Part shown: in pieces, positions 1 through 64,000 of the stretch
Numbering within the stretch: position 1 is the first letter of the stretch
Layout of the letters: each line of letters starts with the position of its first letter
Assembly (NCBI RefSeq): GCF_016812035.1
Contig: NZ_CP069178.1
Coordinates: 1,426,001-1,490,000 of the forward strand
DNA: 64,000 nt
Source of the DNA: Bulleidia sp. zg-1006
GTDB lineage: Bacteria > Bacillota_I > Bacilli_A > Erysipelotrichales > Erysipelotrichaceae
Reading direction: 5' to 3'
Translations under genes and position numbers: made by a program
Notes under the pieces: model-generated
Database searches by the model: none
What the model saw: the letters and a program-made list of their open reading frames with translations, nothing else
Told to the model about the DNA's origin: nothing

Positions 1-78
1 AAAAGAAAAATATTTTTGACAATTTTTACTACGCTTTCACTGAAATAATCTTTAGAATAGAGATAGAGGTTTACCATA

Positions 79-1239
79 ATGTTCAATAAAACAACCAGCT
101 CCCATTTTTTAAAATATGGTTTTGTTTCAAGAGAGATTCCACGAACAAACTTGCAAAAGCAAGATTACACCATCTTCAACGAAAATACCACTACGCTCAT
201 ATCCTATTCCAAGCCCGTTTACATCGAGCCAATGGAAGGAATGGCTTTATTACACATCGCAAAAGAGGAACAACTTAATCAAATTGAAACCTTTGCCTTG
301 CATCGCAAAATTTGCATTTATCCGGGAAATGCGTTCGCATTAGTCACCATGAGCAATTACATTGTTTATAACCTATACATGCCTAAAGAGTCTGAAATTA
401 AAAAGATTAGTCTTGCCAAAACATTGATGTATCATCGCATTAAACCAAGCATTCGTATTCAAGAATTATTGGCTTATTACTATGTTGTTAAACGTCCACA
501 TTACCAATTTAAAGGCGAGATTCATCCTTATTATGAACTCACCTTTGTTGACCAAGGGGAACTCGAAACGACCGTTGAAGACGAAACTTTTACTTTAAAA
601 GCCAATGACTGTTTATTCTATGGTCCAGGTCAATTTCATAATCAAAAAGTCACTTCCGAAAATCCTTGTTCCTATCTAACCGCTATCTTTGAAGCCGATG
701 GTTTGTGCCATGATAAACTCGTTCGAAAAATCTATCATTGCAATCGAGAAGAAATTCAGCTTATTCAACAATTCGTTAAGTACACTGAATTTGAAAATGA
801 CTACCAAAACGATTTGTTGGTTTCTAGTTTAGAAACCTTTATCATTCAGCTACAGAGTCATATGGGTCATTCTACCCAAAAGACCAGCTCACCAGCCAAC
901 CAGCATTATGAAAATAGCCTACTAGAAGAAATTGTGCAATACATCAATTTGCATCTATATGAACCACTACCAATTGATTCGCTTTGTGATAACTTTGCGA
1001 TTTCAAGAAGTACTTTGCAAAATCTATTTAATAATTATATGAAGATTACACCGAAAGCTTATATCAATAATGAGAAACTGAATCTAAGTCGTTTATTGAT
1101 TCGTGATGGTAAATATTCTATTACTCAAGTAGCTAATTTATTAGGCTTTAATTCCATTCATTATTTTTCCCGAAAATTCACTCGAAAATTCCACATCAAT
1201 CCAAGTGAATACGCAAAGAAAATCTATGACCAACTCTAA
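79..1239 (+). CDS. AraC-family transcriptional regulator with cupin-like sensor domain
   Basis: This 386-aa protein is a probable sugar- or metabolite-responsive transcription factor. The middle part (about residues 145-220) has the His/Glu-rich beta pattern of an AraC-type cupin ('EIHPYYELTFVDQGE'), and the last 100 residues form a double helix-turn-helix AraC domain ending with the usual 'FSRKFTRKFHINPSEYAKK' signature. The first 130 residues are not recognised and may be a second cupin-like fold. The start ATG has only a weak ribosome site (AGAGG). It faces the EIIA-agaS genes convergently, with terminators between them, and may control the neighbouring amino-sugar genes, but this is inference from position only. 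Confidence 0.85.
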   Translation: MFNKTTSSHFLKYGFVSREIPRTNLQKQDYTIFNENTTTLISYSKPVYIEPMEGMALLHIAKEEQLNQIETFALHRKICIYPGNAFALVTMSNYIVYNLYMPKESEIKKISLAKTLMYHRIKPSIRIQELLAYYYVVKRPHYQFKGEIHPYYELTFVDQGELETTVEDETFTLKANDCLFYGPGQFHNQKVTSENPCSYLTAIFEADGLCHDKLVRKIYHCNREEIQLIQQFVKYTEFENDYQNDLLVSSLETFIIQLQSHMGHSTQKTSSPANQHYENSLLEEIVQYINLHLYEPLPIDSLCDNFAISRSTLQNLFNNYMKITPKAYINNEKLNLSRLLIRDGKYSITQVANLLGFNSIHYFSRKFTRKFHINPSEYAKKIYDQL

Positions 1240-1259
1240 GAAGCGAAAGCTTCTTTTTT
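1238..1259 (+). terminator. Rho-independent terminator of the AraC gene
   Basis: A 7-bp stem AAGAAGC/GCTTCTT with a GAAA tetraloop runs straight into a T tract. It starts inside the stop codon of the AraC gene. Confidence 0.85.
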
Positions 1260-1263
1260 ACTG

Positions 1264-1289
1264 AAAAAGAGCGGCTTTTCACCACTCTT
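1264..1289 (-). terminator. Rho-independent terminator of the EIIA gene
   Basis: On the minus strand AAGAGTGG pairs with CCGCTCTT (one G-U), followed by a short T run. The same stem sequence recurs after tuf at 4949-4974. Confidence 0.75.
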
Positions 1290-1722
1290 AAATGCCATCT
1301 TCCATTTCTACTTCTTCCCGTTCAACGAATTCATACTTCATGGTTTGATCATGACCTGTTTGTACCAATTGATTCGCTAAAGCATCCACGCTTTCCGCAA
1401 ATTGGCGAACAAGATTACCTTCAATAATCATACCTAAGTTCGTTCCCGAAAGAACTCGAATTTCTTTTTCACTATGAACCATGCTTAATTCAACCGCTAC
1501 TTTAAATGGTGAACCACCTAGTAAGTCGGTTAAGATTAAAACTCCTTCACAATCCTTTAATTGTTCCAAAGCATTCTCTAAATTTTTCTTTAAATCCTCT
1601 GTACTGTGATTTTGTTCAAAATCAACCGATACATAGAAATCTGGATATCCAGCAATCAATTCAACCGATGAAGTAACACCTGTCGCAAAATGACCATGTC
1701 CACTAACAATCATTCCAATCAT
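1288..1722 (-). CDS. PTS system EIIA component, mannose/N-acetylgalactosamine family
   Basis: This 144-aa cytoplasmic phosphocarrier belongs to the mannose-family EIIA group (ManX/AgaF/LevD). The N-terminal motif 'IVSGHGHFATG' places the phosphorylated histidine at His9, and 'LTDLLGGSPF' is the conserved nucleotide-like loop of this fold. It takes phosphate from HPr and passes it to an EIIB. No EIIB, EIIC or EIID is present in the window, so the rest of the permease must be encoded elsewhere. It lies 12 nt downstream of agaS in the same direction, which suggests import of an N-acetylated hexosamine (AgaF-like). The exact sugar cannot be read from the sequence. Confidence 0.9.
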   Translation of the reverse strand: MIGMIVSGHGHFATGVTSSVELIAGYPDFYVSVDFEQNHSTEDLKKNLENALEQLKDCEGVLILTDLLGGSPFKVAVELSMVHSEKEIRVLSGTNLGMIIEGNLVRQFAESVDALANQLVQTGHDQTMKYEFVEREEVEMEDGI

Positions 1723-1734
1723 ATAATTTTCCTC

Positions 1735-2910
1735 CTATTTACTATATGGGTATAAAATAACACCCTTGACCACACGGTTTACTTCACCTGTTGGACATGG
1801 GTTATCCGGTGTGATGGATAACGAAAGCGATTTAAACAATGCCACCAATTGAGCAACGGTAATATACGCTAATCCATTCACAACATTATCCCTTTCTTCA
1901 CCATTAAAACAATAATACCAATCCGCTAATTCTTTCGCTTCAGAACATTCTATGTTCGCTACCACTAAAATCTTATTGCCTTTACGCTGAACTGCCATTT
2001 CTTTTAATAGATCCAATTCATATTGGCGTTGATAAGCATAGTCGGATAAATAAAGCACTGTCAACGTTGTATCATCAATAATACTCTTTGGTCCATGGCG
2101 GAATCCTAATGGTGTATCAAACATTGTCACAACCTTACCCGCTGTTAATTCTAACATCTTTAAGGCCGATTCTTGGGCAACTCCTTTTTGGGTATTGGTT
2201 CCTAAGTAAACAATTCTTTCAAAAGGATATTGTTCCACTACTTCTTTTGCTAAATAGAAGTCTTCCAATAGCCATTTTTCCACATTGGTTGCTAGGCTTT
2301 CAACTGACTTAACTAAAGTTTCGTATTCTTCCTTCGCAAAAGCCAACAAAGTGGCTAGATACATATTGGAATAGCTAGAAGTCATCGCAAAACTTTGATC
2401 CAACGTTTCCGGGCTTAGGTTAATCGCAAAACAACGTTCTCCTTCTTTTGATGCTCTTAAGCTCAAAGCTCCATCTTGATTACAAGTGATAAAAAGATGA
2501 TGAACTTCCGGATTAACAGCTTCAACCGATTGAATAGCACCAATACTTTCGGGTGAATCTCCCGAGCGTCCATAGCTAACCAATAAAGTTGGTTTCATAG
2601 CTGAAATAAAGTTCTCTGGACTAGCGGTTAAATCTGTTGTCGCATAGCTTTTTACTTTGTAGTCATAAAGACGGTTTAGGTAAGAATACACACTATTTCC
2701 AACGAACTCACTTGTACCGGCACCGGTTAATATAATATCAAAATCATTTTGTTTGGTTGTTTTTTCAATGAATTGAGTTAGTTCATGACGAATTTGATTC
2801 ACTTGTTTCAAAGTCTTACGCCATGTGATAGGTTGTTGCACAATTTCTTTTGCGGTAAATGTTGCTTTACTGTTCTCTAACACTGTTTCACTTAAGTTAA
2901 ATATTTCCAT
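1735..2910 (-). CDS. agaS: AgaS-like sugar-phosphate isomerase/deaminase (double SIS domain)
   Basis: This is a SIS-domain protein of the AgaS/GlmS-C family, expected to deaminate and isomerise galactosamine-6-phosphate (or a related ketose/aldose phosphate). The first SIS domain carries 'ILTGAGTSEFVGNS' and 'SYGRSGDSPESIG'; the second carries 'YLGTNTQKGVAQESALKMLE' and 'FRHGPKSI'. I place the start at the ATG at 2910 because GGAGG sits six bases upstream; the longer reading frame to 2979 has no ribosome site. The resulting 391 aa match AgaS length. It is cotranscribed with the EIIA gene and divergent from nagA, so together they form an amino-sugar-6-phosphate unit. Confidence 0.85.
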   Translation of the reverse strand: MEIFNLSETVLENSKATFTAKEIVQQPITWRKTLKQVNQIRHELTQFIEKTTKQNDFDIILTGAGTSEFVGNSVYSYLNRLYDYKVKSYATTDLTASPENFISAMKPTLLVSYGRSGDSPESIGAIQSVEAVNPEVHHLFITCNQDGALSLRASKEGERCFAINLSPETLDQSFAMTSSYSNMYLATLLAFAKEEYETLVKSVESLATNVEKWLLEDFYLAKEVVEQYPFERIVYLGTNTQKGVAQESALKMLELTAGKVVTMFDTPLGFRHGPKSIIDDTTLTVLYLSDYAYQRQYELDLLKEMAVQRKGNKILVVANIECSEAKELADWYYCFNGEERDNVVNGLAYITVAQLVALFKSLSLSITPDNPCPTGEVNRVVKGVILYPYSK

Positions 2911-2929
2911 ATGACCTCCATCTGTTTTG

Positions 2930-2938
2930 ATTATATCA
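2930..2938 (-). promoter_or_regulatory. Extended -10 promoter of agaS-EIIA
   Basis: The minus strand reads TGATATAAT, an extended -10 box about 20 bases upstream of the agaS start. No convincing -35 is visible, which is normal for extended -10 promoters. Confidence 0.5.
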
Positions 2939-3056
2939 ATTTGTGTATTGCTTTTATGGTTTTCATTAAAAACTATCAATCATAAACGAAAAAGTACAAA
3001 CACTTTCAGGGTATCCTCATTTCAATCGTGATAAGATTATTAAAAAGGAGATTATT

Positions 3057-4202
3057 ATGTATATAAAAAGTACAAAGATTTGGTTGGCCGGTTCCTTCTA
3101 TCCGGCAACTCTTCATTTAGAAGATTCTAAAATACTGGACATTCTTCCTTACGATTTTGAAACTTGTGATAAGGACTATGGTAATTTAAGAATTGTACCC
3201 GGTTTCATTGACATTCATTGTCATGGAGCTTATGGTTATGATACCAACTATGCACAAGAAGATGGATTAAAGAAATGGGCAAAGGGAATTGTCAAAGAAG
3301 GTGTAACCGGTTTCTTATCCACAACCATTACGGAATTAAATCCGGTTTTGACAAAGGCAGTTCAAAATGTTCGTAAAGTTAAGGAAAACCACATGGCCGG
3401 TCGCGATGGAGCGGATATTTTAGGAATTCATTTTGAAGGTCCTTATTTAGACATGAAGTACAAAGGAGCCCAACCTCCAGAAGCGATTGTGCAAGGAACG
3501 GTTGAGGAGTTTAAGCACTATCAAAAAGAGTCCGGCGATTTAATTAAGGTCATCACCTTGGCTCCTGAGCATGACCCAAATCATGCGTTAACGAAGTACG
3601 CTAGTCAACACGGTGTGGTTGTTTCCGTTGGTCATAGTGGTGCTACTTATAATGAAGCCTTGCTTGCCTTTGCAAATGGGGCAATGAGTATCACCCACAC
3701 TTTCAATGGTCAATCTCCATTCAATCATCGTGCTAATGGAGTGGCTGGTGCTGCCTTACGTTTAAGAAATGTGTATAGTGAAATCATTTGTGATGGTCAA
3801 CATTGCACCCCTGAAGCTTTAAATATTTTCTTTCAAACCAAAGGTAGTCATTATGCGGTTATGATTACGGATGCTTTAATGGCAAAGGGCTTACCAAAGG
3901 GAACGAAATTCCAATTTGGGGGTCATGAAGTAGAGATTGATAAAAAGGGCTTAGCACACTTAACCGAAACAGGTGGTATTGCCGGATCAACTTTGAGCTT
4001 AAATCAGGGTTTGCGAATCTTAGTGGAAGAAGCACTTGTGCCATTTGAGGCGGCTATCAATAGTTGTACCCTTAATCCGGCGACTTTACTTGGTATGGAT
4101 GATCATATTGGTAAGATTGTGGCAGGATATGATGCCGACCTTGTTGTATTGGGAGATGATTATTCCGTTGTCGATACGTATTGTAAAGGTATCAAACAAT
4201 AA
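3057..4202 (+). CDS. nagA: N-acetylglucosamine/N-acetylgalactosamine-6-phosphate deacetylase
   Basis: This 381-aa amidohydrolase removes acetate from GlcNAc-6-P (or GalNAc-6-P), giving the amino sugar phosphate. Visible landmarks are the metal site 'GFIDIHCHGAYGYD', 'HFEGPYL' with the conserved Glu, 'VGHSGATYNEA', 'THTFNGQSPFNHR' and the catalytic Asp in 'MITDALMAKG'. The length is standard for NagA/AgaA. It is divergent from agaS and EIIA, and its product is the substrate of AgaS-type or NagB-type enzymes. No nagB is in the window, so pairing with AgaS suggests the GalNAc branch (AgaA), but NagA and AgaA cannot be told apart by eye. Confidence 0.93.
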   Translation: MYIKSTKIWLAGSFYPATLHLEDSKILDILPYDFETCDKDYGNLRIVPGFIDIHCHGAYGYDTNYAQEDGLKKWAKGIVKEGVTGFLSTTITELNPVLTKAVQNVRKVKENHMAGRDGADILGIHFEGPYLDMKYKGAQPPEAIVQGTVEEFKHYQKESGDLIKVITLAPEHDPNHALTKYASQHGVVVSVGHSGATYNEALLAFANGAMSITHTFNGQSPFNHRANGVAGAALRLRNVYSEIICDGQHCTPEALNIFFQTKGSHYAVMITDALMAKGLPKGTKFQFGGHEVEIDKKGLAHLTETGGIAGSTLSLNQGLRILVEEALVPFEAAINSCTLNPATLLGMDDHIGKIVAGYDADLVVLGDDYSVVDTYCKGIKQ

Positions 4203-4203
4203 T

Positions 4204-4734
4204 ATGGCTAAACAAACTAAAAGTCCTATTGCTGGACGTAATATTTATTTAAACAAACACAATCAAAAAATCCTTTTTGACTCATTCTCTAAAACCGGTT
4301 ACTTAATTCGTGATGAAGAAGCACAGCGCTTTACTTTATATCGAAATCGTTGGGTATTGGCTTTAGCTATTGGTATTCTAGTGTATTCTTTTCTCAAACA
4401 AATTCCAGTATCCATTCTAATTGGTTTGGCTTATGGATTGTTTCAAGAATATCGTTACCGTCGTGTATGGTTACCTGGTTTAACACAATTCCCTAATTTC
4501 AAGCCAGAGAAAAAAGTTGGCTTTATTGAAGGCTTAATCCAACAAAATAAAGCTTGGGAATGTTTCTTATTAGGACTGGCTTTCATGGCTTTTGGTATTC
4601 TACTTGTTATCAAGGGAATTTTAGAAAAGGATGCGCCTATTCTTCTTGCTTTTGAAATTCTTGTTATGATTGCGACTACCTATAAAGCCATCCAATATTT
4701 CTTCGCCCTTTATCAAATTAAAAAGAAGCGTTAA
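4204..4734 (+). CDS. Unknown small membrane protein
   Basis: I do not recognise this 176-aa protein. The ATG lies one base after the nagA stop, so it is probably translated by coupling with nagA; a longer in-frame reading into nagA exists but has no merit. It has a basic N terminus, two closely spaced hydrophobic segments around residues 50-77, and two more around 122-168, ending with 'KKKR'. It could be a four-helix membrane protein with both ends in the cytoplasm. Nothing in it indicates an enzymatic role. Confidence 0.7.
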   Translation: MAKQTKSPIAGRNIYLNKHNQKILFDSFSKTGYLIRDEEAQRFTLYRNRWVLALAIGILVYSFLKQIPVSILIGLAYGLFQEYRYRRVWLPGLTQFPNFKPEKKVGFIEGLIQQNKAWECFLLGLAFMAFGILLVIKGILEKDAPILLAFEILVMIATTYKAIQYFFALYQIKKKR

Positions 4735-4745
4735 GCTTCTTTTTT
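4721..4745 (+). terminator. Rho-independent terminator of nagA operon
   Basis: AAAAGAAGC pairs with GCTTCTTTT around a GTTAA loop and continues into a T tract. The stem includes the stop codon region of the membrane protein gene. Confidence 0.85.
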
Positions 4746-4747
4746 CA

Positions 4748-4876
4748 TTAACGAGATTTCTTCACTTTTTCGTTTAATGCTTCACCAATAAATGTATTTA
4801 ATACCACTGAATCAGAAATTTCTTCCTTTGTGTCTTTATCCGCATATTTAACTGTAACGGTTGCTTTCTTACCACT
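4748..4876 (-). pseudogene. C-terminal remnant of a MucBP-like surface protein
   Basis: The minus strand keeps an open stretch of about 42 codons with no start, preceded in frame by TGA and ending at TAA. It reads 'KKATVTVKYADKDTKEEI' and then 'NTFIGEALNEKVKKSR'. This resembles the beta strand and 'VTVKYVDxxG' pattern of MucBP-type repeats in cell-surface proteins. I interpret it as the tail of a deleted surface-protein gene sitting between the nagA operon and tuf. The family match is by eye and weak. Confidence 0.45.
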
Positions 4877-4948
4877 TCACAATTTTTGACTTTTATGTTT
4901 CATTATGATCTCATTTATTTTACAATTACTTAATTTTAATTTTTACAT

Positions 4949-4974
4949 AAAAAGAGCGGTCCACCCACTCTTTT
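4949..4974 (-). terminator. Rho-independent terminator of tuf
   Basis: The minus strand has AAAAGAGTGG pairing with CCGCTCTTTT around a five-base loop, followed by a T tract, just after the tuf stop. Confidence 0.85.
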
Positions 4975-4989
4975 AGATTAAGTTTTAAA

Positions 4990-6183
4990 TTACTTAACGA
5001 TTTCGGTAATAGAACCGGAACCTACAGTACGTCCACCTTCACGGATAGAGAAACGTGTACCTTGTTCAATAGCGATAGGAGCTAATAAAGTAACGTTCAT
5101 CATAACATTATCACCAGGCATACATAAATCCGTTCCTTCAGGTAATGTAATAACACCTGTAACGTCCGTTGTACGGAAGTAGAATTGAGGACGGTAGTTA
5201 GAAACGAAAGGAGTATGACGTCCGCCTTCTTCCTTTGTTAATACGTACACTTGAGCCTTGAATTCTGTATGAGGTGTAACTGAACCGGGTTTAGCTAATA
5301 CTTGTCCACGTTCAATTTCATCACGGTTGATACCACGCAATAATGCACCAATGTTATCACCGGCTTGAGCGAAATCCAACATCTTACGGAACATTTCAAT
5401 ACCCGTAACAACAGTCTTGCGAGTGTCACGAATACCAACGATTTCAACTTCATCATTTAAGTTCAATTTACCACGTTCAACACGTCCTGTTGCAACAGTA
5501 CCACGTCCTGTGATTGTGAATACATCTTCAACAGCCATTAAGAAAGGCTTATCAAATTCATGTTCAGGAGCCGGGATGTAAGTGTCAACCGCATCTAATA
5601 ATTCCTTGATAGCCGGTGTCCACTTAGGATCGTCTTGTAAAGCTTGGAAAGCAGAACCACGGATAACAGGAGCGTTATCTCCATCGTAGCCATATTCAGA
5701 AAGAAGTTCACGAACTTCCATTTCAACTAAATCAATTAATTCATCATCATCAACCATATCGCACTTGTTTAAGAAAACAACAATCTTAGGAATACCAACT
5801 TGGCGACCTAATAAGATATGTTCACGAGTCTGAGGCATTGGTCCATCTGTAGCGGCTACTACTAAGATAGCACCATCCATTTGGGCGGCCCCGGTAATCA
5901 TGTTCTTAACATAGTCAGCATGACCCGGACAGTCAACATGAGCGTAGTGACGAGTCTTTGTTTGATATTCAACGTGAGCAGAGTTAATCGTGATACCACG
6001 AGCCTTTTCTTCCGGAGCTCCGTCAATCTTATCGTAAGCTTCAAAATTAGCCTTACCATCTTCCGGATGTTCCGATAGATACTTTGTGATTGCCGCTGTT
6101 AAAGTTGTTTTACCGTGGTCAACGTGACCAATAGTACCAACGTTAACATGTTCCAGCGATCGGTCAAAATGTTCCTTTGCCAT
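4990..6183 (-). CDS. tuf: Translation elongation factor Tu
   Basis: EF-Tu carries aminoacyl-tRNA to the ribosome as a GTP complex. The 397-aa sequence has the P loop 'GHVDHGKTT' (about residues 19-27), switch motifs 'RGITIN' and 'DCPGHADYV', the guanine-binding 'NKCD', and complete domains II and III with '[13 protein letters not shown]'. It is the last gene of the str operon, 85 bases after fusA; that gap has a TATAAA box but no convincing -35, so a separate promoter is uncertain. The ribosome site AGGAGG is strong. Confidence 0.99.
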
Positions 6184-6268
6184 AATATTTTTCCTCCTAG
6201 TATTTTATACTTTTCCGTCTAGCTTAATTTTATAGTAAGTGACTGGACAATGCAATATTTTTCAAATC

Positions 6269-8338
6269 TTATTTTGTTGTGTTCTTCTTGATAATTTCTT
6301 CCGCAATGCTCTTTGGAACTTCTTCATAGTGATCCATAAACATGGTATAAATTCCACGTCCTTGAGTGAATGAACGCAAGTCTGTAATGTAACCAAACAT
6401 TTCTGATAAAGGAATAAATGCCTTTACCTTAATAGCGTTACCGGTTTCTTCTTGTTCACGAATTTGACCACGACGTTTTGTAACGTCACCCATTACCGCA
6501 CCCAAGTAATCACTTGGAGCTGTAATATCCACTGCCATAATAGGTTCAAGAATAACAGGATTACACTTCTTAGCCGCCTCTCTTAATGCTAAGGAAGCCG
6601 CAATCTTATACGCTTGTTCCGAAGAGTCGACATCGTGGTAAGAACCATCAAATAAGACAGCCTTAATATCCACAATTGGATAACCGGCAATTAAACCGGA
6701 ATTCAAAGAATCTTCCAAACCTTGTTGAGTTGGCTTGATGAATTCCTTAGGAACCGATCCACCAACCGTGGCATCTTCAAATTCAAAACCTTTGCCCGGG
6801 TTTGGACTAAAGCGAATCCAAACATCACCGTATTGACCATGACCGCCGGACTGACGAACAAACTTACCTTGTACTTCCGCTTCTGAACGGATTGTTTCAC
6901 GGTAAGCCACTTGTGGAGCACCTGCTGTTGCATCTACCTTAAATTCACGCTTCATACGGTCCATGATGACATCCAATTGCAATTCACCGACACCCGCAAT
7001 AATCGTTTGTCCTGTTTCTTCATCCGTATAAGTCTTGAAAGTTGGATCTTCTTCCGCCAACTTCGCCAAGGCTTCATCCATCTTTTGTGAGTCATTCTTA
7101 GTCTTAGGTTCAACCGACATCTGAATAACAGGTTCTTGGAAAATCATCGATTCCAAAACAATTGGTGAATTTTCAGCACATAATGTATCACCGGTGGTTG
7201 TGTTCTTTAAACCAACTGCACCGGCAATATCACCGGCGAATACTTCATCAATATCTGTTCTTTGGTTAGCATGCATACGAATCAAACGTCCAAAACGTTC
7301 TCTCTTATCCTTCGTTGAGTTTAAAACATAACTACCGGAAGTAGCACGACCGGAATAAACGCGGAAATAAGTTAAACGACCTACGAATGGATCAGTCGCT
7401 ACCTTAAACGCTAATGCTGAGAATGGTTCATCATCAGAAGGATGACGTTCACTTGCACTACCATCTTCTAAAGTACCCTTTATTGCCGGAATATCTGTTG
7501 GAGAAGGCAAATAGTCTACAACTGCATCCAATAATAATTGAACACCTTTATTCTTATAAGCTGACCCGCACATAACAGGGAAGAATTCAGAAGTCAAAAC
7601 ACCGGCACGAATTGCTCGCTTGATTTCAGCAACCGTCGGTTCTTCACCTTCTAAGACCTTCATCATCAATTCATCATCATAATCCGCAATTGCTTCCAAC
7701 ATTTCCGCACGCATTGTTTCAGCCTCATCCTTGAATTGAGCATCCACTTCATGATCGGTGAACTTATTCGTTTCACCCTCATAATCACGTTGCTTCATTT
7801 CAACTAAATCGATGATACCGCGGAAATCTTGTTCAGCCCCAATAGGCATTTGGATTGCAACCGCTTTGGCACCTAAACGGTCACCAATACTGTGAACAGA
7901 CATCATGAAGTCTGCTCCAGTTGCGTCCATCTTATTTGAGAAAACAATACGAGGCACATGGTATTCCGTTGCTTGACGCCAAACCGTTTCGGTTTGAGGT
8001 TCAACACCGGCTTTGGAATCTAAGACTGTTACCGCACCATCTAAGACACGAAGGGAGCGTTCAACCTCAGCTGTAAAGTCGACGTGACCCGGTGTATCGA
8101 TGATATTGATACGTGTATCATGCCATTGACAAGTCGTTGCCGCAGAAGTAATTGTAATCCCACGTTCTTGTTCTTGAGCCATCCAGTCCATTTGGGAAGC
8201 ACCATCATGAGTTTCACCAATCTTATGAATTTTACCCGTATAGTACAAGATACGTTCTGTCGTTGTTGTCTTACCGGCATCAATGTGCGCCATGATACCG
8301 ATATTACGCATCTTATCTAGTGATATTTCTCTTGCCAT
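6269..8338 (-). CDS. fusA: Translation elongation factor G
   Basis: EF-G drives ribosome translocation with GTP hydrolysis. The 689-aa protein begins with the G domain ('[15 protein letters not shown]', 'RGITITSAA', 'DTPGHVDF', 'NKMD') and continues through the beta barrel and the C-terminal EF-G IV/V domains ('[20 protein letters not shown]', '[15 protein letters not shown]'). Length is standard. It sits 17 bases after rpsG in the str operon. Confidence 0.99.
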
Positions 8339-8355
8339 CCTAAATCCTTTCTAAA

Positions 8356-8826
8356 TTACCAACGGAAATGCGCAAATGCCTTATTAGCTTCTGCCATTCT
8401 GTGAGTATCATCTTTCTTCTTCACGGAAGCACCAATTCCATTAGCCGCATCCATAATTTCATTCGCTAATCTTTGTTCCATTGTGTTTTCATGACGTAAA
8501 CGGGCGAAACTGACAAGCCAACGCAACCCTAATGTCAATTTACGTTCAGCCGAAACTTCAACAGGAACTTGGTAGTTAGCACCGCCAACACGGCGAACCT
8601 TCAATTCAAGTTGAGGCATTACATTAGCTAATGCTTTTTCGAAGACTTCCATTGGATTTTCACCTGTCTTCTTTTCGATTAATGCGAATGAATCGTATAA
8701 AATCGTTTGCGCTGTACCGCGCTTACCATCGATCATAATCTTGTTAATCAATTTCGTAACTAACTTTGAGTTATAGATTGGATCCGGTAGTACATCACGC
8801 TTTGCTACATAACCTTTTCTTGGCAT
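8356..8826 (-). CDS. rpsG: 30S ribosomal protein S7
   Basis: S7 nucleates assembly of the 30S head by binding the 3' major domain of 16S rRNA. The 156-aa sequence starts '[20 protein letters not shown]' and ends '[11 protein letters not shown]', both typical. It lies 20 bases after rpsL and before fusA, the classical str order. Confidence 0.99.
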
Positions 8827-8846
8827 ATTCTACTTTCTCCCCTCTA

Positions 8847-9266
8847 TTACTTAGCGGCCTTTGGCTTCTTCGCTCCGTATAAAGAACGACCTTGCTTACG
8901 GTCTGTAACCCCGGCACAGTCTAATGTTCCACGGATAATGTGATAACGAACACCGGGTAAGTCCTTCACACGACCACCACGAATCATAACAACCGAGTGT
9001 TCTTGCAGGTTATGACCAATTCCCGGAATGTAAGCTGTAACTTCCATACCGTTCGATAAACGAACACGGGCATACTTACGCAATGCAGAGTTAGGCTTCT
9101 TAGGTGTCATAGTACCGACACGAGTACAAACCCCTCTCTTTTGTGGACTACTTAGCTTCGTCATTTTGTTCTTAAGAGTATTCACACCACGATTTAACGC
9201 CGGTGACTTAGACTTATAAATATTGTCTTGACGACCCTTACGAACCAATTGATTGATTGTTGGCAT
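8847..9266 (-). CDS. rpsL: 30S ribosomal protein S12
   Basis: S12 sits at the decoding centre and controls accuracy. The 139-aa sequence contains '[15 protein letters not shown]' and '[12 protein letters not shown]'; both lysines where streptomycin-resistance changes usually occur are wild type here, and the modified aspartate of 'VKDLPG' is present. It is the first gene of the str operon, with a strong AAAGGAG site and a structured leader upstream. Confidence 0.99.
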
Positions 9267-9285
9267 TGTTTAGCTCCTTTCTCAT

Positions 9286-9343
9286 GCACACAGTACCTAG
9301 TGTGCCACGCTCTTAATAAATAATAACCTCGCATGGCAAGGTT
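9286..9343 (-). promoter_or_regulatory. Structured str operon leader (two hairpins)
   Basis: Between promoter and rpsL the transcript can form AACCTTGC/GCGAGGTT (plus coordinates 9325-9343, one G-U, three-base loop) and GCACAC/GTGTGC (9286-9305), the latter ending about ten bases before the ribosome site. Such leaders often bind a ribosomal protein for feedback control (S7 in the E. coli str operon). The assignment here is inference. Confidence 0.45.
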
Positions 9344-9360
9344 CATTCATAAGCTCATAA

Positions 9361-9390
9361 ATGATACTCCATTTTCTTTTATGATGTCAA
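9361..9390 (-). promoter_or_regulatory. str operon promoter
   Basis: TTGACA (9385-9390) and TATCAT (9361-9366) are separated by 18 bases on the minus strand, about 95 bases upstream of rpsL. Confidence 0.75.
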
Positions 9391-9450
9391 TCAAAATTGA
9401 TTAAATTTACTGATATTTTTTCATCCAAGCCAACGAATGGATAAGCATAT

Positions 9451-9477
9451 AGAAAGGTCTTTATTCAAGACCTTTCT
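9451..9477 (-). terminator. Strong hairpin after the maltodextrin operon
   Basis: AGAAAGGTCTT and AAGACCTTTCT form a perfect 11-bp stem with a five-base loop just after the msmK stop. The following T tract is interrupted (TATAT), so it may act as a terminator or as a 3' end stabiliser. Confidence 0.65.
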
Positions 9478-9481
9478 ACCA

Positions 9482-10648
9482 TTACTGAATAACCGCCGTT
9501 TCCAAATTCACTTTTGTTTCTTTATCAAACAAATGAATCACTTGATTACTAAAGCCGAAATGCACCATATGACCAATCTTTAAATCACGAGCCTCACTCG
9601 CATTCATCGTTGGAATAATCACAATCATTTCATTCCCTTCAAAATTAGCGTGTAAATTGATAGAGCTGCCCATCATTTCACTAACCTCAATGATTGCTTG
9701 TAAAGCTGATTCATCCTTCACTAATTGAATATTCTCCGGTCTTACCCCAACAATCACTTCCTTTTCAGTTACTTTATTCGCTGCTAAGTTGGCTTGTTTT
9801 TGTTCGGATAACACAATTTCTTTATTTCCAACCACAACACTATATTGTCCTTGATCATTCACTTTCAAATGACCATCAAAATAGTTCATTTGAGGCACCC
9901 CAATAAATCCGGCCACAAATAAATTTGCAGGTGATTCATACACTTCTTGAGGCGTACCAATTTGTTGGATAACGCCATCTTTCATGATAACAATACGATC
10001 ACCTAAGGTCATCGCTTCTGTTTGGTCGTGGGTAACATAAACGAAAGTGGTGTTGATTCTTTGTCTTAATTTAATCAATTCCGCACGCATTTGATTACGT
10101 AATTTCGCATCTAAGTTCGATAAAGGCTCATCCATCAATAAAGCCTTTGGCTCACGCACAATGGCACGACCAATCGCCACACGCTGACGCTGACCACCCG
10201 ATAATGCCTTCGGCTTACGATTTAAATATTCACTAATCCCTAAAATTTCCGCCGCTTCCTCTACGCGACGATTAATTTCCTCTTTAGCAACGCCTTGCAT
10301 CTTTAATGGAAAACCAATATTTTGACGAACCGTCATATGAGGATATAACGCATAGTTTTGGAACACCATCGCAATATCTCTTTCCTTAGGAGCCAAATCA
10401 TTCACAACCTTACCATCAATTTCCAATTGTCCCTTTGAAATTTCTTCCAAACCTGCAATCATACGCAATGTTGTGGATTTACCACAGCCCGACGGACCAA
10501 CTAAAACAATAAATTCTTTATCAGCAATCTCTAAGTTAAAATCCTGAACAGCTAACACGCCTTCTTCTGTAACTTTAAGATTGTGAGTTTTCTTCTTATC
10601 TTGATTCGGATAAATCTTAACAATATTTTTCAATGTAACTGTTGACAT
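9482..10648 (-). CDS. msmK: ABC transporter ATPase, MsmK/MalK family
   Basis: This is the sugar-importer ATPase that powers the MalEFG-type permease of the same operon. The N-terminal half has Walker A 'GPSGCGKST', Q loop 'QNYALYPHMTV', signature 'LSGGQRQRV', Walker B 'ALLMDEPLSNLD' and the H-loop histidine in 'VTHDQ'; the C-terminal third is a MalK-type regulatory (TOBE) domain starting near residue 240. I choose the ATG at 10648 (388 aa) because AAAGGA lies in front of it; a GTG at 10666 overlaps the malQ stop. As in many Firmicutes, such an ATPase may also serve other sugar importers. Confidence 0.93.
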   Translation of the reverse strand: MSTVTLKNIVKIYPNQDKKKTHNLKVTEEGVLAVQDFNLEIADKEFIVLVGPSGCGKSTTLRMIAGLEEISKGQLEIDGKVVNDLAPKERDIAMVFQNYALYPHMTVRQNIGFPLKMQGVAKEEINRRVEEAAEILGISEYLNRKPKALSGGQRQRVAIGRAIVREPKALLMDEPLSNLDAKLRNQMRAELIKLRQRINTTFVYVTHDQTEAMTLGDRIVIMKDGVIQQIGTPQEVYESPANLFVAGFIGVPQMNYFDGHLKVNDQGQYSVVVGNKEIVLSEQKQANLAANKVTEKEVIVGVRPENIQLVKDESALQAIIEVSEMMGSSINLHANFEGNEMIVIIPTMNASEARDLKIGHMVHFGFSNQVIHLFDKETKVNLETAVIQ

Positions 10649-10662
10649 ATATTTATTTCCTT

Positions 10663-12156
10663 TCACTGTTCGGGGTAATAGCGTCTATAAATCTCAGACA
10701 ATTTACCCAATTTAATTGCTAAATCTAATCTAAAATCTTCTTTATGACATCTATACACCCAATTATTACCAAGAGTAGATGGCACATTCATACGAGCCTT
10801 ATTATCTAGACCCAATAAATCTTGGAACTGTGTTATTGCTAAATTTGCTACACTAGCGTATTGTGCACGAATTATACCCCAATGAAAGCCTTCTTCCTTT
10901 GTTAAATGGAAATAATCTTTTGCTCGCTGAACGTCTTGTTTATTCGCTGTTTTAATCCAACCTTGGATGGTATCGTTGTCATGAGTACCCGCATAAACCA
11001 CACAATTATGCGTATAGGTGTGCGGCAAATACACCGAATCCGTCCCCCTGGAATCAAATGCAAACTGCAATACCTTCATTCCCGGATATCCTGTTTGACT
11101 TAATAATTCTCGAACATCATCACTTAAGAAACCAAGGTCTTCCGCAATGATACTAACATCCCCTAATTTCTCTTTGATGGTTTTAAATAAATCATAACCG
11201 GGGCCTTTACACCAACGACCGTTCACCGCTGTTGTATCGCCAAATGGAATGGCATAATAAGAAGAAAAACCTCGGAAATGATCAATGCGTAAAACATCAT
11301 AAAAGCGTAATTGATGTTTCACTCTTAGAACCCACCAGTCATACTTATTCTTTTTCAGATATTCCCAATCGAATAAAGGATTGCCCCACACTTGTCCATC
11401 TGCAGAAAAACCATCCGGCGGACAACCTGCCACCTCAGTTGGCACATACTCTTTATTTAACTGAAACAACTTAGGGTTGCACCAGACATCAGCACTATCT
11501 TCCGATACATAGATTGGCAAATCCCCAATCATATCGATGCCATGCTCCTTAGCATACGCTTTCAGTTGATGCCATTGTTTATAAAATAAATATTGAATCT
11601 TTTTCCAAAACAATACTTCATCCTTCAATTCCATGCGTAAGGATTGCAAAGCTTCCTCTTCTCGTATCCGAATACTCTTTGGCCATTCTTGTAAAGCAAT
11701 ACCACCTAAAGATTCCTTCGTCGCCATGTATAAGGCATAATCCTCTAACCAGTAGGACTCATCCACCACAAATTGATTGAATTCATCCCGCTTCTTTTGC
11801 GTGATGCGATTACAGGCTTTTCTTAAGACTTGAAAACGATTCTTATAAATAGCTCCGTAATCAATTTTATGTTTATTTTTCCCCCAATGGATGGAAGTAT
11901 ATTCTTCCTTCTTTAATAATCCATCTTTTCTTAAATCGTCTAAATCAATGAAATAGGGATTACCCGCAAAGGTAGAAAACGATTGATAAGGAGAATCTCC
12001 ATAGCCTGTTGGACCAATTGGTAAAATTTGCCAATAAGTCTGCTTTGCTTTTTTTAAAAACTTAATGAATTTACGGGCTTGTTCCCCCATTGTCCCAATA
12101 CCATATTCTGATGGTAAAGAAGCAATCGGCAACAACACTCCTGCACTTCGTTTCAT
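10663..12156 (-). CDS. malQ: 4-alpha-glucanotransferase (amylomaltase)
   Basis: MalQ (GH77) transfers maltodextrin units and releases glucose, making longer chains for the phosphorylase. The 497-aa sequence opens with 'RSAGVLLPIASLPSEYGIG', contains 'SPYQSFSTFAGNPYFIDL', the nucleophile region 'VLRIDHFRGF', the acid/base region 'IIAEDLG' and 'AGTHDNDT'. All catalytic carboxylates are present. It is in the operon between malR and msmK. Confidence 0.97.
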   Translation of the reverse strand: MKRSAGVLLPIASLPSEYGIGTMGEQARKFIKFLKKAKQTYWQILPIGPTGYGDSPYQSFSTFAGNPYFIDLDDLRKDGLLKKEEYTSIHWGKNKHKIDYGAIYKNRFQVLRKACNRITQKKRDEFNQFVVDESYWLEDYALYMATKESLGGIALQEWPKSIRIREEEALQSLRMELKDEVLFWKKIQYLFYKQWHQLKAYAKEHGIDMIGDLPIYVSEDSADVWCNPKLFQLNKEYVPTEVAGCPPDGFSADGQVWGNPLFDWEYLKKNKYDWWVLRVKHQLRFYDVLRIDHFRGFSSYYAIPFGDTTAVNGRWCKGPGYDLFKTIKEKLGDVSIIAEDLGFLSDDVRELLSQTGYPGMKVLQFAFDSRGTDSVYLPHTYTHNCVVYAGTHDNDTIQGWIKTANKQDVQRAKDYFHLTKEEGFHWGIIRAQYASVANLAITQFQDLLGLDNKARMNVPSTLGNNWVYRCHKEDFRLDLAIKLGKLSEIYRRYYPEQ

Positions 12157-12174
12157 ATTCCATCTCCTATTTAT

Positions 12175-13185
12175 TTATAACTTTTTGATACTTGCACCTT
12201 TTATCAATTGATAAGGTATTTCTTCATGAACTCCATGCCCGTGATAAGCGATTCTTAACAACAAATCATCCACCCCTCGCTTCGCCAATTCTTGCGTATC
12301 TTGGTGAATGGTTGAAAGTCTTGGATAGATAAAGTGTCCCAATCCGATTCCATCAAATCCAATAATCGAAATATCTTCCGGAACCTTTTTGCCACTATCT
12401 CGAATCGCCGCCATCGCTCCTACGGCAATGGTATCGGAAACCGCAAAGATAGCCGAAATATCGGGATGTCTTTTTAGCAAGGCTACCGTTCCGGCATAAC
12501 CACCTTCCATCGAAAAGCGACTATCCTCATAATAATCTGTATGAAAGCTCACATGATGATTTTGTAAAACTTCCATACAACTACTCACACGCAATTGTGT
12601 AATTTGAGAATTCTCTGTCCCTCCGACAATACCGATTTTTTGATGATGATTCTCTAATAAATATTGAATTGCACTAGCCGCCCCACCAGCATCATTGGTC
12701 GTAAAGCTGGACAAATGATCAAAGGGCAATCCACTAGCATCGCAAGTCAATAGGACACACGGAACCGAGATTTTTTTAAAGTTTCCTTTGAAATTATCTA
12801 AATTTCCACCCAAGAAAATAAATCCCTTCGGCTTTTTTTCAATCAACATCTGATATGCCGTCAAGACTTCATCTTGATTTTCATCAATGAATATCACTGA
12901 AGCTTCTTCTCTTTTTTTTGAAAGATTTCCTTGTACTTGTTCCAACAAATCCGCAAACAACATATTCCCATATCCTTTGACAATAATGACGATATTGGAA
13001 CTGATAGTTTTCTTTAACTGTTTCGCATTAACATTCGGCTGATAATGATTATCTCGAATAATCTTTTCAATCTTTTCTTTGGTTTCTTTTCTCACATCCG
13101 GACGATTATTTAATACACGAGAGACCGTCCCCGTACTAAACCCCGATAATTTTGCAATATCCTTGATTGTTAATGCCTTGCTCAT
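12175..13185 (-). CDS. malR: LacI-family regulator of the maltodextrin operon
   Basis: This 336-aa repressor has an N-terminal helix-turn-helix 'TIKDIAKLSGFSTGTVSRVL' with hinge helix and a periplasmic-binding-protein-like effector domain ('FAVSDTIAVGAMAAIRDSG', 'ISIIGFDG'). It is encoded inside the operon between the permease and malQ, so it probably regulates its own operon; a candidate operator lies at 16299-16320. The symbol malR is given by context; the inducer (maltose or maltodextrin) is inferred. Confidence 0.85.
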   Translation of the reverse strand: MSKALTIKDIAKLSGFSTGTVSRVLNNRPDVRKETKEKIEKIIRDNHYQPNVNAKQLKKTISSNIVIIVKGYGNMLFADLLEQVQGNLSKKREEASVIFIDENQDEVLTAYQMLIEKKPKGFIFLGGNLDNFKGNFKKISVPCVLLTCDASGLPFDHLSSFTTNDAGGAASAIQYLLENHHQKIGIVGGTENSQITQLRVSSCMEVLQNHHVSFHTDYYEDSRFSMEGGYAGTVALLKRHPDISAIFAVSDTIAVGAMAAIRDSGKKVPEDISIIGFDGIGLGHFIYPRLSTIHQDTQELAKRGVDDLLLRIAYHGHGVHEEIPYQLIKGASIKKL

Positions 13186-13194
13186 GGTTTATTG

Positions 13195-14031
13195 TTATCC
13201 TTTCACTGCCCCTGCCGCAACGCCTTTTATAATATACTTTTGGCAACTCAAATAAAATATAATCACAGGTACAACCGCCATAATCAAGGACGCCATGATA
13301 GCTCCCATATCCACACGACCATAGCTGCCCTTCATGTATTGAATGACAATTGAGATTGTCTTATATTTCTTCACATCTAACACTAAATATGGCAATAAGA
13401 AATCATTCCAAATCCACATGGTTTCCAAAATGCCAACCGAAATATAAGTCGGCTTCATAATTGGAAGAACAACCAAGAAGAAAGTTTGTACCGGGGAACA
13501 ACCATCAATCATAGCCGCCTCTTCAATTTCAATTGGAATTGACTTAACAAATCCACAAAACATGAAGACCGCCAATCCAGCCCCAAAGCCTAAATAAATA
13601 ATCACAATTCCCCAAGGCGTCACTAAGCCAAGACGGTTAGCTACCAAACTCAAAGTAAACATAACCATTTGGAAAGGAACCACCATTGAGAACACACATA
13701 ATAGATAAATCAATTTTGTGATTTTATTCTTCACACGGGTCACATACCATGCACACATAGATGTACAAATTAAAATCAACACAACACTAATTACTGTGAT
13801 AAACACCGTCCAACCAACAGCTTCTAAGAAACCATATTTTTTCATCGCCATGATGTAGTTGGACAAGCCCGTAAACGTTTCCGCATTAGGAAGTTTAAAA
13901 GGTTCATCACTAATCCAAATTTTGTTTTTAAATGAATTGATTAAGACAACTACGATAGGTAAAATCCAACTAATAGATAAAACCGATAAAACAGCACTTA
14001 ATCCAACATGATTTTTCTTTTCCTTAACCAT
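13195..14031 (-). CDS. malG: Maltodextrin ABC transporter permease, MalG type
   Basis: This 278-aa inner-membrane protein has six predicted helices and the EAA loop 'EIEEAAMIDGCSPVQTFFLVVLP', where it contacts the ATPase (quoted partly: 'EEAAMIDGCSP'). It forms the channel with the MalF-type protein encoded one base upstream. Family: binding-protein-dependent transport permease for carbohydrates (CUT1). Confidence 0.92.
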   Translation of the reverse strand: MVKEKKNHVGLSAVLSVLSISWILPIVVVLINSFKNKIWISDEPFKLPNAETFTGLSNYIMAMKKYGFLEAVGWTVFITVISVVLILICTSMCAWYVTRVKNKITKLIYLLCVFSMVVPFQMVMFTLSLVANRLGLVTPWGIVIIYLGFGAGLAVFMFCGFVKSIPIEIEEAAMIDGCSPVQTFFLVVLPIMKPTYISVGILETMWIWNDFLLPYLVLDVKKYKTISIVIQYMKGSYGRVDMGAIMASLIMAVVPVIIFYLSCQKYIIKGVAAGAVKG

Positions 14032-14032
14032 C

Positions 14033-14875
14033 TTACTGTTGAACCTCTCTTTCCCTGGTGGAACGCAATTGTATTAAACCGATGCCCACAACAATAATGA
14101 AGAAGATAACCGCCTTTGCTTGACCAACGCCTTCCCAACCAACACGACCATAGAAGGTATTATAAATATTCAATGCCATCATTTCTGACATCTTAGCCGG
14201 TTCCCCGGCTGTTAAAGCCAAGTTTTGATCGAAAAGCTTAAATCCGTTAGTGACCGATAAGAAGGTACAAATCGTGATAGAAGGCATCATCATCGGCAAT
14301 GTTACCCGGGTTAATTTATTCCAAGCACTCGCACCATCGATTTCAACAGCTTCCATAACTTCTTGAGGAATGGACTGTAAGCCGGCAATATAAATAATCA
14401 TCATGTATCCAATTTGTTGCCAACAAACCAAGATAACCAATCCCACAAAACCAACTCCGGCATCTAAATTCAAAGCGGTATTCCATTGCGATAAAATACC
14501 CGAGAAAATCAATTGCCAAATATAACCAAGAACAATTCCGCCAATTAAGTTAGGCATAAAGAATATGGTACGGAATATATTTGTTCCTCTTAGCTTCTTT
14601 GTTAATGCTACCGCTAATGCAAAAGCCGCCACATTAATCACAATGACCGTCACCAAGGCGAAGGCCGCCGTGTAGAAAAAAGAGTGTTGAAAGACTGTGT
14701 CCGATAGAGCCTTTATATAATTGGCTAAACCCACAAATTGACTATCCGTAACCGTTCTAAACTCACAAAAGGATAAATATATCCCCAGTAAGAAAGGAAT
14801 CACAAATCCAATCGCAAAAGCCCCCATTGTCGGAATCAGGAATAAAGCCCAATATTTTTTTATGTTTTTTCCCAT
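14033..14875 (-). CDS. malF: Maltodextrin ABC transporter permease, MalF type
   Basis: This 280-aa permease has six predicted helices and the EAA loop 'EVMEAVEIDGASAWNKLTRV'. The short N terminus lacks the periplasmic insertion seen in E. coli MalF, as usual for Gram-positive homologues. It follows malE after a 73-base gap that contains a stable hairpin and is followed by malG almost without a gap. Confidence 0.92.
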   Translation of the reverse strand: MGKNIKKYWALFLIPTMGAFAIGFVIPFLLGIYLSFCEFRTVTDSQFVGLANYIKALSDTVFQHSFFYTAAFALVTVIVINVAAFALAVALTKKLRGTNIFRTIFFMPNLIGGIVLGYIWQLIFSGILSQWNTALNLDAGVGFVGLVILVCWQQIGYMMIIYIAGLQSIPQEVMEAVEIDGASAWNKLTRVTLPMMMPSITICTFLSVTNGFKLFDQNLALTAGEPAKMSEMMALNIYNTFYGRVGWEGVGQAKAVIFFIIVVGIGLIQLRSTREREVQQ

Positions 14876-14895
14876 ATCTCACCTCTAAAAATAGA

Positions 14896-14929
14896 TTGGC
14901 AACAAGTATTAAAACTTACCTGCTGCCAA
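14896..14929 (-). promoter_or_regulatory. Intra-operon hairpin between malE and malF
   Basis: A 13-bp stem (two G-U pairs, eight-base loop) lies in the malE-malF gap: TTGGCAGCAGGTA pairs with TACTTGTTGCCAA on the minus strand. There is only a weak T run after it. It may protect the malE mRNA 3' end or partly stop transcription so that binding protein exceeds permease. Confidence 0.6.
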
Positions 14930-14948
14930 ATACCGATACATTTTATAC

Positions 14949-16271
14949 TTATTTTTTTGCTTTTGTAGCTTTTACTTCAGCAACCCAACCTTCTACGAAA
15001 GCTTTCTTCACTGCTCCCCAGTTCGCATCCGTCTGTTTTGCCGCATAAGTTGTTAAAGCCGATCCAACACCATTCTTCCATGTTTCAGAAGGCATGGTTG
15101 TAAAGTTCCATGAAACAGGAGTGAATCCTTTTTCAACATATTCATTTGCAATGGTTACTAAACGGTTCTTAGACTTCAAGTTCTTCTTAAATGGTGTTAC
15201 AAGTCCCATACCGGCTTCACCGCTAGGCATAGCTCCTTCAGCACCGCATAAAGCTTTGATTCCGGTTTCCGATGTCACACACCAATTCATGAAATCCAAT
15301 GTTGCCTGAATATCCTCTTGTTTTGCTTTCTTATTCACGCTCCAGTAGTTTTCTGTACCTGTACATAAGCCTTGTTTTTCTTCGCCTTGTGCACCAATAT
15401 AAATTGGCAACATGCCTAAGTTGTCATCACCTACAGCTGTGATATCGTTATAAGCCCATGTACCATTTTGATAGAAAACAGCGGCACCCTTCACAAATTC
15501 AGCCACAGCGTCATCACCCTTTTTAACAGATAATTGAGTAGGAGCAACCGTCGAATTATTGATGTATAAGTCCCAAATATTCTTATAATTTGCTAAATAA
15601 GTTCCCTTAATCGCATCTGTTGTGCTAATACCATCTGCTAAGTATTCATAGTAAATAGGTAAGTTTGCCAAATGGGTCTTAAAACGCCAGTCAGAAGAAC
15701 CTTCCATACCGGAAGAAGTGAAAGCGGCGAATCCCAAAGATTTCTTACGTGCTGTAATATCTTCAACCACTTTCTTCAAGTCGGCGAAAGACTTAATGTC
15801 TTCTTGCTTATAACCGGCTTTGGCTAATAATTTCTTGTTGTAAATCAAACCATACGTTTCTACTGTATAAGCAACACCGGCAATTGCCTTTCCATCTTTC
15901 AATGTGAAATCATTAGAAGACAATTCTCCAACAATCTTCGAACCCGATAAATCGTAGCAATAATCTTTCCAACCGGCTAATCCGACAGGACCATTTACTT
16001 GGAATAAGGTTGGCGCATCTGTCTTAGCCATTTCCGCTTTTAAAGTTGGCTCGTATTGACCGGAAGCCGCTGTCAATACAGTCACAGGAACACCCGTTTC
16101 CTTCGTGTACAATTTAGCTAACTCTTGCCATTGTGCATCTGCCTCCGGCTTGAAGTTCAAATAATACACTTTCCCTTTTGGTTTCTTGTTTGCTGTGGGA
16201 GCTTTTCCACATCCCACTAACATTGTGGCGGCCATCAACGATGCCATGCCTAGTTTGAATAAGCGTTTCAT
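14949..16271 (-). CDS. malE: Maltodextrin-binding lipoprotein
   Basis: This 440-aa extracellular solute-binding protein has a lipoprotein signal peptide with lipobox 'LVGC' (Cys21), so it is anchored on the outer face of the membrane. The body is a type-1 sugar-binding protein ('VKGAAVFYQNGTWAYNDI', 'GLCTGTENYWSVNKKA'). It is the first gene of the operon, with a good AGGAGG-like site, and delivers maltodextrins to MalF/MalG. The substrate is deduced from malQ and glgP next to it. Confidence 0.92.
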   Translation of the reverse strand: MKRLFKLGMASLMAATMLVGCGKAPTANKKPKGKVYYLNFKPEADAQWQELAKLYTKETGVPVTVLTAASGQYEPTLKAEMAKTDAPTLFQVNGPVGLAGWKDYCYDLSGSKIVGELSSNDFTLKDGKAIAGVAYTVETYGLIYNKKLLAKAGYKQEDIKSFADLKKVVEDITARKKSLGFAAFTSSGMEGSSDWRFKTHLANLPIYYEYLADGISTTDAIKGTYLANYKNIWDLYINNSTVAPTQLSVKKGDDAVAEFVKGAAVFYQNGTWAYNDITAVGDDNLGMLPIYIGAQGEEKQGLCTGTENYWSVNKKAKQEDIQATLDFMNWCVTSETGIKALCGAEGAMPSGEAGMGLVTPFKKNLKSKNRLVTIANEYVEKGFTPVSWNFTTMPSETWKNGVGSALTTYAAKQTDANWGAVKKAFVEGWVAEVKATKAKK

Positions 16272-16298
16272 ATTTTTCCTCCCGCTTTATGATTCATT

Positions 16299-16320
16299 TC
16301 GTAACCGTTCCCGTTAACGA
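16299..16320 (-). promoter_or_regulatory. Candidate MalR operator
   Basis: A 22-bp imperfect inverted repeat (half sites CGTAACCG and CGTTAACG) lies just downstream of the malE -10 box, where a LacI-family repressor would block transcription. The inner CGTTAACG is itself a perfect palindrome. Confidence 0.55.
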
Positions 16321-16335
16321 TTGCGATACACTTAT

Positions 16336-16364
16336 ATCTTAATGAAAACGCTACCATTAGTCAA
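16336..16364 (-). promoter_or_regulatory. malE operon promoter with cre box in the spacer
   Basis: TTGACT (16359-16364) and TAAGAT (16336-16341) are 17 bases apart. The spacer holds TGAAAACGCTACCA (16343-16356 on the plus strand), one mismatch from the CcpA consensus TGWAANCGNTNWCA. CcpA bound there would cover the promoter, giving glucose repression. Confidence 0.8.
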
Positions 16365-16635
16365 ATCTTTTTTTTGAATTTTTTTCTTGACCCGTTTCTC
16401 TTGTTTTCTTGATGGTTTTTTACGTGAATTTTATTACATGGACTTTACTTGTTTGAGCATTTCTGGATAAAATAGGCAATGGAATATCTATTCCACAGCC
16501 AAAAGTAAGTACACGTAAAGATATCCCGTAGACGATAACTCGTTTGTCTTTCTACTCTATTTCGGCTTTTGTACTGTCCATTGGAAGAACTTCCATGTTG
16601 TAGTTGTTTTTCAATTTATTTTCAAAGGAGTAAAT
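16365..16635 (+). other. Intergenic region and glgP leader
   Basis: The gap upstream of glgP contains two perfect inverted repeats, TGGAATA/TATTCCA at 16480-16495 and TGGAAG/CTTCCA at 16582-16595, and a good AAAGGAG site. I could not fix a convincing glgP promoter; TAAAAT near 16467 is only a weak -10. Confidence 0.4.
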
Positions 16636-18894
16636 ATGGAACTGGAAATACATTTAAATTCCCTCTTACCCACATCCATTCAAGAGGCATCTGATACAGA
16701 GTTATTTCAAGCCATTGCCGGCTTGGTTCAACAAAAGAAAAAAGAATTATCCACCATCCAAGATGGCAAAAAGCTTTATTACATTAGCGCTGAATTCTTA
16801 ATCGGCAAGCAATTGGGTAAAAATTTAATTAATCTTGGTTTATACGATGAATTAAATCAATTACTTTCTAAATACAATAAAAATCTTAAGCAGATTGAAC
16901 AGATTGAAAAAGAACCTTCTCTTGGAAACGGGGGATTAGGTCGTCTTGCGGCCTGCTTCTTAGACTCCATCGCCACCTTAAATCTACAAGGAGATGGTGT
17001 CGGTTTAAACTATCATTTGGGTTTATTCCGCCAAGAATTTAAAAATCGAAAACAAGTTGAAGTGCCCGATGAGTGGCAAAAAAACAACACTATTTTAAAC
17101 CCGACGAATGTTCACTTTTCGATTGAACTTGCCGGAAAAACATACACCTCCACCATGTACGATATCGATATCATTGGTTACCACGGTCAAAAGAACCAAT
17201 TGCACTTATTTGACCTGGATACCATTGACGAATCGATTGTTCATGATGGCATTGAATTCGATAAAACAGATATTTCCAAGAATTTAACTTTATTTTTATA
17301 CCCCGACGATCGCTATCGTGAGGGTCAATTATTGCGTATCTACCAGCAATACTTCATGGTCAGTAACGCCGCTCAACTCATTATTCAAGAAGAGAAAGCG
17401 AAAGGGCATCATTTAAAGGACTTGGACAAACACGTTTCCGTTCAAATCAATGATACCCATCCTTCTATGATTATCCCTGAATTGATTCGATTACTCACTC
17501 AAGAAGGAATTGATTTTGAAGAAGCGGTGACTATTGTTGGCAACAGTTGTGCCTATACAAATCATACGATTTTAGCAGAAGCGTTAGAGAAATGGTCTTT
17601 GGATTACTTACAAGAAGTGGTACCACAATTGGTTCCCATCATCCATCGCCTACACCAAAGTGTCCAAGTTCGCTTCCAAAACAATCCGGAGCTAGCTATT
17701 ATCGATGAATACAATCGTGTTCACATGGCTCGTATCGATATGCACTACAGCGCCTCCATCAATGGTGTTGCCGCTTTACATACAGAAATTCTTAAAAACC
17801 AAGAATTAAAGGCTTTTTACTCCATTTATCCGCATAAATTCAACAACAAAACCAATGGAATTACCTTCCGTCGTTGGATTATGCATTGTAACCCTGAATT
17901 GGTTCGTTTCATCGATGACTTAATTGGTGACACATGGCACAAGGATGCTCAACAGCTTGAACGATTACTACCATTCATTCATGACGAAAAGGTCTTACAA
18001 CAATTAGAGGATATCAAATACCACAATAAAGTATCCCTAGCTCAATTCGTCAAAGAAAACGAAGGAATTGATGTAGATCCAAGCTCTATTTTCGATGTAC
18101 AAGTGAAGCGATTACACGAATACAAGCGTCAACAGCTCAATGCTTTATGGGTTATTCACCAATACTTGCAAATTAAAGCCGGTCATATTCCATCCAGACC
18201 AATTACAGTTATTTTTGGTGCCAAAGCCGCCCCTGCCTACGATATGGCAAAGAACATTATTCACTTACTCCTTTGTCTACAAGATTTGATTCGTCACGAT
18301 TCTGAGGTTTGTCCACATCTAAAAGTGGTGGTGTTAACGAATTATAACATTGCTAAATCCGAAATCGTGGTTCCTGCTTGTGATATTTCCGAACAAATTT
18401 CACTTGCTTCCAAGGAAGCTTCCGGTACTGGAAACATGAAATTTATGTTAAATGGTGCCATTACCTTAGGTACCAACGATGGTGCCAATGTGGAAATTGG
18501 GGAATTAGTTGGAGGTAATCATATTTATACCTTTGGGAAATCTTCCGATGAGGTGATTCAGCTATATGAAACAAGTGCTTATCACGCTATCGACTACTAT
18601 CAAAACAACGAAATGATTCGTCAGTGCGTAAACTTTATCACCTCTAAAGAACTATTGGATTTAGGGGATGAGGAAATGTTATCCTCCCTAAAGAATAACT
18701 TAATTCACCACGATTGGTTCATGACTCTTTTAGATGTAGAATCCTACTTCACTGTTAAGACAGACTTATTAGCTTGCTATGAAAATCGCATGGAATGGCT
18801 GAAAAAATCCCTCATAAACATTGCTAAAGCCGGTTTCTTCTCCAGCGATCGAACTATTGCAGAATACAATCACGATATTTGGCATTTGAAATAG
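16636..18894 (+). CDS. glgP: Glycogen/maltodextrin phosphorylase
   Basis: This GT35 phosphorylase (752 aa) cleaves alpha-1,4-glucans with phosphate to glucose-1-phosphate. It shows 'YYISAEFLIGKQLGKNL', 'EPSLGNGGLGRLAACFLDS', 'QINDTHPSM', 'DVQVKRLHEYKRQQLN' and the pyridoxal-phosphate lysine in 'EASGTGNMKFMLNGA'. At about 750 aa it is of the short bacterial MalP type. It is divergent from the maltodextrin operon, so maltodextrin is the likely substrate, though glycogen is possible. Confidence 0.96.
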   Translation: MELEIHLNSLLPTSIQEASDTELFQAIAGLVQQKKKELSTIQDGKKLYYISAEFLIGKQLGKNLINLGLYDELNQLLSKYNKNLKQIEQIEKEPSLGNGGLGRLAACFLDSIATLNLQGDGVGLNYHLGLFRQEFKNRKQVEVPDEWQKNNTILNPTNVHFSIELAGKTYTSTMYDIDIIGYHGQKNQLHLFDLDTIDESIVHDGIEFDKTDISKNLTLFLYPDDRYREGQLLRIYQQYFMVSNAAQLIIQEEKAKGHHLKDLDKHVSVQINDTHPSMIIPELIRLLTQEGIDFEEAVTIVGNSCAYTNHTILAEALEKWSLDYLQEVVPQLVPIIHRLHQSVQVRFQNNPELAIIDEYNRVHMARIDMHYSASINGVAALHTEILKNQELKAFYSIYPHKFNNKTNGITFRRWIMHCNPELVRFIDDLIGDTWHKDAQQLERLLPFIHDEKVLQQLEDIKYHNKVSLAQFVKENEGIDVDPSSIFDVQVKRLHEYKRQQLNALWVIHQYLQIKAGHIPSRPITVIFGAKAAPAYDMAKNIIHLLLCLQDLIRHDSEVCPHLKVVVLTNYNIAKSEIVVPACDISEQISLASKEASGTGNMKFMLNGAITLGTNDGANVEIGELVGGNHIYTFGKSSDEVIQLYETSAYHAIDYYQNNEMIRQCVNFITSKELLDLGDEEMLSSLKNNLIHHDWFMTLLDVESYFTVKTDLLACYENRMEWLKKSLINIAKAGFFSSDRTIAEYNHDIWHLK

Positions 18895-18915
18895 TATTTT
18901 GCTTTATAACAAGAA

Positions 18916-18946
18916 AAAGGAAGTGTTTCATCAGAACACTTCCTTT
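18916..18946 (+). terminator. Rho-independent terminator of glgP
   Basis: AAAGGAAGTGTT pairs perfectly with AACACTTCCTTT around a seven-base loop, 20 bases after the glgP stop. Confidence 0.8.
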
Positions 18947-18965
18947 GGCAATTTGAAAATTTATA

Positions 18966-19041
18966 GGGTCTAGTTGTATAAAATTAAAAACTCCTTTTTA
19001 GAATGAGATTGAATCTTATTCTGAAAGGAGGTTTTTTATTT
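18966..19041 (+). mobile_element. Left end of an ISL3-type element with a long hairpin
   Basis: GGGTCTAGTTGTATAAAATT (18966-18985) looks like an ISL3-family terminal repeat. It is followed by a roughly 24-bp imperfect hairpin (18986-19037) ending in a T tract, whose right arm contains the transposase ribosome site AAAGGAGG. Such a structure would limit transposase expression from outside transcripts. Confidence 0.5.
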
Positions 19042-19290
19042 ATGATTAACGATTCAATTAGTTCTATCATCGCTCTTAAAGATGATGAAGTAGAATACTG
19101 TAAAGAGGTAATATCTAAAAAGAATAATAAAGATGTACACACCTTCTATGTACGCTTAGTAAACCACGGAGGTAGATGCCCTTATGATACTAAGTTTAGA
19201 TAACGGGTATACATCCTACTCACCGGATAAACTAACTAACAAGGTTAAGAAATCAAGTAATCACATAAAAAGGAAATGATAAATCACTCC
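19042..19290 (+). pseudogene. ISL3-family transposase, N-terminal remnant
   Basis: The open part starts at ATG 19042 and gives 'MINDSISSIIALKDDEVEYC' and later 'VRLVNHGGRCPY', the zinc-ribbon start of ISL3 transposases. It then stops at 19203; the following homologous pieces ('DNGYTSYSPDKLTNKVKKSS', then 'MINHSIISL') continue in other frames, so at least two frameshifts are present. The catalytic domain is gone. The family assignment rests on the N-terminal pattern. Confidence 0.6.
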
Positions 19291-19400
19291 ATCATTTCCT
19301 TAACTTTAGGTAAAACCCCACGTTTTTCAAAGGGTTTTCCTACAAAATTTCAAAGGTTTTTCCAATCAATCCTACGAAATTTCAAATTACCGATTCTTGG

Positions 19401-19423
19401 TCTAACTTTTAGGCTTCACTTCA
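19401..19423 (-). repeat. IS3-like terminal sequence, solo copy A1
   Basis: On the minus strand this reads TGAAGTGAAGCCTAAAAGTT followed by AGA, similar to the ends of IS150-group IS3 elements. It sits just after the 3' end of the adhesin gene. A related copy is at 38009-38031. Confidence 0.5.
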
Positions 19424-19429
19424 AAGTCT

Positions 19430-21913
19430 TTATTGCTGTTGTCTTTTTCTAATACCCAACAGAACAAGTAAACTTCCTGAAACAAACATCAACCAAGCGT
19501 ATAGGAACGGATTGGTTCTATCTTCTGTTTTTGGTACGGTTTTATTTGGTGGTGTTGGCGGCGTAGGTGGCGTATCTTTGGTATTTGTAATCTCAAATCC
19601 ATTCTTTGCGTCTCCTGTGATAGCTGTTGTATAGCCACTTACTTTTTCTTCCTCAATATCGTATTTTATTTCATGTCCATCATTTTTATCATACTTCTCA
19701 AGATTTTCAAACCTGTGTTTCCAGCCATTTCCATCATTTAGCTTTACACTGTCAATTCTAACACCGTCTTTTAATAGGTTAACTGTTATTTCATTCAGTT
19801 TTTTACCTACCCATACCTTTTTAATCGGAATCGATATTTCTTCTGTATTTGTATTTTTAATGACAAAGCCATTTTCCACATCACCGCTTATTTCGGATTT
19901 GTAATTTGGCATTTGTTCTTCTCTAACCTCATACTTTATCGCTTTTCCGTCTTTGTACTTTTTAAGATTTGTAAATGTATGCTGCCAGTCGTTAGCTTCA
20001 TTGAGCTCCACCGTTTGAATCTTTTCATTGTCAGCAAATAGAGAAACTCTTGCTGAATTCTCTTTTTTACCTACCCATATCTTTTTAACAGGAACTGATA
20101 TTTTTTCTGTATTTGTATTCTTTATCACAAAGCCGGTTGTCGCATTCCCGGTTATTTCGGATTTGTAATTCGGCATCTGCTCTTCTCTAACCTCATACTT
20201 TATCGCTTTTCCGTCTTTGTACTTTTTGAGATTTGTAAATACGTGCAGCCAGTTGTTAGATTCATTGAGCTCTACCGTTTGAATTTTTACACCATCGGCA
20301 AATAGAGAAACTCTTGCTGAATTCTCTTTTTTACCTACCCATATCTTTTTAACGGGAATTAATATTTTTTCTGTATTTGTGTTTTTGATTGTGAAGCCAT
20401 TTTCCACATCTCCGCTTATTTCGGATTTGTAATTCGGCATCTGCTCTTCTCTAACCTCATACTTTATCACTTTTCCGTCTTTGAACTTTCTGAGATTTGT
20501 AAATGTATGCTTCCAGTTGTTAGATTCATTGAGCTCCACCGTTTGAATTTTTACACCATCGGCAAATAGAGAAACTCTTGCTGAATTCTCCTTTTTATCC
20601 ACCCACACTTTTTTAACGGATACATCAATTTTTATAGGCTTATTTGTAATTGTTTTGATAGCTCCTCCGGCAGGAGTGACTTCCATTTCAAACTCCTCAT
20701 TTCCAAGCTCATATCCCCGTGGCGGTGTCTTTTCCTTTACCTTGTAAATTCCCTGTTCCAATACACCGGAAACCACAGTTCCATCAGCCCCTGTTTTCAA
20801 TTCAAAGCTTGTTCCATCGGGCTTTTTAACTTCAAATACGGCATTTGCCAAGCCCTTTGTATTATTTTCCGCATCCACCTTTATGAGTTTTATCTTGCTG
20901 GCTAAATCTCCATCTCCATGACCTCCGCTTTCAGCGAGTATATGAGAAGCAGTTACTACCCAGTTCTTTTGCTCGCTGGTAAGCTTCAGCTTATTTTTTA
21001 GGGTAGTACCCGGTGTATACGTCGATCTATATGTTAAACTATACTGATCACTGGTATCTCCAAGTTCCAAGCGAAATGTTTTCTTATCTGCAGAAAGTTT
21101 CAATTTAGAACTTATATCTACAATTTGAGCACTATTTTTATCGTAATCTCCATATTCATCAAATTGAACCTTTCTGAGAACGAAACTACCTTCTACAAAA
21201 GTTTCTCCCGTTCCCACCAGCGAATCCTCTACAATCGCATTTTTCAAATTTGCTTTTTTATGGTTTATTCTGGCATTCCATTCAGCCAAATTTGAATTCC
21301 CGATAACCTTTCCTCCCCACTTGCTTAAATGTTCATCTGTTATCTTCTTTCTTCCGATTATCTCTGTATCCGTACTCTTTGTCTTAACTCCAACGGATAT
21401 TTCAAAAACGTTTTTTTCATTCATTTTAACCTTTGTTTGTGCAAATTGTGCGGCCAGATACATGGTTCCCTTTACATTGTATTTATTTTCCACATTTTCC
21501 GTAAAGGTTACTCTCACCGTACCTCCCTCATCATTTAGGCCCGGATTTACCTGAGCCTTTGCTATTACAACGCCATCATCGTTTTTTATATCGAAATTCC
21601 TCGCTGTAACATCCGATGGGAATTTCATGGTATTCGGAAGTTTTACATTGAAATAATCCCCTTTATGAAGATTTGCTCCATGTTTAGATGCATCCCACTT
21701 CATCATTAAATAAAATGTATCGCTATGAAATATTTTATCTACTTTTTCTTTTTTCGTGTTTTGTATTTCAAAATCGGTAATCTCTACATCAACCTCTTTC
21801 TGCGTTCCTTCCGCAAAAACATTACCGGCTGGCATAAATACTTGAAACAACAATGCGAACATCATAGCCACAACCATAAATTTACTTCTTAATCTTGTTT
21901 TCAACTTTGTCAT
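19430..21913 (-). CDS. Cna-type cell-wall-anchored adhesin with Cna-B repeats
   Basis: This 827-aa surface protein has a signal peptide (about residues 1-35), a Cna/SdrG-like ligand-binding region (about 40-330, including 'WNARINHKKANLKNAIVEDS'), one SpaA-type prealbumin domain (about 345-430), four Cna-B repeats of 88 aa, a proline spacer 'TPPTPPTPP' and a C-terminal anchor 'VPKTED', a hydrophobic helix and 'RKRQQQ'. VPKTE departs from LPXTG, so sortase choice is uncertain; no sortase is in the window. AGGAGG touches the first ATG directly, so the TTG at 21904 is a better-spaced start and leaves the signal peptide intact. Likely role: adhesion to host matrix. Confidence 0.88.
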   Translation of the reverse strand: MTKLKTRLRSKFMVVAMMFALLFQVFMPAGNVFAEGTQKEVDVEITDFEIQNTKKEKVDKIFHSDTFYLMMKWDASKHGANLHKGDYFNVKLPNTMKFPSDVTARNFDIKNDDGVVIAKAQVNPGLNDEGGTVRVTFTENVENKYNVKGTMYLAAQFAQTKVKMNEKNVFEISVGVKTKSTDTEIIGRKKITDEHLSKWGGKVIGNSNLAEWNARINHKKANLKNAIVEDSLVGTGETFVEGSFVLRKVQFDEYGDYDKNSAQIVDISSKLKLSADKKTFRLELGDTSDQYSLTYRSTYTPGTTLKNKLKLTSEQKNWVVTASHILAESGGHGDGDLASKIKLIKVDAENNTKGLANAVFEVKKPDGTSFELKTGADGTVVSGVLEQGIYKVKEKTPPRGYELGNEEFEMEVTPAGGAIKTITNKPIKIDVSVKKVWVDKKENSARVSLFADGVKIQTVELNESNNWKHTFTNLRKFKDGKVIKYEVREEQMPNYKSEISGDVENGFTIKNTNTEKILIPVKKIWVGKKENSARVSLFADGVKIQTVELNESNNWLHVFTNLKKYKDGKAIKYEVREEQMPNYKSEITGNATTGFVIKNTNTEKISVPVKKIWVGKKENSARVSLFADNEKIQTVELNEANDWQHTFTNLKKYKDGKAIKYEVREEQMPNYKSEISGDVENGFVIKNTNTEEISIPIKKVWVGKKLNEITVNLLKDGVRIDSVKLNDGNGWKHRFENLEKYDKNDGHEIKYDIEEEKVSGYTTAITGDAKNGFEITNTKDTPPTPPTPPNKTVPKTEDRTNPFLYAWLMFVSGSLLVLLGIRKRQQQ
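19826..20617 (-). repeat. Three tandem 264-bp Cna-B coding repeats
   Basis: Three nearly identical 264-bp units (20354-20617, 20090-20353, 19826-20089) each encode an 88-aa Cna-B domain starting 'VKKxWVxKKENSARV'. A fourth unit downstream has diverged. The near-identity at DNA level suggests recent expansion and possible length variation. Confidence 0.85.
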
Positions 21914-22452
21914 CCTCCTTTTTCTCTAAGATTTAAATTCTTCTAACGCATATTCAGCTCGGAATCTGCTCGTATAAAAACCATATCTATCCCCTCCTAA
22001 ATCTTGTAACCGCTCGGTTTGGAACGAAAGGTAGACTTTAATTTACAGGTCAAAACCTATAAATAAAGAACGACTGCACATCTATAGAAAGTCTTTAAAT
22101 CCGTAGTAAATCACACAAAAAACCTTTCTTAATTACATATACCACAAAATGGTACGTAAAGTCTAACATTCTTGCCATTTAAAGTCTAGTATTCTTGACA
22201 TCTACAGCTAAATCTTTTTGACAGTTGGATAACTTTACACATTGATTCTTACTTATAAACCCTGTATATGACAGTTTCTTTTTATTTTTCTCTCATATAC
22301 CCTTTTTCTTTTAATCATTTTGTTATCAAGGTATGGTTGATTCCTATTTTTTCCCTGCCTTATACTGATTTCTTTATTTTTCTATGTCCATGATGAACCA
22401 TCATCATTAAAATCCAAGCCGACAAAAATATATGCAGAAGGAGCAATTCAAA
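21914..22452. other. Gene-free region upstream of the 827-aa adhesin
   Basis: No coding potential is visible in these 539 bases. They contain several copies of a TAAAGTCTA motif: one at 22031-22040 in minus orientation inside GGAACGAAAGGTAGACTTTA, and two in plus orientation at 22157-22201. The first is matched, inverted, near 29440. I see no firm promoter for the adhesin. Confidence 0.5.
22157..22201 (-). repeat. Direct repeat pair with 23-base period
   Basis: Two 22-base copies (22157-22178 and 22180-22201) share the core TAAAGTCTA followed by ATTCTTG, with three differences. A period of 23 bases is about two helical turns, as in tandem response-regulator sites. Confidence 0.55.
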
Positions 22453-23712
22453 CTATAGCTCGAGACTATTTTCCTCCAAAAGAAAATCGAATAAACTTAT
22501 ACCGGCAATCCCATTATCATCCCTTTGTGGCTTTATAACATCTTTCACAATTATTATTTTTTTGAAAGAATCGTTGATATTAAGTAGTGAATTTTTCTCC
22601 TGTTGTACCTTTTCCGGTGTCAGTAAACTATATGCTGATTGAATGTAGTATTTATTACTTCCCTTATTTGCTATGAAATCTACTTCAAGACGCTTTTTTT
22701 CATAAAATCCTTTTTTATTTTTTTCTTTCTTTTCAACCATGCCTACATCCACTTGGAACCCCCTTGCTCTGAGTTCGTTATATATTATATTTTCCATCAA
22801 ATGGGTTTCTTCCATCTGTCTAAATTCTAATTTTGCATTTCTTAATCCCACATCTTCAAAGTAGTATTTTAAAGGAGTACCAATGTATTTTCTTCCTTTA
22901 ACATCATACCTGTTTGCCTCATGAATCAAAAAACTCTCTTCCAAATATACAATATAATTTTTTATGGTATTCATACTGATGTCTGATTTTAGTGAGCTTT
23001 TGAAAGTATCAGCAATTCTCGATGGATTTGATAGAGAACCTACCGCTGATGCCAAAACCTTAATTAAATCTTCCATTTCTTGAAGTTTTTCAATCTTATA
23101 GCGTTCCTTGATATCTTTCAGATATGTTTCTTCAAACAAGTTTTTAAGATACTTTATTTTTTGTTCATCAGTTTTCATTGTAGCAACCAGTGGCAATCCA
23201 CCATACGTAACATACTCTGAAAATCCATGGTATTCGTCACCATCATAGATTTGCATAAATTCTTTAAATGTCAAAGGAAATACGTGGATTTCATCTCCTC
23301 TCCCACGAAACTGCGTAATAATGTCCTTTGATAAAAATTTGGAATTACTACCCGTAACATAAATATCTAAATTTTTAATAGGCAATAAAGAATTTAATAC
23401 TTCCTCAAAATCCTCAAGCATTTGAACTTCGTCTAAAAAAATATAATATTGTTTATCATCAACGATAGCACTCTCTATATATTCAAGAATGATATCAGGA
23501 TTTCTGTATTGCTTATTTTTTCTTTGGTCAAGCGACATCTCAATGATGTGTTTTTCATCAGTATTATGTTCTAATAGATAATTTTTAAATATATCAAATA
23601 ACAAATATGATTTTCCACTTCGTCTTAATCCGGTGATTACCTTAATCAAGCCATTATGCATTCTACCAATCAAATCTTCTAAATACTTATCTCTTGAAAT
23701 TTTCAAAGTCAT
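22453..23712 (-). CDS. AAA ATPase with DUF4143 domain
   Basis: This protein has an AAA_14 ATPase domain with Walker A 'GLRRSGKSYLL' and Walker B 'YYIFLDEVQML', a sensor-like 'VTGSNSKFL', and a C-terminal DUF4143 domain ('HLMENIIYNELRARGFQVDV', 'LEVDFIANK') of restriction-endonuclease-like fold. Its cellular role is not known for most members. I use the ATG at 23712 (419 aa), which follows GGAGG at short distance; a longer start at 23757 has no ribosome site. It stands alone in the island between two adhesins and is a common passenger of mobile regions. Confidence 0.85.
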   Translation of the reverse strand: MTLKISRDKYLEDLIGRMHNGLIKVITGLRRSGKSYLLFDIFKNYLLEHNTDEKHIIEMSLDQRKNKQYRNPDIILEYIESAIVDDKQYYIFLDEVQMLEDFEEVLNSLLPIKNLDIYVTGSNSKFLSKDIITQFRGRGDEIHVFPLTFKEFMQIYDGDEYHGFSEYVTYGGLPLVATMKTDEQKIKYLKNLFEETYLKDIKERYKIEKLQEMEDLIKVLASAVGSLSNPSRIADTFKSSLKSDISMNTIKNYIVYLEESFLIHEANRYDVKGRKYIGTPLKYYFEDVGLRNAKLEFRQMEETHLMENIIYNELRARGFQVDVGMVEKKEKNKKGFYEKKRLEVDFIANKGSNKYYIQSAYSLLTPEKVQQEKNSLLNINDSFKKIIIVKDVIKPQRDDNGIAGISLFDFLLEENSLEL

Positions 23713-23847
23713 GTACCTCCATTTAATATTAAAGGTCTTTTTCCCTTTAATTTTCATTATTGTACGTTATTAGTACTAAAGAATCAACATTTTCAATGAT
23801 ATTTATAGGTCATTTTCCCCTTAATTTTTATTTTATACTCGTTTCTA

Positions 23848-23906
23848 TAAAACAAAATAGATACCTCCAAAAATTAGTTTGTGTCTAACTTTTGGGGTGC
23901 ACTTCA
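23848..23906. repeat. Palindromic IS-end mini-element, copy B1
   Basis: CCAAAAATTAG and CTAACTTTTGG form a hairpin around TTTGTGT, and the right arm extends into GGGGTGCACTTCA, an IS3-like terminus on the minus strand. The same arrangement recurs at 40094-40147. No transposase is inside. Confidence 0.6.
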
Positions 23907-23943
23907 ATATCCATTTCCTCTTTCTTTAACGAAAGAAAAGAGA

Positions 23944-23983
23944 AAAGGCAACAGGAATTGGGCTGTTGTCTCCTGTTGCCTTT
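23944..23983 (-). terminator. Rho-independent terminator of the 1670-aa adhesin
   Basis: AAAGGCAACAGGA and TCCTGTTGCCTTT form a perfect 13-bp stem, followed on the minus strand by TTTTCTCTTTTC. Confidence 0.8.
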
Positions 23984-24021
23984 ATCTACTTCTTTTAATG
24001 AACTTTTATTATGCCTACTGC

Positions 24022-27000
24022 TTACACTCTTTTTCTTCTCATGTAAGTCACACCTAGTCCTGCACTCGAAGCCAGTAACATCATGAACAATAGGGCAATA
24101 TTACTGCTATCTCCTGTTCTTGGTGAATGTGGATTCTTTGGTTCAGGATTATGAGGAGTCTTTGGTGTTGGATTCTTCACCGTATTGGTATCATACTCGT
24201 TTACTCCATCGTTTACCTTGGCTTTGTTTCTTAACTCTTCACCATTTACATCCTCTACTACCTTTACCTTAAAGCTAACTGTCCAGCTTTCACCATTAGC
24301 TATTTTCTTTGTCCACTTAACCATTCCGTTTTCATACTTACCGCCATTATCTGCAGATACGAATTCAGTATGGGCCGGTAGCTTATCAGTAATGGTTACA
24401 TCACGTTCTTCTCCTGTCGTATTCTTGTAGCTAATAGCGTAGGTTAATTCCTGTCCAGGTTGAACTGTCTTACCATCGATGTTAGTCGTCGTTCCACCTG
24501 TGAATACTTCTTTCTTAGGCTCAGTTGGTGTAGGGTTATGGGTTTCATTCGTATCATACTCATTTTCACCATCCTTGACTTTTGCTGTATTAGTAAGCGT
24601 TGCTCCGTTGACGTCTTTGTCCACTTTGACGGTGAACTTAACGGTAACACTCTTACCTTTGGCTACATCAGCTGTCCATGTCACTTTACCATTTTCATGC
24701 TTACCACCATTTTCCGCAGATACGAAGCTTGTGTGAGCCGGGATGGTATCAGTGATGGTTGCTTTAACATCTTTACCTGTTGTGTTCTTGTAGGTAACGG
24801 CATAGGTTAATTCCTGTCCGGGGTTGACCTTCTTACCGTCAATGTTAGTCGTCGTTCCGCCTGTAAAGACTTCTTTCTTAGGTTCAGTTGGTGTAGGGTT
24901 ATGAGTTTCATTCGTATCATACTCATTTGTTCCGTCATTGACCTTGGCTTTGTTATCGACAGGGGCTCCGTTTACGTCCTTGTCTACTTTGACGGTGAAC
25001 TTAACGGTAACGCTCTTGTCTTTAGCGACATCAGCTGTCCATGTGACTTTACCGTTTGCGTATTGTCCACCATTTTCCGCAGATACAAAGCTGGTGTGAG
25101 CCGGGATAGTATCGCTAATCGTTGCTTTGACATCTTTACCTGTGGTGTTCTTGTAGGTAACGGCGTAAGTCAATTCTTGTCCAGGTTGAACTGTCTTACC
25201 ATCAATGTTGGTAGTTGTTCCACCTGTGAATACTTTTTTCTCAGGTTCAGTTGGTGTAGGGTTATGAGTTTCATTAGTGTCATACTCATTTGTGCCGTCA
25301 TTGACCTTGGCTTTGTTTCTTAACTCTTCGCCATTTACATCCTCTACTACTTTTACCTTAAAGCTAACTGTCCAGCTTTCTCCATGAGCTAGCTTCTTTG
25401 TCCACTTAACCATTCCATTTGCATACTGACCACCATTATCGGCGGATACGAACTCCGTATGGGCTGGAACTTTATCGCTGATAACAGCGTCGACTTCCTT
25501 ACCCTTGGTATTCTTGTAAGTAATGGAGTAAGTCAATTCTTGTCCGGGGTTGACCTTCTTACCATCGATGTTGGTAGTGGTACCACCTGTGAAGACTTCT
25601 TTCTTAGGTGGGACATGGGTATTGGTGATGATAAAGCCATCTTTAGCGTTTCCTTGTAGGTTGCTGTCATAAAGTGGCATCTTTTCTTCTTCTACGCTGT
25701 ACTTTATCTCATTTCCGTTCTTATACTTTTCAAGATTGGTGAAGGTATGTTGCCAATGGTTAGCCTTATTCAGAGTAACACCGGCTACTTTCTGACCGTC
25801 TGCTAAAAGATGAACGGTTGCTGAAGTTCCTTCTTTTCCTACCCATTTCTTGGTAACCGGAACGGATACTTTACCTGTAATGGTATTGGTAATGGTAAAG
25901 CCTGATTCTGCTGTACCGCTCCTACCTGAGATATATCCACCTAGACTTACTTCTTCAATATCATACTCAATCTTATTTCCATCCTTATCATACTTTGGAA
26001 GGTCTTTAAAGGTATGTTTCCAAGAATTCGCTTTACTTAGAGTGGCGGTAGCTTTTTCTACACCTCCTGCCTTTAGTTTTACAACAACTGAATCTTTTGC
26101 AGGTCCTACCCACTGCTTCGTTACCGAAACGGATACCTTTTCTACATTGGTGTTGGTAATCGTAAAACCTGTCTTTGCGTTTCCTGTGATGACAGTCTGA
26201 TAGCCCTTTAACTTATCTTCTTTAACGGTATAGGTGATTACTTTACCCTTATCGTCATACTTTGGACGACCGCTAAATGTCCACTGCCATTTATTGGATT
26301 CATTCAAATCCTTAAAGGCTACTTCTTTACCATTCGCAAGCAGTCCTACTCTTACCTTATCCTCTTTTTTACCATTCCAAACCTTTTTAACCGGAATGTT
26401 TACCTTCTCTACATTCTTATTGGTAATGGTAAAGCCATTCTTTGCGTCCCCTGTTGTTTTACTTTCATAGTTAGGGATGGCGACTTCTTTGACATCGTAC
26501 TCGATTTCTTTCCCGTCGATATTGTGTTTATCTAGGTTCTTGAAGCTGCCTTGCCATTTTTCAGCTTTTGTAAGAGTAAGGGTTTTGCCTGTATCTTTTC
26601 CATCTGCCAATAGTTTTACGGTGACAGTGTCTTTTTCAGGTCCTACCCACTGCTTCGTTACCTTAACTTCTACCTTTTCTCCCTTTGGATTATTGTACAT
26701 AGCTACATAGGCTCCGCTTCCTTGGTTGGTTAGTGTGATGACCTTTGAGTTGGCGGAAGTAGGGTTTTGTGTACTGTTTGGTTTCGCATCATTGATTGTT
26801 ACATCTTCGTAGCCTTTTGGATGGGCTGTTTCGACAAAGCGGTATTTACCGACCTTCAGTTTTTTAATCTGAACGGTTCCCTTATTGTCCGGTACTAACT
26901 GACCTTTATCCAGGCTTCCTTTTTCTACCATGTCCTGTTTTACAGTTACATCAGTCCATGTTTTACCATTGTCTTTTGTGGTTTGTAGTTTAAACTTAAA

Positions 27001-29034
27001 GCCTTGTGATAGGGTTGCACCTGTTTTTCTATCTGACTTGACCAGTTTTACAGTTAGCGGGTCAGCTGGTGCGTCGGCAATACCGGCTGGTGGGGTTAAA
27101 ACACCTGTTGCTTTCACTTCTTTGTTACCAAGTTGCTTGGTACTGATTGTTGCAGTGTTTGGAATTTCTGTTCTTTCTTTTACAGGAACGTATCTCGCAT
27201 GAAAATCCATATACAGATTCTGAACGATTTTCCCCTTGTATATATTATTAATCTTATTGATAGTTGATGCTTTAAGCTTGCTATACACATCATGGGTTTT
27301 CTTTAAATAATTTCCGACACCACCAGCGGCTTTAATTGATGGAATATCATCATATTTAGGAGCATTTCCATCATTCATATCCCACCATTTAAGCATAAGT
27401 GTATATGTTCCGTCTTTATTATCATAGATACAATATTCACCCTTTTTAAGTGAGGTTTTAATTTGCGTTTTCGTTTTATTTCCTTGTTCTATTTTTTTCA
27501 AAATAGACGGTAAATTTACTGGATAGCTACCAGAAACTACTTTCCCTTTATCGTCTATACCTGAAATCCACACATTTACTGATTTCAGAGTAGGACTTTC
27601 CACGCAATCAATAAATGTATCTTCCATGTATACATCCGTCAGTGTCTTTGGTGAATATTCCCCATTATGTTCTAATAAATATGAATTAAAAAAGTGGTGT
27701 TCTTTTCCATCAATATTTTTTCTGATGTAATCAGACATTAGTCCAAATTGCCATATAACAGCAGAATCACCGGCTCCTGGTGCAGACTTATAAACTGTTT
27801 GCCATGTCTCATTGTTATTCTGTGATACTACATACTCTTTTTCTCTACCTACTACAAGATCTTCTTTCCCAAGTTTACCGATTTGTGTTTTTCTTTCTCC
27901 TAATATAAGTGTTGTTCCACCACCAGAAAGATATGTTTTCGTATTTCCTGTTTCAAAAGAAGCGGTAAAACTCTTGACTTGATTATGTTTTATATATTCC
28001 CCACTGAATTTAATTTCTATTTTACCATCCTTGTATTCCCAAGTACCTATCTCATGCTTTGTTCCATCCATCAAAGGTTTTGAAGAAAAGTTTTGCTTTT
28101 CATGTCCTGCAAATGCCGGAATGGTAAGGGTATCACCTTCTAAGATTGGTTTTTGAGCCGTATAAGTCATCGATAATTTCAACTTAAAGTTACTATTTTT
28201 TTGCCCCTCACAAAAAGCATTACTAAACTTAGACGGGTCTTTCTTATATGCTTCATACTCTGAACTATCACTTGTTCTGTAATCAATCTTCTTATTCCCA
28301 TTTGCGACATCAATGATTTCAAAAGATTTGATGGTTACATTGTCAAGGCTAAGGGGTCCGGGTCCTGCCGGTGTATCGGCATTCTTCTTTTCATAGCCTG
28401 CAACGATGGTTTTATTCACCACTTTTCCATAGAGGGTGGATTTTTCACCATTTTTTCCTGTGCCGTAAGTTGTATTTGAAATGGTTACATCATCTGTACG
28501 AAGTACTGTGCCTAAATCTTTGACTTCGTTCTTTTTAATGTAGTCCCCTGAAAATTTTAAAATAAATTTTCCGTTATTATAGACGTAAGTACCAATTTCA
28601 TTACCTAAGCCATCTTTTAGTGACTTTGCTCCAAAGCTGGCATTTTTAAATTCATCCCCTAAGTAAGCTGGAATTTCAAGCGTCTCGCCATCCTTAATCG
28701 CTGTTTTTGCGGAGAGGTTGACTGCCAGTTTTAACGTTAGTTTAGAAACTTTTTGGTCTTTTCCGATAGGTTGCGTAAATTTTTTAGGGTCATTTAGATA
28801 ATCGTTGTATCCAGGATTTCCCTCTTTCTTATAGTCAATTTCTTTCCCATCGTGTGTACTGTCAATAACATCAAGACTATATGATGTTACGCTTATGTTA
28901 TTTGTACCCGATGCCCTCTCTTTTATTTCTTGTGCTACCACTTGCATACTTGGTGCTAAGGCACTAAGCAGCATCATTGTTGTCAGCACAATGGACAAGC
29001 ATCTCTGATACATTTTGTGAATGGTTGTTCTCAT
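24022..29034 (-). CDS. Giant LPXTG-like surface adhesin with Cna-B and DUF11-type repeats
   Basis: This 1670-aa wall protein has a signal peptide (1-35), two tandem copies of an N-terminal adhesin-like module (about 47-215 and 228-390), a region of unknown fold (390-650), a SpaA-like domain (655-780), four Cna-B domains (about 790-1137), four DUF11-like repeats of 121 aa (1144-1627) and the anchor 'SPRTG' (1637-1641) plus a hydrophobic helix and 'MRRKRV'. Cna-B and DUF11-like modules usually contain isopeptide bonds that stiffen a stalk, so the N-terminal pair is probably presented far from the cell. The ligand is unknown. The ribosome site GGAGA is good. Start and end are clear. Confidence 0.9.
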   Translation of the reverse strand: MRTTIHKMYQRCLSIVLTTMMLLSALAPSMQVVAQEIKERASGTNNISVTSYSLDVIDSTHDGKEIDYKKEGNPGYNDYLNDPKKFTQPIGKDQKVSKLTLKLAVNLSAKTAIKDGETLEIPAYLGDEFKNASFGAKSLKDGLGNEIGTYVYNNGKFILKFSGDYIKKNEVKDLGTVLRTDDVTISNTTYGTGKNGEKSTLYGKVVNKTIVAGYEKKNADTPAGPGPLSLDNVTIKSFEIIDVANGNKKIDYRTSDSSEYEAYKKDPSKFSNAFCEGQKNSNFKLKLSMTYTAQKPILEGDTLTIPAFAGHEKQNFSSKPLMDGTKHEIGTWEYKDGKIEIKFSGEYIKHNQVKSFTASFETGNTKTYLSGGGTTLILGERKTQIGKLGKEDLVVGREKEYVVSQNNNETWQTVYKSAPGAGDSAVIWQFGLMSDYIRKNIDGKEHHFFNSYLLEHNGEYSPKTLTDVYMEDTFIDCVESPTLKSVNVWISGIDDKGKVVSGSYPVNLPSILKKIEQGNKTKTQIKTSLKKGEYCIYDNKDGTYTLMLKWWDMNDGNAPKYDDIPSIKAAGGVGNYLKKTHDVYSKLKASTINKINNIYKGKIVQNLYMDFHARYVPVKERTEIPNTATISTKQLGNKEVKATGVLTPPAGIADAPADPLTVKLVKSDRKTGATLSQGFKFKLQTTKDNGKTWTDVTVKQDMVEKGSLDKGQLVPDNKGTVQIKKLKVGKYRFVETAHPKGYEDVTINDAKPNSTQNPTSANSKVITLTNQGSGAYVAMYNNPKGEKVEVKVTKQWVGPEKDTVTVKLLADGKDTGKTLTLTKAEKWQGSFKNLDKHNIDGKEIEYDVKEVAIPNYESKTTGDAKNGFTITNKNVEKVNIPVKKVWNGKKEDKVRVGLLANGKEVAFKDLNESNKWQWTFSGRPKYDDKGKVITYTVKEDKLKGYQTVITGNAKTGFTITNTNVEKVSVSVTKQWVGPAKDSVVVKLKAGGVEKATATLSKANSWKHTFKDLPKYDKDGNKIEYDIEEVSLGGYISGRSGTAESGFTITNTITGKVSVPVTKKWVGKEGTSATVHLLADGQKVAGVTLNKANHWQHTFTNLEKYKNGNEIKYSVEEEKMPLYDSNLQGNAKDGFIITNTHVPPKKEVFTGGTTTNIDGKKVNPGQELTYSITYKNTKGKEVDAVISDKVPAHTEFVSADNGGQYANGMVKWTKKLAHGESWTVSFKVKVVEDVNGEELRNKAKVNDGTNEYDTNETHNPTPTEPEKKVFTGGTTTNIDGKTVQPGQELTYAVTYKNTTGKDVKATISDTIPAHTSFVSAENGGQYANGKVTWTADVAKDKSVTVKFTVKVDKDVNGAPVDNKAKVNDGTNEYDTNETHNPTPTEPKKEVFTGGTTTNIDGKKVNPGQELTYAVTYKNTTGKDVKATITDTIPAHTSFVSAENGGKHENGKVTWTADVAKGKSVTVKFTVKVDKDVNGATLTNTAKVKDGENEYDTNETHNPTPTEPKKEVFTGGTTTNIDGKTVQPGQELTYAISYKNTTGEERDVTITDKLPAHTEFVSADNGGKYENGMVKWTKKIANGESWTVSFKVKVVEDVNGEELRNKAKVNDGVNEYDTNTVKNPTPKTPHNPEPKNPHSPRTGDSSNIALLFMMLLASSAGLGVTYMRRKRV
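24154..25605 (-). repeat. Four tandem 363-bp DUF11-type coding repeats
   Basis: Four units of 363 bp encode 121-aa modules starting 'EVFTGGTTTNIDGK' and ending 'ETHNPTPTEP'. Corresponding bases recur at exact 363-base spacing. The first and fourth copies resemble each other ('NGESWTVSFKVKVVEDVNG'), as do the second and third ('GKSVTVKFTVKVDKDVNG'), pointing to internal duplication. Confidence 0.85.
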
Positions 29035-29449
29035 TTTTTTCTCCTTGTATCATCTATTTATTAACAACTATGGACTGTTTAAACAGTCTAGTTAAAATGC
29101 CCTAAGCTTAGGCTACAGGGTAGACAATCGATTTGTAACTTGATTTTTTCAAGTGGCGGTTTTTTGATCCGTTTTATTCTGAAATCTATCCGTCTTTTCA
29201 CTTGGTTCACCTCCTGTTTTTTTCTATTTGTTTTAAGTACCGTGGTTTTTGGTTTGATTAAGGTCTTTTCAAACTTGAAACACCACCTTTTTCAATGTTT
29301 TATCCAGTATTTCTAGTATGGAATGGGTTGGATTTTAATTCAGACTTTTTAGTCCACTTATGCTATACTCGTATCAAAGTATATTTAGGCTTTAAAATGG
29401 GATTTTTATGATTAGGTTTTTATTAAATTTAGGTGGATTTTAAAGTCTA
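29035..29449. other. Gene-free region upstream of the giant adhesin
   Basis: Notable is the perfect 16-base palindrome GACTGTTTAAACAGTC at 29073-29088, about 40 bases upstream of the adhesin start, a good operator candidate. TAAAGTCTAC at 29441-29450 belongs to the motif family also seen near 22030-22200. No gene is visible. Confidence 0.5.
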
Positions 29450-29468
29450 CTTTTCGTTCCGGTTTTGT
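29450..29468 (+). repeat. Target-site duplication, left copy
   Basis: CTTTTCGTTCCGGTTTTGT occurs here and again at 31097-31115, directly bounding the insertion sequence. The match is exact over 19 bases (20 with the preceding A). Confidence 0.75.
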
Positions 29469-31096
29469 GAAATTTTTATGAATGTTCAGTGATAATGTCT
29501 TAATAGATGTTCAGTGAAAATGTCCCGATTATTGATTAAAGATAGTGAGGCATTGTTTTACATCTCTTTCTCCATTTTATTATTTTCTAGTCATTGGAGG
29601 AACAAATGAAGAGGATACGATTATCTATGAAAGAACAAGAAAAATATTTGACAATCAAAGATTTAATTGACCATCACGGCAATAAGAAACGAGCAGCTTT
29701 AAAACTTGGTGTTTCTATTCGTACAATCAATCGTTTAATTATTGTCTATCGGAATAAAGGAAAAGCCGGTTTCGTTCACGGAAACAGAAACCGACCATCT
29801 GCTCATTGCCTCACACAAGAATTAAGCTCTCACATCATACATCTTTATCAATCGATTTATCAAGATGCGGGCTTTAATTTTTCTCATTTCACCCAATTCT
29901 TAAGTGAAAAACATGATATCCATGTCAGTCTTTCTTCGGTTAGAAGAATTTTAAATGAAGTAGGTATCTTCTCCCCTAATGAACACCGCTGTTCAAAAAG
30001 AAAAGAAGTATCATGTCTTTAAAACAAACGAAACCGACTCTCACGGATACGGAACTAAATGTGGCTGTCAATCATGAATTAAGTTTACAACTAGCTCATC
30101 CAAGAAAAGCTCGATGTAAGAATTTTGGGGAAGAAATACAAATGGATGGCTCTATTCATAATTGGTTTGGTGAAAATAAGGCAACACTACATCTAGCGAT
30201 TGATAATGCCACAGGCGTGATTGTAGGTGCTTATTTTGACAAGCAAGAAACACTTCACGGCTATTATCACTGTTTTCACCAAATCCTTTCTAACTATGGC
30301 GTACCCTATCAATTTCTTACCGATAGACGAACTGTTTTTGAGTATGAAAGACGCACGAATAAATCGGCTGAAAATGATGTCTTAACGCAATTCGGTTATG
30401 CCTGTAACACTCTTGGCGTTACCATTGAAACTTCCGGTGTTAGCCAATACAAGGGGCAAATAGAAAGAGCGAATAGAACCTTTCAAGACCGCTTAGTTAG
30501 TGAGTTAAAAATGGAGAATATAACAACCATAGAAAAAGCCGACCAATATCTTATTGAAACCTTCGTACCTAATTTTAATAGGCGTTTTGCTCAAGATTAT
30601 ACGAAATACCCTTCGGTAATAGAAAGTAGTCCCGGCGAAGAGACAATCAATCTAACATTATCAGTTATATGCGAAAGAAAATTCGATAATGGCTCCTGTA
30701 TAAGCTATAAAAAAAATATTACCAAGCCTATAATCAAAATAATCAATTAATCGCCTTTAAGCCTAAGACAAAAGCCTTAGTCATTAAAACCCTAAACAAT
30801 ACCCTATACGTAACGGTAGATGATCGTGTGTATGCTCTATTTGAATTAGAAAAGAACAAGAAAGTCTCTGCAAATTTTGACACTGATGACACAAAAGAAA
30901 AAAAGCCGAAACAGGTACATATACCGCCAATGAGTCATCCTTGGAAAAGAGATTCATTTATTCGTCAGCAACAAAGAGCACATCAACACAAGCAATTTAC
31001 ACGATGATAGTAAGCTTTAAAATAGCGAGAAATCTCTAATCAAGATTCCCCGCTTATATTACAAATTTTTTGGGACATTTTCACTGAACATTGACA
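29469..31096 (+). mobile_element. IS1202-like (ISNCY) insertion sequence
   Basis: This element of about 1628 bp carries one transposase gene split by frameshifts and inverted ends: ATGTTCAGTGAAAATGTCCC on the left (29507-29526) and its complement on the right (31072-31091). The left end has a second, tandem version (29482-29499). The flanking 19-bp direct repeat is unusually long; IS1202 itself is known for long duplications (27 bp), which supports the family. A decayed solo left end of the same element is at 49808-49913. Confidence 0.8.
29606..31007 (+). pseudogene. IS1202-like transposase, two frameshifts
   Basis: The transposase reads in three segments: a helix-turn-helix N terminus (29606-30022, 'NKKRAALKLGVSIRTINRL'), an integrase-type catalytic core (30013-30750) with 'EIQMDGSIHNWFG', 'LTDRRTVFEY' and 'GQIERANRTFQDRL' supplying D, D and E, and a C-terminal segment ending 'HQHKQFTR' (30717-31007). 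Each junction needs a -1 shift; the second is at an A8 run (30709-30716) and the first near CAAAAAGAAAAG. Two separate shifts favour decay, though slippage at the A8 run could restore one of them. The ATG at 29606 follows GGAGG. Confidence 0.75.
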
Positions 31097-31115
31097 CTTT
31101 TCGTTCCGGTTTTGT
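31097..31115 (+). repeat. Target-site duplication, right copy
   Basis: Exact copy of the 19 bases at 29450-29468, directly after the right end of the insertion sequence. Confidence 0.75.
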
Positions 31116-31232
31116 TCCAATCCTAAGATTTCATCGTGGTTTCTTCCAAGATTGTCTGTCAAATGTTTTTCCTGAATACCCGTCATTTGTAAGTCATAGA
31201 AATAACTTTATATTGAAGTATCTATCCCAACT

Positions 31233-31258
31233 AAAAAATAGAGCCTTAAGCTCTATTT
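31233..31258 (-). terminator. Rho-independent terminator
   Basis: AAATAGAGC pairs with GCTCTATTT around CTTAA at the end of the 560-aa membrane protein gene, followed on the minus strand by a T tract. Confidence 0.85.
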
Positions 31259-32935
31259 AATCAGATAATTCTTTCCATCTGTTTGAATGGTAATCTTATC
31301 TCCTTCTTTTACCGACAACATCTTTAGCACATCCGCATATTTTGCTTGGTAAATCTTACCCTCCGTATCTAGGATATATAAATGCGTATTACCACCAATA
31401 TCAATCTTTTCTAACTTCTTCACTTGAATGGTCTTATCCACAAACTTACTTGTATCTATCTGACTTTCACCTGATTTCTTCGCCTCATCAGCGGTAATCT
31501 CACCCTTCATTAAACGACGATAACGATCAATCACATCTTTTTGATTAGAAGCCGTCACCACTAAGTTGTATTGTTCCACATTGACACAAGCGTATTGTTT
31601 CACTAAACCGCTATTATCCTTTAAGACCATAATATACGTTGGCGTTCCATCCACATTGATTAAAGAAGGGAAAGAAGCGTGATAGCCTTTCTCTTGTACC
31701 TCACCTTCTGCCGAGTGCATAGCACTGCCTTCATCCGCACCGGAAGCCATAATAAAACGTGTTTTTCCCGTTCTTTCGTTTGCCATCATAAAGCCGATAT
31801 TGGAAGAATCACCATTAACCGAGGTAACCCCCGTAAACACCCAAATATCCCCATTCTTAGCCACATAGCCATAGTCGGCTTTATAACTAGAATCACCATC
31901 ATCATCTTTTACTTTTACCGTCGTTGTTTGACGACAATCCTTTTGACCAAAAATACTATTCCAGAAACCCTTATGCAATTGAACCGCATCATTGTATTGC
32001 TTCATCAATAAATCACCATGGAATACCACATCCATCCATTGGGGAATATCCTTTAAGCCAAGTTGCTTCATATCACCCGTGATTGGATTAACCAAAATAG
32101 CCCCTGTCACTTTTTTACCACCAAATAAAGAAATAGTATGGTCATACGTCGTTGCTACATACCAAGGATTTCCTTGTTCATCAATTTCAAAGTGCAAGTT
32201 TTCAAACATAACTGTTGGAAAACGAAAACGAATTCTTCTACTCAAATCATCGTTGAAATAAGCACTTGGTACATAACGCATCTTCTCTTTCAATGGTACA
32301 TAATCCGCCGCCATCGTAACAGGATTTACCTTAACATAACCGGGGACACCCTCTTTATGATTTCCCCACCACTTGAAAAAACCTTCATATTGAAGGGCCG
32401 CCACTTTAGTTGGTGAAGATTGATAATCAATCTGTGTGTATGGACCAACATTAAATTGCGATACCACATCGGTCAAAGAGCCAATCTTACGATCCCCTAA
32501 TTTTTCAGCACTGGCGGTATCCATTAAAGCAATGGAACTTGCTCCTTCGACTGAAGGAATATCTTTTTTATCACCCTCTTCAATCTTTAAAATAGAAGCA
32601 TAGCGTTTCGCATGCCAAATACGAAGTCCCGCCACTGTACCTAAAAGCATAATGCCAACAAGTCCGGCCATCATAATAATAGCCGGTTTTAGATTTGGTC
32701 TTTCTCTATGAATAGCACAAATAATGCCGTTGACCAAAACATAGCCAACAACCGTTGCCAATAAAAATAGCCAAAAACTAAAGTTTTTAACATGAATAGC
32801 CGGTATAAAAATATAAAAAGCAATCAACATGAAAATAAGGGTTATCCCTAAACTAATCCATTGCGATTTCTTCGATTGTAAGAGATAAAACTTGTTTTGA
32901 AGATTCTTCTTTTTAGGAAATTTAATCGTTATCAT
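31253..32935 (-). CDS. Conserved membrane protein of unknown function
   Basis: I do not recognise a named family. The first 110 residues hold three hydrophobic segments (about 28-48, 53-75 and 84-106), after a basic N terminus. The remaining 450 residues look extracytoplasmic, with beta-rich repeats that mention bound or displayed values ('GPYTQIDYQSSPTKVAALQYEGFFKWW' in part: 'TKVAALQYEGFFKWW', 'DEQGNPWYVATTYDH', 'KNGDIWVFTGVTSVNGDSS'), and a C-terminal small beta barrel near 500-560 ('IQVKKLEKIDIGGNTHLYIL'). The pattern suggests a sensor or chaperone on the outer face. Gene stands alone. Confidence 0.7.
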   Translation of the reverse strand: MITIKFPKKKNLQNKFYLLQSKKSQWISLGITLIFMLIAFYIFIPAIHVKNFSFWLFLLATVVGYVLVNGIICAIHRERPNLKPAIIMMAGLVGIMLLGTVAGLRIWHAKRYASILKIEEGDKKDIPSVEGASSIALMDTASAEKLGDRKIGSLTDVVSQFNVGPYTQIDYQSSPTKVAALQYEGFFKWWGNHKEGVPGYVKVNPVTMAADYVPLKEKMRYVPSAYFNDDLSRRIRFRFPTVMFENLHFEIDEQGNPWYVATTYDHTISLFGGKKVTGAILVNPITGDMKQLGLKDIPQWMDVVFHGDLLMKQYNDAVQLHKGFWNSIFGQKDCRQTTTVKVKDDDGDSSYKADYGYVAKNGDIWVFTGVTSVNGDSSNIGFMMANERTGKTRFIMASGADEGSAMHSAEGEVQEKGYHASFPSLINVDGTPTYIMVLKDNSGLVKQYACVNVEQYNLVVTASNQKDVIDRYRRLMKGEITADEAKKSGESQIDTSKFVDKTIQVKKLEKIDIGGNTHLYILDTEGKIYQAKYADVLKMLSVKEGDKITIQTDGKNYLIK

Positions 32936-33114
32936 TTTTCACTTCCCCCAGCATTACAATATCATATTTTTATATCAACTCAAACATCCGTATATTATAG
33001 AAAAAAGATTTTCCCGGGCTTCATTTTTTAAACTGTTTTATACTAAAATCACCAAAATCGTCGTATAGTATTCTAAATATAACTACTATATAATAAGAGA
33101 GGTTAGGAGGTCAT

Positions 33115-34029
33115 ATGCCAAGTAAAAAAGTATGTGATTTCGATTTACGCGAAGGCGGTATCTTTCACAATCGATTAGAAAAATTATCAGATGGGCATTA
33201 TATCTGTAAACACTGTAAAGAAATTATCAAAGGATATGGCTTGCCTATTAAGTTTGACATCTTCCAAATGTTAGTAACAGCTCAAGCTAATATGGTTGAT
33301 ACAGTTATGGATACTTATTTAAAAAGTCATAATCCGGAAGAGATTATTGCGACACATTACCCATTACCAAGTATTGAATTACACCATGGTGAACACTGTA
33401 TCAACTCTCTTCCTGCTGTACAAGTGGTTTTAGAAGAATTAATCCCGAAAGATGAGGCAGTTAAGTCCATTTCTGAAATTGATAAAAATGCGATTATGAA
33501 CATTCCTAATGCTGAAGGAAGAGTTGGTAGCCAAATCGTTAAAGGAATGTTATTTGAAACCGAAGCGGCCATTTATTTCTTAAGTGACCATTACATCAAC
33601 GTTCATCGTCTGGGTTATATAAAGCGCAATCCAAACCAAAATGATCGCATTGAAATCGAAACACCAAGCAAGAAATTCACCTATAAGGTAGAACATGCGG
33701 ATTTATTTTTCTTAAGGGAACGCTTCTTCCAAAAAGTGAATAATGTAATCAACCACAAAGATAATAAGTTAATCTTTATCAATAACAATAACCAATTTAC
33801 CGTTACTCCCGGCATCTATGATGTTCCTAAAAATATTCGCCCCGGGGAATATAGTGTCAAAGCCATTCGCGATGCCGGTCTTCATGTCAAAGACATTCAT
33901 GGTCGGGTTACGGATTATTACGAAACAGAGGATTCCATCATTCTTCCTGAAGGTGGAATCCTGGAAGTCACCGGCGAATACCAATTAGAATGGATTGCCG
34001 GTTTGAAAAAGAAAGATAAGAAAAAATAA
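33115..34029 (+). CDS. Unknown protein with N-terminal zinc-ribbon-like segment
   Basis: This 304-aa protein is not recognised. Near the N terminus it has 'DGHYICKHCKEIIKGYG', a CxxC knuckle, with another Cys at position 7, so a small metal site is possible. The middle carries 'KGMLFETEAAIYFLSDHYIN' and the C-terminal third is beta-rich ('GIYDVPKNIRPGEYSVKAI') like a small ligand-binding or pleckstrin-like fold. It is the first gene of a probable operon with an ECF S component and chorismate mutase (gaps 18 bp and overlap). AGGAGG precedes the ATG by four bases. Confidence 0.65.
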   Translation: MPSKKVCDFDLREGGIFHNRLEKLSDGHYICKHCKEIIKGYGLPIKFDIFQMLVTAQANMVDTVMDTYLKSHNPEEIIATHYPLPSIELHHGEHCINSLPAVQVVLEELIPKDEAVKSISEIDKNAIMNIPNAEGRVGSQIVKGMLFETEAAIYFLSDHYINVHRLGYIKRNPNQNDRIEIETPSKKFTYKVEHADLFFLRERFFQKVNNVINHKDNKLIFINNNNQFTVTPGIYDVPKNIRPGEYSVKAIRDAGLHVKDIHGRVTDYYETEDSIILPEGGILEVTGEYQLEWIAGLKKKDKKK

Positions 34030-34047
34030 AAAGAAAGGAATACCGCC

Positions 34048-34539
34048 ATGAACACCAAACGCTTTACTTTAATGGCTCTTATGATGACATTGGTCATCGT
34101 TCTATCCTCCTTTAGCTTAACCGTTCCGGGCGGTCATCTCTATTTAAATGATGTTGTGATTGTGTTATCGGCTTTATTATTTAGTCCTAAAGATGCTTTA
34201 TTAGTCTGTGGACTCGGTGCTTTCTTGGGAGATTTCTTTTTTTATCCAAGCCCAATGTTCGTGTCCTTGGTTACCCATGGTGTACAAGGCTATGTGATTT
34301 CCTATTTAGCTCACTCTAATCGAAACCTTATCTCTAAAAATCGTAGTTTAATCGCCGCTTGTGTTGGGGCTTTCATTATGGTTGGCGGATATACCTTTGG
34401 TCGTGCTTTTGTTTATTCCACCTTAAAGACTTCTTTGATTAAGTTACCATTTCAAATTGTACAAGCTTCGGTTGGTGTTATCTTTGGCTATTTCTTGCGC
34501 TATCACGCTGTTCCAAAACAAATTGAGGAAATAGTATGA
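34048..34539 (+). CDS. ECF transporter substrate-specific (S) component
   Basis: This 163-aa membrane protein has the usual five to six helices of vitamin-type S components ('LTVPGGHLYLNDVVIVLSAL', 'GLGAFLGDFFFYPSPMFVS'). It would bind one small molecule and work with a shared EcfA-A'-T module encoded elsewhere. The substrate cannot be read directly. It overlaps chorismate mutase by an ATGA junction, so an aromatic or chorismate-related compound is one guess. Confidence 0.8.
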   Translation: MNTKRFTLMALMMTLVIVLSSFSLTVPGGHLYLNDVVIVLSALLFSPKDALLVCGLGAFLGDFFFYPSPMFVSLVTHGVQGYVISYLAHSNRNLISKNRSLIAACVGAFIMVGGYTFGRAFVYSTLKTSLIKLPFQIVQASVGVIFGYFLRYHAVPKQIEEIV

Positions 34540-34802
34540 ATGAATTAGAACAAATCCGCTCTGCCATTGATACCATTGATCAAGAAATGGTCTCTTTATT
34601 TGAACAAAGAATGAATGCCGTTCAACAAGTTATTGCTTATAAAAAAGCCCATCATTTTCCCATCCTTGATACCAATCGTGAAAAAGAAGTTCTACAAAAA
34701 AATAGTGCTTATCTAAAAGATAGCACTCTAATTCCCTATTATGAACGATGGTTAAAAGAAACTATGAGGATTGCCAAACAATACCAAAAGGATTTATTTT
34801 AA
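34536..34802 (+). CDS. Chorismate mutase, AroQ type
   Basis: This 88-aa all-helical enzyme converts chorismate to prephenate for phenylalanine and tyrosine. It starts 'ELEQIRSAIDTIDQEMVSLF', the typical first helix with active-site Arg and Asp, then 'RMNAVQQVIAYKKAH' and 'DTNREKEVLQK'. It is a monofunctional domain, not fused to prephenate dehydratase or dehydrogenase. It is translationally coupled to the S component and its end overlaps the convergent CDF gene by four bases. Confidence 0.88.
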   Translation: MNELEQIRSAIDTIDQEMVSLFEQRMNAVQQVIAYKKAHHFPILDTNREKEVLQKNSAYLKDSTLIPYYERWLKETMRIAKQYQKDLF

Positions 34803-35902
34803 TCCGTTGTATCCGGGTCGATTGTTAAGTCAATAGCGTAACCTGGATACTCTTTTTTTATCCATTCCTTTAAATCCATTTGTTTCTGATTGAGTGATTT
34901 TATACCAAAGGGAACCACAATATCAAAACGAATTCTTTTATTCTCTTGGTCCACTAAGAAACCATGCACTTGTTTCACAAATCCTAATTGTAAACAATAT
35001 TTACTAATTCCCGTTCGCATTTCATTCACCTCTTCCGAGTGCGAATTTCTGGCGTAAATACCAACCGCCGATAAAGTTACTCCCGTTTCTATATAAACCT
35101 GACGCATTACTTTTCTGGAGAGTTGATCAATCCGAGATGCCGAAGTTGTATCTTCCACTTCCACATGTAAAGAGCCAATCCAACGATTTGGACCATAATC
35201 ATTGATAAACAAATCATATACTCCACAAACACCCGGTACATGCTTCGCCGCTTCAATCACAGAGCTAGTTAAAGAAGAAGAAATTCTTTCCCCTAAAATA
35301 CGCGATAGGGTTTCATTCAAAATGTCATACCCGCTCTTTAGAATGAATAAAGCAATCACCACAGATACATATTTATCAATCTCAAAGTGCAACCACAAAG
35401 AGCTTAGTGCTGACATCAAAGTAGCCACTGATAATAAAGAATCATTCTTAGCATCTTGACCGGAGTTTTTTAAAGAGGGAGAATCCAATTGAATCCCTAC
35501 TTGTTGAACATAATTTCCCAAGAATATTTTGACAAAAATAGCCACCGTCACAATCAAAACCGACCACCAAGAATACTTTGGCTGACTAGGATGAAGCCAA
35601 AGCTTAATTGTTTCAATCACCGATTGAATACCGGCGTATAAAATAATAAAAGCCACAATTAAAGCGGCGATATATTCATAACGGCCATGACCATAAGGAT
35701 GCTCTTTATCCGCCGTTTTCTTAGATAAAGTTGTTCCGCCAATCGTGATGATAGACGATAGAGCATCGCTTAAATTATTGACAGCATCTAAGATAATCGA
35801 AAGTGAATTAGCGATAAGACCAATCCCCATTTTAAAAGCCACTAATAATAAATTCATTACGATAGCGATAAGGCTTGTTTGAATAATTTTCTTTTCTCTC
35901 AT
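34799..35902 (-). CDS. Cation diffusion facilitator (CDF) family metal exporter
   Basis: This 367-aa protein has six transmembrane helices and the CDF metal site: 'LDAVNNLSDALSSIITIGG' with Asp/Asn pairs in helix 2 and 'SGQDAKNDSLLSVATL' in helix 5, and the HxxxGHGRYE-like 'HPYGHGRYEYI'. The C-terminal cytoplasmic domain (about 210-290) contains 'SLHVEVEDTTSAS'. It extrudes a divalent metal such as zinc, iron or manganese by proton antiport. Length is longer than the minimal CDF because of an additional C-terminal domain of about 75 residues. The metal is not determined. Confidence 0.9.
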   Translation of the reverse strand: MREKKIIQTSLIAIVMNLLLVAFKMGIGLIANSLSIILDAVNNLSDALSSIITIGGTTLSKKTADKEHPYGHGRYEYIAALIVAFIILYAGIQSVIETIKLWLHPSQPKYSWWSVLIVTVAIFVKIFLGNYVQQVGIQLDSPSLKNSGQDAKNDSLLSVATLMSALSSLWLHFEIDKYVSVVIALFILKSGYDILNETLSRILGERISSSLTSSVIEAAKHVPGVCGVYDLFINDYGPNRWIGSLHVEVEDTTSASRIDQLSRKVMRQVYIETGVTLSAVGIYARNSHSEEVNEMRTGISKYCLQLGFVKQVHGFLVDQENKRIRFDIVVPFGIKSLNQKQMDLKEWIKKEYPGYAIDLTIDPDTTD

Positions 35903-35951
35903 ACTTCTATTTTAAGAGACCCTTCTATGAAAACAAGTTAAACGATTGCAT

Positions 35952-35979
35952 AAAAAAACTGCCTAATAGAGACAGTTTT
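35952..35979 (-). terminator. Rho-independent terminator of the OhrR-type gene
   Basis: AAAACTG and CAGTTTT (extended by two pairs) form the stem, followed on the minus strand by a T tract; it reaches into the stop codon. Confidence 0.8.
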
Positions 35980-36412
35980 AGAATTCTTCTAAGATTTGGT
36001 GAAGAAGCTTGTATAAATCACTTGCTTCCGTTATTGAAAAAGAAACACAAGAAGAAATACGCTTTGGAATATCCAAACACTTTTCACGCATTGCTTTTCC
36101 TTCTTCCGTTAAATCGACTAAAACAACGCGTTCATCTATCTTAGAACGAGTTCTTGTCACCCATTCCCTTTCTTCCATCTTCTTTAATAATGGTGTGATT
36201 GTTCCACTATCTAAGTACAACTTCTCACACAAATCACCTACTGTTAAATGATGTTCTTCCCATAGCACCAAGAAAACAATATATTGTGTATACGTAATGC
36301 CTAATGGCTTTAAAAACGGCGTGTACATTCCAGTGATTTTTCTCGCTGCTGAATATAATGGAAAACAAATTTGATTTTCTAACTTCAAGCCTTCGTATTT
36401 ATCTTTAGCCAT
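35978..36412 (-). CDS. ohrR: MarR-family regulator, OhrR type
   Basis: This 144-aa regulator resembles the organic-hydroperoxide sensor OhrR: the N terminus 'LENQICFPLYSAARKITG' has the redox cysteine (Cys16), and the wing and recognition helix follow ('LYLDSGTITPLLKKMEER'). Two more cysteines, Cys112 and Cys122, are in the C-terminal dimer helix region where 2-Cys OhrR proteins place their resolving cysteine. No ohr peroxiredoxin gene is adjacent. An inverted repeat at 36443-36470 in its own promoter region is a candidate operator. The symbol is by similarity. Confidence 0.8.
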   Translation of the reverse strand: MAKDKYEGLKLENQICFPLYSAARKITGMYTPFLKPLGITYTQYIVFLVLWEEHHLTVGDLCEKLYLDSGTITPLLKKMEEREWVTRTRSKIDERVVLVDLTEEGKAMREKCLDIPKRISSCVSFSITEASDLYKLLHQILEEF

Positions 36413-36442
36413 ATTTCTCCTCCTATCTCTTGTGTTTTAAAA

Positions 36443-36470
36443 ATTAGAGAAAAGCTAGTCCTTTTCTAAT
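36443..36470. promoter_or_regulatory. Inverted repeat, candidate OhrR operator
   Basis: ATTAGAGAAAAG and CTTTTCTAAT form an interrupted inverted repeat (one extra base in the left arm) about 30 bases upstream of the regulator start. It is the only strong palindrome in this intergenic region. Confidence 0.5.
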
Positions 36471-36686
36471 CATAGACCCATTTAGCTACACTTTAGTATA
36501 AGTGAAAATATACTTTCTAGCAAGCAGAAGAATCGTTCAAAAGTTTTTATGACACATTTGTTTCTTGCAAGGATATTTAAATCTTACATGATTTTGAGAT
36601 TCTTTTCAAAATAAATAATACCTATACTCACCCTTTTATTGCTATCCCGGCTATTCTTTCTTACAATAAAACGAAAAGGAGCTTTT

Positions 36687-37682
36687 ATGTCATATTATCA
36701 ACCCACCCTATCCATTCGTGAAACCCAAGAAGCCATTAAATATATCCGCGATACCTTCCAATATGAGTTTGGTAAGGTGATGCGGCTAGAAAGAATATCC
36801 GCACCCTTGTTTGTTTCAAGGGAATCCGGTTTAAATGATACTCTTAGTGGTATTGAAAGACCCGTTTCATTTGATGCTTTAAACTTGGAAAACACAACCT
36901 TGGAAGTAGTTCAATCTTTAGCGAAATGGAAGCGTTTTGCTTTAAAGAAATATGACTTTAAAAATGGTGAAGGCTTATACACCAATATGAATGCCATTCG
37001 TAGAGATGAAACACCCGATGCTACGCATTCTTTCTATGTGGATCAATGGGATTGGGAAATCGCAATTAGTAAAGAAAACCGTCGTAAGGAATATTTAGAA
37101 GAAACCGTCCGCTTGATTTTTAAAGTCATCAAACACATGGAACATGAGGTTTGGTATAAATACCCAAAAGCGGTTTGTCATTTAGCCGAGGATGTTCATT
37201 TTATTGATTCACAAGAATTGTTGGATTTGTACCCCAGCTTGAATGCCAAAGAACGTGAACGTGAAATCACACGTCAATATGGTTGTGTCTTTATCGAACG
37301 CATTGGTGAAACCTTAAAAGGATCACAGGAACCACATGATAAAAGAGCGGCCGATTATGACGACTGGCAATTAAATGGTGATTTATTCTTCTGGTTACCA
37401 CAATTAGAGCAAGCCCTTGAGTTAAGCTCTATGGGAATTCGCGTGGATGAAAATTCCATCGTATCGCAATGTGAAAGTGCTCATTGTACCGAAAGACTCC
37501 AAATGCCTTATCATCAGATGATTCTTAAGCATGAATTACCTTACTCCATTGGTGGTGGTATTGGACAATCTCGATTGTGTATGTTACTACTGAATAAAGC
37601 CCATATTGGTGAAGTGCAAGCTTCTTATTGGCCTGAAGAAATCGTCAAGGACTGCTCTTTTAAAAATATCCCTCTATTATAA
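36687..37682 (+). CDS. asnA: Aspartate-ammonia ligase (asparagine synthetase A)
   Basis: AsnA makes asparagine from aspartate, ammonia and ATP. The 331-aa sequence shows 'YYQPTLSIRETQEAIKYIRD', 'FYVDQWDWEIAI', 'CVFIERIGETLKG', 'DDWQLNGDLFFW' and the C-terminal 'YSIGGGIGQSRLCMLLL', all typical of this class II synthetase-like fold. I take the ATG at 36687 because AAAAGGAGC precedes it; the open frame extends upstream without a ribosome site. Confidence 0.97.
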   Translation: MSYYQPTLSIRETQEAIKYIRDTFQYEFGKVMRLERISAPLFVSRESGLNDTLSGIERPVSFDALNLENTTLEVVQSLAKWKRFALKKYDFKNGEGLYTNMNAIRRDETPDATHSFYVDQWDWEIAISKENRRKEYLEETVRLIFKVIKHMEHEVWYKYPKAVCHLAEDVHFIDSQELLDLYPSLNAKEREREITRQYGCVFIERIGETLKGSQEPHDKRAADYDDWQLNGDLFFWLPQLEQALELSSMGIRVDENSIVSQCESAHCTERLQMPYHQMILKHELPYSIGGGIGQSRLCMLLLNKAHIGEVQASYWPEEIVKDCSFKNIPLL

Positions 37683-37743
37683 AAAAGCTTTATTTTATAC
37701 AGAATTATACAAAATTTTAAAGGTTTTTTGGGGTGTAAGGAAC

Positions 37744-37757
37744 TGTAAACGCTCTCA
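37744..37757 (+). promoter_or_regulatory. Orphan cre (CcpA) site
   Basis: TGTAAACGCTCTCA agrees with TGWAANCGNTNWCA at all 14 positions. A TATAAA-like -10 follows at 37767, but no gene starts downstream on the plus strand before the convergent nitroreductase. Confidence 0.6.
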
Positions 37758-37800
37758 TAATAATACTATAAAGATAAATTACTTATCTTTAATGCTTTTC

Positions 37801-37840
37801 AAGGAGGATTTATTCACCAAAAAACAATCTCCTTTTCCCT
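37801..37840 (+). terminator. Possible terminator
   Basis: AAGGAGGATT pairs with AATCTCCTT (one bulge) across a 15-base loop, followed by TTTCCCTTTTTT. It may end transcription from asnA, although it is 120 bases after the stop. Confidence 0.4.
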
Positions 37841-38008
37841 TTTTTGGAATTCTTTGAAAAGTAAAAATTGGGATAATACCTTAAATCTAAGTGACTGCAT
37901 GACTTGTCCCCCTTTATAGCTATTAACTAAGTTTTGTATTTTCCCGATTTTAAAGCCAAAAGAAAAGAAGATAGACAGTGTGCCGACCTCCCTACCGTTA
38001 GATTTCGG

Positions 38009-38031
38009 TCTAACTTTTAGGGGTCACATCA
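38009..38031 (-). repeat. IS3-like terminal sequence, solo copy A2
   Basis: The minus strand reads TGATGTGACCCCTAAAAGTT then AGA, and continues into a small GTTAGA/TCTAAC hairpin. It resembles copy A1 at 19401 and the ends of IS150-group elements. Confidence 0.5.
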
Positions 38032-38053
38032 CACAGCTACCTTCTTTTTTATT

Positions 38054-38569
38054 TTACTTATAGGAAACAATTTCTGATAAGTCTTTTTTCGTGGTGTGAA
38101 GAATCGATGGCTTTGCGTCTTCATGGGCATAACCTAGTGGCATTAATAGAACAACCTTTTCATTTTCGGGTAAGCCCATTTCCTTTTCTACCTCTTCATT
38201 AGAGAACGCATTCACCCAACAGGTGCTTAAACCAAGTTCTTCTGCTTCAAACATCATGTGTGTCGCAACAATACTAACATCTTGATGACCGGAATTATGC
38301 TTAGCCTCCGGTGAGGTCTTAAAAATTTTATTTGTATCATACGCAAAAATGAAAACAATCTTTGCACCATAAATACAGCGGGTTAGTTTATTTAATTTGG
38401 CTAACCCTTCTTCACTTTGAACCACATAAATTTTATGTGGTTGACCATTCTTAGCCGTTGGTGCTAAATTACCCACTTCTAAAATTTTGTCTAATTTTTC
38501 CTTTTCTACTGCACAATCTGAAAATTTTCGAACTGTATAACGATTCTTCGCTAATTCTTCAAATGTCAT
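38054..38569 (-). CDS. Nitroreductase family protein
   Basis: This 171-aa FMN-dependent oxidoreductase begins 'TFEELAKNRYTVRKFSDCAV', the usual FMN-binding start, and has 'APTAKNGQPHKIYVV' and 'LGLSTCWVNAF' with the FMN contacts. The C terminus is short ('MPLGYAHEDAKPS'). It would reduce nitro or quinone compounds with NAD(P)H; the natural substrate is unknown. It stands alone, divergent from the PadR gene. Confidence 0.9.
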   Translation of the reverse strand: MTFEELAKNRYTVRKFSDCAVEKEKLDKILEVGNLAPTAKNGQPHKIYVVQSEEGLAKLNKLTRCIYGAKIVFIFAYDTNKIFKTSPEAKHNSGHQDVSIVATHMMFEAEELGLSTCWVNAFSNEEVEKEMGLPENEKVVLLMPLGYAHEDAKPSILHTTKKDLSEIVSYK

Positions 38570-38623
38570 ACCTGTTTTCCCCTCTTCTTTTTATCTATTA
38601 TACACCTTTTTTTGCCCACTATA

Positions 38624-38652
38624 TTGCATAACAGTATACTATGTGATATAAC
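38624..38652 (+). promoter_or_regulatory. Promoter of the PadR operon with central palindrome
   Basis: TTGCAT (38624-38629) and TATAAC (38647-38652) are 17 bases apart, and the spacer contains AGTATACT, a perfect palindrome that could be the PadR binding site for autoregulation. Confidence 0.6.
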
Positions 38653-38669
38653 ATTCTCGGGAGGTAACT

Positions 38670-38972
38670 ATGGATGCTCAATTTAAAAAAGGTGTTTTAG
38701 AATTATGTGTCTTATCCAAGCTTGTGGATGAAGATAAGTATGGCTATGAGTTAACCGAAGATATTTCCCAAGAGTTATCCATTACAGCCGGTACTTTATA
38801 CCTTATCTTAAAGCGATTAAAAGACAATGACTACGTTCAAACTTATTTAAAAGAATCGAACAGTGGACCGGCTCGAAAATACTACCACATTACCACAAGG
38901 GGTTTATCCTACCAACAGGAACAAAAAAACGAATGGCTATCCTTCGTTGAGAAAGTGAGGAATTTATTATGA
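38670..38972 (+). CDS. PadR-family transcriptional regulator
   Basis: This 100-aa regulator is a short PadR (subfamily without the C-terminal helix bundle). The winged helix shows 'KKGVLELCVLSKLVDEDKYG', 'YELTEDISQ', 'TAGTLYLILKRLKDNDYV' and 'GPARKYYHITTRGL'. It overlaps the next gene by ATGA, so the two are translated together. PadR genes paired with DUF1700 proteins usually act in cell-envelope stress responses. Confidence 0.92.
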   Translation: MDAQFKKGVLELCVLSKLVDEDKYGYELTEDISQELSITAGTLYLILKRLKDNDYVQTYLKESNSGPARKYYHITTRGLSYQQEQKNEWLSFVEKVRNLL

Positions 38973-40054
38973 CCAAACAAGAATATTTACATGCTTTAAA
39001 AGATTACCTAAACGATTACCCTAATGAAGATCAAGCAGAAATTTTACAATCTTTTGAAAATCACATTGATGAATCATTAGCTCAAGGGAAAACCATGGAT
39101 GAGATTGTCAAGGAATTAGGCAATATTGAAGATATGTTCTTAGATCAACCACAAACTAAAAAAACCGGCTTTTCTGATTTCGTTAAGACAGCCATTGAGA
39201 AAACTACACCTTTCCTAAAAGATATGAATTTTAGATGGCTTTCTGATGAAGAAATTTGTTTTGAAGAGACGGATTCCTTTCCTTGTTCAAAAGCAACTGA
39301 AATTTTCATCTCCGGTGATTATTTCGACGTTGATGTAGAAGAGGGTGAAAGTGTTTCTTATTCCTATAAAGCTTACACATCAAAACATTCTAAAAAACAG
39401 GCTGTTTTCACAAAGAATCTCAATGGTGATGTGGTTCATTTTAACTCCAAACATGGTCATGGCACCCTTTTGATTACCTTACCATCATCTATTCATCATC
39501 TCAATATTCAAACCCAATCCGGCAATATCAATCTTTCTAATCTTAAAGTGGATGAACTTCAATTAAATTCCAAAGCAAGCGATATTATCTTGGATGACCT
39601 TCGTTATCAAAACGCATACTTCCATTTGGCTGCCGGTGATGTGGAATTGAATGATTGTATCATGGGCAAAACATCCATTGAAACACTGGCTGGAGATATC
39701 GATGTGAATTCATGTTCCGGTGATTTAGCATTAAGCGCTTTGGCTGGTGCTGTGGATATTAACCATAGTCAAGGCTCCTTCTTAAAAATCAACACAAAGG
39801 CTGGCGATGTGGATGTTTCCGGTGATTATCCAAAAGCTGACATCCGTTGTACCGCCGGCGATATTGACTTGGAATTATTCCGTATTGAAAACTATGAAAT
39901 TAAATCAAGCACAGGAGATATTCAGGTGAATTGTTCTCAGCACGACTTTGAAACTCGTGCTGAAAGTCAAATGGGGGATATGAATATTGCTCATTACCAA
40001 GGAAATGGTCGTTTGTACATTAAATCAACCACGGGGGATATTGATGTCAAATAA
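38969..40054 (+). CDS. DUF1700/DUF4097 envelope-stress protein
   Basis: This 361-aa protein has an N-terminal DUF1700 helical domain ('TKQEYLHALKDYLNDYPNED', 'IVKELGNIEDMFLDQP') and a C-terminal right-handed beta-helix of DUF4097 type (about 160-361), with repeated 'GDI(D/E)' turns such as 'LAGDIDVNSCSG', 'KAGDVDVSG', 'TAGDIDLE' and 'TTGDIDVK' at the very end. There is no signal peptide or membrane helix. The layout recalls LiaX and YvlB of the cell-envelope stress network. The stop is followed closely by a terminator. Confidence 0.85.
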   Translation: MTKQEYLHALKDYLNDYPNEDQAEILQSFENHIDESLAQGKTMDEIVKELGNIEDMFLDQPQTKKTGFSDFVKTAIEKTTPFLKDMNFRWLSDEEICFEETDSFPCSKATEIFISGDYFDVDVEEGESVSYSYKAYTSKHSKKQAVFTKNLNGDVVHFNSKHGHGTLLITLPSSIHHLNIQTQSGNINLSNLKVDELQLNSKASDIILDDLRYQNAYFHLAAGDVELNDCIMGKTSIETLAGDIDVNSCSGDLALSALAGAVDINHSQGSFLKINTKAGDVDVSGDYPKADIRCTAGDIDLELFRIENYEIKSSTGDIQVNCSQHDFETRAESQMGDMNIAHYQGNGRLYIKSTTGDIDVK

Positions 40055-40071
40055 CATACAAATTTAACACT

Positions 40072-40163
40072 AAAAAAGAGGTTCATTGAATGATGAAGTA
40101 CATCCCAAAAGTTAGTTTGGTGTCTAACTTTTGGAGGTGCACTGCAAAAATGTACCTCTTTTT
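40072..40163. terminator. Bidirectional terminator interrupted by an IS-end palindrome
   Basis: AAAAAAGAGGT (40072-40082) and ACCTCTTTTT (40154-40163) are complementary and lie between the convergent ends of the DUF4097 gene and pflA, as expected for a shared terminator. The loop holds a palindromic mini-element (40094-40147), so the stem now encloses a 71-base loop. Confidence 0.55.
40094..40147. repeat. Palindromic IS-end mini-element, copy B2
   Basis: CCCAAAAGTTAG and CTAACTTTTGG are inverted around TTTGGTGT, with outer parts TGAAGTACAT and GAGGTGCACTGCA. It matches copy B1 at 23848-23906 in arrangement: two IS3-like ends head to head with no interior. Confidence 0.6.
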
Positions 40164-40893
40164 ATTTTTGAATACCTAATAGCTTTTCAGCATGTAGCAC
40201 TTCCTCTACCGTTGGTTGCGGGGTATCAGGGATAGGATAAGGAATACCGAGATGTTCATATTCCACTTTTGCCATGGCGTGATAAGGGAGTATTTCTACC
40301 CTTTCCACGTTTTCAAGTGTATCAATAAAGCTCTTTAACTGAATTAAATCTTCATCATTCGCTGTAATACCCGGCACCAATACATGTCTAATCCATACCG
40401 GTATCTTTCGATTACTTAAATCCTTTGCCAATGCCAAAATATTTTCATTTGACCAACCTGTTAATTTCTTATGAATAACCGGATTCATTTCTTTGATATC
40501 CAATAAAACCAAATCCGTCACCTGCATCAAACGTTCAAACTTGGCGTACCATTCAGATTCCGTTGTATAAGGATTACCGGAAGTGTCTAAAGTCGTATGA
40601 ATATGATATTTCTGACAAATTTCAAACAATTCAATTAAGAAATCCATTTGAACCAAAGCTTCTCCACCGGATACTGTAATACCGCCTCCATTTTTCCAAT
40701 AAGAACGATACCGAACGGCTTTCCGGAACACTTCCTCTGCACTCATTTCCATTCCTTGTTTAAACTTCCAAGTCTCCGGATTATGACAATATAAACAACG
40801 CATTGGGCAGCCTTGCATAAAGACAATAAAGCGAACCCCCGGTCCATCCACAGCACCAAAGCTTTCAAAAGAATGAATATAGCCTTTTGTCAT
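40162..40893 (-). CDS. pflA: Pyruvate formate-lyase activating enzyme
   Basis: This 243-aa radical SAM enzyme installs the glycyl radical on PflB. The [4Fe-4S] motif 'GCPMRCLYCHNPETW' uses Cys29, Cys33 and Cys36; 'GGGITVSGGEALVQ' is the SAM-binding GGE motif. It needs anaerobic conditions. It follows pflB after a terminator-like hairpin, so it may be made at lower level. Confidence 0.97.
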   Translation of the reverse strand: MTKGYIHSFESFGAVDGPGVRFIVFMQGCPMRCLYCHNPETWKFKQGMEMSAEEVFRKAVRYRSYWKNGGGITVSGGEALVQMDFLIELFEICQKYHIHTTLDTSGNPYTTESEWYAKFERLMQVTDLVLLDIKEMNPVIHKKLTGWSNENILALAKDLSNRKIPVWIRHVLVPGITANDEDLIQLKSFIDTLENVERVEILPYHAMAKVEYEHLGIPYPIPDTPQPTVEEVLHAEKLLGIQK

Positions 40894-40909
40894 TTGTCCT
40901 CCTGTTGAT

Positions 40910-40940
40910 AAAAAAGAGCATCTTTAACCGATGCCCTCTT
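40910..40940 (-). terminator. Hairpin between pflB and pflA
   Basis: AAGAGGGCATC pairs with GATGCTCTT (one bulged G) and is followed by six T on the minus strand, just after pflB. It probably terminates most pflB transcripts. Confidence 0.7.
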
Positions 40941-40942
40941 CC

Positions 40943-43195
40943 TTACATATGATCGTGGAATGTACGAGAAATAACATCCAATTGTTGTTCACGAGTTAAG
41001 GAAATGAACTTAACCGCATAGCCGGATACACGAATTGTAAAGTTAGCATATTCAGGCTTGTCCGGATTTTCCATTGCATCCAATAGTTTTTCTTTGCCAA
41101 AGACATTCACATTCAAGTGATGAGCACCTTGATCAAAGTAACCATCTAAGACATGAACTAAGTTTTCTTTTCTTTCTTCTTCACTATGACCTAAAGCACT
41201 TGGATTCATTGTCTGGGTGTTGGAAATACCATCCAATGCCCAGTGATAAGGTAGCTTTGTTAAGGAATTCAAGGAAGCTAGTAAACCATTTTGTTCAGCC
41301 CCATAAGATGGATTAGCACCAGGAGCTAATGGTGTCCAAGCCTTACGACCATCCGGCATATTCCCGGTGAACTTACCATAAACCACATTGGAAGTAATGG
41401 TTAAGATGGAAGTCGTTGCTTCAGAATTTCGATACGTATGGTGCTTCTTAATCTTATCAATGAAACTCTTTAATAACCAAGTCGCAATTTCATCCGCACG
41501 ATCATCATCATTACCATACTTAGGGAAATCACCCTCTGTTTCATATTCTGTAACAATGCCGTCTTCATTACGAATAGTCTTTACCTTAGCGTACTTAATA
41601 GCACTCAAACTATCCACAACATGAGAGAAACCGGCAATACCGGTCGCAAAGGTACGGCGAACATCGGTATCAATCAAAGCCATTTCAGCGGCTTCATAGT
41701 AGTACTTATCATGCATATATTGAATTAAGTTTAAGATGTTTACATATAAACCGGCTAACCAGTCTAACATGACATCGTATTTCTGCATCACTTCATCATA
41801 ATCCAAGTATTCCGAAGTAATAGGACGGTAAGCAGGTGCTACTTGCTTAAAGCTCTTTTCATCCACACCACCGTTGATAGCGTATAATAAAGCTTTCGCC
41901 AAGTTTGCACGAGCACCGAAGAATTGCATTTCCTTACCCGTTTCCGTAGCCGATACACAGCAACAAATACTGTAATCATCGCCCCATTCCGGACGCATCA
42001 CATCATCGTTTTCATATTGAATCGAAGAAGTGTTCACAGAAATCTTAGCCGCATACTTACGGAATGTTTCCGGTAAACGAGAAGAGTAAAGAACCGTTAA
42101 GTTTGGTTCCGGGGAAGGTCCCATATTTTCTAATGTATGTAAGAAACGGAAGTCATTCTTTGTTACTAAAGAGCGACCATCACTACCCATACCGGCTACT
42201 TCTAAGGTTGCCCACACCGGATCCCCTGAGAACAATTCATTATACGCAGGAACACGAGCAAACTTAACCATGCGAAACTTCATAACCAGATGATCAATCA
42301 ATTCTTGTGCTTGATCTTCAGTTAAGATGCCGGCTTCTAAATCTCTTTCTAAATAAATATCTAAGAAAGTAGAAATACGACCAACTGACATCGCCGCCCC
42401 ATTTTGTGTCTTAATAGCCGCTAAATAACCAAAGTATAACCATTGGCAAGCTTCTTTAGCATCCTTAGCCGGTTTAGAAATATCAAAGCCATACACAGCC
42501 GCCATTTCTTTCATGCCCTTTAAGGCTTTAATCTGATCAGACAATTCTTCTCTTTGGCGAATAACATCATCCACCATGGTTCCATCCCCACAGTTTAATT
42601 TATCTTCTTCCTTCCAAGCAATCAATTGGTCAATACCATATAAAGCAACACGACGGTAGTCACCAACAATACGACCACGACCATAGGTATCTGGTAAACC
42701 GGTGATAATATGCGAACTACGAGCCGCTCTCATTTCTGGTGTGTATGCATCAAAAACCGCTTGATTGTGTGTCTTATGATATTCTGTAAAAATCTTGTGG
42801 AATTCAGGATTAGGTTCAAAGCCATACGTTTTCAAAGCTTCTTCTGCCATCTTAATACCACCATAAGGCATAAAGGCTCTCTTTAATGGCTTATCGGTTT
42901 GTAAACCAACCACTGTTTCTAAATCCTTCAAGGATTCATCGATATATCCCGGACCATAAGCTGTTAAACCGGAAACAACATCCGCTTCTTCATCCAGCAC
43001 ACCACCGTGATTTCTTTCTTCCTTCTGTAGTTCTTGTAAACGAGTCCATAACTTATTCGTAGCATCGCTTGGTTCTGCTAAGAAAGACTCATCACCATCG
43101 TATGGATGGTAATTCTTCTGGACGAAGTCACGCACATTACATTCTTCTTTCCATGTACGACCTTCAAATCCATGCCATTGTTGATTATCAATCAT
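40943..43195 (-). CDS. pflB: Formate acetyltransferase (pyruvate formate-lyase)
   Basis: PflB converts pyruvate and CoA to acetyl-CoA and formate under anaerobic conditions. The 750-aa protein carries the catalytic cysteines in '[13 protein letters not shown]' (Cys411-413, a third Cys before the usual pair) and the glycyl radical at Gly725 in 'RVSGYAVKF'. Length and both motifs are standard. A cre-like site lies 143 bases upstream. Confidence 0.98.
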
Positions 43196-43337
43196 TATGT
43201 TAATTCCCCTTTCACTTAGTTAATCATAACAAACACGCTCTTCTCACGCTATTCAGATGATTTGAATTTAAAGATGTTTTTCAGCGTAAATGAAATAAAT
43301 CTCTTTTTCCGAATATTTGATTTCAGAATACATTTTC

Positions 43338-43351
43338 ACTAAGCGCTTACA
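43338..43351 (-). promoter_or_regulatory. cre-like site upstream of pflB
   Basis: The minus strand reads TGTAAGCGCTTAGT, agreeing with the CcpA consensus at 12 of 14 positions and with a perfect AAGCGCTT core. Promoter elements around it are not clear. Confidence 0.55.
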
Positions 43352-43390
43352 TTGTTAAAAAATCTTGTTTTTGCACAAAGCATCGCCAAA

Positions 43391-43430
43391 ACAAATAAGT
43401 AAGAGGTACCGCTATCGCTTACTTATTTGT
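43391..43430 (-). terminator. Terminator of the amino-acid ABC operon
   Basis: ACAAATAAGTAAG and CTTACTTATTTGT form a perfect 13-bp stem with a 14-base loop overlapping the end of the binding-protein gene. Confidence 0.75.
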
Positions 43431-44213
43431 TAAATCTTTACCAAAATACTTCTTTGATAAAGTGGCTAAAGTGCCATCTTCTCTTAATTCCTTTAACGCT
43501 TGATTGACTGCCTCCCTTAAGGAATCATGACCCTTTTTCATTGGAATAGCATATTCTGTAATATCCGGTAATTGGGCAATAACCTTCAACTTCTTTTCAC
43601 CCGTTGTATTTAAATAATCATTCACCGAAGTATCCGCATTGATGGTCGCATCAGCTGTCCCATTTAACACCAGTTGCATCGTTTCCGCTAAAGTAGGTAC
43701 ATTAGAAACCTTAGCCCCATATTTTTCCGCAATCGTTGCGTAAGTGGAACCTGTTGAATTCGTTGCTTTCTTATTCTTTAAATCTTCAAAGCTTTTAATA
43801 TTTGTTGTTCCTTCTTTTACAACCAAATCAATACGGTCATAAGCATACGCATCACTCATATCAAAGGCTTGTTTACGATCTTCCGTCACATCCACACCAT
43901 TTACGACCACATCATACACACCTGTGGATAAACCGGTTAATAAGCCATCCCACGCCGCTTCTTTAAACTCCGCTTTGACACCTAACTTCTTCGCAATATT
44001 TTGTGCTACTTCCACATCATAACCAAGCAATTGGTCTTTATCATCATGATAAGAAAAAGGTTTCCAATTTCCTTCTAAACCAACTTTTAAAACACCCGCA
44101 TCCTTTACCTTCTGTAAGGAATTGTCCTTGTTTGCATTACTTGTTTTCGTTCCACAAGCCACCAAGCTTAAGGATAAAATAGCACTCATCACTAACTTAA
44201 CCATGTTTTTCAT
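43419..44213 (-). CDS. Amino-acid ABC transporter, substrate-binding lipoprotein
   Basis: This 264-aa family 3 solute-binding protein has a lipobox 'LVAC' (Cys20) and the core '[20 protein letters not shown]', '[17 protein letters not shown]' and '[20 protein letters not shown]'. It binds an amino acid, cystine or a polar amino acid being most common for such trios. It overlaps the ATPase by ATGA. It is the last gene of its operon. Confidence 0.92.
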
Positions 44214-44956
44214 ACACTTCCCTCTTTCTTTTTTAAGAACTCTTGCGTTCTTTTCTCTTTTGGATGTTCAAACATTTCTTCCGCCGTCCCCTGTTCCACG
44301 ATTCTTCCATGTTCCATGAAAATAACTCGGTTAGAAACTTCTTTCGCAAAATTCATTTCATGCGTGACCACAACCATGGTTCTTCCCTCTTTCGCCAACT
44401 CTTTCATAACCGTTAATACTTCATTAATTAATTCCGGATCCAAAGCACTGGTCGGTTCATCGAAATAGATGATTTCCGGATTTGGTGCTAAAGCACGAGC
44501 AATCGCCACGCGCTGTTGTTGACCGCCGGATATACGGGATGGATAATAATTCCACCGATCTTCCATACCTACTTTTTTTAATAATTCCATACCAATTTTA
44601 TTCGCTTCTTCTTTTTTCATTTTACGGACTGTTGTTAATCCTAAAGTCACATTTTCTAATACCGTTTGATTGGCGAATAGATTATAAGATTGAAACACAA
44701 AGCCCGTCTTTTGACGAATTTGGCTTTTTTCTTGATTTGTAATGGAAGTAAACTCATATTCCTTTTCATCAAATAGAATGGTACCCTTATCGGCTATTTC
44801 TAAAAAATTTAAGCAACGGAGTAGCGTTGTCTTTCCGGATCCGGATGGTCCTAGAATTGAAATGACCTCTCCTTTTTCCACTGATAAATCAATGCCTTTT
44901 AATACTTCATTTTCTTGATAGGTTTTATGGATATCTTTGACCGTTAGTATAGCCAT
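44210..44956 (-). CDS. Amino-acid ABC transporter, ATP-binding protein
   Basis: This 248-aa ATPase has Walker A '[10 protein letters not shown]', signature '[15 protein letters not shown]', Walker B '[12 protein letters not shown]' and the switch histidine 'VVTHEMNFA', typical of polar amino-acid importers. Start chosen at 44956, six bases after AGGAGG and one base after the permease stop; a longer frame to 44977 is not supported. Confidence 0.94.
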
Positions 44957-44957
44957 C

Positions 44958-45632
44958 TTAAGCCTCCTTTCTTTCATAGCGAGAAAGTCTCTTTTCGATT
45001 CTTGATTGTAGGAAAGTAATAACCGTACAGAATACTAAATAGAGAAGTGCTACTTCTATATAAAGAGGCATAAAGATATAATACTTACCCGCAAAGCGTT
45101 GCGTTGTCATAAACATTTCTACAACGGTGATATGCGCCGCCAAAGAAGAATCTTTGACCAACGAAATCAAGGAGTTGGATAAAGCAGGAAACGCTGTACG
45201 AAAAGCTTGGGGCAATACAATATACCACATAACTTGCCAAAAATTCATACCCACACAATAACCGGCTTCACTTTGACCGTGAGGAATACTTTCTAAAGCA
45301 CCACGAATGGTTTCGGACATATAAGCACCTTCACAAATAGAAAAACTAACCGTTGCCGCGATGAAGGGATTACTATGAATACCAATTAGTGGTAAACCAT
45401 AAAAAATAATCATCAATTGCACTAATAAAGGGGTTCCTCGAATTAGCCAAACATAAACACGAACTAATTTCTTTAAGATTGGAACTTTTGCGTATTGAAC
45501 CAACGCTGCTAAAATAGCGATAATCAAACCAAAGAAAAAAGATAGAATAGACAGTGGTAACGTTACTGTTAAACCGGCCTTTAAAATTGGCCAAAATGAT
45601 GCTGACAAAATATCCCACATCTGTTGATTCAT
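44958..45632 (-). CDS. Amino-acid ABC transporter, permease
   Basis: This 224-aa permease has about five transmembrane helices and the EAA-loop region '[20 protein letters not shown]'; '[16 protein letters not shown]' is typical of the His/Glu/Gln/Arg permease family. It is the first gene of the operon permease-ATPase-binding protein. The substrate is not determined. Confidence 0.92.
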
Positions 45633-45701
45633 AGCATCTCCCCCTTAACGTCGTTTATTTTATAAGTGTTTTTAGTATTTGTAAAAAAGATTGCCCAAAA
45701 T

Positions 45702-45736
45702 AAAAAGTCTTTTATTTTATTCTCAAAAGACTTTTT
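45702..45736. terminator. Bidirectional terminator
   Basis: AAAAAGTCTTTT and AAAAGACTTTTT pair over 12 bases with an 11-base loop, next to the stop of the Gfo/Idh/MocA gene (minus strand). It ends transcription of that gene. Confidence 0.8.
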
Positions 45737-45738
45737 TC

Positions 45739-46683
45739 TTAAGAATGGCGTAATTTTTCAATCACTTCCATCACATTTAAGCTATCCTTTAACCATTCTC
45801 CTGACTGTTCAAAATTCTTGGCATCGATGACCTTTTGTATCTGTGAAAATTCATTTCGAAATATGTTTTCAGCCTCTTTACCAACAACTTCTTCAATGCC
45901 ATCTTTCTTTATATGAATTTCATGCAAATCACCCGGTCGATGCTCAATTTCAATACTTCCAAATTGCCCCGTTATTTTTTGACAAGGAGGGACATCATTT
46001 TTCTTCGAGCCAATACACTCAACTATAAAGTCGGGATATTCCAAATAAACGATTCCTCGAACATCAATACCATTCCAACCTATTTCTTTTTCATAACGAT
46101 ACGACCTCGGTTTTCCCCATAGCTGAATCGCAAAATGTACATTATAAATATTGATGTCCATCAAAGCTCCACCATCTAATTTTGGATTAAAGGTCGGCGC
46201 TACTTCATGATTTAAATAAGCATCATAACGAGAGGAACGTTGTTGAAAATCCAAACAAACAGTTTGAATATGCCCGATTTCTTTCAAGGCATTCTTCAAT
46301 TCTTCTAAATGAGTCGAATATCTGGTTAAAATAGCTTCAAACAAAAAATGTTTGGCTTGTTTAGCTAAGTCAATTAATTCTTTGGCTTGTTCTAAGGTAG
46401 AGGTGAATGGTTTTTCTAAGATAACATTTTTATGAGCCAATAATGCTTTTTTCGCAAATTCATAATGAAGGGCATTGGGTAAACCAATATACACGGTGTC
46501 TATCTGCTTGGTGGCTAGAAAAGCATCATAATCATGACCTATTTCCATACCATAATTCATTTGAAGAAGTCTTCCTTTTTCTTCATTTCGGCAATACAAC
46601 AAAGGTACTTCCACCACTTCTTGAACACCGGCACTTAAAACCATATCCACAACTTTACCGGAACCTACAATTCCAAGTTTCAT
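45739..46683 (-). CDS. Gfo/Idh/MocA family oxidoreductase
   Basis: This 314-aa NAD(P)-dependent oxidoreductase starts 'MKLGIVGSGKVVDMVLSAG', the Rossmann fold, then 'DTVYIGLPNALHYEFAKKAL', 'KNVILEKPFTSTLEQAKEL' with the catalytic Lys of EKP, and 'DGGALMDINIYNVHFAIQLW' in the second domain. The substrate, probably a sugar or inositol derivative, is unknown. It overlaps the upstream HAD phosphatase gene by ATGA. Confidence 0.9.
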   Translation of the reverse strand: MKLGIVGSGKVVDMVLSAGVQEVVEVPLLYCRNEEKGRLLQMNYGMEIGHDYDAFLATKQIDTVYIGLPNALHYEFAKKALLAHKNVILEKPFTSTLEQAKELIDLAKQAKHFLFEAILTRYSTHLEELKNALKEIGHIQTVCLDFQQRSSRYDAYLNHEVAPTFNPKLDGGALMDINIYNVHFAIQLWGKPRSYRYEKEIGWNGIDVRGIVYLEYPDFIVECIGSKKNDVPPCQKITGQFGSIEIEHRPGDLHEIHIKKDGIEEVVGKEAENIFRNEFSQIQKVIDAKNFEQSGEWLKDSLNVMEVIEKLRHS

Positions 46684-47522
46684 TTCATTTCCTCCATTAA
46701 ATGAAAATGCTGAAAAGCATAATAGATACCATCATCTAAAATATCTCTTGTAATAAAATCAGCGTGTTCTTTTGCCTCTTCAGCACCATTCCCCATCGCA
46801 ATCGCCAAACCACAATAATCCAACATCGGAATATCATTCGCACTATCACCAATACCAATCGCATCTTCTTTGCCAAGTCCAAAATAATCCATGACCTTTT
46901 GAATACCGGTTGCTTTGGTTTCTAAGCCATTGGTGATTTCAACAATATACAACTGATGATTTGGTTCAAAGGCTGATAAGGTTAGCACAAAGGGTTCTTC
47001 TATCTTTTCTTCTAAATCTTTCATTTGATCTAAATTCCGCAAAAAGATGCATAGCTTATAAATACTTTCATTCTCATCCAAATAATCAAAATGATAAATG
47101 TTATTATCACGAATGACCTTCAAGCGCTTTTCTTCATCAGCTGTATTTCCGCCGTAATAATTCACAATATAATCATAGCCCACTTTATCCCCATAAATAC
47201 CGGCCGCCGCTTCTAGTATATAAGGAATATCTAAGTCTTCTACTTGTTTCATAAGAGTTTTAAGCTGTGTTTTTGAAAGTGGATTATCGTAAATATGTTT
47301 CCCATCCACATACACCGAAGCACCGGTCCCAAAAATAAAACCATCCACTGGAAAATGTAAATATTTCGTTGCGCCAGCTAAGCTTCTTCCTGTACATAAA
47401 AGAACTTTATGCCCTGCTTTCTTCGCCAATTCAATCGCTTCAAGCGCTGATTTCGGAGTTCCACCAATCACCGGTGAATACAATGTACCATCCACATCTA
47501 AAAATATAATTTTCCTGTTCAT
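46680..47522 (-). CDS. HAD hydrolase, Cof type
   Basis: This phosphatase (280 aa) has HAD motif I 'FLDVDGTLYSP', motif II 'LCTGRSLAG', motif III/IV 'GIGDSANDIPMLDYCGLAIA', and a cap domain in between, as in the Cof-type family (sugar phosphates, FMN, etc.). Start set to the ATG at 47522, because TATAAT ends only six bases before it, which would give a leaderless mRNA; the open frame to 47561 starts with TTG and has no ribosome site. Confidence 0.87.
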   Translation of the reverse strand: MNRKIIFLDVDGTLYSPVIGGTPKSALEAIELAKKAGHKVLLCTGRSLAGATKYLHFPVDGFIFGTGASVYVDGKHIYDNPLSKTQLKTLMKQVEDLDIPYILEAAAGIYGDKVGYDYIVNYYGGNTADEEKRLKVIRDNNIYHFDYLDENESIYKLCIFLRNLDQMKDLEEKIEEPFVLTLSAFEPNHQLYIVEITNGLETKATGIQKVMDYFGLGKEDAIGIGDSANDIPMLDYCGLAIAMGNGAEEAKEHADFITRDILDDGIYYAFQHFHLMEEMK

Positions 47523-47528
47523 GGGTTT

Positions 47529-47537
47529 ATTATAGCA
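47529..47537 (-). promoter_or_regulatory. Extended -10 box next to the HAD gene start
   Basis: The minus strand reads TGCTATAAT (-10 at 47529-47534), with AACCC and one base between it and the ATG. The transcript would start at or near the A of the start codon. Confidence 0.6.
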
Positions 47538-47682
47538 GATGATGAATCGATGATTTTCCAATTAAAACTTTGTCATTTCCAAAATATCTTTCACAAAGTA
47601 TGACTTTTTTCCCAATATCAACCAATCAGGCTTGAATATATATATATATATAATTAAGGTGTATTTTATAGGGAGGAAAATA

Positions 47683-48267
47683 ATGAAGAAAAATACAAGT
47701 GTACTTACTATTATTGGTATCGTATTAGGGGTCATTGCCTTGCTTACCTCTTTCATTCCAATCATCAACAACGGTTCATTCATTTTAGGGGCTTTTGGTT
47801 TAATTTTATCAGCTGTCGGCTTTTTCCGAAGTCAAAAGAAGGTTGTCTCTTTGGTTTCCATTATTATCTGCGTTGTTGCTTGTGGTCTGGTATTAAGCAA
47901 CCAAGCTTCTCTATCGAAATCCATCGATGATGTTTCTAAAAATCTATCTGGAAAAAATACCGAAGAATTATTAGAAAAAAATGTGGATGTGGAAATTGGT
48001 AAATTTTCTGTCAAAAAAGAATTTTTTATGTCTAAACCGATTCTGCCAATTACTGTCAAAAATAAGTCCGATGAGAAAAAATCTTATCATATCGAGATTG
48101 AAGCGGTGGATCAAAAAGGAGTACGTATTGAAAAAGATTCTGTTTATGCGAACGATTTAAAAGCCAAACAATCCGGCAAGTACGAAGCCTTTGAATTTGT
48201 TTCTAGTGATAAATTACCGGTCCTAGAAAAAGCTACCTTTAAAATTCTTTCCATTAGTATGTACTAA
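47683..48267 (+). CDS. Small membrane-anchored protein with DUF4190/DUF4352-like layout
   Basis: I do not recognise a specific family. The 194-aa protein begins with two hydrophobic segments (about 6-24 and 28-46) and a third near 53-70, then an extracytoplasmic domain with an Ig-like beta pattern ('KSYHIEIEAVDQKG', 'KYEAFEFVSSDKLPVLEKA'). This resembles lipoprotein-free 'FxLYD' or DUF4352-type domains, but the call is by shape only. Start at 47683 follows GGGAGG; an upstream ATG is inside a low-complexity TA repeat (47638-47651). Confidence 0.6.
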   Translation: MKKNTSVLTIIGIVLGVIALLTSFIPIINNGSFILGAFGLILSAVGFFRSQKKVVSLVSIIICVVACGLVLSNQASLSKSIDDVSKNLSGKNTEELLEKNVDVEIGKFSVKKEFFMSKPILPITVKNKSDEKKSYHIEIEAVDQKGVRIEKDSVYANDLKAKQSGKYEAFEFVSSDKLPVLEKATFKILSISMY

Positions 48268-48274
48268 TCTAAAG

Positions 48275-48306
48275 AAAAACTGCTGATTGATGTTCAGCAG
48301 TTTTTT
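48275..48306 (+). terminator. Rho-independent terminator
   Basis: AAAACTGCTGA and TCAGCAGTTTT pair around TTGATGT and run into six T. Confidence 0.85.
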
Positions 48307-48384
48307 AATATCGCATCTTTTATATCGCTAAAATATCCACGAATTTAAAACTCACCAGTACCCATAGGTTAGTAGGTCTTCGTA

Positions 48385-48915
48385 TTATTTCACTAGTCTT
48401 TGAATCCTAGTCCATAACAACGGTACCACCAACAAACAAATCACCAGTGTTGCCAGATTGTACCAAGCGTTATAATTCAAAGAAAAAATCCACGCCGCGG
48501 TTGAACCGGCCGCTTCATTTTTAGGTGGCCAATAGTAAACACCCGATAAAACTTGAGAACCATATTTAATCAACATTGGTAACACAATAGCCAATCCATA
48601 TTTCTTAGGAAATACACTTGCCAGACCAATAATACCCAATGGCAAAACATAGTCTAAAAGAATTTGTACCGGATGAACAAACCACATTTCTATTCCCAGC
48701 ATAAATGTAATCAACCAAGATAAACCGGCCACTAAAACACCGGCTTGGAAACCTAAATGATAACTAGCCATAAACAACGCTATTAATTCAAGTTCAATAC
48801 TTCCACCTTGTGGCATCTTTAGGAAAGGAATTAAATTCCCCACAAACTTCAAAACAACATACAAAGCAATATACATCGCCACATACGTCAAAAACTTAAC
48901 CTTATCTCTCTGCAT
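48385..48915 (-). CDS. thiT: Thiamine ECF transporter S component ThiT
   Basis: ThiT binds thiamine and works with the shared ECF module. The 176-aa protein has six helices, with 'PQGGSIELELIALFMASYHLGF' near the start of helix 3 (quoted 20 only: 'PQGGSIELELIALFMASYHL') and the Trp/Tyr-rich 'SQVLSGVYYWPPKNEAAGST' segment. It lies directly behind a TPP riboswitch, which fixes the substrate class. Confidence 0.93.
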   Translation of the reverse strand: MQRDKVKFLTYVAMYIALYVVLKFVGNLIPFLKMPQGGSIELELIALFMASYHLGFQAGVLVAGLSWLITFMLGIEMWFVHPVQILLDYVLPLGIIGLASVFPKKYGLAIVLPMLIKYGSQVLSGVYYWPPKNEAAGSTAAWIFSLNYNAWYNLATLVICLLVVPLLWTRIQRLVK

Positions 48916-48934
48916 AAAAAAACACCTCCTAAAA

Positions 48935-49016
48935 GGCGTAGGACTTACTCCCTACGCTAGCATTACCTAGATCAGGTCAAAGGGTACATCTCAGCTTTCG
49001 CGCCCCTGTAACAAAG
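48935..49016 (-). promoter_or_regulatory. TPP riboswitch (THI element)
   Basis: The minus strand shows the conserved GGGGCGC, CTGAGATGTACCC and ACCTGATCTAGGTAATGC blocks, followed by GCGTAGGGA. After it GTAGGGAG and TCCTACGCC can pair, and the ribosome site AGGAGGTG is close behind, so translational control is likely. A TATAAT box lies at 49020-49025. Confidence 0.93.
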
Positions 49017-49046
49017 TTCATTATACACGATTTCAACAAAAAAGAA

Positions 49047-49180
49047 TAAAAAAAGGCCCTAGATAAAATCTAGGACCGGTACAACTCTGTATCGAGGAGG
49101 ACCAGAACTTGTACATTCTTCCAATCTGCCCTAAAGGAAGAGCCAACCACTCATATTTATCTATGAGTTAGTCTAGGCTA
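49047..49180 (-). ncRNA. Putative small RNA, promoter to terminator
   Basis: A strong promoter (49186-49214) and a terminator (49048-49077: GGTCCTAGAT/ATCTAGGGCC plus seven T) enclose about 130 nt on the minus strand with no coding potential. The RNA can form ACUCAUA/UAUGAGU and CUUCC/GGAAG hairpins and a long helix GUACAA/UUGUAC whose loop displays GUCCUCCUCGAUA (49090-49102). CCUCC is complementary to ribosome-binding sites, so a trans-acting translational repressor is possible. It does not match 4.5S, RNase P or tmRNA by eye. Confidence 0.65.
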
Positions 49181-49214
49181 ACTAGACTATACCAAAAGCT
49201 TTCCCCCTTGTCAA
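49169..49214 (-). promoter_or_regulatory. Small-RNA promoter with an inverted repeat over the -10
   Basis: TTGACA (49209-49214) and TATAGT (49186-49191) are 17 bases apart. TAGTCTAG/CTAGACTA, a perfect 8-bp inverted repeat with five-base centre (49169-49189), spans the end of the -10 and the start site, so a dimeric regulator may act there. Confidence 0.75.
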
Positions 49215-49334
49215 ACTATTTTTTCTAAAATGTTGAAATTTTTTTCTTCCCTCACGTTGTAACATGAAGTGCAACACAAAAGACATATTCATCTTATATA
49301 CTAAAGTCAATAAAAACAGCATTGTAGCTTTCCA

Positions 49335-49487
49335 TTAGTTAATCTTTGAGATTTCTCTATTCAGTTTCCAACCTAACGATAGTTTGGAATTTTCATATGA
49401 TTTAAGTCTCTTATACTCTTGAATTAAATATAACTTAAATTCTGCTGAAATCCACGAAACAAACTCCATTGCAATCAAGGCTATGGG
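49335..49487 (-). pseudogene. KilA-N domain protein remnant
   Basis: An open fragment with no own start reads 'PIALIAMEFVSWISAEFKLY' and continues with 'LIQEYKRLKSYENSKLSLGW' and 'KLNREISKIN' before a stop. This matches the C-terminal part of KilA-N DNA-binding domains found in phage and island genes. It is preceded in frame by TGA. Confidence 0.6.
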
Positions 49488-49494
49488 TCATTAT

Positions 49495-49807
49495 TTAATT
49501 GTTGCACTTAGAGTGTAAATTCAAGTTCTCAAAAATTATTTTTATAAATTTGTGTCTACTATATTGCCAAAAATTATCAAAATTACTATCAACACAATAT
49601 TTCATATATGCTTCTTTGTTTTCATTCATTTTCAAGAACATTAAAAAGTTCGTCCTTTCCTTTATATCTTGTATATATAGCTCACGTTGTAACACCTGCA
49701 TTTTTTGCAATATTATTTATTGAAGCGGATTAAAAGCCCCTTTGCAAAAAATCTCTTCCAGCAACCTCAACAATCGGTTTATCCAATGTATGATTTTTGT
49801 TAGCCAT
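49495..49807 (-). pseudogene. TetR-family regulator, decayed
   Basis: From the ATG at 49807 the frame reads 'MANKNHTLDKPIVEVAGRDF' then 'LQRGF', a TAA, 'SASINNIAKNAGVTT', a TGA, and 'AIYTRYKGKDELFNVLENE'. This is a TetR helix-turn-helix with two in-frame stops (at an expected Glu and Gly). The next part continues in a shifted frame ('KEAYMKYCVDSNFDNFWQYS'). Its start codon is joined directly to the ribosome site of an IS left end. Confidence 0.7.
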
Positions 49808-49913
49808 ATTTGTTCCTCCAATGACTAGAAAATAATAAAATGGAGAAGGAGATGTAAAACAATGCCTTACTATCTTTAATCAATAATTGGGACATTATCA
49901 CTGAACATTCATA
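49808..49913 (-). mobile_element. Solo left end of the IS1202-like element
   Basis: About 105 bases match the left end at 29482-29605: ATGTTCAGTGATAATGTCCC, the ATTATTGATTAAAGATAGT stretch and the CATTGGAGGAACAAAT ribosome-site segment. The rest of the element is absent, and the match ends exactly at the start of the TetR pseudogene. Confidence 0.75.
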
Positions 49914-49942
49914 GATTTTGACCGCCCCTACCTTTTATAAAA

Positions 49943-49981
49943 TTGACAATCTAAAGAAATAATAGTATAATATCTTTAGAT
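49943..49981 (+). promoter_or_regulatory. Promoter and operator of toxin-antitoxin module 1
   Basis: TTGACA (49943-49948) and TATAAT (49966-49971) are 17 bases apart. ATCTAAAGA and TCTTTAGAT (49949-49957, 49973-49981) are a perfect 9-bp inverted repeat enclosing the -10, the expected autoregulation site of the antitoxin. Confidence 0.85.
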
Positions 49982-49997
49982 TGAAGGAGGTGCTATT

Positions 49998-50270
49998 GTG
50001 CCAAACATTAAATCAAGTACAGATTTACGTAATAATTACAATGAAATCTCTTCGTTTTGTCATGAAACAGGCGAACCTATCTTCGTTACCAAAAATGGTC
50101 GTGGAGACCTTGTTGTTATGAGCATTGATTTGTTCAATGAATTCATGGGAAGATATGAGCTATATCAACTTCTGGATCAAAGTGAATCTGATTTCACAAA
50201 CGGTCGTACCCTAACTTTTGATGACTCCATGAAAAGTTTAAGGGAGGGACTAAAAAATGGAACACTATAA
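49998..50270 (+). CDS. Phd/YefM-type antitoxin, module 1
   Basis: This 90-aa antitoxin starts with GTG after AGGAGG. The N-terminal part ('SSTDLRNNYNEISSFCHETG', 'EPIFVTKNGRGDLVVMSIDL') is a Phd/YefM DNA-binding fold; the C-terminal part wraps and blocks the toxin. It overlaps the toxin start by 14 bases. Confidence 0.92.
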   Translation: MPNIKSSTDLRNNYNEISSFCHETGEPIFVTKNGRGDLVVMSIDLFNEFMGRYELYQLLDQSESDFTNGRTLTFDDSMKSLREGLKNGTL

Positions 50271-50556
50271 GATACTTGTTTCTGAAACCTATCACAGAGA
50301 CCTAAAAGGTATAATTCATTATATTTCCCACAATTTAGATGCACCGTTTACTGCATCTGACTTACTTGACGAGATAGAATCTACTGTTTCTGCTCTATCT
50401 ACCATACCTCATCGCTATGGATTGGTGGATGATGCCTATCTGCACCGTAAAGAGTTTAGAAAATGTCTTGTTAAGAATTACATCATTTTCTATAAAGTGC
50501 ATGAAGAAAGTAAGACTGTAATGGTTCATCGAATTCTTCATGCAAGACAAAATTAG
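50257..50556 (+). CDS. RelE/ParE-family toxin, module 1
   Basis: This 99-aa toxin has the RelE/ParE fold: 'YKILVSETYHRDLKGIIHYI', 'SALSTIPHRYGLVDD', 'FRKCLVKNYIIFYKV' and 'MVHRILHARQN'. The last motif is the typical 'V(H/R)R(I/V)LHxRQ' end. It would cleave mRNA on ribosomes or poison gyrase; the two cannot be separated by eye. Confidence 0.92.
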   Translation: MEHYKILVSETYHRDLKGIIHYISHNLDAPFTASDLLDEIESTVSALSTIPHRYGLVDDAYLHRKEFRKCLVKNYIIFYKVHEESKTVMVHRILHARQN

Positions 50557-50570
50557 ATTGATATCCTGTA

Positions 50571-50603
50571 AAATAGCCATTCCACTTGGAATGGTTATTT
50601 TTT
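50571..50603 (+). terminator. Terminator of module 1
   Basis: AAATAGCCATTCC pairs with GGAATGGTTATTT (one G-U) around ACTT, followed by TTTT. Confidence 0.85.
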
Positions 50604-50655
50604 ATTCCATCTGTCGCCACGACATGACAGGATTTACATAAAGATATCAAATCAC
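50596..50655 (+). repeat. Module 3' flank, copy 1
   Basis: The 60 bases after module 1 share long blocks with those after module 2 (51308-51370): TTATTTTTTATTCCATC, CCACGAC, ATGACA and ATAAAGATATCAA. The two modules with flanks therefore look like a duplicated cassette of about 713 bp. Confidence 0.65.
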
Positions 50656-50665
50656 TTTCTCTCTA

Positions 50666-50694
50666 TTGTAATTAAGATAAAATTATGATATTAT
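50666..50694 (+). promoter_or_regulatory. Promoter of toxin-antitoxin module 2
   Basis: TTGTAA (50666-50671) and TATTAT (50689-50694) are 17 bases apart, 25 bases before the antitoxin start. Confidence 0.65.
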
Positions 50695-50719
50695 ATTGAT
50701 AGTAAAGGAGATTGATACT

Positions 50720-50992
50720 ATGATTAATATTCGTCCGGTTTCTGACTTAAGAAATAAATTCCCTGAAATAGAAGAAACTGTTTTAGGCTCAAACGCACCT
50801 GTATTTCTTACCAAAAACGGCTATGGAACAATGGTGCTAATGAGCGTTGAACAATATTCTGCACTTACTGATGATGTTGAAAGAAAGCTTGATGAAGCAG
50901 ACACTTTTGCTGCAAGCTCTTCCACCAGACTATCAAAAACGGAAGTCTTTAATAAAGTAAAGAGCAGTATTGATGAACAGGCGAACCTATAA
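50720..50992 (+). CDS. Phd/YefM-type antitoxin, module 2
   Basis: This 90-aa antitoxin has 'INIRPVSDLRNKFPEIEETV' and 'APVFLTKNGYGTMVLMSVEQ'. I choose the ATG at 50720 because AAAGGAG precedes it; a frame open to 50696 has no ribosome site. It is clearly related to the module 1 antitoxin but not identical. Confidence 0.9.
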   Translation: MINIRPVSDLRNKFPEIEETVLGSNAPVFLTKNGYGTMVLMSVEQYSALTDDVERKLDEADTFAASSSTRLSKTEVFNKVKSSIDEQANL

Positions 50993-51290
50993 ATTAACTT
51001 TTCTTCCGTTATTTGAAAAAGATTTACTTAAAATCACTGATTATATAACCAATACTTTACAAAATCCCGGTGCAGCTCACCGTTTAGTTGATGATATAGA
51101 ACTTGCAATTGTTAAAAGACTTGAAATGCCTCTTAGCTTTGTTCCCTATCAATCGTCAAAGATTAGGAAGCATCCTTACTACAGAATCAATGTAAGAAAC
51201 TTCTCCATTTTTTATGTCATAATTGATGACACTATGGAAGTGCGTAGACTTCTATATTCAAAACGAAATATTGATGAACTGTTGAAATAA
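50973..51290 (+). CDS. RelE/ParE-family toxin, module 2
   Basis: This 105-aa toxin shows 'YKLTFLPLFEKDLLKITDYI', 'AAHRLVDDIELAIVKRL', 'YYRINVRNFSIFYVI' and 'VRRLLYSKRNID', a RelE/ParE fold. It overlaps the antitoxin end. The Lys/Arg-rich beta end is present. The ATG at 50973 or the TTG at 50970 could start it. Confidence 0.9.
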   Translation: MNRRTYKLTFLPLFEKDLLKITDYITNTLQNPGAAHRLVDDIELAIVKRLEMPLSFVPYQSSKIRKHPYYRINVRNFSIFYVIIDDTMEVRRLLYSKRNIDELLK

Positions 51291-51316
51291 CCATTCTTTA
51301 CGAGTGGTTATTTTTT
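51285..51316 (+). terminator. Terminator of module 2
   Basis: AAATAACCA pairs with TGGTTATTT across an 11-base loop, followed by TTTT. Confidence 0.8.
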
Positions 51317-51370
51317 ATTCCATCCATCTCCACGACTTACATGACATGATTTGTATAAAGATATCAAGTT
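51308..51370 (+). repeat. Module 3' flank, copy 2
   Basis: Partner of the repeat at 50596-50655, including TTATTTTTTATTCCATC and ATAAAGATATCAA. Confidence 0.65.
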
Positions 51371-51506
51371 ATTTTTATCATGTGTTCCACCTTCTGCTCT
51401 TAACGGTCAAGACATCTGTTATACTTCAAGAAATACTCTTTTACAATCTGATTCGGACTTTTAAAGCCATTATTCCACCCATTTTCCTTATAGAAACAAG
51501 AATAAC

Positions 51507-51535
51507 TTGTCTAATCTTCTTTTTCGCAATACACT
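51507..51535 (+). promoter_or_regulatory. Promoter of the potassium uptake operon
   Basis: TTGTCT (51507-51512) and TACACT (51530-51535) are 17 bases apart, and the -10 ends six bases before the ATG, so the mRNA should begin at the start codon. Confidence 0.65.
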
Positions 51536-51541
51536 AACGGT

Positions 51542-52867
51542 ATGAAAAAACTGAAGTTATCGTCCTTCCAAGTAATCCTATTAGGCTTTCTTGGTTTAAT
51601 TTTGATAGGTGCCTTTCTATTGATGCTGCCAATATCTTCCAAAGAAAACATTTGGACACCATTTATTAATGCTCTATTCACTTCCACTAGTGCTTCTTGT
51701 GTAACGGGTTTGGTTGTTCATGATACAGGTACCTATTGGTCTTCCTTTGGTCAATTTATCATTTTACTGTTAATCCAAATTGGTGGATTAGGAATTATCA
51801 CCGCCTTAACCGCTTTCTCTCTAGGGGCTCATCGACATATCACCCTCAGTCATCGAAAACTGTTGGTGGATTCCGTTTCTGCTCCTTATCTAGGTGGTAT
51901 TGTTCGTTTTATTAAGATGATTTTTAAAATCACCTTTGGAATTGAAGGTATATTTGCTTGCGTATTAGCTTTCCAGTTCATTCCCGAATTTGGTGTATTA
52001 AAAGGAGTTTGGTTTTCTATCTTCCATTCTATTTCCGCTTTCTGTAACGCCGGCTTTGATTTATTAGGAACACCTGAGCATTTATTCCCGTCTCTTACCG
52101 CTTATGTTGGCAATCCTTTGGTTACTTTAAGCATTGCTTTCCTAATTATCCTTGGTGGTTTAAGCTTTATGACATACGAAGATTTCCGTACCCACCATTT
52201 CCACTTCAAGAAATATCGTTTACAAACCAAAATCATCTTAGTCACTACTTTATTCTTATTAGTCATTCCAACTTTGTATTTCTTCTTATCCCAATATAGA
52301 GATTTACCATGGAAGGAAAGACTGCTCGCTTCTATTTTTCAAGCCGTAACACCACGTACCGCCGGATTTAACACCACAGATATGACCAAACTATCTGAAA
52401 ATAGTCTGTTGATTATGTCTATCTTGATGACCATTGGTGGGGCACCCGGTTCAACCGCCGGTGGTATGAAAGTAACAACCTTTGCGACTATGTTGATATC
52501 CTCTTTCGCTATCTTCCGCCAAAAAGAACGTTGTGAAGCCTTTGGTCGAACGATTCCTGATTCCGTCGTTAAAAACGCAGCAACCATCTTTATGTTATAT
52601 ATATCGGCCTGTATCATTTCTGCCATTATGATAGCGCAGTTAGAAAATATACCGATTATTCAAACAATTTTTGAAACAGCCAGTGCGGTTGGTACCGTTG
52701 GCTTAACCGTTGGTATCACACCAACTTTAGGAACTATTTCTCGTTGTATCCTAATCTTCTTAATGTTGATGGGAAGAATTGGTGGTGTTACCCTAATGAT
52801 TTCGGTATTTCCAAATGTCAATAAAAACCGAGGTAAACTTGTTGAAGAACACATTGTTGTTGGATAG
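51542..52867 (+). CDS. ktrB: Potassium uptake protein, KtrB/TrkH type
   Basis: This 441-aa membrane channel subunit has eight or more helices and four selectivity-filter loops: 'TSASCVTGLVVHDTGT', 'FCNAGFDLLG', 'TPRTAGFNTTDM' and 'AVGTVGLTVGITPT'. It moves potassium (or sodium-coupled potassium) under control of the adjacent RCK subunit. No ribosome site is visible; the gene appears leaderless. Confidence 0.95.
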   Translation: MKKLKLSSFQVILLGFLGLILIGAFLLMLPISSKENIWTPFINALFTSTSASCVTGLVVHDTGTYWSSFGQFIILLLIQIGGLGIITALTAFSLGAHRHITLSHRKLLVDSVSAPYLGGIVRFIKMIFKITFGIEGIFACVLAFQFIPEFGVLKGVWFSIFHSISAFCNAGFDLLGTPEHLFPSLTAYVGNPLVTLSIAFLIILGGLSFMTYEDFRTHHFHFKKYRLQTKIILVTTLFLLVIPTLYFFLSQYRDLPWKERLLASIFQAVTPRTAGFNTTDMTKLSENSLLIMSILMTIGGAPGSTAGGMKVTTFATMLISSFAIFRQKERCEAFGRTIPDSVVKNAATIFMLYISACIISAIMIAQLENIPIIQTIFETASAVGTVGLTVGITPTLGTISRCILIFLMLMGRIGGVTLMISVFPNVNKNRGKLVEEHIVVG

Positions 52868-52875
52868 GAGAAAAT

Positions 52876-53532
52876 ATGAAACAAGCTTTAATTATTGGAA
52901 TGGGCCGTTTTGGTCGCAATATCGCTAAAAAATTAAATCACCTGGATGTACAAATCTTAGCCGTTGATATTTTTGAATCCAATATCAACGATGTTATGCC
53001 GTATGTCACAAACGCGGTCATCGGTGATGCAACCCAGAAAGAATTCTTACAGACCTTAGGTGTATCCAATTTCGATGTCTGTTTTGTGACCATTGGAGAT
53101 GATTTCCTAGCTTCCTTAGAAGCCACTTCTTTCTTAAAAGAACTTGGCGCAAAGAAAGTTGTTTCCCGTGCAGCTAAAAATACCCAAGAAAAATTCTTAT
53201 TGCGAAATGGCGCTGACCATGTGGTTTATCCGGAAAAAGAAATTGGCAATTTAACCGCTGTTCGTTATTTCAATGACATCATTATTGAATACATTCCCGT
53301 TGGAGATGATATTTCCATCTATGAAGTTTCTACACCCCCGGATTGGGTTGGTAAAACTGTAACTGAATTGGATGTTCGTCGTGCTTATCATATCAATATC
53401 ATTGCGGTTCGTTCCGATAATGAAGTTAATTCGATTATTTCCCCGGATTACACTTTTAATAAAAAAGATTCTATCTTCGTACTAGGGGATGAACACAATA
53501 TTCAAAAGATTATGAATCAATTAGAGAACTAA
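52876..53532 (+). CDS. ktrA: Potassium uptake regulatory protein, KtrA/TrkA type
   Basis: This 218-aa cytoplasmic RCK protein starts 'ALIIGMGRFGRNIAKKLNHL', the NAD/ATP-binding Rossmann fold, and ends with an RCK-C domain ('VTELDVRRAYHINIIAVRSD'). It gates KtrB in response to nucleotides; RCK-C domains of this type can bind c-di-AMP. It lies eight bases after ktrB, with AGGAG in the gap. Confidence 0.95.
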   Translation: MKQALIIGMGRFGRNIAKKLNHLDVQILAVDIFESNINDVMPYVTNAVIGDATQKEFLQTLGVSNFDVCFVTIGDDFLASLEATSFLKELGAKKVVSRAAKNTQEKFLLRNGADHVVYPEKEIGNLTAVRYFNDIIIEYIPVGDDISIYEVSTPPDWVGKTVTELDVRRAYHINIIAVRSDNEVNSIISPDYTFNKKDSIFVLGDEHNIQKIMNQLEN

Positions 53533-53562
53533 AAAGAAGAAGCACAAACACTTCTTCTTTTT
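53531..53562 (+). terminator. Terminator of the ktr operon
   Basis: AAAAAGAAGAAG and CTTCTTCTTTTT form a perfect 12-bp stem with an eight-base loop, at the ktrA stop codon. Confidence 0.85.
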
Positions 53563-53715
53563 AGTTAAAATATTTAGGGGATAGAGTACTGAAGAACTTC
53601 CATTCATCAGCGCAAGTCTTCAACTTGCATCTATAATATAGAAAATCATTTTCTTAGAACAGCGGAAATGCTATGTGATATTATGTGAAATCTTACTCCA
53701 CTAATACCTCTTGTA

Positions 53716-54354
53716 CTAAGCTTTACCATCCACTTCTTGATAGGCAGAAATAATCCATTTTTGATCAACAATCGGGAAAACTTCATTACGAATAACCAAA
53801 CGGTCTTGGTCAATTCGATATTCTTCTTCGATTAAGTTCAATGGTGTTAAGAAAGTCATCCCACTGTCACCTGTTCGAATGTTAATTTTCATCACTTCAT
53901 TATCCACGCGTTGATATTCAATCGATGTAATATCCTCTGCATTTCCTTTTTTATTATCCACAAACTCAATGAAATTATCGTATTTCGCTAATTCCACCAA
54001 ACAATCATCCACTCCATCTTCAAAGATTTGAATCTTTTCAATAAGCTGTTGAATGGTTTGCACATGGCGTAGCTTAAAACCTGCCTTGCTTAAAGTAGGA
54101 CCTGTTTGTTCTATTTCTTTTGGTAAGACTTCATCTTGCACCAAAACCAACACAAACTTACGCATTCGATCCATATAAGTGAAAGGAACTTGTAATAAAA
54201 ATTCATGTTGGCAATGGTCACAAGTGTGATGAAATAAATCACCACTCATCAATAATTCTTTTTCCTCTTCACCGGCCCCTAAACTAAGTGTCACTTCTAA
54301 ATCCATTGTTTCATGACAATAAGGGCAAGTATACGTAAGAGCTTGTTTCAACAT
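53716..54354 (-). CDS. CpXC-domain protein
   Basis: This 212-aa protein of the CpXC family has the zinc-binding-like pair 'YTCPYCHETMDL' and 'HHTCDHCQHEFLLQVPFTYM', followed by a conserved but uncharacterised C-terminal region ('DGVDDCLVELAKYDNFIEFV', 'PIVDQKWIISAY'). No function is established. It has AGGAGG-like ribosome site and lies downstream of the Bax-inhibitor gene, separated by a terminator. Confidence 0.85.
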   Translation of the reverse strand: MLKQALTYTCPYCHETMDLEVTLSLGAGEEEKELLMSGDLFHHTCDHCQHEFLLQVPFTYMDRMRKFVLVLVQDEVLPKEIEQTGPTLSKAGFKLRHVQTIQQLIEKIQIFEDGVDDCLVELAKYDNFIEFVDNKKGNAEDITSIEYQRVDNEVMKINIRTGDSGMTFLTPLNLIEEEYRIDQDRLVIRNEVFPIVDQKWIISAYQEVDGKA

Positions 54355-54366
54355 TTAAACCTCCAT

Positions 54367-54393
54367 AAAAAAACAGGAATTTTTCCTGTTTTA
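54367..54393 (-). terminator. Terminator of the Bax-inhibitor-1 gene
   Basis: AAAACAGGAA pairs with TTCCTGTTTT around AAA, followed by a T tract on the minus strand. Confidence 0.85.
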
Positions 54394-55116
54394 TCTTTTT
54401 GAACGACCGCCACCTAAAATTCGTAACAAGTAAATGAACATATTTACAAAATCTAAGTAAAGCTCAAAAGCACCATAGATGGCTAAGTTCATTTGCATGT
54501 TTTCTCCACCCTCAACCAGCGCATATTCCTTTAACTTTTGAGCATCCCACGCCGTCAGTCCCATAAAAATAACTAAACCAAGATAGGAAATCCACGCATG
54601 GTCATAAAGACTAGGAATAAAAAACGCAAGCAAGTTGATTAGCACAAGTGCAACTAAGCCGGAGACCAAGATACCGCTAAACTTCGATAAGTTCACACTG
54701 GTAAACGTTCCAACCATGGCTAAGCTTACAAATAAGATTGATGCATAGATAAATGCTTGATAAATGGTCGAAATCTCAAAGATAATCGGCAATACCGAAA
54801 AAGTAATTCCCGTTACAAACGAATAAACAATCATCATCAATCCATTTACCCAAGCCGGGAATCTGGAAATACCGGCAGACAAGCCGAAAGCCAAGCCCAA
54901 TTGAACAAGGAAAATAGCCCACATGCCAAATCCATTTCCACTCTTCAATAATTCAAATACTAAGCCTCCATTCAATAATGATTGATAGCCCATATAAGCA
55001 ACACCCGCTGTCAATAATAACGCTATTGCCATAAAGCCATACACTTTTGTCATATAGGATTTGACAACCGAATCTGCTCGAGAGCTTGTGTACATATCAT
55101 CTCTAAATTCACTCAT
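54391..55116 (-). CDS. Bax inhibitor-1/YccA family membrane protein
   Basis: This 241-aa protein has seven predicted helices and the BI-1 pattern: 'VVKSYMTKVYGFMAIALLLT' near the start, 'GITFSVLPIIFE' and the C-terminal 'YGAFELYLDFVNMFIYLLRI', whose acidic pair in the last helices is the calcium/proton site of BsYetJ-type channels. Probable calcium leak channel. Confidence 0.92.
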   Translation of the reverse strand: MSEFRDDMYTSSRADSVVKSYMTKVYGFMAIALLLTAGVAYMGYQSLLNGGLVFELLKSGNGFGMWAIFLVQLGLAFGLSAGISRFPAWVNGLMMIVYSFVTGITFSVLPIIFEISTIYQAFIYASILFVSLAMVGTFTSVNLSKFSGILVSGLVALVLINLLAFFIPSLYDHAWISYLGLVIFMGLTAWDAQKLKEYALVEGGENMQMNLAIYGAFELYLDFVNMFIYLLRILGGGRSKR

Positions 55117-55231
55117 ATTGATTACTTCCTTTCAATAACACCATTATTCTACACCTTCTTTCATTTTTGGTATAGACAAGTGCCTTTCAGATACTAAGAA
55201 TTATAACTGAATTTTATACAATCGTAAACTT

Positions 55232-56113
55232 TTATTTCAACCATGCCTTGATATCCATAATCAGTTTTTCTTCATCCGCTAAAGAAAACCATTTCACCGG
55301 AACTTGATGATGAAACCAAGTGTATTGTCGCTTCGCAAAATGACGACTATTTCTTTGAATTAGATACTTCGTTTCTTCAAGACTTTGTTCACCAAAGAAA
55401 TAATCCTTCCATTCCCGATAGCCAATTCCCTTCATCGCTTGATCTTCAAAAGTAGAACCGTTTTCTAATAAGGACTTCACTTCTTCCGGAAGACCAGCTT
55501 CTATCATTTTTTCCACCCGTAAATTGATGCGTTGGTATAAAACCTCACGATTCCACTCTATACCAATCCAAGCCACATCATAAAGAGCTTTCTTTTCCTG
55601 TTGATTAACCAGGGTGCTTTGAGGCACACCCGATTGTTCATAAATCGTTAAGCTTCTTTCCAAGCGCTGACGATTATTCGGATGAATTTTCTCGGCTTGT
55701 TTTGGGTCCACCTCTTTTAAGCGTTGATACAACTCTTCATTGGAATACCGGGAATAATCAAAGTGGGTTATTTCCTCTTCGGGAAAATCATAATCGTACA
55801 AAGCCGCTTTTAAATATAAGCCCGTACCACCGCAAAAAATCATTGGTTTATTCGTTTCCGCAAGAATTTGACGCGAAAGACTTTGAAATTCTTTGACACT
55901 ATACTTATCCTTTGGTCCTTTAATATCCATTAAATGATGCGGAATACCAGCCATTTCTTCTTTCGTAACCTTACCGGAACCAATATTAAAGCCGCGATAC
56001 ACTTGAATGGAATCTCCGGAAATAATTTCAGCATTGATTTCTTTAGCCAAACGAATAGCGAAATCACTTTTACCGGAAGCCGTTGGACCAACAATCGCTA
56101 TTACCTTTCTCAT
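55232..56113 (-). CDS. miaA: tRNA dimethylallyltransferase
   Basis: MiaA transfers the isoprenyl group to A37 of tRNAs reading U-initial codons. The sequence begins 'MRKVIAIVGPTASGKSDFAI' and has 'ISGDSIQVYRGFNIGSGKVT', 'GGTGLYLKAALYDYDF', 'RQLERSLTIYEQSG'-like 'NNRQRLERSLTIYEQSG' and 'AMKGIGYREW'. I choose the ATG at 56113 (293 aa), which overlaps the mutL stop by ATGA; the longer frame adds residues within mutL. Confidence 0.96.
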   Translation of the reverse strand: MRKVIAIVGPTASGKSDFAIRLAKEINAEIISGDSIQVYRGFNIGSGKVTKEEMAGIPHHLMDIKGPKDKYSVKEFQSLSRQILAETNKPMIFCGGTGLYLKAALYDYDFPEEEITHFDYSRYSNEELYQRLKEVDPKQAEKIHPNNRQRLERSLTIYEQSGVPQSTLVNQQEKKALYDVAWIGIEWNREVLYQRINLRVEKMIEAGLPEEVKSLLENGSTFEDQAMKGIGYREWKDYFFGEQSLEETKYLIQRNSRHFAKRQYTWFHHQVPVKWFSLADEEKLIMDIKAWLK

Positions 56114-57846
56114 CGGTAGAATTCCTTTGCCAACTCTTTTTCCTTTAAGAAAATAATCGTTGGTCTCCCATGTGGACAATGATACGGATTTTCACACTTG
56201 TATAATTGACGAACCGCTTCTTTCATTTCCTCCATGGTTAAACTGTGATTAAAACGAATCGAATGATGACAAGCTAATGTTGCAATATGTTTTCTTTCCA
56301 AACGAGCGTATTTAATTTCTTGTTCATTCTTAAATTCATCTAGTACATCTTGTAAAAAAGCTTCGATTTCTAATTCTTTTAACCAAACAGGAACGGTTCT
56401 TAACACAAACGAATCTTGACCGAAAGCTTCTAATTCAATATGTAAATCTTTTAAGGCTTCATTGACTTCCTTCACCCTTTCAACGATTGTTCGATCGCTA
56501 TGCAACATAATTGGTACCAATAAATCCTGCATGGAAGGATTTTGATTTAACTTCTGAACGTATTCTTCAAAATGAACTCTTTCTTGAGCCGCATGTTGAT
56601 CCAAAATAGCTAAGCCCTCTTCATAGGCGCAAAGAATAAATTTATCATGCAATTGACCAATGACTTGTAAATCCGGAAGGCTTGTTTCTCGTTCTTCGTA
56701 AACCGGCTCTTCTTGTTTTGGAAATTCAAAGCTTTCTTGTTCAACTGGTGGTTGAACATTCCATTCTACCGTTTCTTCTTGAACCGGTGTTTTAAAATCC
56801 ATTTGACTTTGCGTGTAATAAACCTCTTGTCTAGCAATCGTTGTTTCCACTTGTGCTGCTAAGCTAGTTCCTTTTAAAGATTTACGAATTCCTTTTTCAA
56901 TCAATTCTTCTAAATTAGCTAACTTGGATAAACGAATTTCCCATTTACTAGGATGCACATTCACATCCATTAAATGGGGATCTACTTCCATTGATAAAAC
57001 CACAATAGGATAACGTCCTTTAACAATGAAATCTTCATAACCATGTTGAATGGCTTTATCCAAACGATATTGACGCACCATTCGACCATTGAAAAATAAG
57101 TGCATATGATTTCTCGACGAACGGGTGATTAAAGGCTTTACGCCATAGCCATGCACATGAAAATCTTGATCTTGAAATTCAAAAGGGACTAGATTTTCAG
57201 CTACTGCCCTTCCATACACTAAAAAAATTACTTCTTTTAGATTGCCGGAGCCAGTGCTTTGAAAGCTCACTTTATCATCGGAAATAAAGCTGAATGAAAT
57301 GCTTGGATACGCTAATGCAAACTTATGAATGGTACTTAGTACAAGACTAGCTTCATAAGCGGCGGAACGCATATGTTTCAAACGGGCTGGGGTTTGATAG
57401 AATAAACCCTCTACCGTAATATCCGTCCCTTGGTTGCATGGATACGATTCCACGGTCTTTTGTTCACCATATTGAACCACAATACGATGACCGTTTTTGC
57501 CATCATGACTAATCAAACTAACTTTAGAAACAGACGCAATAGATGGTAAGGCTTCACCACGAAAGCCCAAAGAATGAATGGACCAGAGGTCTGCTTCTTT
57601 GAAAATCTTTGAGGTCGCATGTCTTTTGAAACAATTCACTAAATCTTCGCCATCCATCCCAACGCCATTGTCTTCCACACGAATTTTTGTGATTCCGCCT
57701 TCTTCAATACTGATTTTAATTTTTGTGCTTTGTGCATCAATTGCGTTTTCAACGAGTTCTTTCACAATACCACTTGGTCTTTCAACCACTTCTCCCGCCG
57801 CAATCATATTCGCAACATGAGCATCTAATTGTTTTATTCTTGCCAT
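56110..57846 (-). CDS. mutL: DNA mismatch repair protein MutL
   Basis: MutL couples MutS recognition to strand cutting. The GHKL ATPase motifs are 'ELVENAIDAQSTKI', 'VEDNGVGM', 'RHATSKI' and 'LGFRGEALPSI'. The C-terminal endonuclease motif 'LDQHAAQERVHFEEYV' with 'ACHHSIRFN' and 'CPHGRPT' supports a manganese-dependent nicking type. Length 578 aa is slightly short. It is followed by miaA and divergent from yigZ; no mutS is in the window. Confidence 0.97.
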   Translation of the reverse strand: MARIKQLDAHVANMIAAGEVVERPSGIVKELVENAIDAQSTKIKISIEEGGITKIRVEDNGVGMDGEDLVNCFKRHATSKIFKEADLWSIHSLGFRGEALPSIASVSKVSLISHDGKNGHRIVVQYGEQKTVESYPCNQGTDITVEGLFYQTPARLKHMRSAAYEASLVLSTIHKFALAYPSISFSFISDDKVSFQSTGSGNLKEVIFLVYGRAVAENLVPFEFQDQDFHVHGYGVKPLITRSSRNHMHLFFNGRMVRQYRLDKAIQHGYEDFIVKGRYPIVVLSMEVDPHLMDVNVHPSKWEIRLSKLANLEELIEKGIRKSLKGTSLAAQVETTIARQEVYYTQSQMDFKTPVQEETVEWNVQPPVEQESFEFPKQEEPVYEERETSLPDLQVIGQLHDKFILCAYEEGLAILDQHAAQERVHFEEYVQKLNQNPSMQDLLVPIMLHSDRTIVERVKEVNEALKDLHIELEAFGQDSFVLRTVPVWLKELEIEAFLQDVLDEFKNEQEIKYARLERKHIATLACHHSIRFNHSLTMEEMKEAVRQLYKCENPYHCPHGRPTIIFLKEKELAKEFYR

Positions 57847-57856
57847 AAGTACTTCT

Positions 57857-57866
57857 ATTATACAAT
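57857..57866. promoter_or_regulatory. Overlapping divergent -10 boxes for mutL and yigZ
   Basis: On the minus strand TATAAT (57857-57862) lies ten bases before the mutL ATG; on the plus strand TACAAT (57861-57866) lies nine bases before the yigZ ATG. The two start codons are only 29 bases apart, so the promoters share the same DNA and leaders of two to four bases are expected. Confidence 0.55.
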
Positions 57867-57875
57867 AATTAAAAC

Positions 57876-58472
57876 ATGCAGGTTAAAGGAAGAAGTGAAT
57901 ACGAAGAAATCATTAAAAAGTCTCGTTTTATCGCCATCGTACAACGCATTTATTCTTTGGCGGATGCCCAAGAAAAGATATCAGCTTTACGCAAGGAGTA
58001 TCCTGAGGCAACGCATGTGTGTTATGCCTATAAAGTTGGACAACGAATGAAGAGTAGTGATGACCATGAGCCAAGTGGTACAGCCGGCATCCCCATTCTT
58101 GAAGCTCTCCGTTATGCAAACTTAGAAAATACACTGGTTTGTGTTATTCGTTATTTTGGCGGTGTTAAATTAGGAACAGGCGGTTTAATTAGAGCTTATA
58201 GTTCTACCGCCAGTATGGCTTTAGAGAAAGCCCCTAAAACAAACCTCATCCCTTACTATCACTTCTCTATTCAATATCCCTATGAATTATCCAATCGTTT
58301 AGAACCGTGGCTTTACCAAAACAAAACCAATCCGGAATTTCAATACGCTGAACAAGTATATTGTGAATTTGATTATCCAAAAGAAGATATTTCTCGGGAA
58401 ATACAGGATTTAAGTAAAGGGAAAGCACAGCTAAAATTATTAGAAGTCAAAAAGAAAGAAGTGGATGCCTAA
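57876..58472 (+). CDS. YigZ/IMPACT family protein
   Basis: This 198-aa protein has 'EIIKKSRFIAIVQRIYSLAD', 'ATHVCYAYKVGQ', 'DDHEPSGTAGIPILEALRYA' and 'VCVIRYFGGVKLGTGGLIRA', typical of the IMPACT N-terminal domain, with a C-terminal DUF1949-like domain. The YigZ/IMPACT family is linked to translation control. An in-frame TAA directly before the ATG fixes the start. Confidence 0.93.
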   Translation: MQVKGRSEYEEIIKKSRFIAIVQRIYSLADAQEKISALRKEYPEATHVCYAYKVGQRMKSSDDHEPSGTAGIPILEALRYANLENTLVCVIRYFGGVKLGTGGLIRAYSSTASMALEKAPKTNLIPYYHFSIQYPYELSNRLEPWLYQNKTNPEFQYAEQVYCEFDYPKEDISREIQDLSKGKAQLKLLEVKKKEVDA

Positions 58473-61400
58473 GCATTCACTTCTCTTTTACGATATCGTA
58501 TCACTAAGAATAAACCAAATAATCCAATCACCATAAGACCTATGGAATGTGTCCATGAATATATATCCGCTGTCTTCACATTACCTTTTCGTTGGATATA
58601 GAAGCTTTGGCTTACTTGACCATCTTCTGCAAGTATACGAATGGTGTGTTGACCCGTCTTTAATGTGTTCACATAGGCTTTCTTTAACTGAATGATTGTG
58701 CTACCCTCGCCGGCTAGATATTGCTCTTTCGTTAGTTGAACCCCGTCCACAAACACAGCCTTAAACTTAGCAAACGGAATATTCACACGAATACGATATA
58801 GATGTTCTAAATCATTTTCTAAAACTTTGTAGAGCACTTGTTTGGTTGGATTTTCTATTCTTTCTTCCCTCATTGTGCTTGGTTGGTAATAACCACCACT
58901 TCCATTCACCAAGGAATAAATCCCTTTTTTACTCACTTTCGTAACACCAAAAGTTTCTGGACTGTCACTATATTTCACAATGCCATAATTTTCTTGTCGT
59001 TGATCATAAATAACTTGTGTTTCCTTTGTATTCTTTATCACACGAACCGGATGATTCTTAATCATCTTAAAGAATTCATCTTTTTGAATGGATGGGATGG
59101 TTGAATAGGCATAATTATCCATATCTTTATGCGGAATGACCAAGCGATAGAAAGTATTTTTATGAACGCTTGTATCTTCACCGGCTACTTCACGAATATC
59201 TGACCACTTACCACTTTGTTCAAGCTTCGATAATTCAAGATTGGTTGGTGTTAAGAAATGATAACCAATATTCGTTTTTTTATCCCCACTTTCCACAAAG
59301 ACGGATTGTACATTTTGAAATTCTTTCTTTCCGTGGTCTAAATCCACTAATTTCCCATTCACAAAGAATTGGTACTTCTTCTTTGGTTCTAACTTTCTTT
59401 GGTCAACTGTAGTATGACTATCGGCTTTCGAAATAGCACTAGCCATAGAAACAATCTGGTCGTCACAAATAAACCATGCTTTATGAGCACTGATGGACTT
59501 TAATTGGCTTTCAAAGTCCATCGCTACCGTTCCATAAGATTCATTCGCTTTCACGGCTCCAACAAAGGAAGAGGACATCGTTGAACCAAGTTCTTTTGCC
59601 GGACGCTTTTCGGAATTGAAAACAGTTGTACCCGGCAAATGATACGGATCCACTGTTGGCCAATAGTTTTGACTATAATGCGCTAAGTCACCATTGTAAA
59701 GATAAGTCATTCCATCTGCCGTATACCAAGCCTTACGATTTTCATTATTCATCATTTCAAAATTTAGGGTTCGATTGGAATGCATTGAAATACCAAAGCC
59801 GAAATCTTTCTTGGCGTTGTAATAAGCCACCTTATCCATATGATTAAACAAAGATAATTTAGTGGATCTTTGGAGTGTTGGAATGCTTGTGTCCTTCAAT
59901 AATTTTTCCACATTCGCAATGTCACCATAGCTCTTCAAGTTATCGCTAACCTTGTAGAACGTATCTTCTTTTAAGATTGTTTTGACTTCTGACCTTAATG
60001 AATTCTTATAAGCATTATCAAAGACATCCAATACCCGCACCACCCCTCGCAATACTTCAACACTGGCAACATGGTCTTCACTATTAGAACGACTAATCGA
60101 ACGACCACGACTCATATCCATGAGTTCATTGTGAACAATGAGCGGTAAGAAAGCTTTCTCAATCCAATGACGAACCACCGCCAACTTTTCCTTTGGAAGT
60201 GGAGATTTAGAAGCTTGGATGATTGGCAATAATTGCGAAAAACCATCCATTAAGACATTACCATAAGCTCCTGTATAAGCAACATTCGTATGATCAATGT
60301 AAGAACCATCTTGATAGAAGCCTTGTCCCTTATTGACAATCACAAATACTTTTTGAATGGCTTGAACCGTTTCTTTTACTTCCTTGTCATCTTTCCTTAA
60401 GAAACCGGCAATAATCTTGACACGACCCATATCAATTAAATTTCCGCCAACAGCCTCAAATGAATCGTTTTGTGTCACACGGAACCTTGTTGAATCCGGC
60501 ACAAAGTGTTCAATTCCATCGGTGTATTTTCTAATCTCTTCTTGAGAAAAGTATTGTTGCAACAAAGAAAGTGTATTATTGATCGCTCTTGGTGTTCCAA
60601 TTTCATAGTCCCACCAGTTACCGATGACACGAGCATCTTTGTTATAAACATTGGTGCACAGCCATTCCATTCCTTCTCTTACTTGACGTATAGCCTTTGG
60701 ACTTTGATAGTATTTCGATTTTGGATTGGTGATTTGTTTAGCAATCGCTTCTAAATGTCGAAAGCTAGTGGTCAATGCACTAGAACGTTCGTACTCCTTC
60801 GCTTCTTCCCATAGGTATGTTCGATTGTTTTCCTGTTTCATTTCCTTTAGATAGGTTTCAGCGTTGGTTTCTAAAGTATCGAAAAGAGCTTTCATGGCTG
60901 GATTATTTTCGTCATAGGACTTATTGCCAACAATCATTTCATTCCATTGCTCTAATAATCGATTATACTCATCCGATACTTTATTCGTGATATGAACCTT
61001 AATGATTGCGATTGTTTTTCCCTTATCTTGAACCTCCAGTTTTGAAACACCAACCTTATTAGCTCTTATCATGCCTTCCTGAACATTAATCTTATCATCC
61101 AAAGCTTTATAACTATAATTTGGATTTCTTAATGTATAAATCTTATCTAGCGGGAATGTGATTTCCTTTTCTAAAATACGATTTACCTCTTTTGGCGCAA
61201 AGGCTTTCTTTACACCAATTTCTTTTAATTCCACATCTTTGAATTGAACCGTTCCTTTTCCTTTTTCATAGAATAATTCTAAACGGATAAATTGTGTCAA
61301 ACTTAAAGGACTATAATTGATTTTTAATTCTTGCCAACCATTTGTCGTTCCGGTGAGCGTGTTGGAACTAAGTGAGTTGACTTGTTCATCTCGTCCTTTT

Positions 61401-62308
61401 GCATCTTTTCGTTTTTCTAAAATTCTTAATTTTGCGATGCCTTGTTTCTGATTGAGTTTCGCTTTTACAGTTAACTGGTAATTTTTTGTGTTATCAAAAT
61501 TAGGAATGTCTTGGTATACGCAAGAACGGAATTCTTTCTGTGATGAAATAGTTAATTCATTCTTATCATTCACAAACATTTTAGCCCCATTCATATTTTT
61601 ATATTCATTTGGTGTCCAAGCAGTCCAGTGTTTTGCGGCTTTGTTAGTCCAAGGGGCTTTCCCATCTTCTGTTTCTTGAAACTTTGAGTTTTTGATAATC
61701 TCTTTTGGACTAGGAGCCACTTCTTCTAATTTGACATCATCCACAAAGACTTCGCCCGTTCCGGTTTCATAAATTAGCTCTAATTTAACGCTATCTACTT
61801 CAGAACTTGGTTTATAATCAAATGTGATTTCTTTCCATGCTTGATTCTTGTATACATTACTTGTTTGTAAAGCTTTACTGGTCGTAAATTTCGTTTCTGA
61901 TTTTTTTCTTTCTTGAATGCGGGCATAGAAAAAGCCAATCTTATTCTTAGTATGCACACGATAGCTTAAGCGATATTGTTTGCTTGAATCAATTTTCTTT
62001 TCAATCGTTTGGTGAACGATGGCCCTTAAGGTATCTTTCGCCGCTAACTGTAATTGACCATTTTTTGCTTCAATGGTATAGCTGTTCTTTTTGGTTTTAT
62101 TTTTATCCACCCAAACTGACCAAGCCTTCGCCGCCACGTTTGTCCATTGACCATTTTTAGCAATGGTTTCTTGGAAATCTCCATTCTGAACCAAAGAAGC
62201 ACTTGGATTTTGTGCTTGCACCATGGGAAATCCTGTTATGACAAGGAATAGCGATAAAGTGAGTACGATGGTTTTCACCACCATTTGTTGAATTATTTTT
62301 ATTTTCAT
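58469..62308 (-). CDS. Polysaccharide lyase family 8 (hyaluronate/chondroitin lyase), surface anchored
   Basis: This 1279-aa secreted enzyme cuts hyaluronan or chondroitin by beta-elimination. A signal peptide (1-32) is followed by two carbohydrate-binding-like beta modules (about 38-195 and 203-365) and the PL8 alpha/alpha toroid and beta sandwich. Catalytic residues fit streptococcal hyaluronate lyase spacing: Asn623, His673 ('GSYIDHTNVAYTGAYGNVL'), Tyr682, Arg736 and Arg740 ('MSRGRSISRSN'), plus the aromatic patch Trp565-Trp566 ('IGNWWDYEIGTPRAINN'). The C terminus has a hydrophobic helix (1247-1268) and 'RYRKREVNA' without LPXTG, so it may stay membrane-anchored. Ends converge with yigZ by four bases. 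Confidence 0.93.
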   Translation of the reverse strand: MKIKIIQQMVVKTIVLTLSLFLVITGFPMVQAQNPSASLVQNGDFQETIAKNGQWTNVAAKAWSVWVDKNKTKKNSYTIEAKNGQLQLAAKDTLRAIVHQTIEKKIDSSKQYRLSYRVHTKNKIGFFYARIQERKKSETKFTTSKALQTSNVYKNQAWKEITFDYKPSSEVDSVKLELIYETGTGEVFVDDVKLEEVAPSPKEIIKNSKFQETEDGKAPWTNKAAKHWTAWTPNEYKNMNGAKMFVNDKNELTISSQKEFRSCVYQDIPNFDNTKNYQLTVKAKLNQKQGIAKLRILEKRKDAKGRDEQVNSLSSNTLTGTTNGWQELKINYSPLSLTQFIRLELFYEKGKGTVQFKDVELKEIGVKKAFAPKEVNRILEKEITFPLDKIYTLRNPNYSYKALDDKINVQEGMIRANKVGVSKLEVQDKGKTIAIIKVHITNKVSDEYNRLLEQWNEMIVGNKSYDENNPAMKALFDTLETNAETYLKEMKQENNRTYLWEEAKEYERSSALTTSFRHLEAIAKQITNPKSKYYQSPKAIRQVREGMEWLCTNVYNKDARVIGNWWDYEIGTPRAINNTLSLLQQYFSQEEIRKYTDGIEHFVPDSTRFRVTQNDSFEAVGGNLIDMGRVKIIAGFLRKDDKEVKETVQAIQKVFVIVNKGQGFYQDGSYIDHTNVAYTGAYGNVLMDGFSQLLPIIQASKSPLPKEKLAVVRHWIEKAFLPLIVHNELMDMSRGRSISRSNSEDHVASVEVLRGVVRVLDVFDNAYKNSLRSEVKTILKEDTFYKVSDNLKSYGDIANVEKLLKDTSIPTLQRSTKLSLFNHMDKVAYYNAKKDFGFGISMHSNRTLNFEMMNNENRKAWYTADGMTYLYNGDLAHYSQNYWPTVDPYHLPGTTVFNSEKRPAKELGSTMSSSFVGAVKANESYGTVAMDFESQLKSISAHKAWFICDDQIVSMASAISKADSHTTVDQRKLEPKKKYQFFVNGKLVDLDHGKKEFQNVQSVFVESGDKKTNIGYHFLTPTNLELSKLEQSGKWSDIREVAGEDTSVHKNTFYRLVIPHKDMDNYAYSTIPSIQKDEFFKMIKNHPVRVIKNTKETQVIYDQRQENYGIVKYSDSPETFGVTKVSKKGIYSLVNGSGGYYQPSTMREERIENPTKQVLYKVLENDLEHLYRIRVNIPFAKFKAVFVDGVQLTKEQYLAGEGSTIIQLKKAYVNTLKTGQHTIRILAEDGQVSQSFYIQRKGNVKTADIYSWTHSIGLMVIGLFGLFLVIRYRKREVNA

Positions 62309-62336
62309 TTGTCCTCCATATGCATATCGATTATAG

Positions 62337-62401
62337 ATAGTAAACCGATTTACTATATTACCTTATCTTGAAATACTTATTCTGTCAATAAAGCGTTTAC
62401 A
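62337..62401 (-). promoter_or_regulatory. PL8 lyase promoter with operator and cre-like site
   Basis: TTGACA (62383-62388) and TAAGGT (62360-62365) are 17 bases apart. TGTAAACGCTTTAT (62388-62401), 12 of 14 of the cre consensus, abuts the -35. ATAGTAAA/TTTACTAT (62337-62356, four-base centre) is a perfect inverted repeat just downstream, a good operator for an unknown regulator. Confidence 0.7.
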
Positions 62402-62403
62402 AT

Positions 62404-62424
62404 AAAAAAGAGAGCTGAACTCTC
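62404..62424 (-). terminator. Terminator of the GH25 gene
   Basis: GAGAG pairs with CTCTC around CTGAA; six T follow on the minus strand. It lies just upstream of the PL8 promoter. Confidence 0.7.
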
Positions 62425-63264
62425 CTATTTGCGAATAAATTGTAAATTTAAATCCACGGGCTTATGAATACCATCAATTTTCCCTTTACTACTGTATTGC
62501 CAAAACCGGAATTGATACGGGTATTTCACCACTTGATCATACTCCGCTATCCAAACAGGATATTTTTGAATCACATCCAATTGGTACATTCTTCCATATA
62601 CTTGTGTACTGGAATAGGACATCGCTTCATAACCATTATTTTTAATGTGCTTCATAAAGGCTATCGCGTGTTTTGTCATATCTTCTTTCGTTAGTGAACC
62701 GATGCGATTGTTTTTACCTTCTCCGGCTGTTTCTAAATCATAAACAACCGGTAAGCTAATCGGATAAGAGCGTATTCTTTTTAAGACAAATTCCGCTTCT
62801 TCCTTCGCTTCTTTCTCATTGATGGCTTGAGAAAAGAAATAAACACCAACAGGAAGCCGTTGCTTTAAAGCCTCTTGTATATTGTAACGGAAGGTTGTAT
62901 CTTCGAATACATAACCATTCTGATAGCCACGATAGCCTAGACGAATATACGCAAATTGAACACCTGCTTTCTTGACCTTTGCCCAATCAATTTCCCCTTG
63001 ATGAACCGATACATCAATACCAAAACGAGAGTAATAATTCTTGTCCTCGTAACGATAAATCTTTTCTGATTTATCCAAATAAGACCAATTATAATGATGG
63101 GCATATTGCGCCATTTTATCTTTCGTTGAATGCTTCATATATTTCACATTTTCCAAAAGTGACCAAGTTCCCAAAGCTAGTAATATAAGACATACCACTA
63201 TTGAAAATACTAGGGTTTGTTGCGTTTGTTTCTGAAATTGTCTTCTCTTTTTCCTTTTCTTCAT
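62425..63264 (-). CDS. Glycosyl hydrolase family 25 lysozyme
   Basis: This 279-aa muramidase has a basic N terminus and one membrane helix (about 15-37), then a GH25 barrel: 'FGIDVSVHQGEIDWAKVKKA', 'GVQFAYIRLGYRGYQNG', 'LPVVYDLETAG' with the catalytic acidic residues, and 'FRFWQYSSKGKIDGI' near the end. It would cut peptidoglycan at the cell surface. The gene lies upstream of PL8 but is separated by a terminator. Its -10 box ends seven bases before the ATG and no ribosome site is visible. Confidence 0.93.
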   Translation of the reverse strand: MKKRKKRRQFQKQTQQTLVFSIVVCLILLALGTWSLLENVKYMKHSTKDKMAQYAHHYNWSYLDKSEKIYRYEDKNYYSRFGIDVSVHQGEIDWAKVKKAGVQFAYIRLGYRGYQNGYVFEDTTFRYNIQEALKQRLPVGVYFFSQAINEKEAKEEAEFVLKRIRSYPISLPVVYDLETAGEGKNNRIGSLTKEDMTKHAIAFMKHIKNNGYEAMSYSSTQVYGRMYQLDVIQKYPVWIAEYDQVVKYPYQFRFWQYSSKGKIDGIHKPVDLNLQFIRK

Positions 63265-63667
63265 TATTTTTATTATACGGGATAAAACCGATGATTTATC
63301 TGAAAAGCCTATAAATTTCTATCGTGGGAAAATAAATCCATTGAAATTAGTGTATTGTAAGCACACGAAGAAAGCACGAATAGTATTATAAGTATAAATT
63401 TAATCTAAATGAGCATATATATAATTTTAACATTATTTTATTCGTTTTAATAGTCTATTATTTCTTTCTATTTCTGTTATCCTAATAGTAACAAAGTAAT
63501 ACCGTGAATAACAGATAGGGGGTAAATACCCATGGGAAAATAATATTTCTTTCTTTCGCAAAGGTATTTTATGTAAATAAAGAATGTAGTTATAAATCTA
63601 TCAAAAACAATTGTGTGGCATCATTAGGTTGCCGCATATAGAATCATTGAATGGAGAGATTGATAAA
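63265..63667. other. AT-rich gene-free region
   Basis: TATAAT on the minus strand (63272-63277) is the probable -10 of the GH25 gene. The remaining 380 bases are very AT-rich with no coding potential; GGGTAAATACCC near 63523 is a small palindrome. I see nothing else to support a feature. Confidence 0.4.
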
Positions 63668-63841
63668 ATGGGGGCGTATGATATACTGCTGGTTTTGAAT
63701 ATTTTGGTGACCATTGTTGCTATATATCGAGTTTTCTATCCTGCAAAACCAAGACTTAATCGAACGGGAGAGGTTATAATATGGATTATATCTATCATTG
63801 CTCTTCTTATTTCTTTTTCACATTTCTGGGGATTTTGGTGA
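63668..63841 (+). CDS. Small two-helix membrane protein, unknown
   Basis: A 57-aa protein starting 'MGAYDILLVLNILVTIVAIY' with a second hydrophobic segment 'EVIIWIISIIALLISFSHFW' separated by a short basic loop ('PAKPRLNRTGE'). GGAGAG is placed well before this ATG; a longer frame from 63611 is less likely. It is followed by a terminator-like hairpin. It could be a small regulatory or toxin-like membrane peptide, but this is unsupported. Confidence 0.55.
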   Translation: MGAYDILLVLNILVTIVAIYRVFYPAKPRLNRTGEVIIWIISIIALLISFSHFWGFW

Positions 63842-63918
63842 TAAGTCATTGAAGTGGTATTGTGAATTTTTGTGGGGTGAAAATTTTAAACCTGTGAAAA
63901 AGTAGGGCTTACTAGAAT

Positions 63919-63954
63919 AAGTGGTTAACAGGCGCACCCGGTTGTCCACTTTTT
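63919..63954 (+). terminator. Possible terminator
   Basis: AAGTGG pairs with CCACTT with a weak inner stem AAC/GTT, followed by TTTTT, 80 bases after the small membrane protein. Confidence 0.5.
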
Positions 63955-64000
63955 CTTTATCCTATTTTCTAACTTTTTCATAATAGGAAAACCGGTTATT

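Follow-up and report, generated by a model that had tools for sequence, protein, structure and literature searches.

On the minus strand of the window, the 64,000-nucleotide stretch of Bulleidia sp. zg-1006 DNA analysed here, we found a small RNA gene at 49214-49048. It probably (at a rough probability of 0.78) encodes an iron-sparing trans-acting sRNA, which would be controlled by a repressor of the DtxR/MntR family and would block ribosome binding at the mRNAs of iron proteins. The original prediction was of a small RNA, itself regulated, that acts in trans on translation starts; this remains the best-supported reading, and it is now made specific by a DtxR-type box and by complementarity to iron-protein mRNAs. 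The anatomy of the gene, its conservation and covariation, the box with its other sites, and the enriched complementarity were all computed and are presented below.

The promoter is composed of a -35 hexamer TTGACA (49209-49214), found in most homologs, and a -10 hexamer TATAGT (49186-49191), separated by a 17-nt spacer; it matches the consensus at 11 of 12 positions and has in addition an upstream TG. From the -10 hexamer, the transcript is predicted to start at about 49179 and to cover about 130 nt (49048-49179). Three hairpins are predicted, P1 (49149-49168), which is short in the window copy, P2 (49117-49141), with a conserved loop containing GGGCA (49131-49127) and a covarying stem, and P3 (49079-49114), which exposes the anti-Shine-Dalgarno loop GUCCUCCUC (49102-49094). 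They are followed by an intrinsic terminator (49048-49077), with its stem at 49077-49055 and a run of seven T at 49054-49048; two terminator-like sites were observed in the region for 0.2 expected. The predicted fold of the RNA has an energy of -47.7 kcal/mol (z = -3.98), and none of the shuffled sequences was equally stable. In this prediction, the CCUCCUC of the P3 loop (GUCCUCCUCGAUA, 49102-49090) is unpaired, with a probability of at least 0.98 for its last six bases. The promoter, the structured RNA of about 130 nt, the strong terminator and the exposed CCUCC loop that had been claimed for this locus are therefore all present on the minus strand.

A divergent member of a known RNA class such as 6S had also been envisaged. 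When the window was searched against Rfam, the TPP riboswitch was the only match and none was obtained at the sRNA; no family matched the window sRNA or nine homologs. Models of SRP RNA, riboswitches and tRNA/tmRNA gave no match at the sRNA locus, apart from the neighbouring TPP riboswitch. Sub-threshold matches to suhB, NsiR1 and RT-6 were at chance level and were discarded. The 6S alternative is excluded, since RF00013 does not match here and the 6S candidate of this genome is located at G000:C1:915225-915370.

We then considered the homologs of the gene. Using two covariance models, the first of them built from three genomes (G012, G061 and G075), together with direct reading, we counted 20 distinct homologs. 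Almost all belong to the genus of the window genome (family Erysipelotrichaceae), in which several relatives are named Solobacterium sp., and they often lie upstream of thiT; these sequences are related, so that counts made on them are not independent. All 20 carry one or more GTTAGN6CTAAC-like boxes, the GTCCTCCT loop and a T-run, and many of them have two copies of the box, one within the promoter spacer and the other at the start site. The syntenic ortholog in G060, 85% identical and located upstream of a TPP riboswitch and thiT, has an unchanged -35 hexamer and, isolated bases apart, the same -10 hexamer, box, P2 loop and P3 loop as the window, and its terminator stem covaries, with substitutions on each side. 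For P2 and P3, in an alignment of nine sequences that was fitted to the model and is for this reason biased toward the structure, 90.7% of the cells are paired and the covariation score is 0.349 versus 0.152 for shuffled alignments; none of 500 shuffles reached 0.349, and the score was also above every slid control. The P1 stem changes on both sides between homologs, with retention of its long pyrimidine loop. The stems covary, promoter, loop and terminator are conserved in relatives, and the locus is a free-standing sRNA gene with its own promoter and terminator.

The window copy is a shortened form of this RNA. In most homologs, P1 bears a pyrimidine-rich loop of 20-30 nt, CUCUUUCCAUCACACACUCCUUUA, which has been lost in the window copy together with the linker between P2 and P3. 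Probably because of these two losses, the covariance models R1 and R2 missed the shorter copy that this genome has at the locus; its predicted homology to the modelled sequences rests on synteny, on the similarity of promoter and box, and on loop identity. When 60 relatives were searched with the plain DNA sequence, only the genome itself was matched, because the nearest relative, G060, was absent from that set. We also observed that the P1 loop CUCUUUCCAUCACACACUCCUUUA, seen for instance in L052, L166, L308 and L313, is complementary along the full length of a ribosome-binding site (UAAAGGAGUGUGUGAUGGAAAGAG). In addition, GGGCA, which most homologs have in their P2 loop, is found again in many terminator loops (L300, L329, L330, L313), which raises the question of a protein site or a second pairing site.

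The predicted start site is covered by a conserved palindrome, AGTTAG-N6-CTAACT, which is exact in the window, is kept in the homologs and forms a putative iron-repressor box (AGTTAGCCTAGACTAACT, 49166-49183, minus strand); within one mismatch, this pattern occurs once in the window for 0.16 expected. A perfect 8-bp inverted repeat had been pointed out on the promoter. This repeat is real (49169-49176 / 49182-49189) but it is not the conserved element: it is mismatched in the nearest relative and absent elsewhere, and we rejected it as the operator in favour of the overlapping AGTTAG-N6-CTAACT. The combination of TTGACA followed by AGTTAGN6CTAACT was detected in 13 of 195 genomes of the family, and the places that we read correspond to FeoA (L055), a DtxR-family repressor (L060), other metal-linked genes, and the sRNA itself in G061 and G075. 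In the genome studied here, with one mismatch allowed, feoA has the box, and so do ECF/CbiQ and ABC transporters, a flavodoxin and a DHH-type pyrophosphatase; the sites in G060 are at feoAB and FecCD as well as at an ECF-type gene. The box also occurs at feoB-linked genes, a ferredoxin gene and a DtxR-family gene. In 464 kb of sequence sampled from this genome, the exact GTTAGN6CTAAC was present only at feoA and at the sRNA (about 0.025 expected per 64 kb), and when two mismatches were allowed, no enrichment over a control pattern was observed.

The box looks like the operator of an iron repressor of the DtxR/MntR family, iron being suggested because the box accompanies iron and metal genes. 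All six of the sRNA-bearing genomes tested have a short regulator of this family, whose nearest solved relatives, by sequence, are MntR proteins. In the genome of the window, its gene exists in two copies (G000:C1:222392 and 232103; L236 and L237), about 10 kb apart and encoding identical proteins, which is a recent duplication. The similarity of the regulator to MntR leads to another possibility, in which the same sRNA blocks the same Shine-Dalgarno sequences but the repressor senses manganese, so that the RNA would answer manganese shortage, like RsaC in S. aureus. One box-like site adjoins a gene for a DHH/CBS-type pyrophosphatase, a family in which manganese is often used. However, the neighbours of the box are genes for FeoA/FeoB ferrous-iron transport, FecCD, flavodoxin and ferredoxin, the predicted targets are iron proteins, and we consider a manganese response unlikely.

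The targets of an iron-sparing sRNA were searched for among translation starts complementary to the P3 loop. In this genome (G000), a single start codon, that of rubrerythrin, has the whole 9-nt complement of the loop beside it (GAGGAGGAC..ATG). The rubrerythrin gene also bears GAGGAGGAC in G060, G061 and G075, extended to 11 nt in the last two; of the rubrerythrin genes of 30 relatives, only those of these four genomes, all sRNA-bearing, have it, and the 19 genomes without a detected sRNA all lack it. GAGGAGGA is present at rubrerythrin in 8 of the 11 genomes with the sRNA versus 3 of the 19 where none was detected (p = 0.003, a value that ignores relatedness and that takes the sRNA as absent from draft genomes, where this is not certain).

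The 8-nt seed lies at the start codon of 23 genes in this genome, and seven of these encode iron proteins according to Pfam/NCBIfam: rubrerythrin, ferredoxin, PFOR, IspG, PflA, a desulfoferrodoxin-type superoxide reductase and an [FeFe] hydrogenase; FeoA is also on the list. The seed recurs at PFOR and rubrerythrin in four of four genomes, and at ferredoxin in three. The genome was covered by pattern searches and by a 400-kb sample of stretches; in 436 genes sampled without selection, only two proteins have a strict Fe-S motif; both are within the 10 seed matches and none is among the other 426. In a sample of G061, five genes with an Fe-S motif did not show lower pairing energies than the rest (p = 0.67). 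Within the window, the putative target is pflA (40165-40893, minus strand), encoding the Fe-S pyruvate formate-lyase activating enzyme, with the Shine-Dalgarno sequence AGGAGGAC ending at 40903. As to the pairing with AGGAGG-type starts that the original prediction had suggested, loop-complementary sites are enriched on iron-protein mRNAs, at their translation starts. We also noticed that the ferredoxin gene (G000:C1:1064445; L222 717 in G061) has both an upstream iron box and a seed-matching Shine-Dalgarno sequence, which suggests that it could be under double control.

Seed matches overlap the core of an ordinary Shine-Dalgarno sequence, and the non-iron genes that carry the seed include SSB, an antiporter, LicD, PTS and ribosomal protein genes. 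The anti-Shine-Dalgarno loop could then serve otherwise, in damping translation, binding a protein or acting on one mRNA, the enrichment in iron proteins reflecting the strong ribosome sites of highly expressed genes. The ordinary Shine-Dalgarno energy of the Fe-S genes is also somewhat stronger (n = 2), and the conserved loops GGGCA and CUCUUUCCAUCACACACUCCUUUA are left unexplained by the pairing considered above. Nevertheless, we find such a use rather improbable, since GAGGAGGAC at rubrerythrin deviates on both flanks from the AAGGAGGTG expected of an anti-Shine-Dalgarno match and fits the loop on both, the same classes of gene come up in several genomes, and the operator is common to the sRNA and to iron uptake genes.

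Downstream of the sRNA, on the same strand, lie the TPP riboswitch of thiT (48932-49017; RF00059, 63 bits), which is separate from it, and thiT itself (48385-48915), a syntenic anchor in many homologs. That the sRNA promoter reads through its terminator on some signal, so that the RNA would act on thiT in cis, as a leader or attenuator, is in keeping with its position just upstream of the riboswitch and thiT here, in G060, in G061 and in others, but this is very improbable given a strong, covarying terminator, a separate -10-like TATAAT just upstream of the riboswitch, the location of sRNA and thiT on different contigs in G004 and G070, and another ORF between them in G012. The pairing between the loop and thiT is weak as well (-12.3 kcal/mol, z = 0.4). 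In G004 and G070, a DUF3793-flavodoxin gene pair with iron boxes is directly upstream of thiT (L034 ~3017-3066, L035 ~307-348), the place of the sRNA in other genomes.

On the other side of the gene, upstream of the promoter, 61 nt (49240-49300) match sequences of a Streptococcus phage and of S. salivarius plasmids that lie next to an IS6-type transposase, and are probably an insertion-sequence remnant. In collections of phage and plasmid DNA, only this remnant was matched and the sRNA was not found; the exact loop pattern was not found in viral contigs either. Two tandem gene pairs resembling antitoxin/toxin genes (49998-50556 and 50696-51290; Phd/YefM- and RelE/ParE-like by eye) adjoin the sRNA.

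For the iron-sparing sRNA we propose the following scheme, in which expression of the RNA, identity and metal of the repressor, and repression of the targets are inferred. A DtxR/MntR-family repressor would bind AGTTAG-N6-CTAACT over the start site and keep the sRNA off as long as the metal (most likely iron) is abundant. Under iron scarcity, the repressor would leave its site and the sRNA would accumulate. Its P3 loop may then pair with GAGGAGGAC-type Shine-Dalgarno sequences on the mRNAs of rubrerythrin, PFOR, ferredoxin, [FeFe] hydrogenase, IspG, PflA and superoxide reductase, so that ribosomes would be blocked and iron spared. On balance, we lean towards a non-homologous sRNA family in which a repressor of the DtxR/MntR type, and not Fur, drives a Shine-Dalgarno-blocking iron-sparing response for iron proteins of strict anaerobes (rubrerythrin, PFOR, [FeFe] hydrogenase), and which in most relatives, with a second long loop complementary to the whole ribosome-binding site, would be a multi-loop anti-RBS regulator. 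In a literature search of limited scope, we found no report of such an sRNA in this group of Erysipelotrichaceae. Box, RNA and targets are defined enough for direct testing.

RyhB, FsrA and IsrR are unrelated RNAs that do an iron-sparing job in other bacteria, and iron-sparing sRNAs seem to have arisen independently many times. If our reading is true, this convergence would extend to a further case in gut Erysipelotrichaceae, with a DtxR-type regulator instead of Fur and with anaerobic iron proteins as targets. IsrR of Staphylococcus resembles the RNA described here: it is intergenic, it has a terminator, C-rich loops that are exposed and iron-repressor boxes in tandem, as predicted for many of the homologs, and it pairs with the Shine-Dalgarno sequences of Fe-S enzyme mRNAs, as predicted here (PMC9410917). 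However, IsrR has Fur boxes and not a DtxR-type box, it differs in sequence, hairpins and synteny, and its targets are nitrate respiration, formate dehydrogenase and glutamate synthase; compared with its published description (PMC9410917), the synteny with thiT and the P1-P3 layout set the window sRNA apart. FsrA of Bacillus subtilis is also iron-sparing and binds Shine-Dalgarno sequences through a C-rich motif (PMC9410917), but it is under Fur control and acts with the FbpABC chaperones, and the Rfam search gave no match in sequence or structure between it and the window sRNA. RsaC of S. aureus is repressed by MntR, a DtxR-family regulator (PMC9294342), but it responds to manganese and is processed from the mntABC 3' end, whereas the window sRNA is a free-standing gene. 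For the iron-sensing DtxR, Table 1 of PMC9294342 gives no cognate sRNA; the closest to a DtxR-controlled sRNA is MrsI (ncRv11846) of Mycobacterium, iron-sparing and with a box for IdeR, a DtxR-family iron repressor (PMC8628891). MrsI differs in being actinobacterial, in its 6-nt seed and in its targets hypF, bfrA and fprA, and no homology to it was found. FsrA, IsrR and MrsI are themselves unrelated to one another (PMC9410917, PMC8628891). As far as tested, no sign of homology between the window sRNA and these three RNAs appeared, and we infer that it works as they do.
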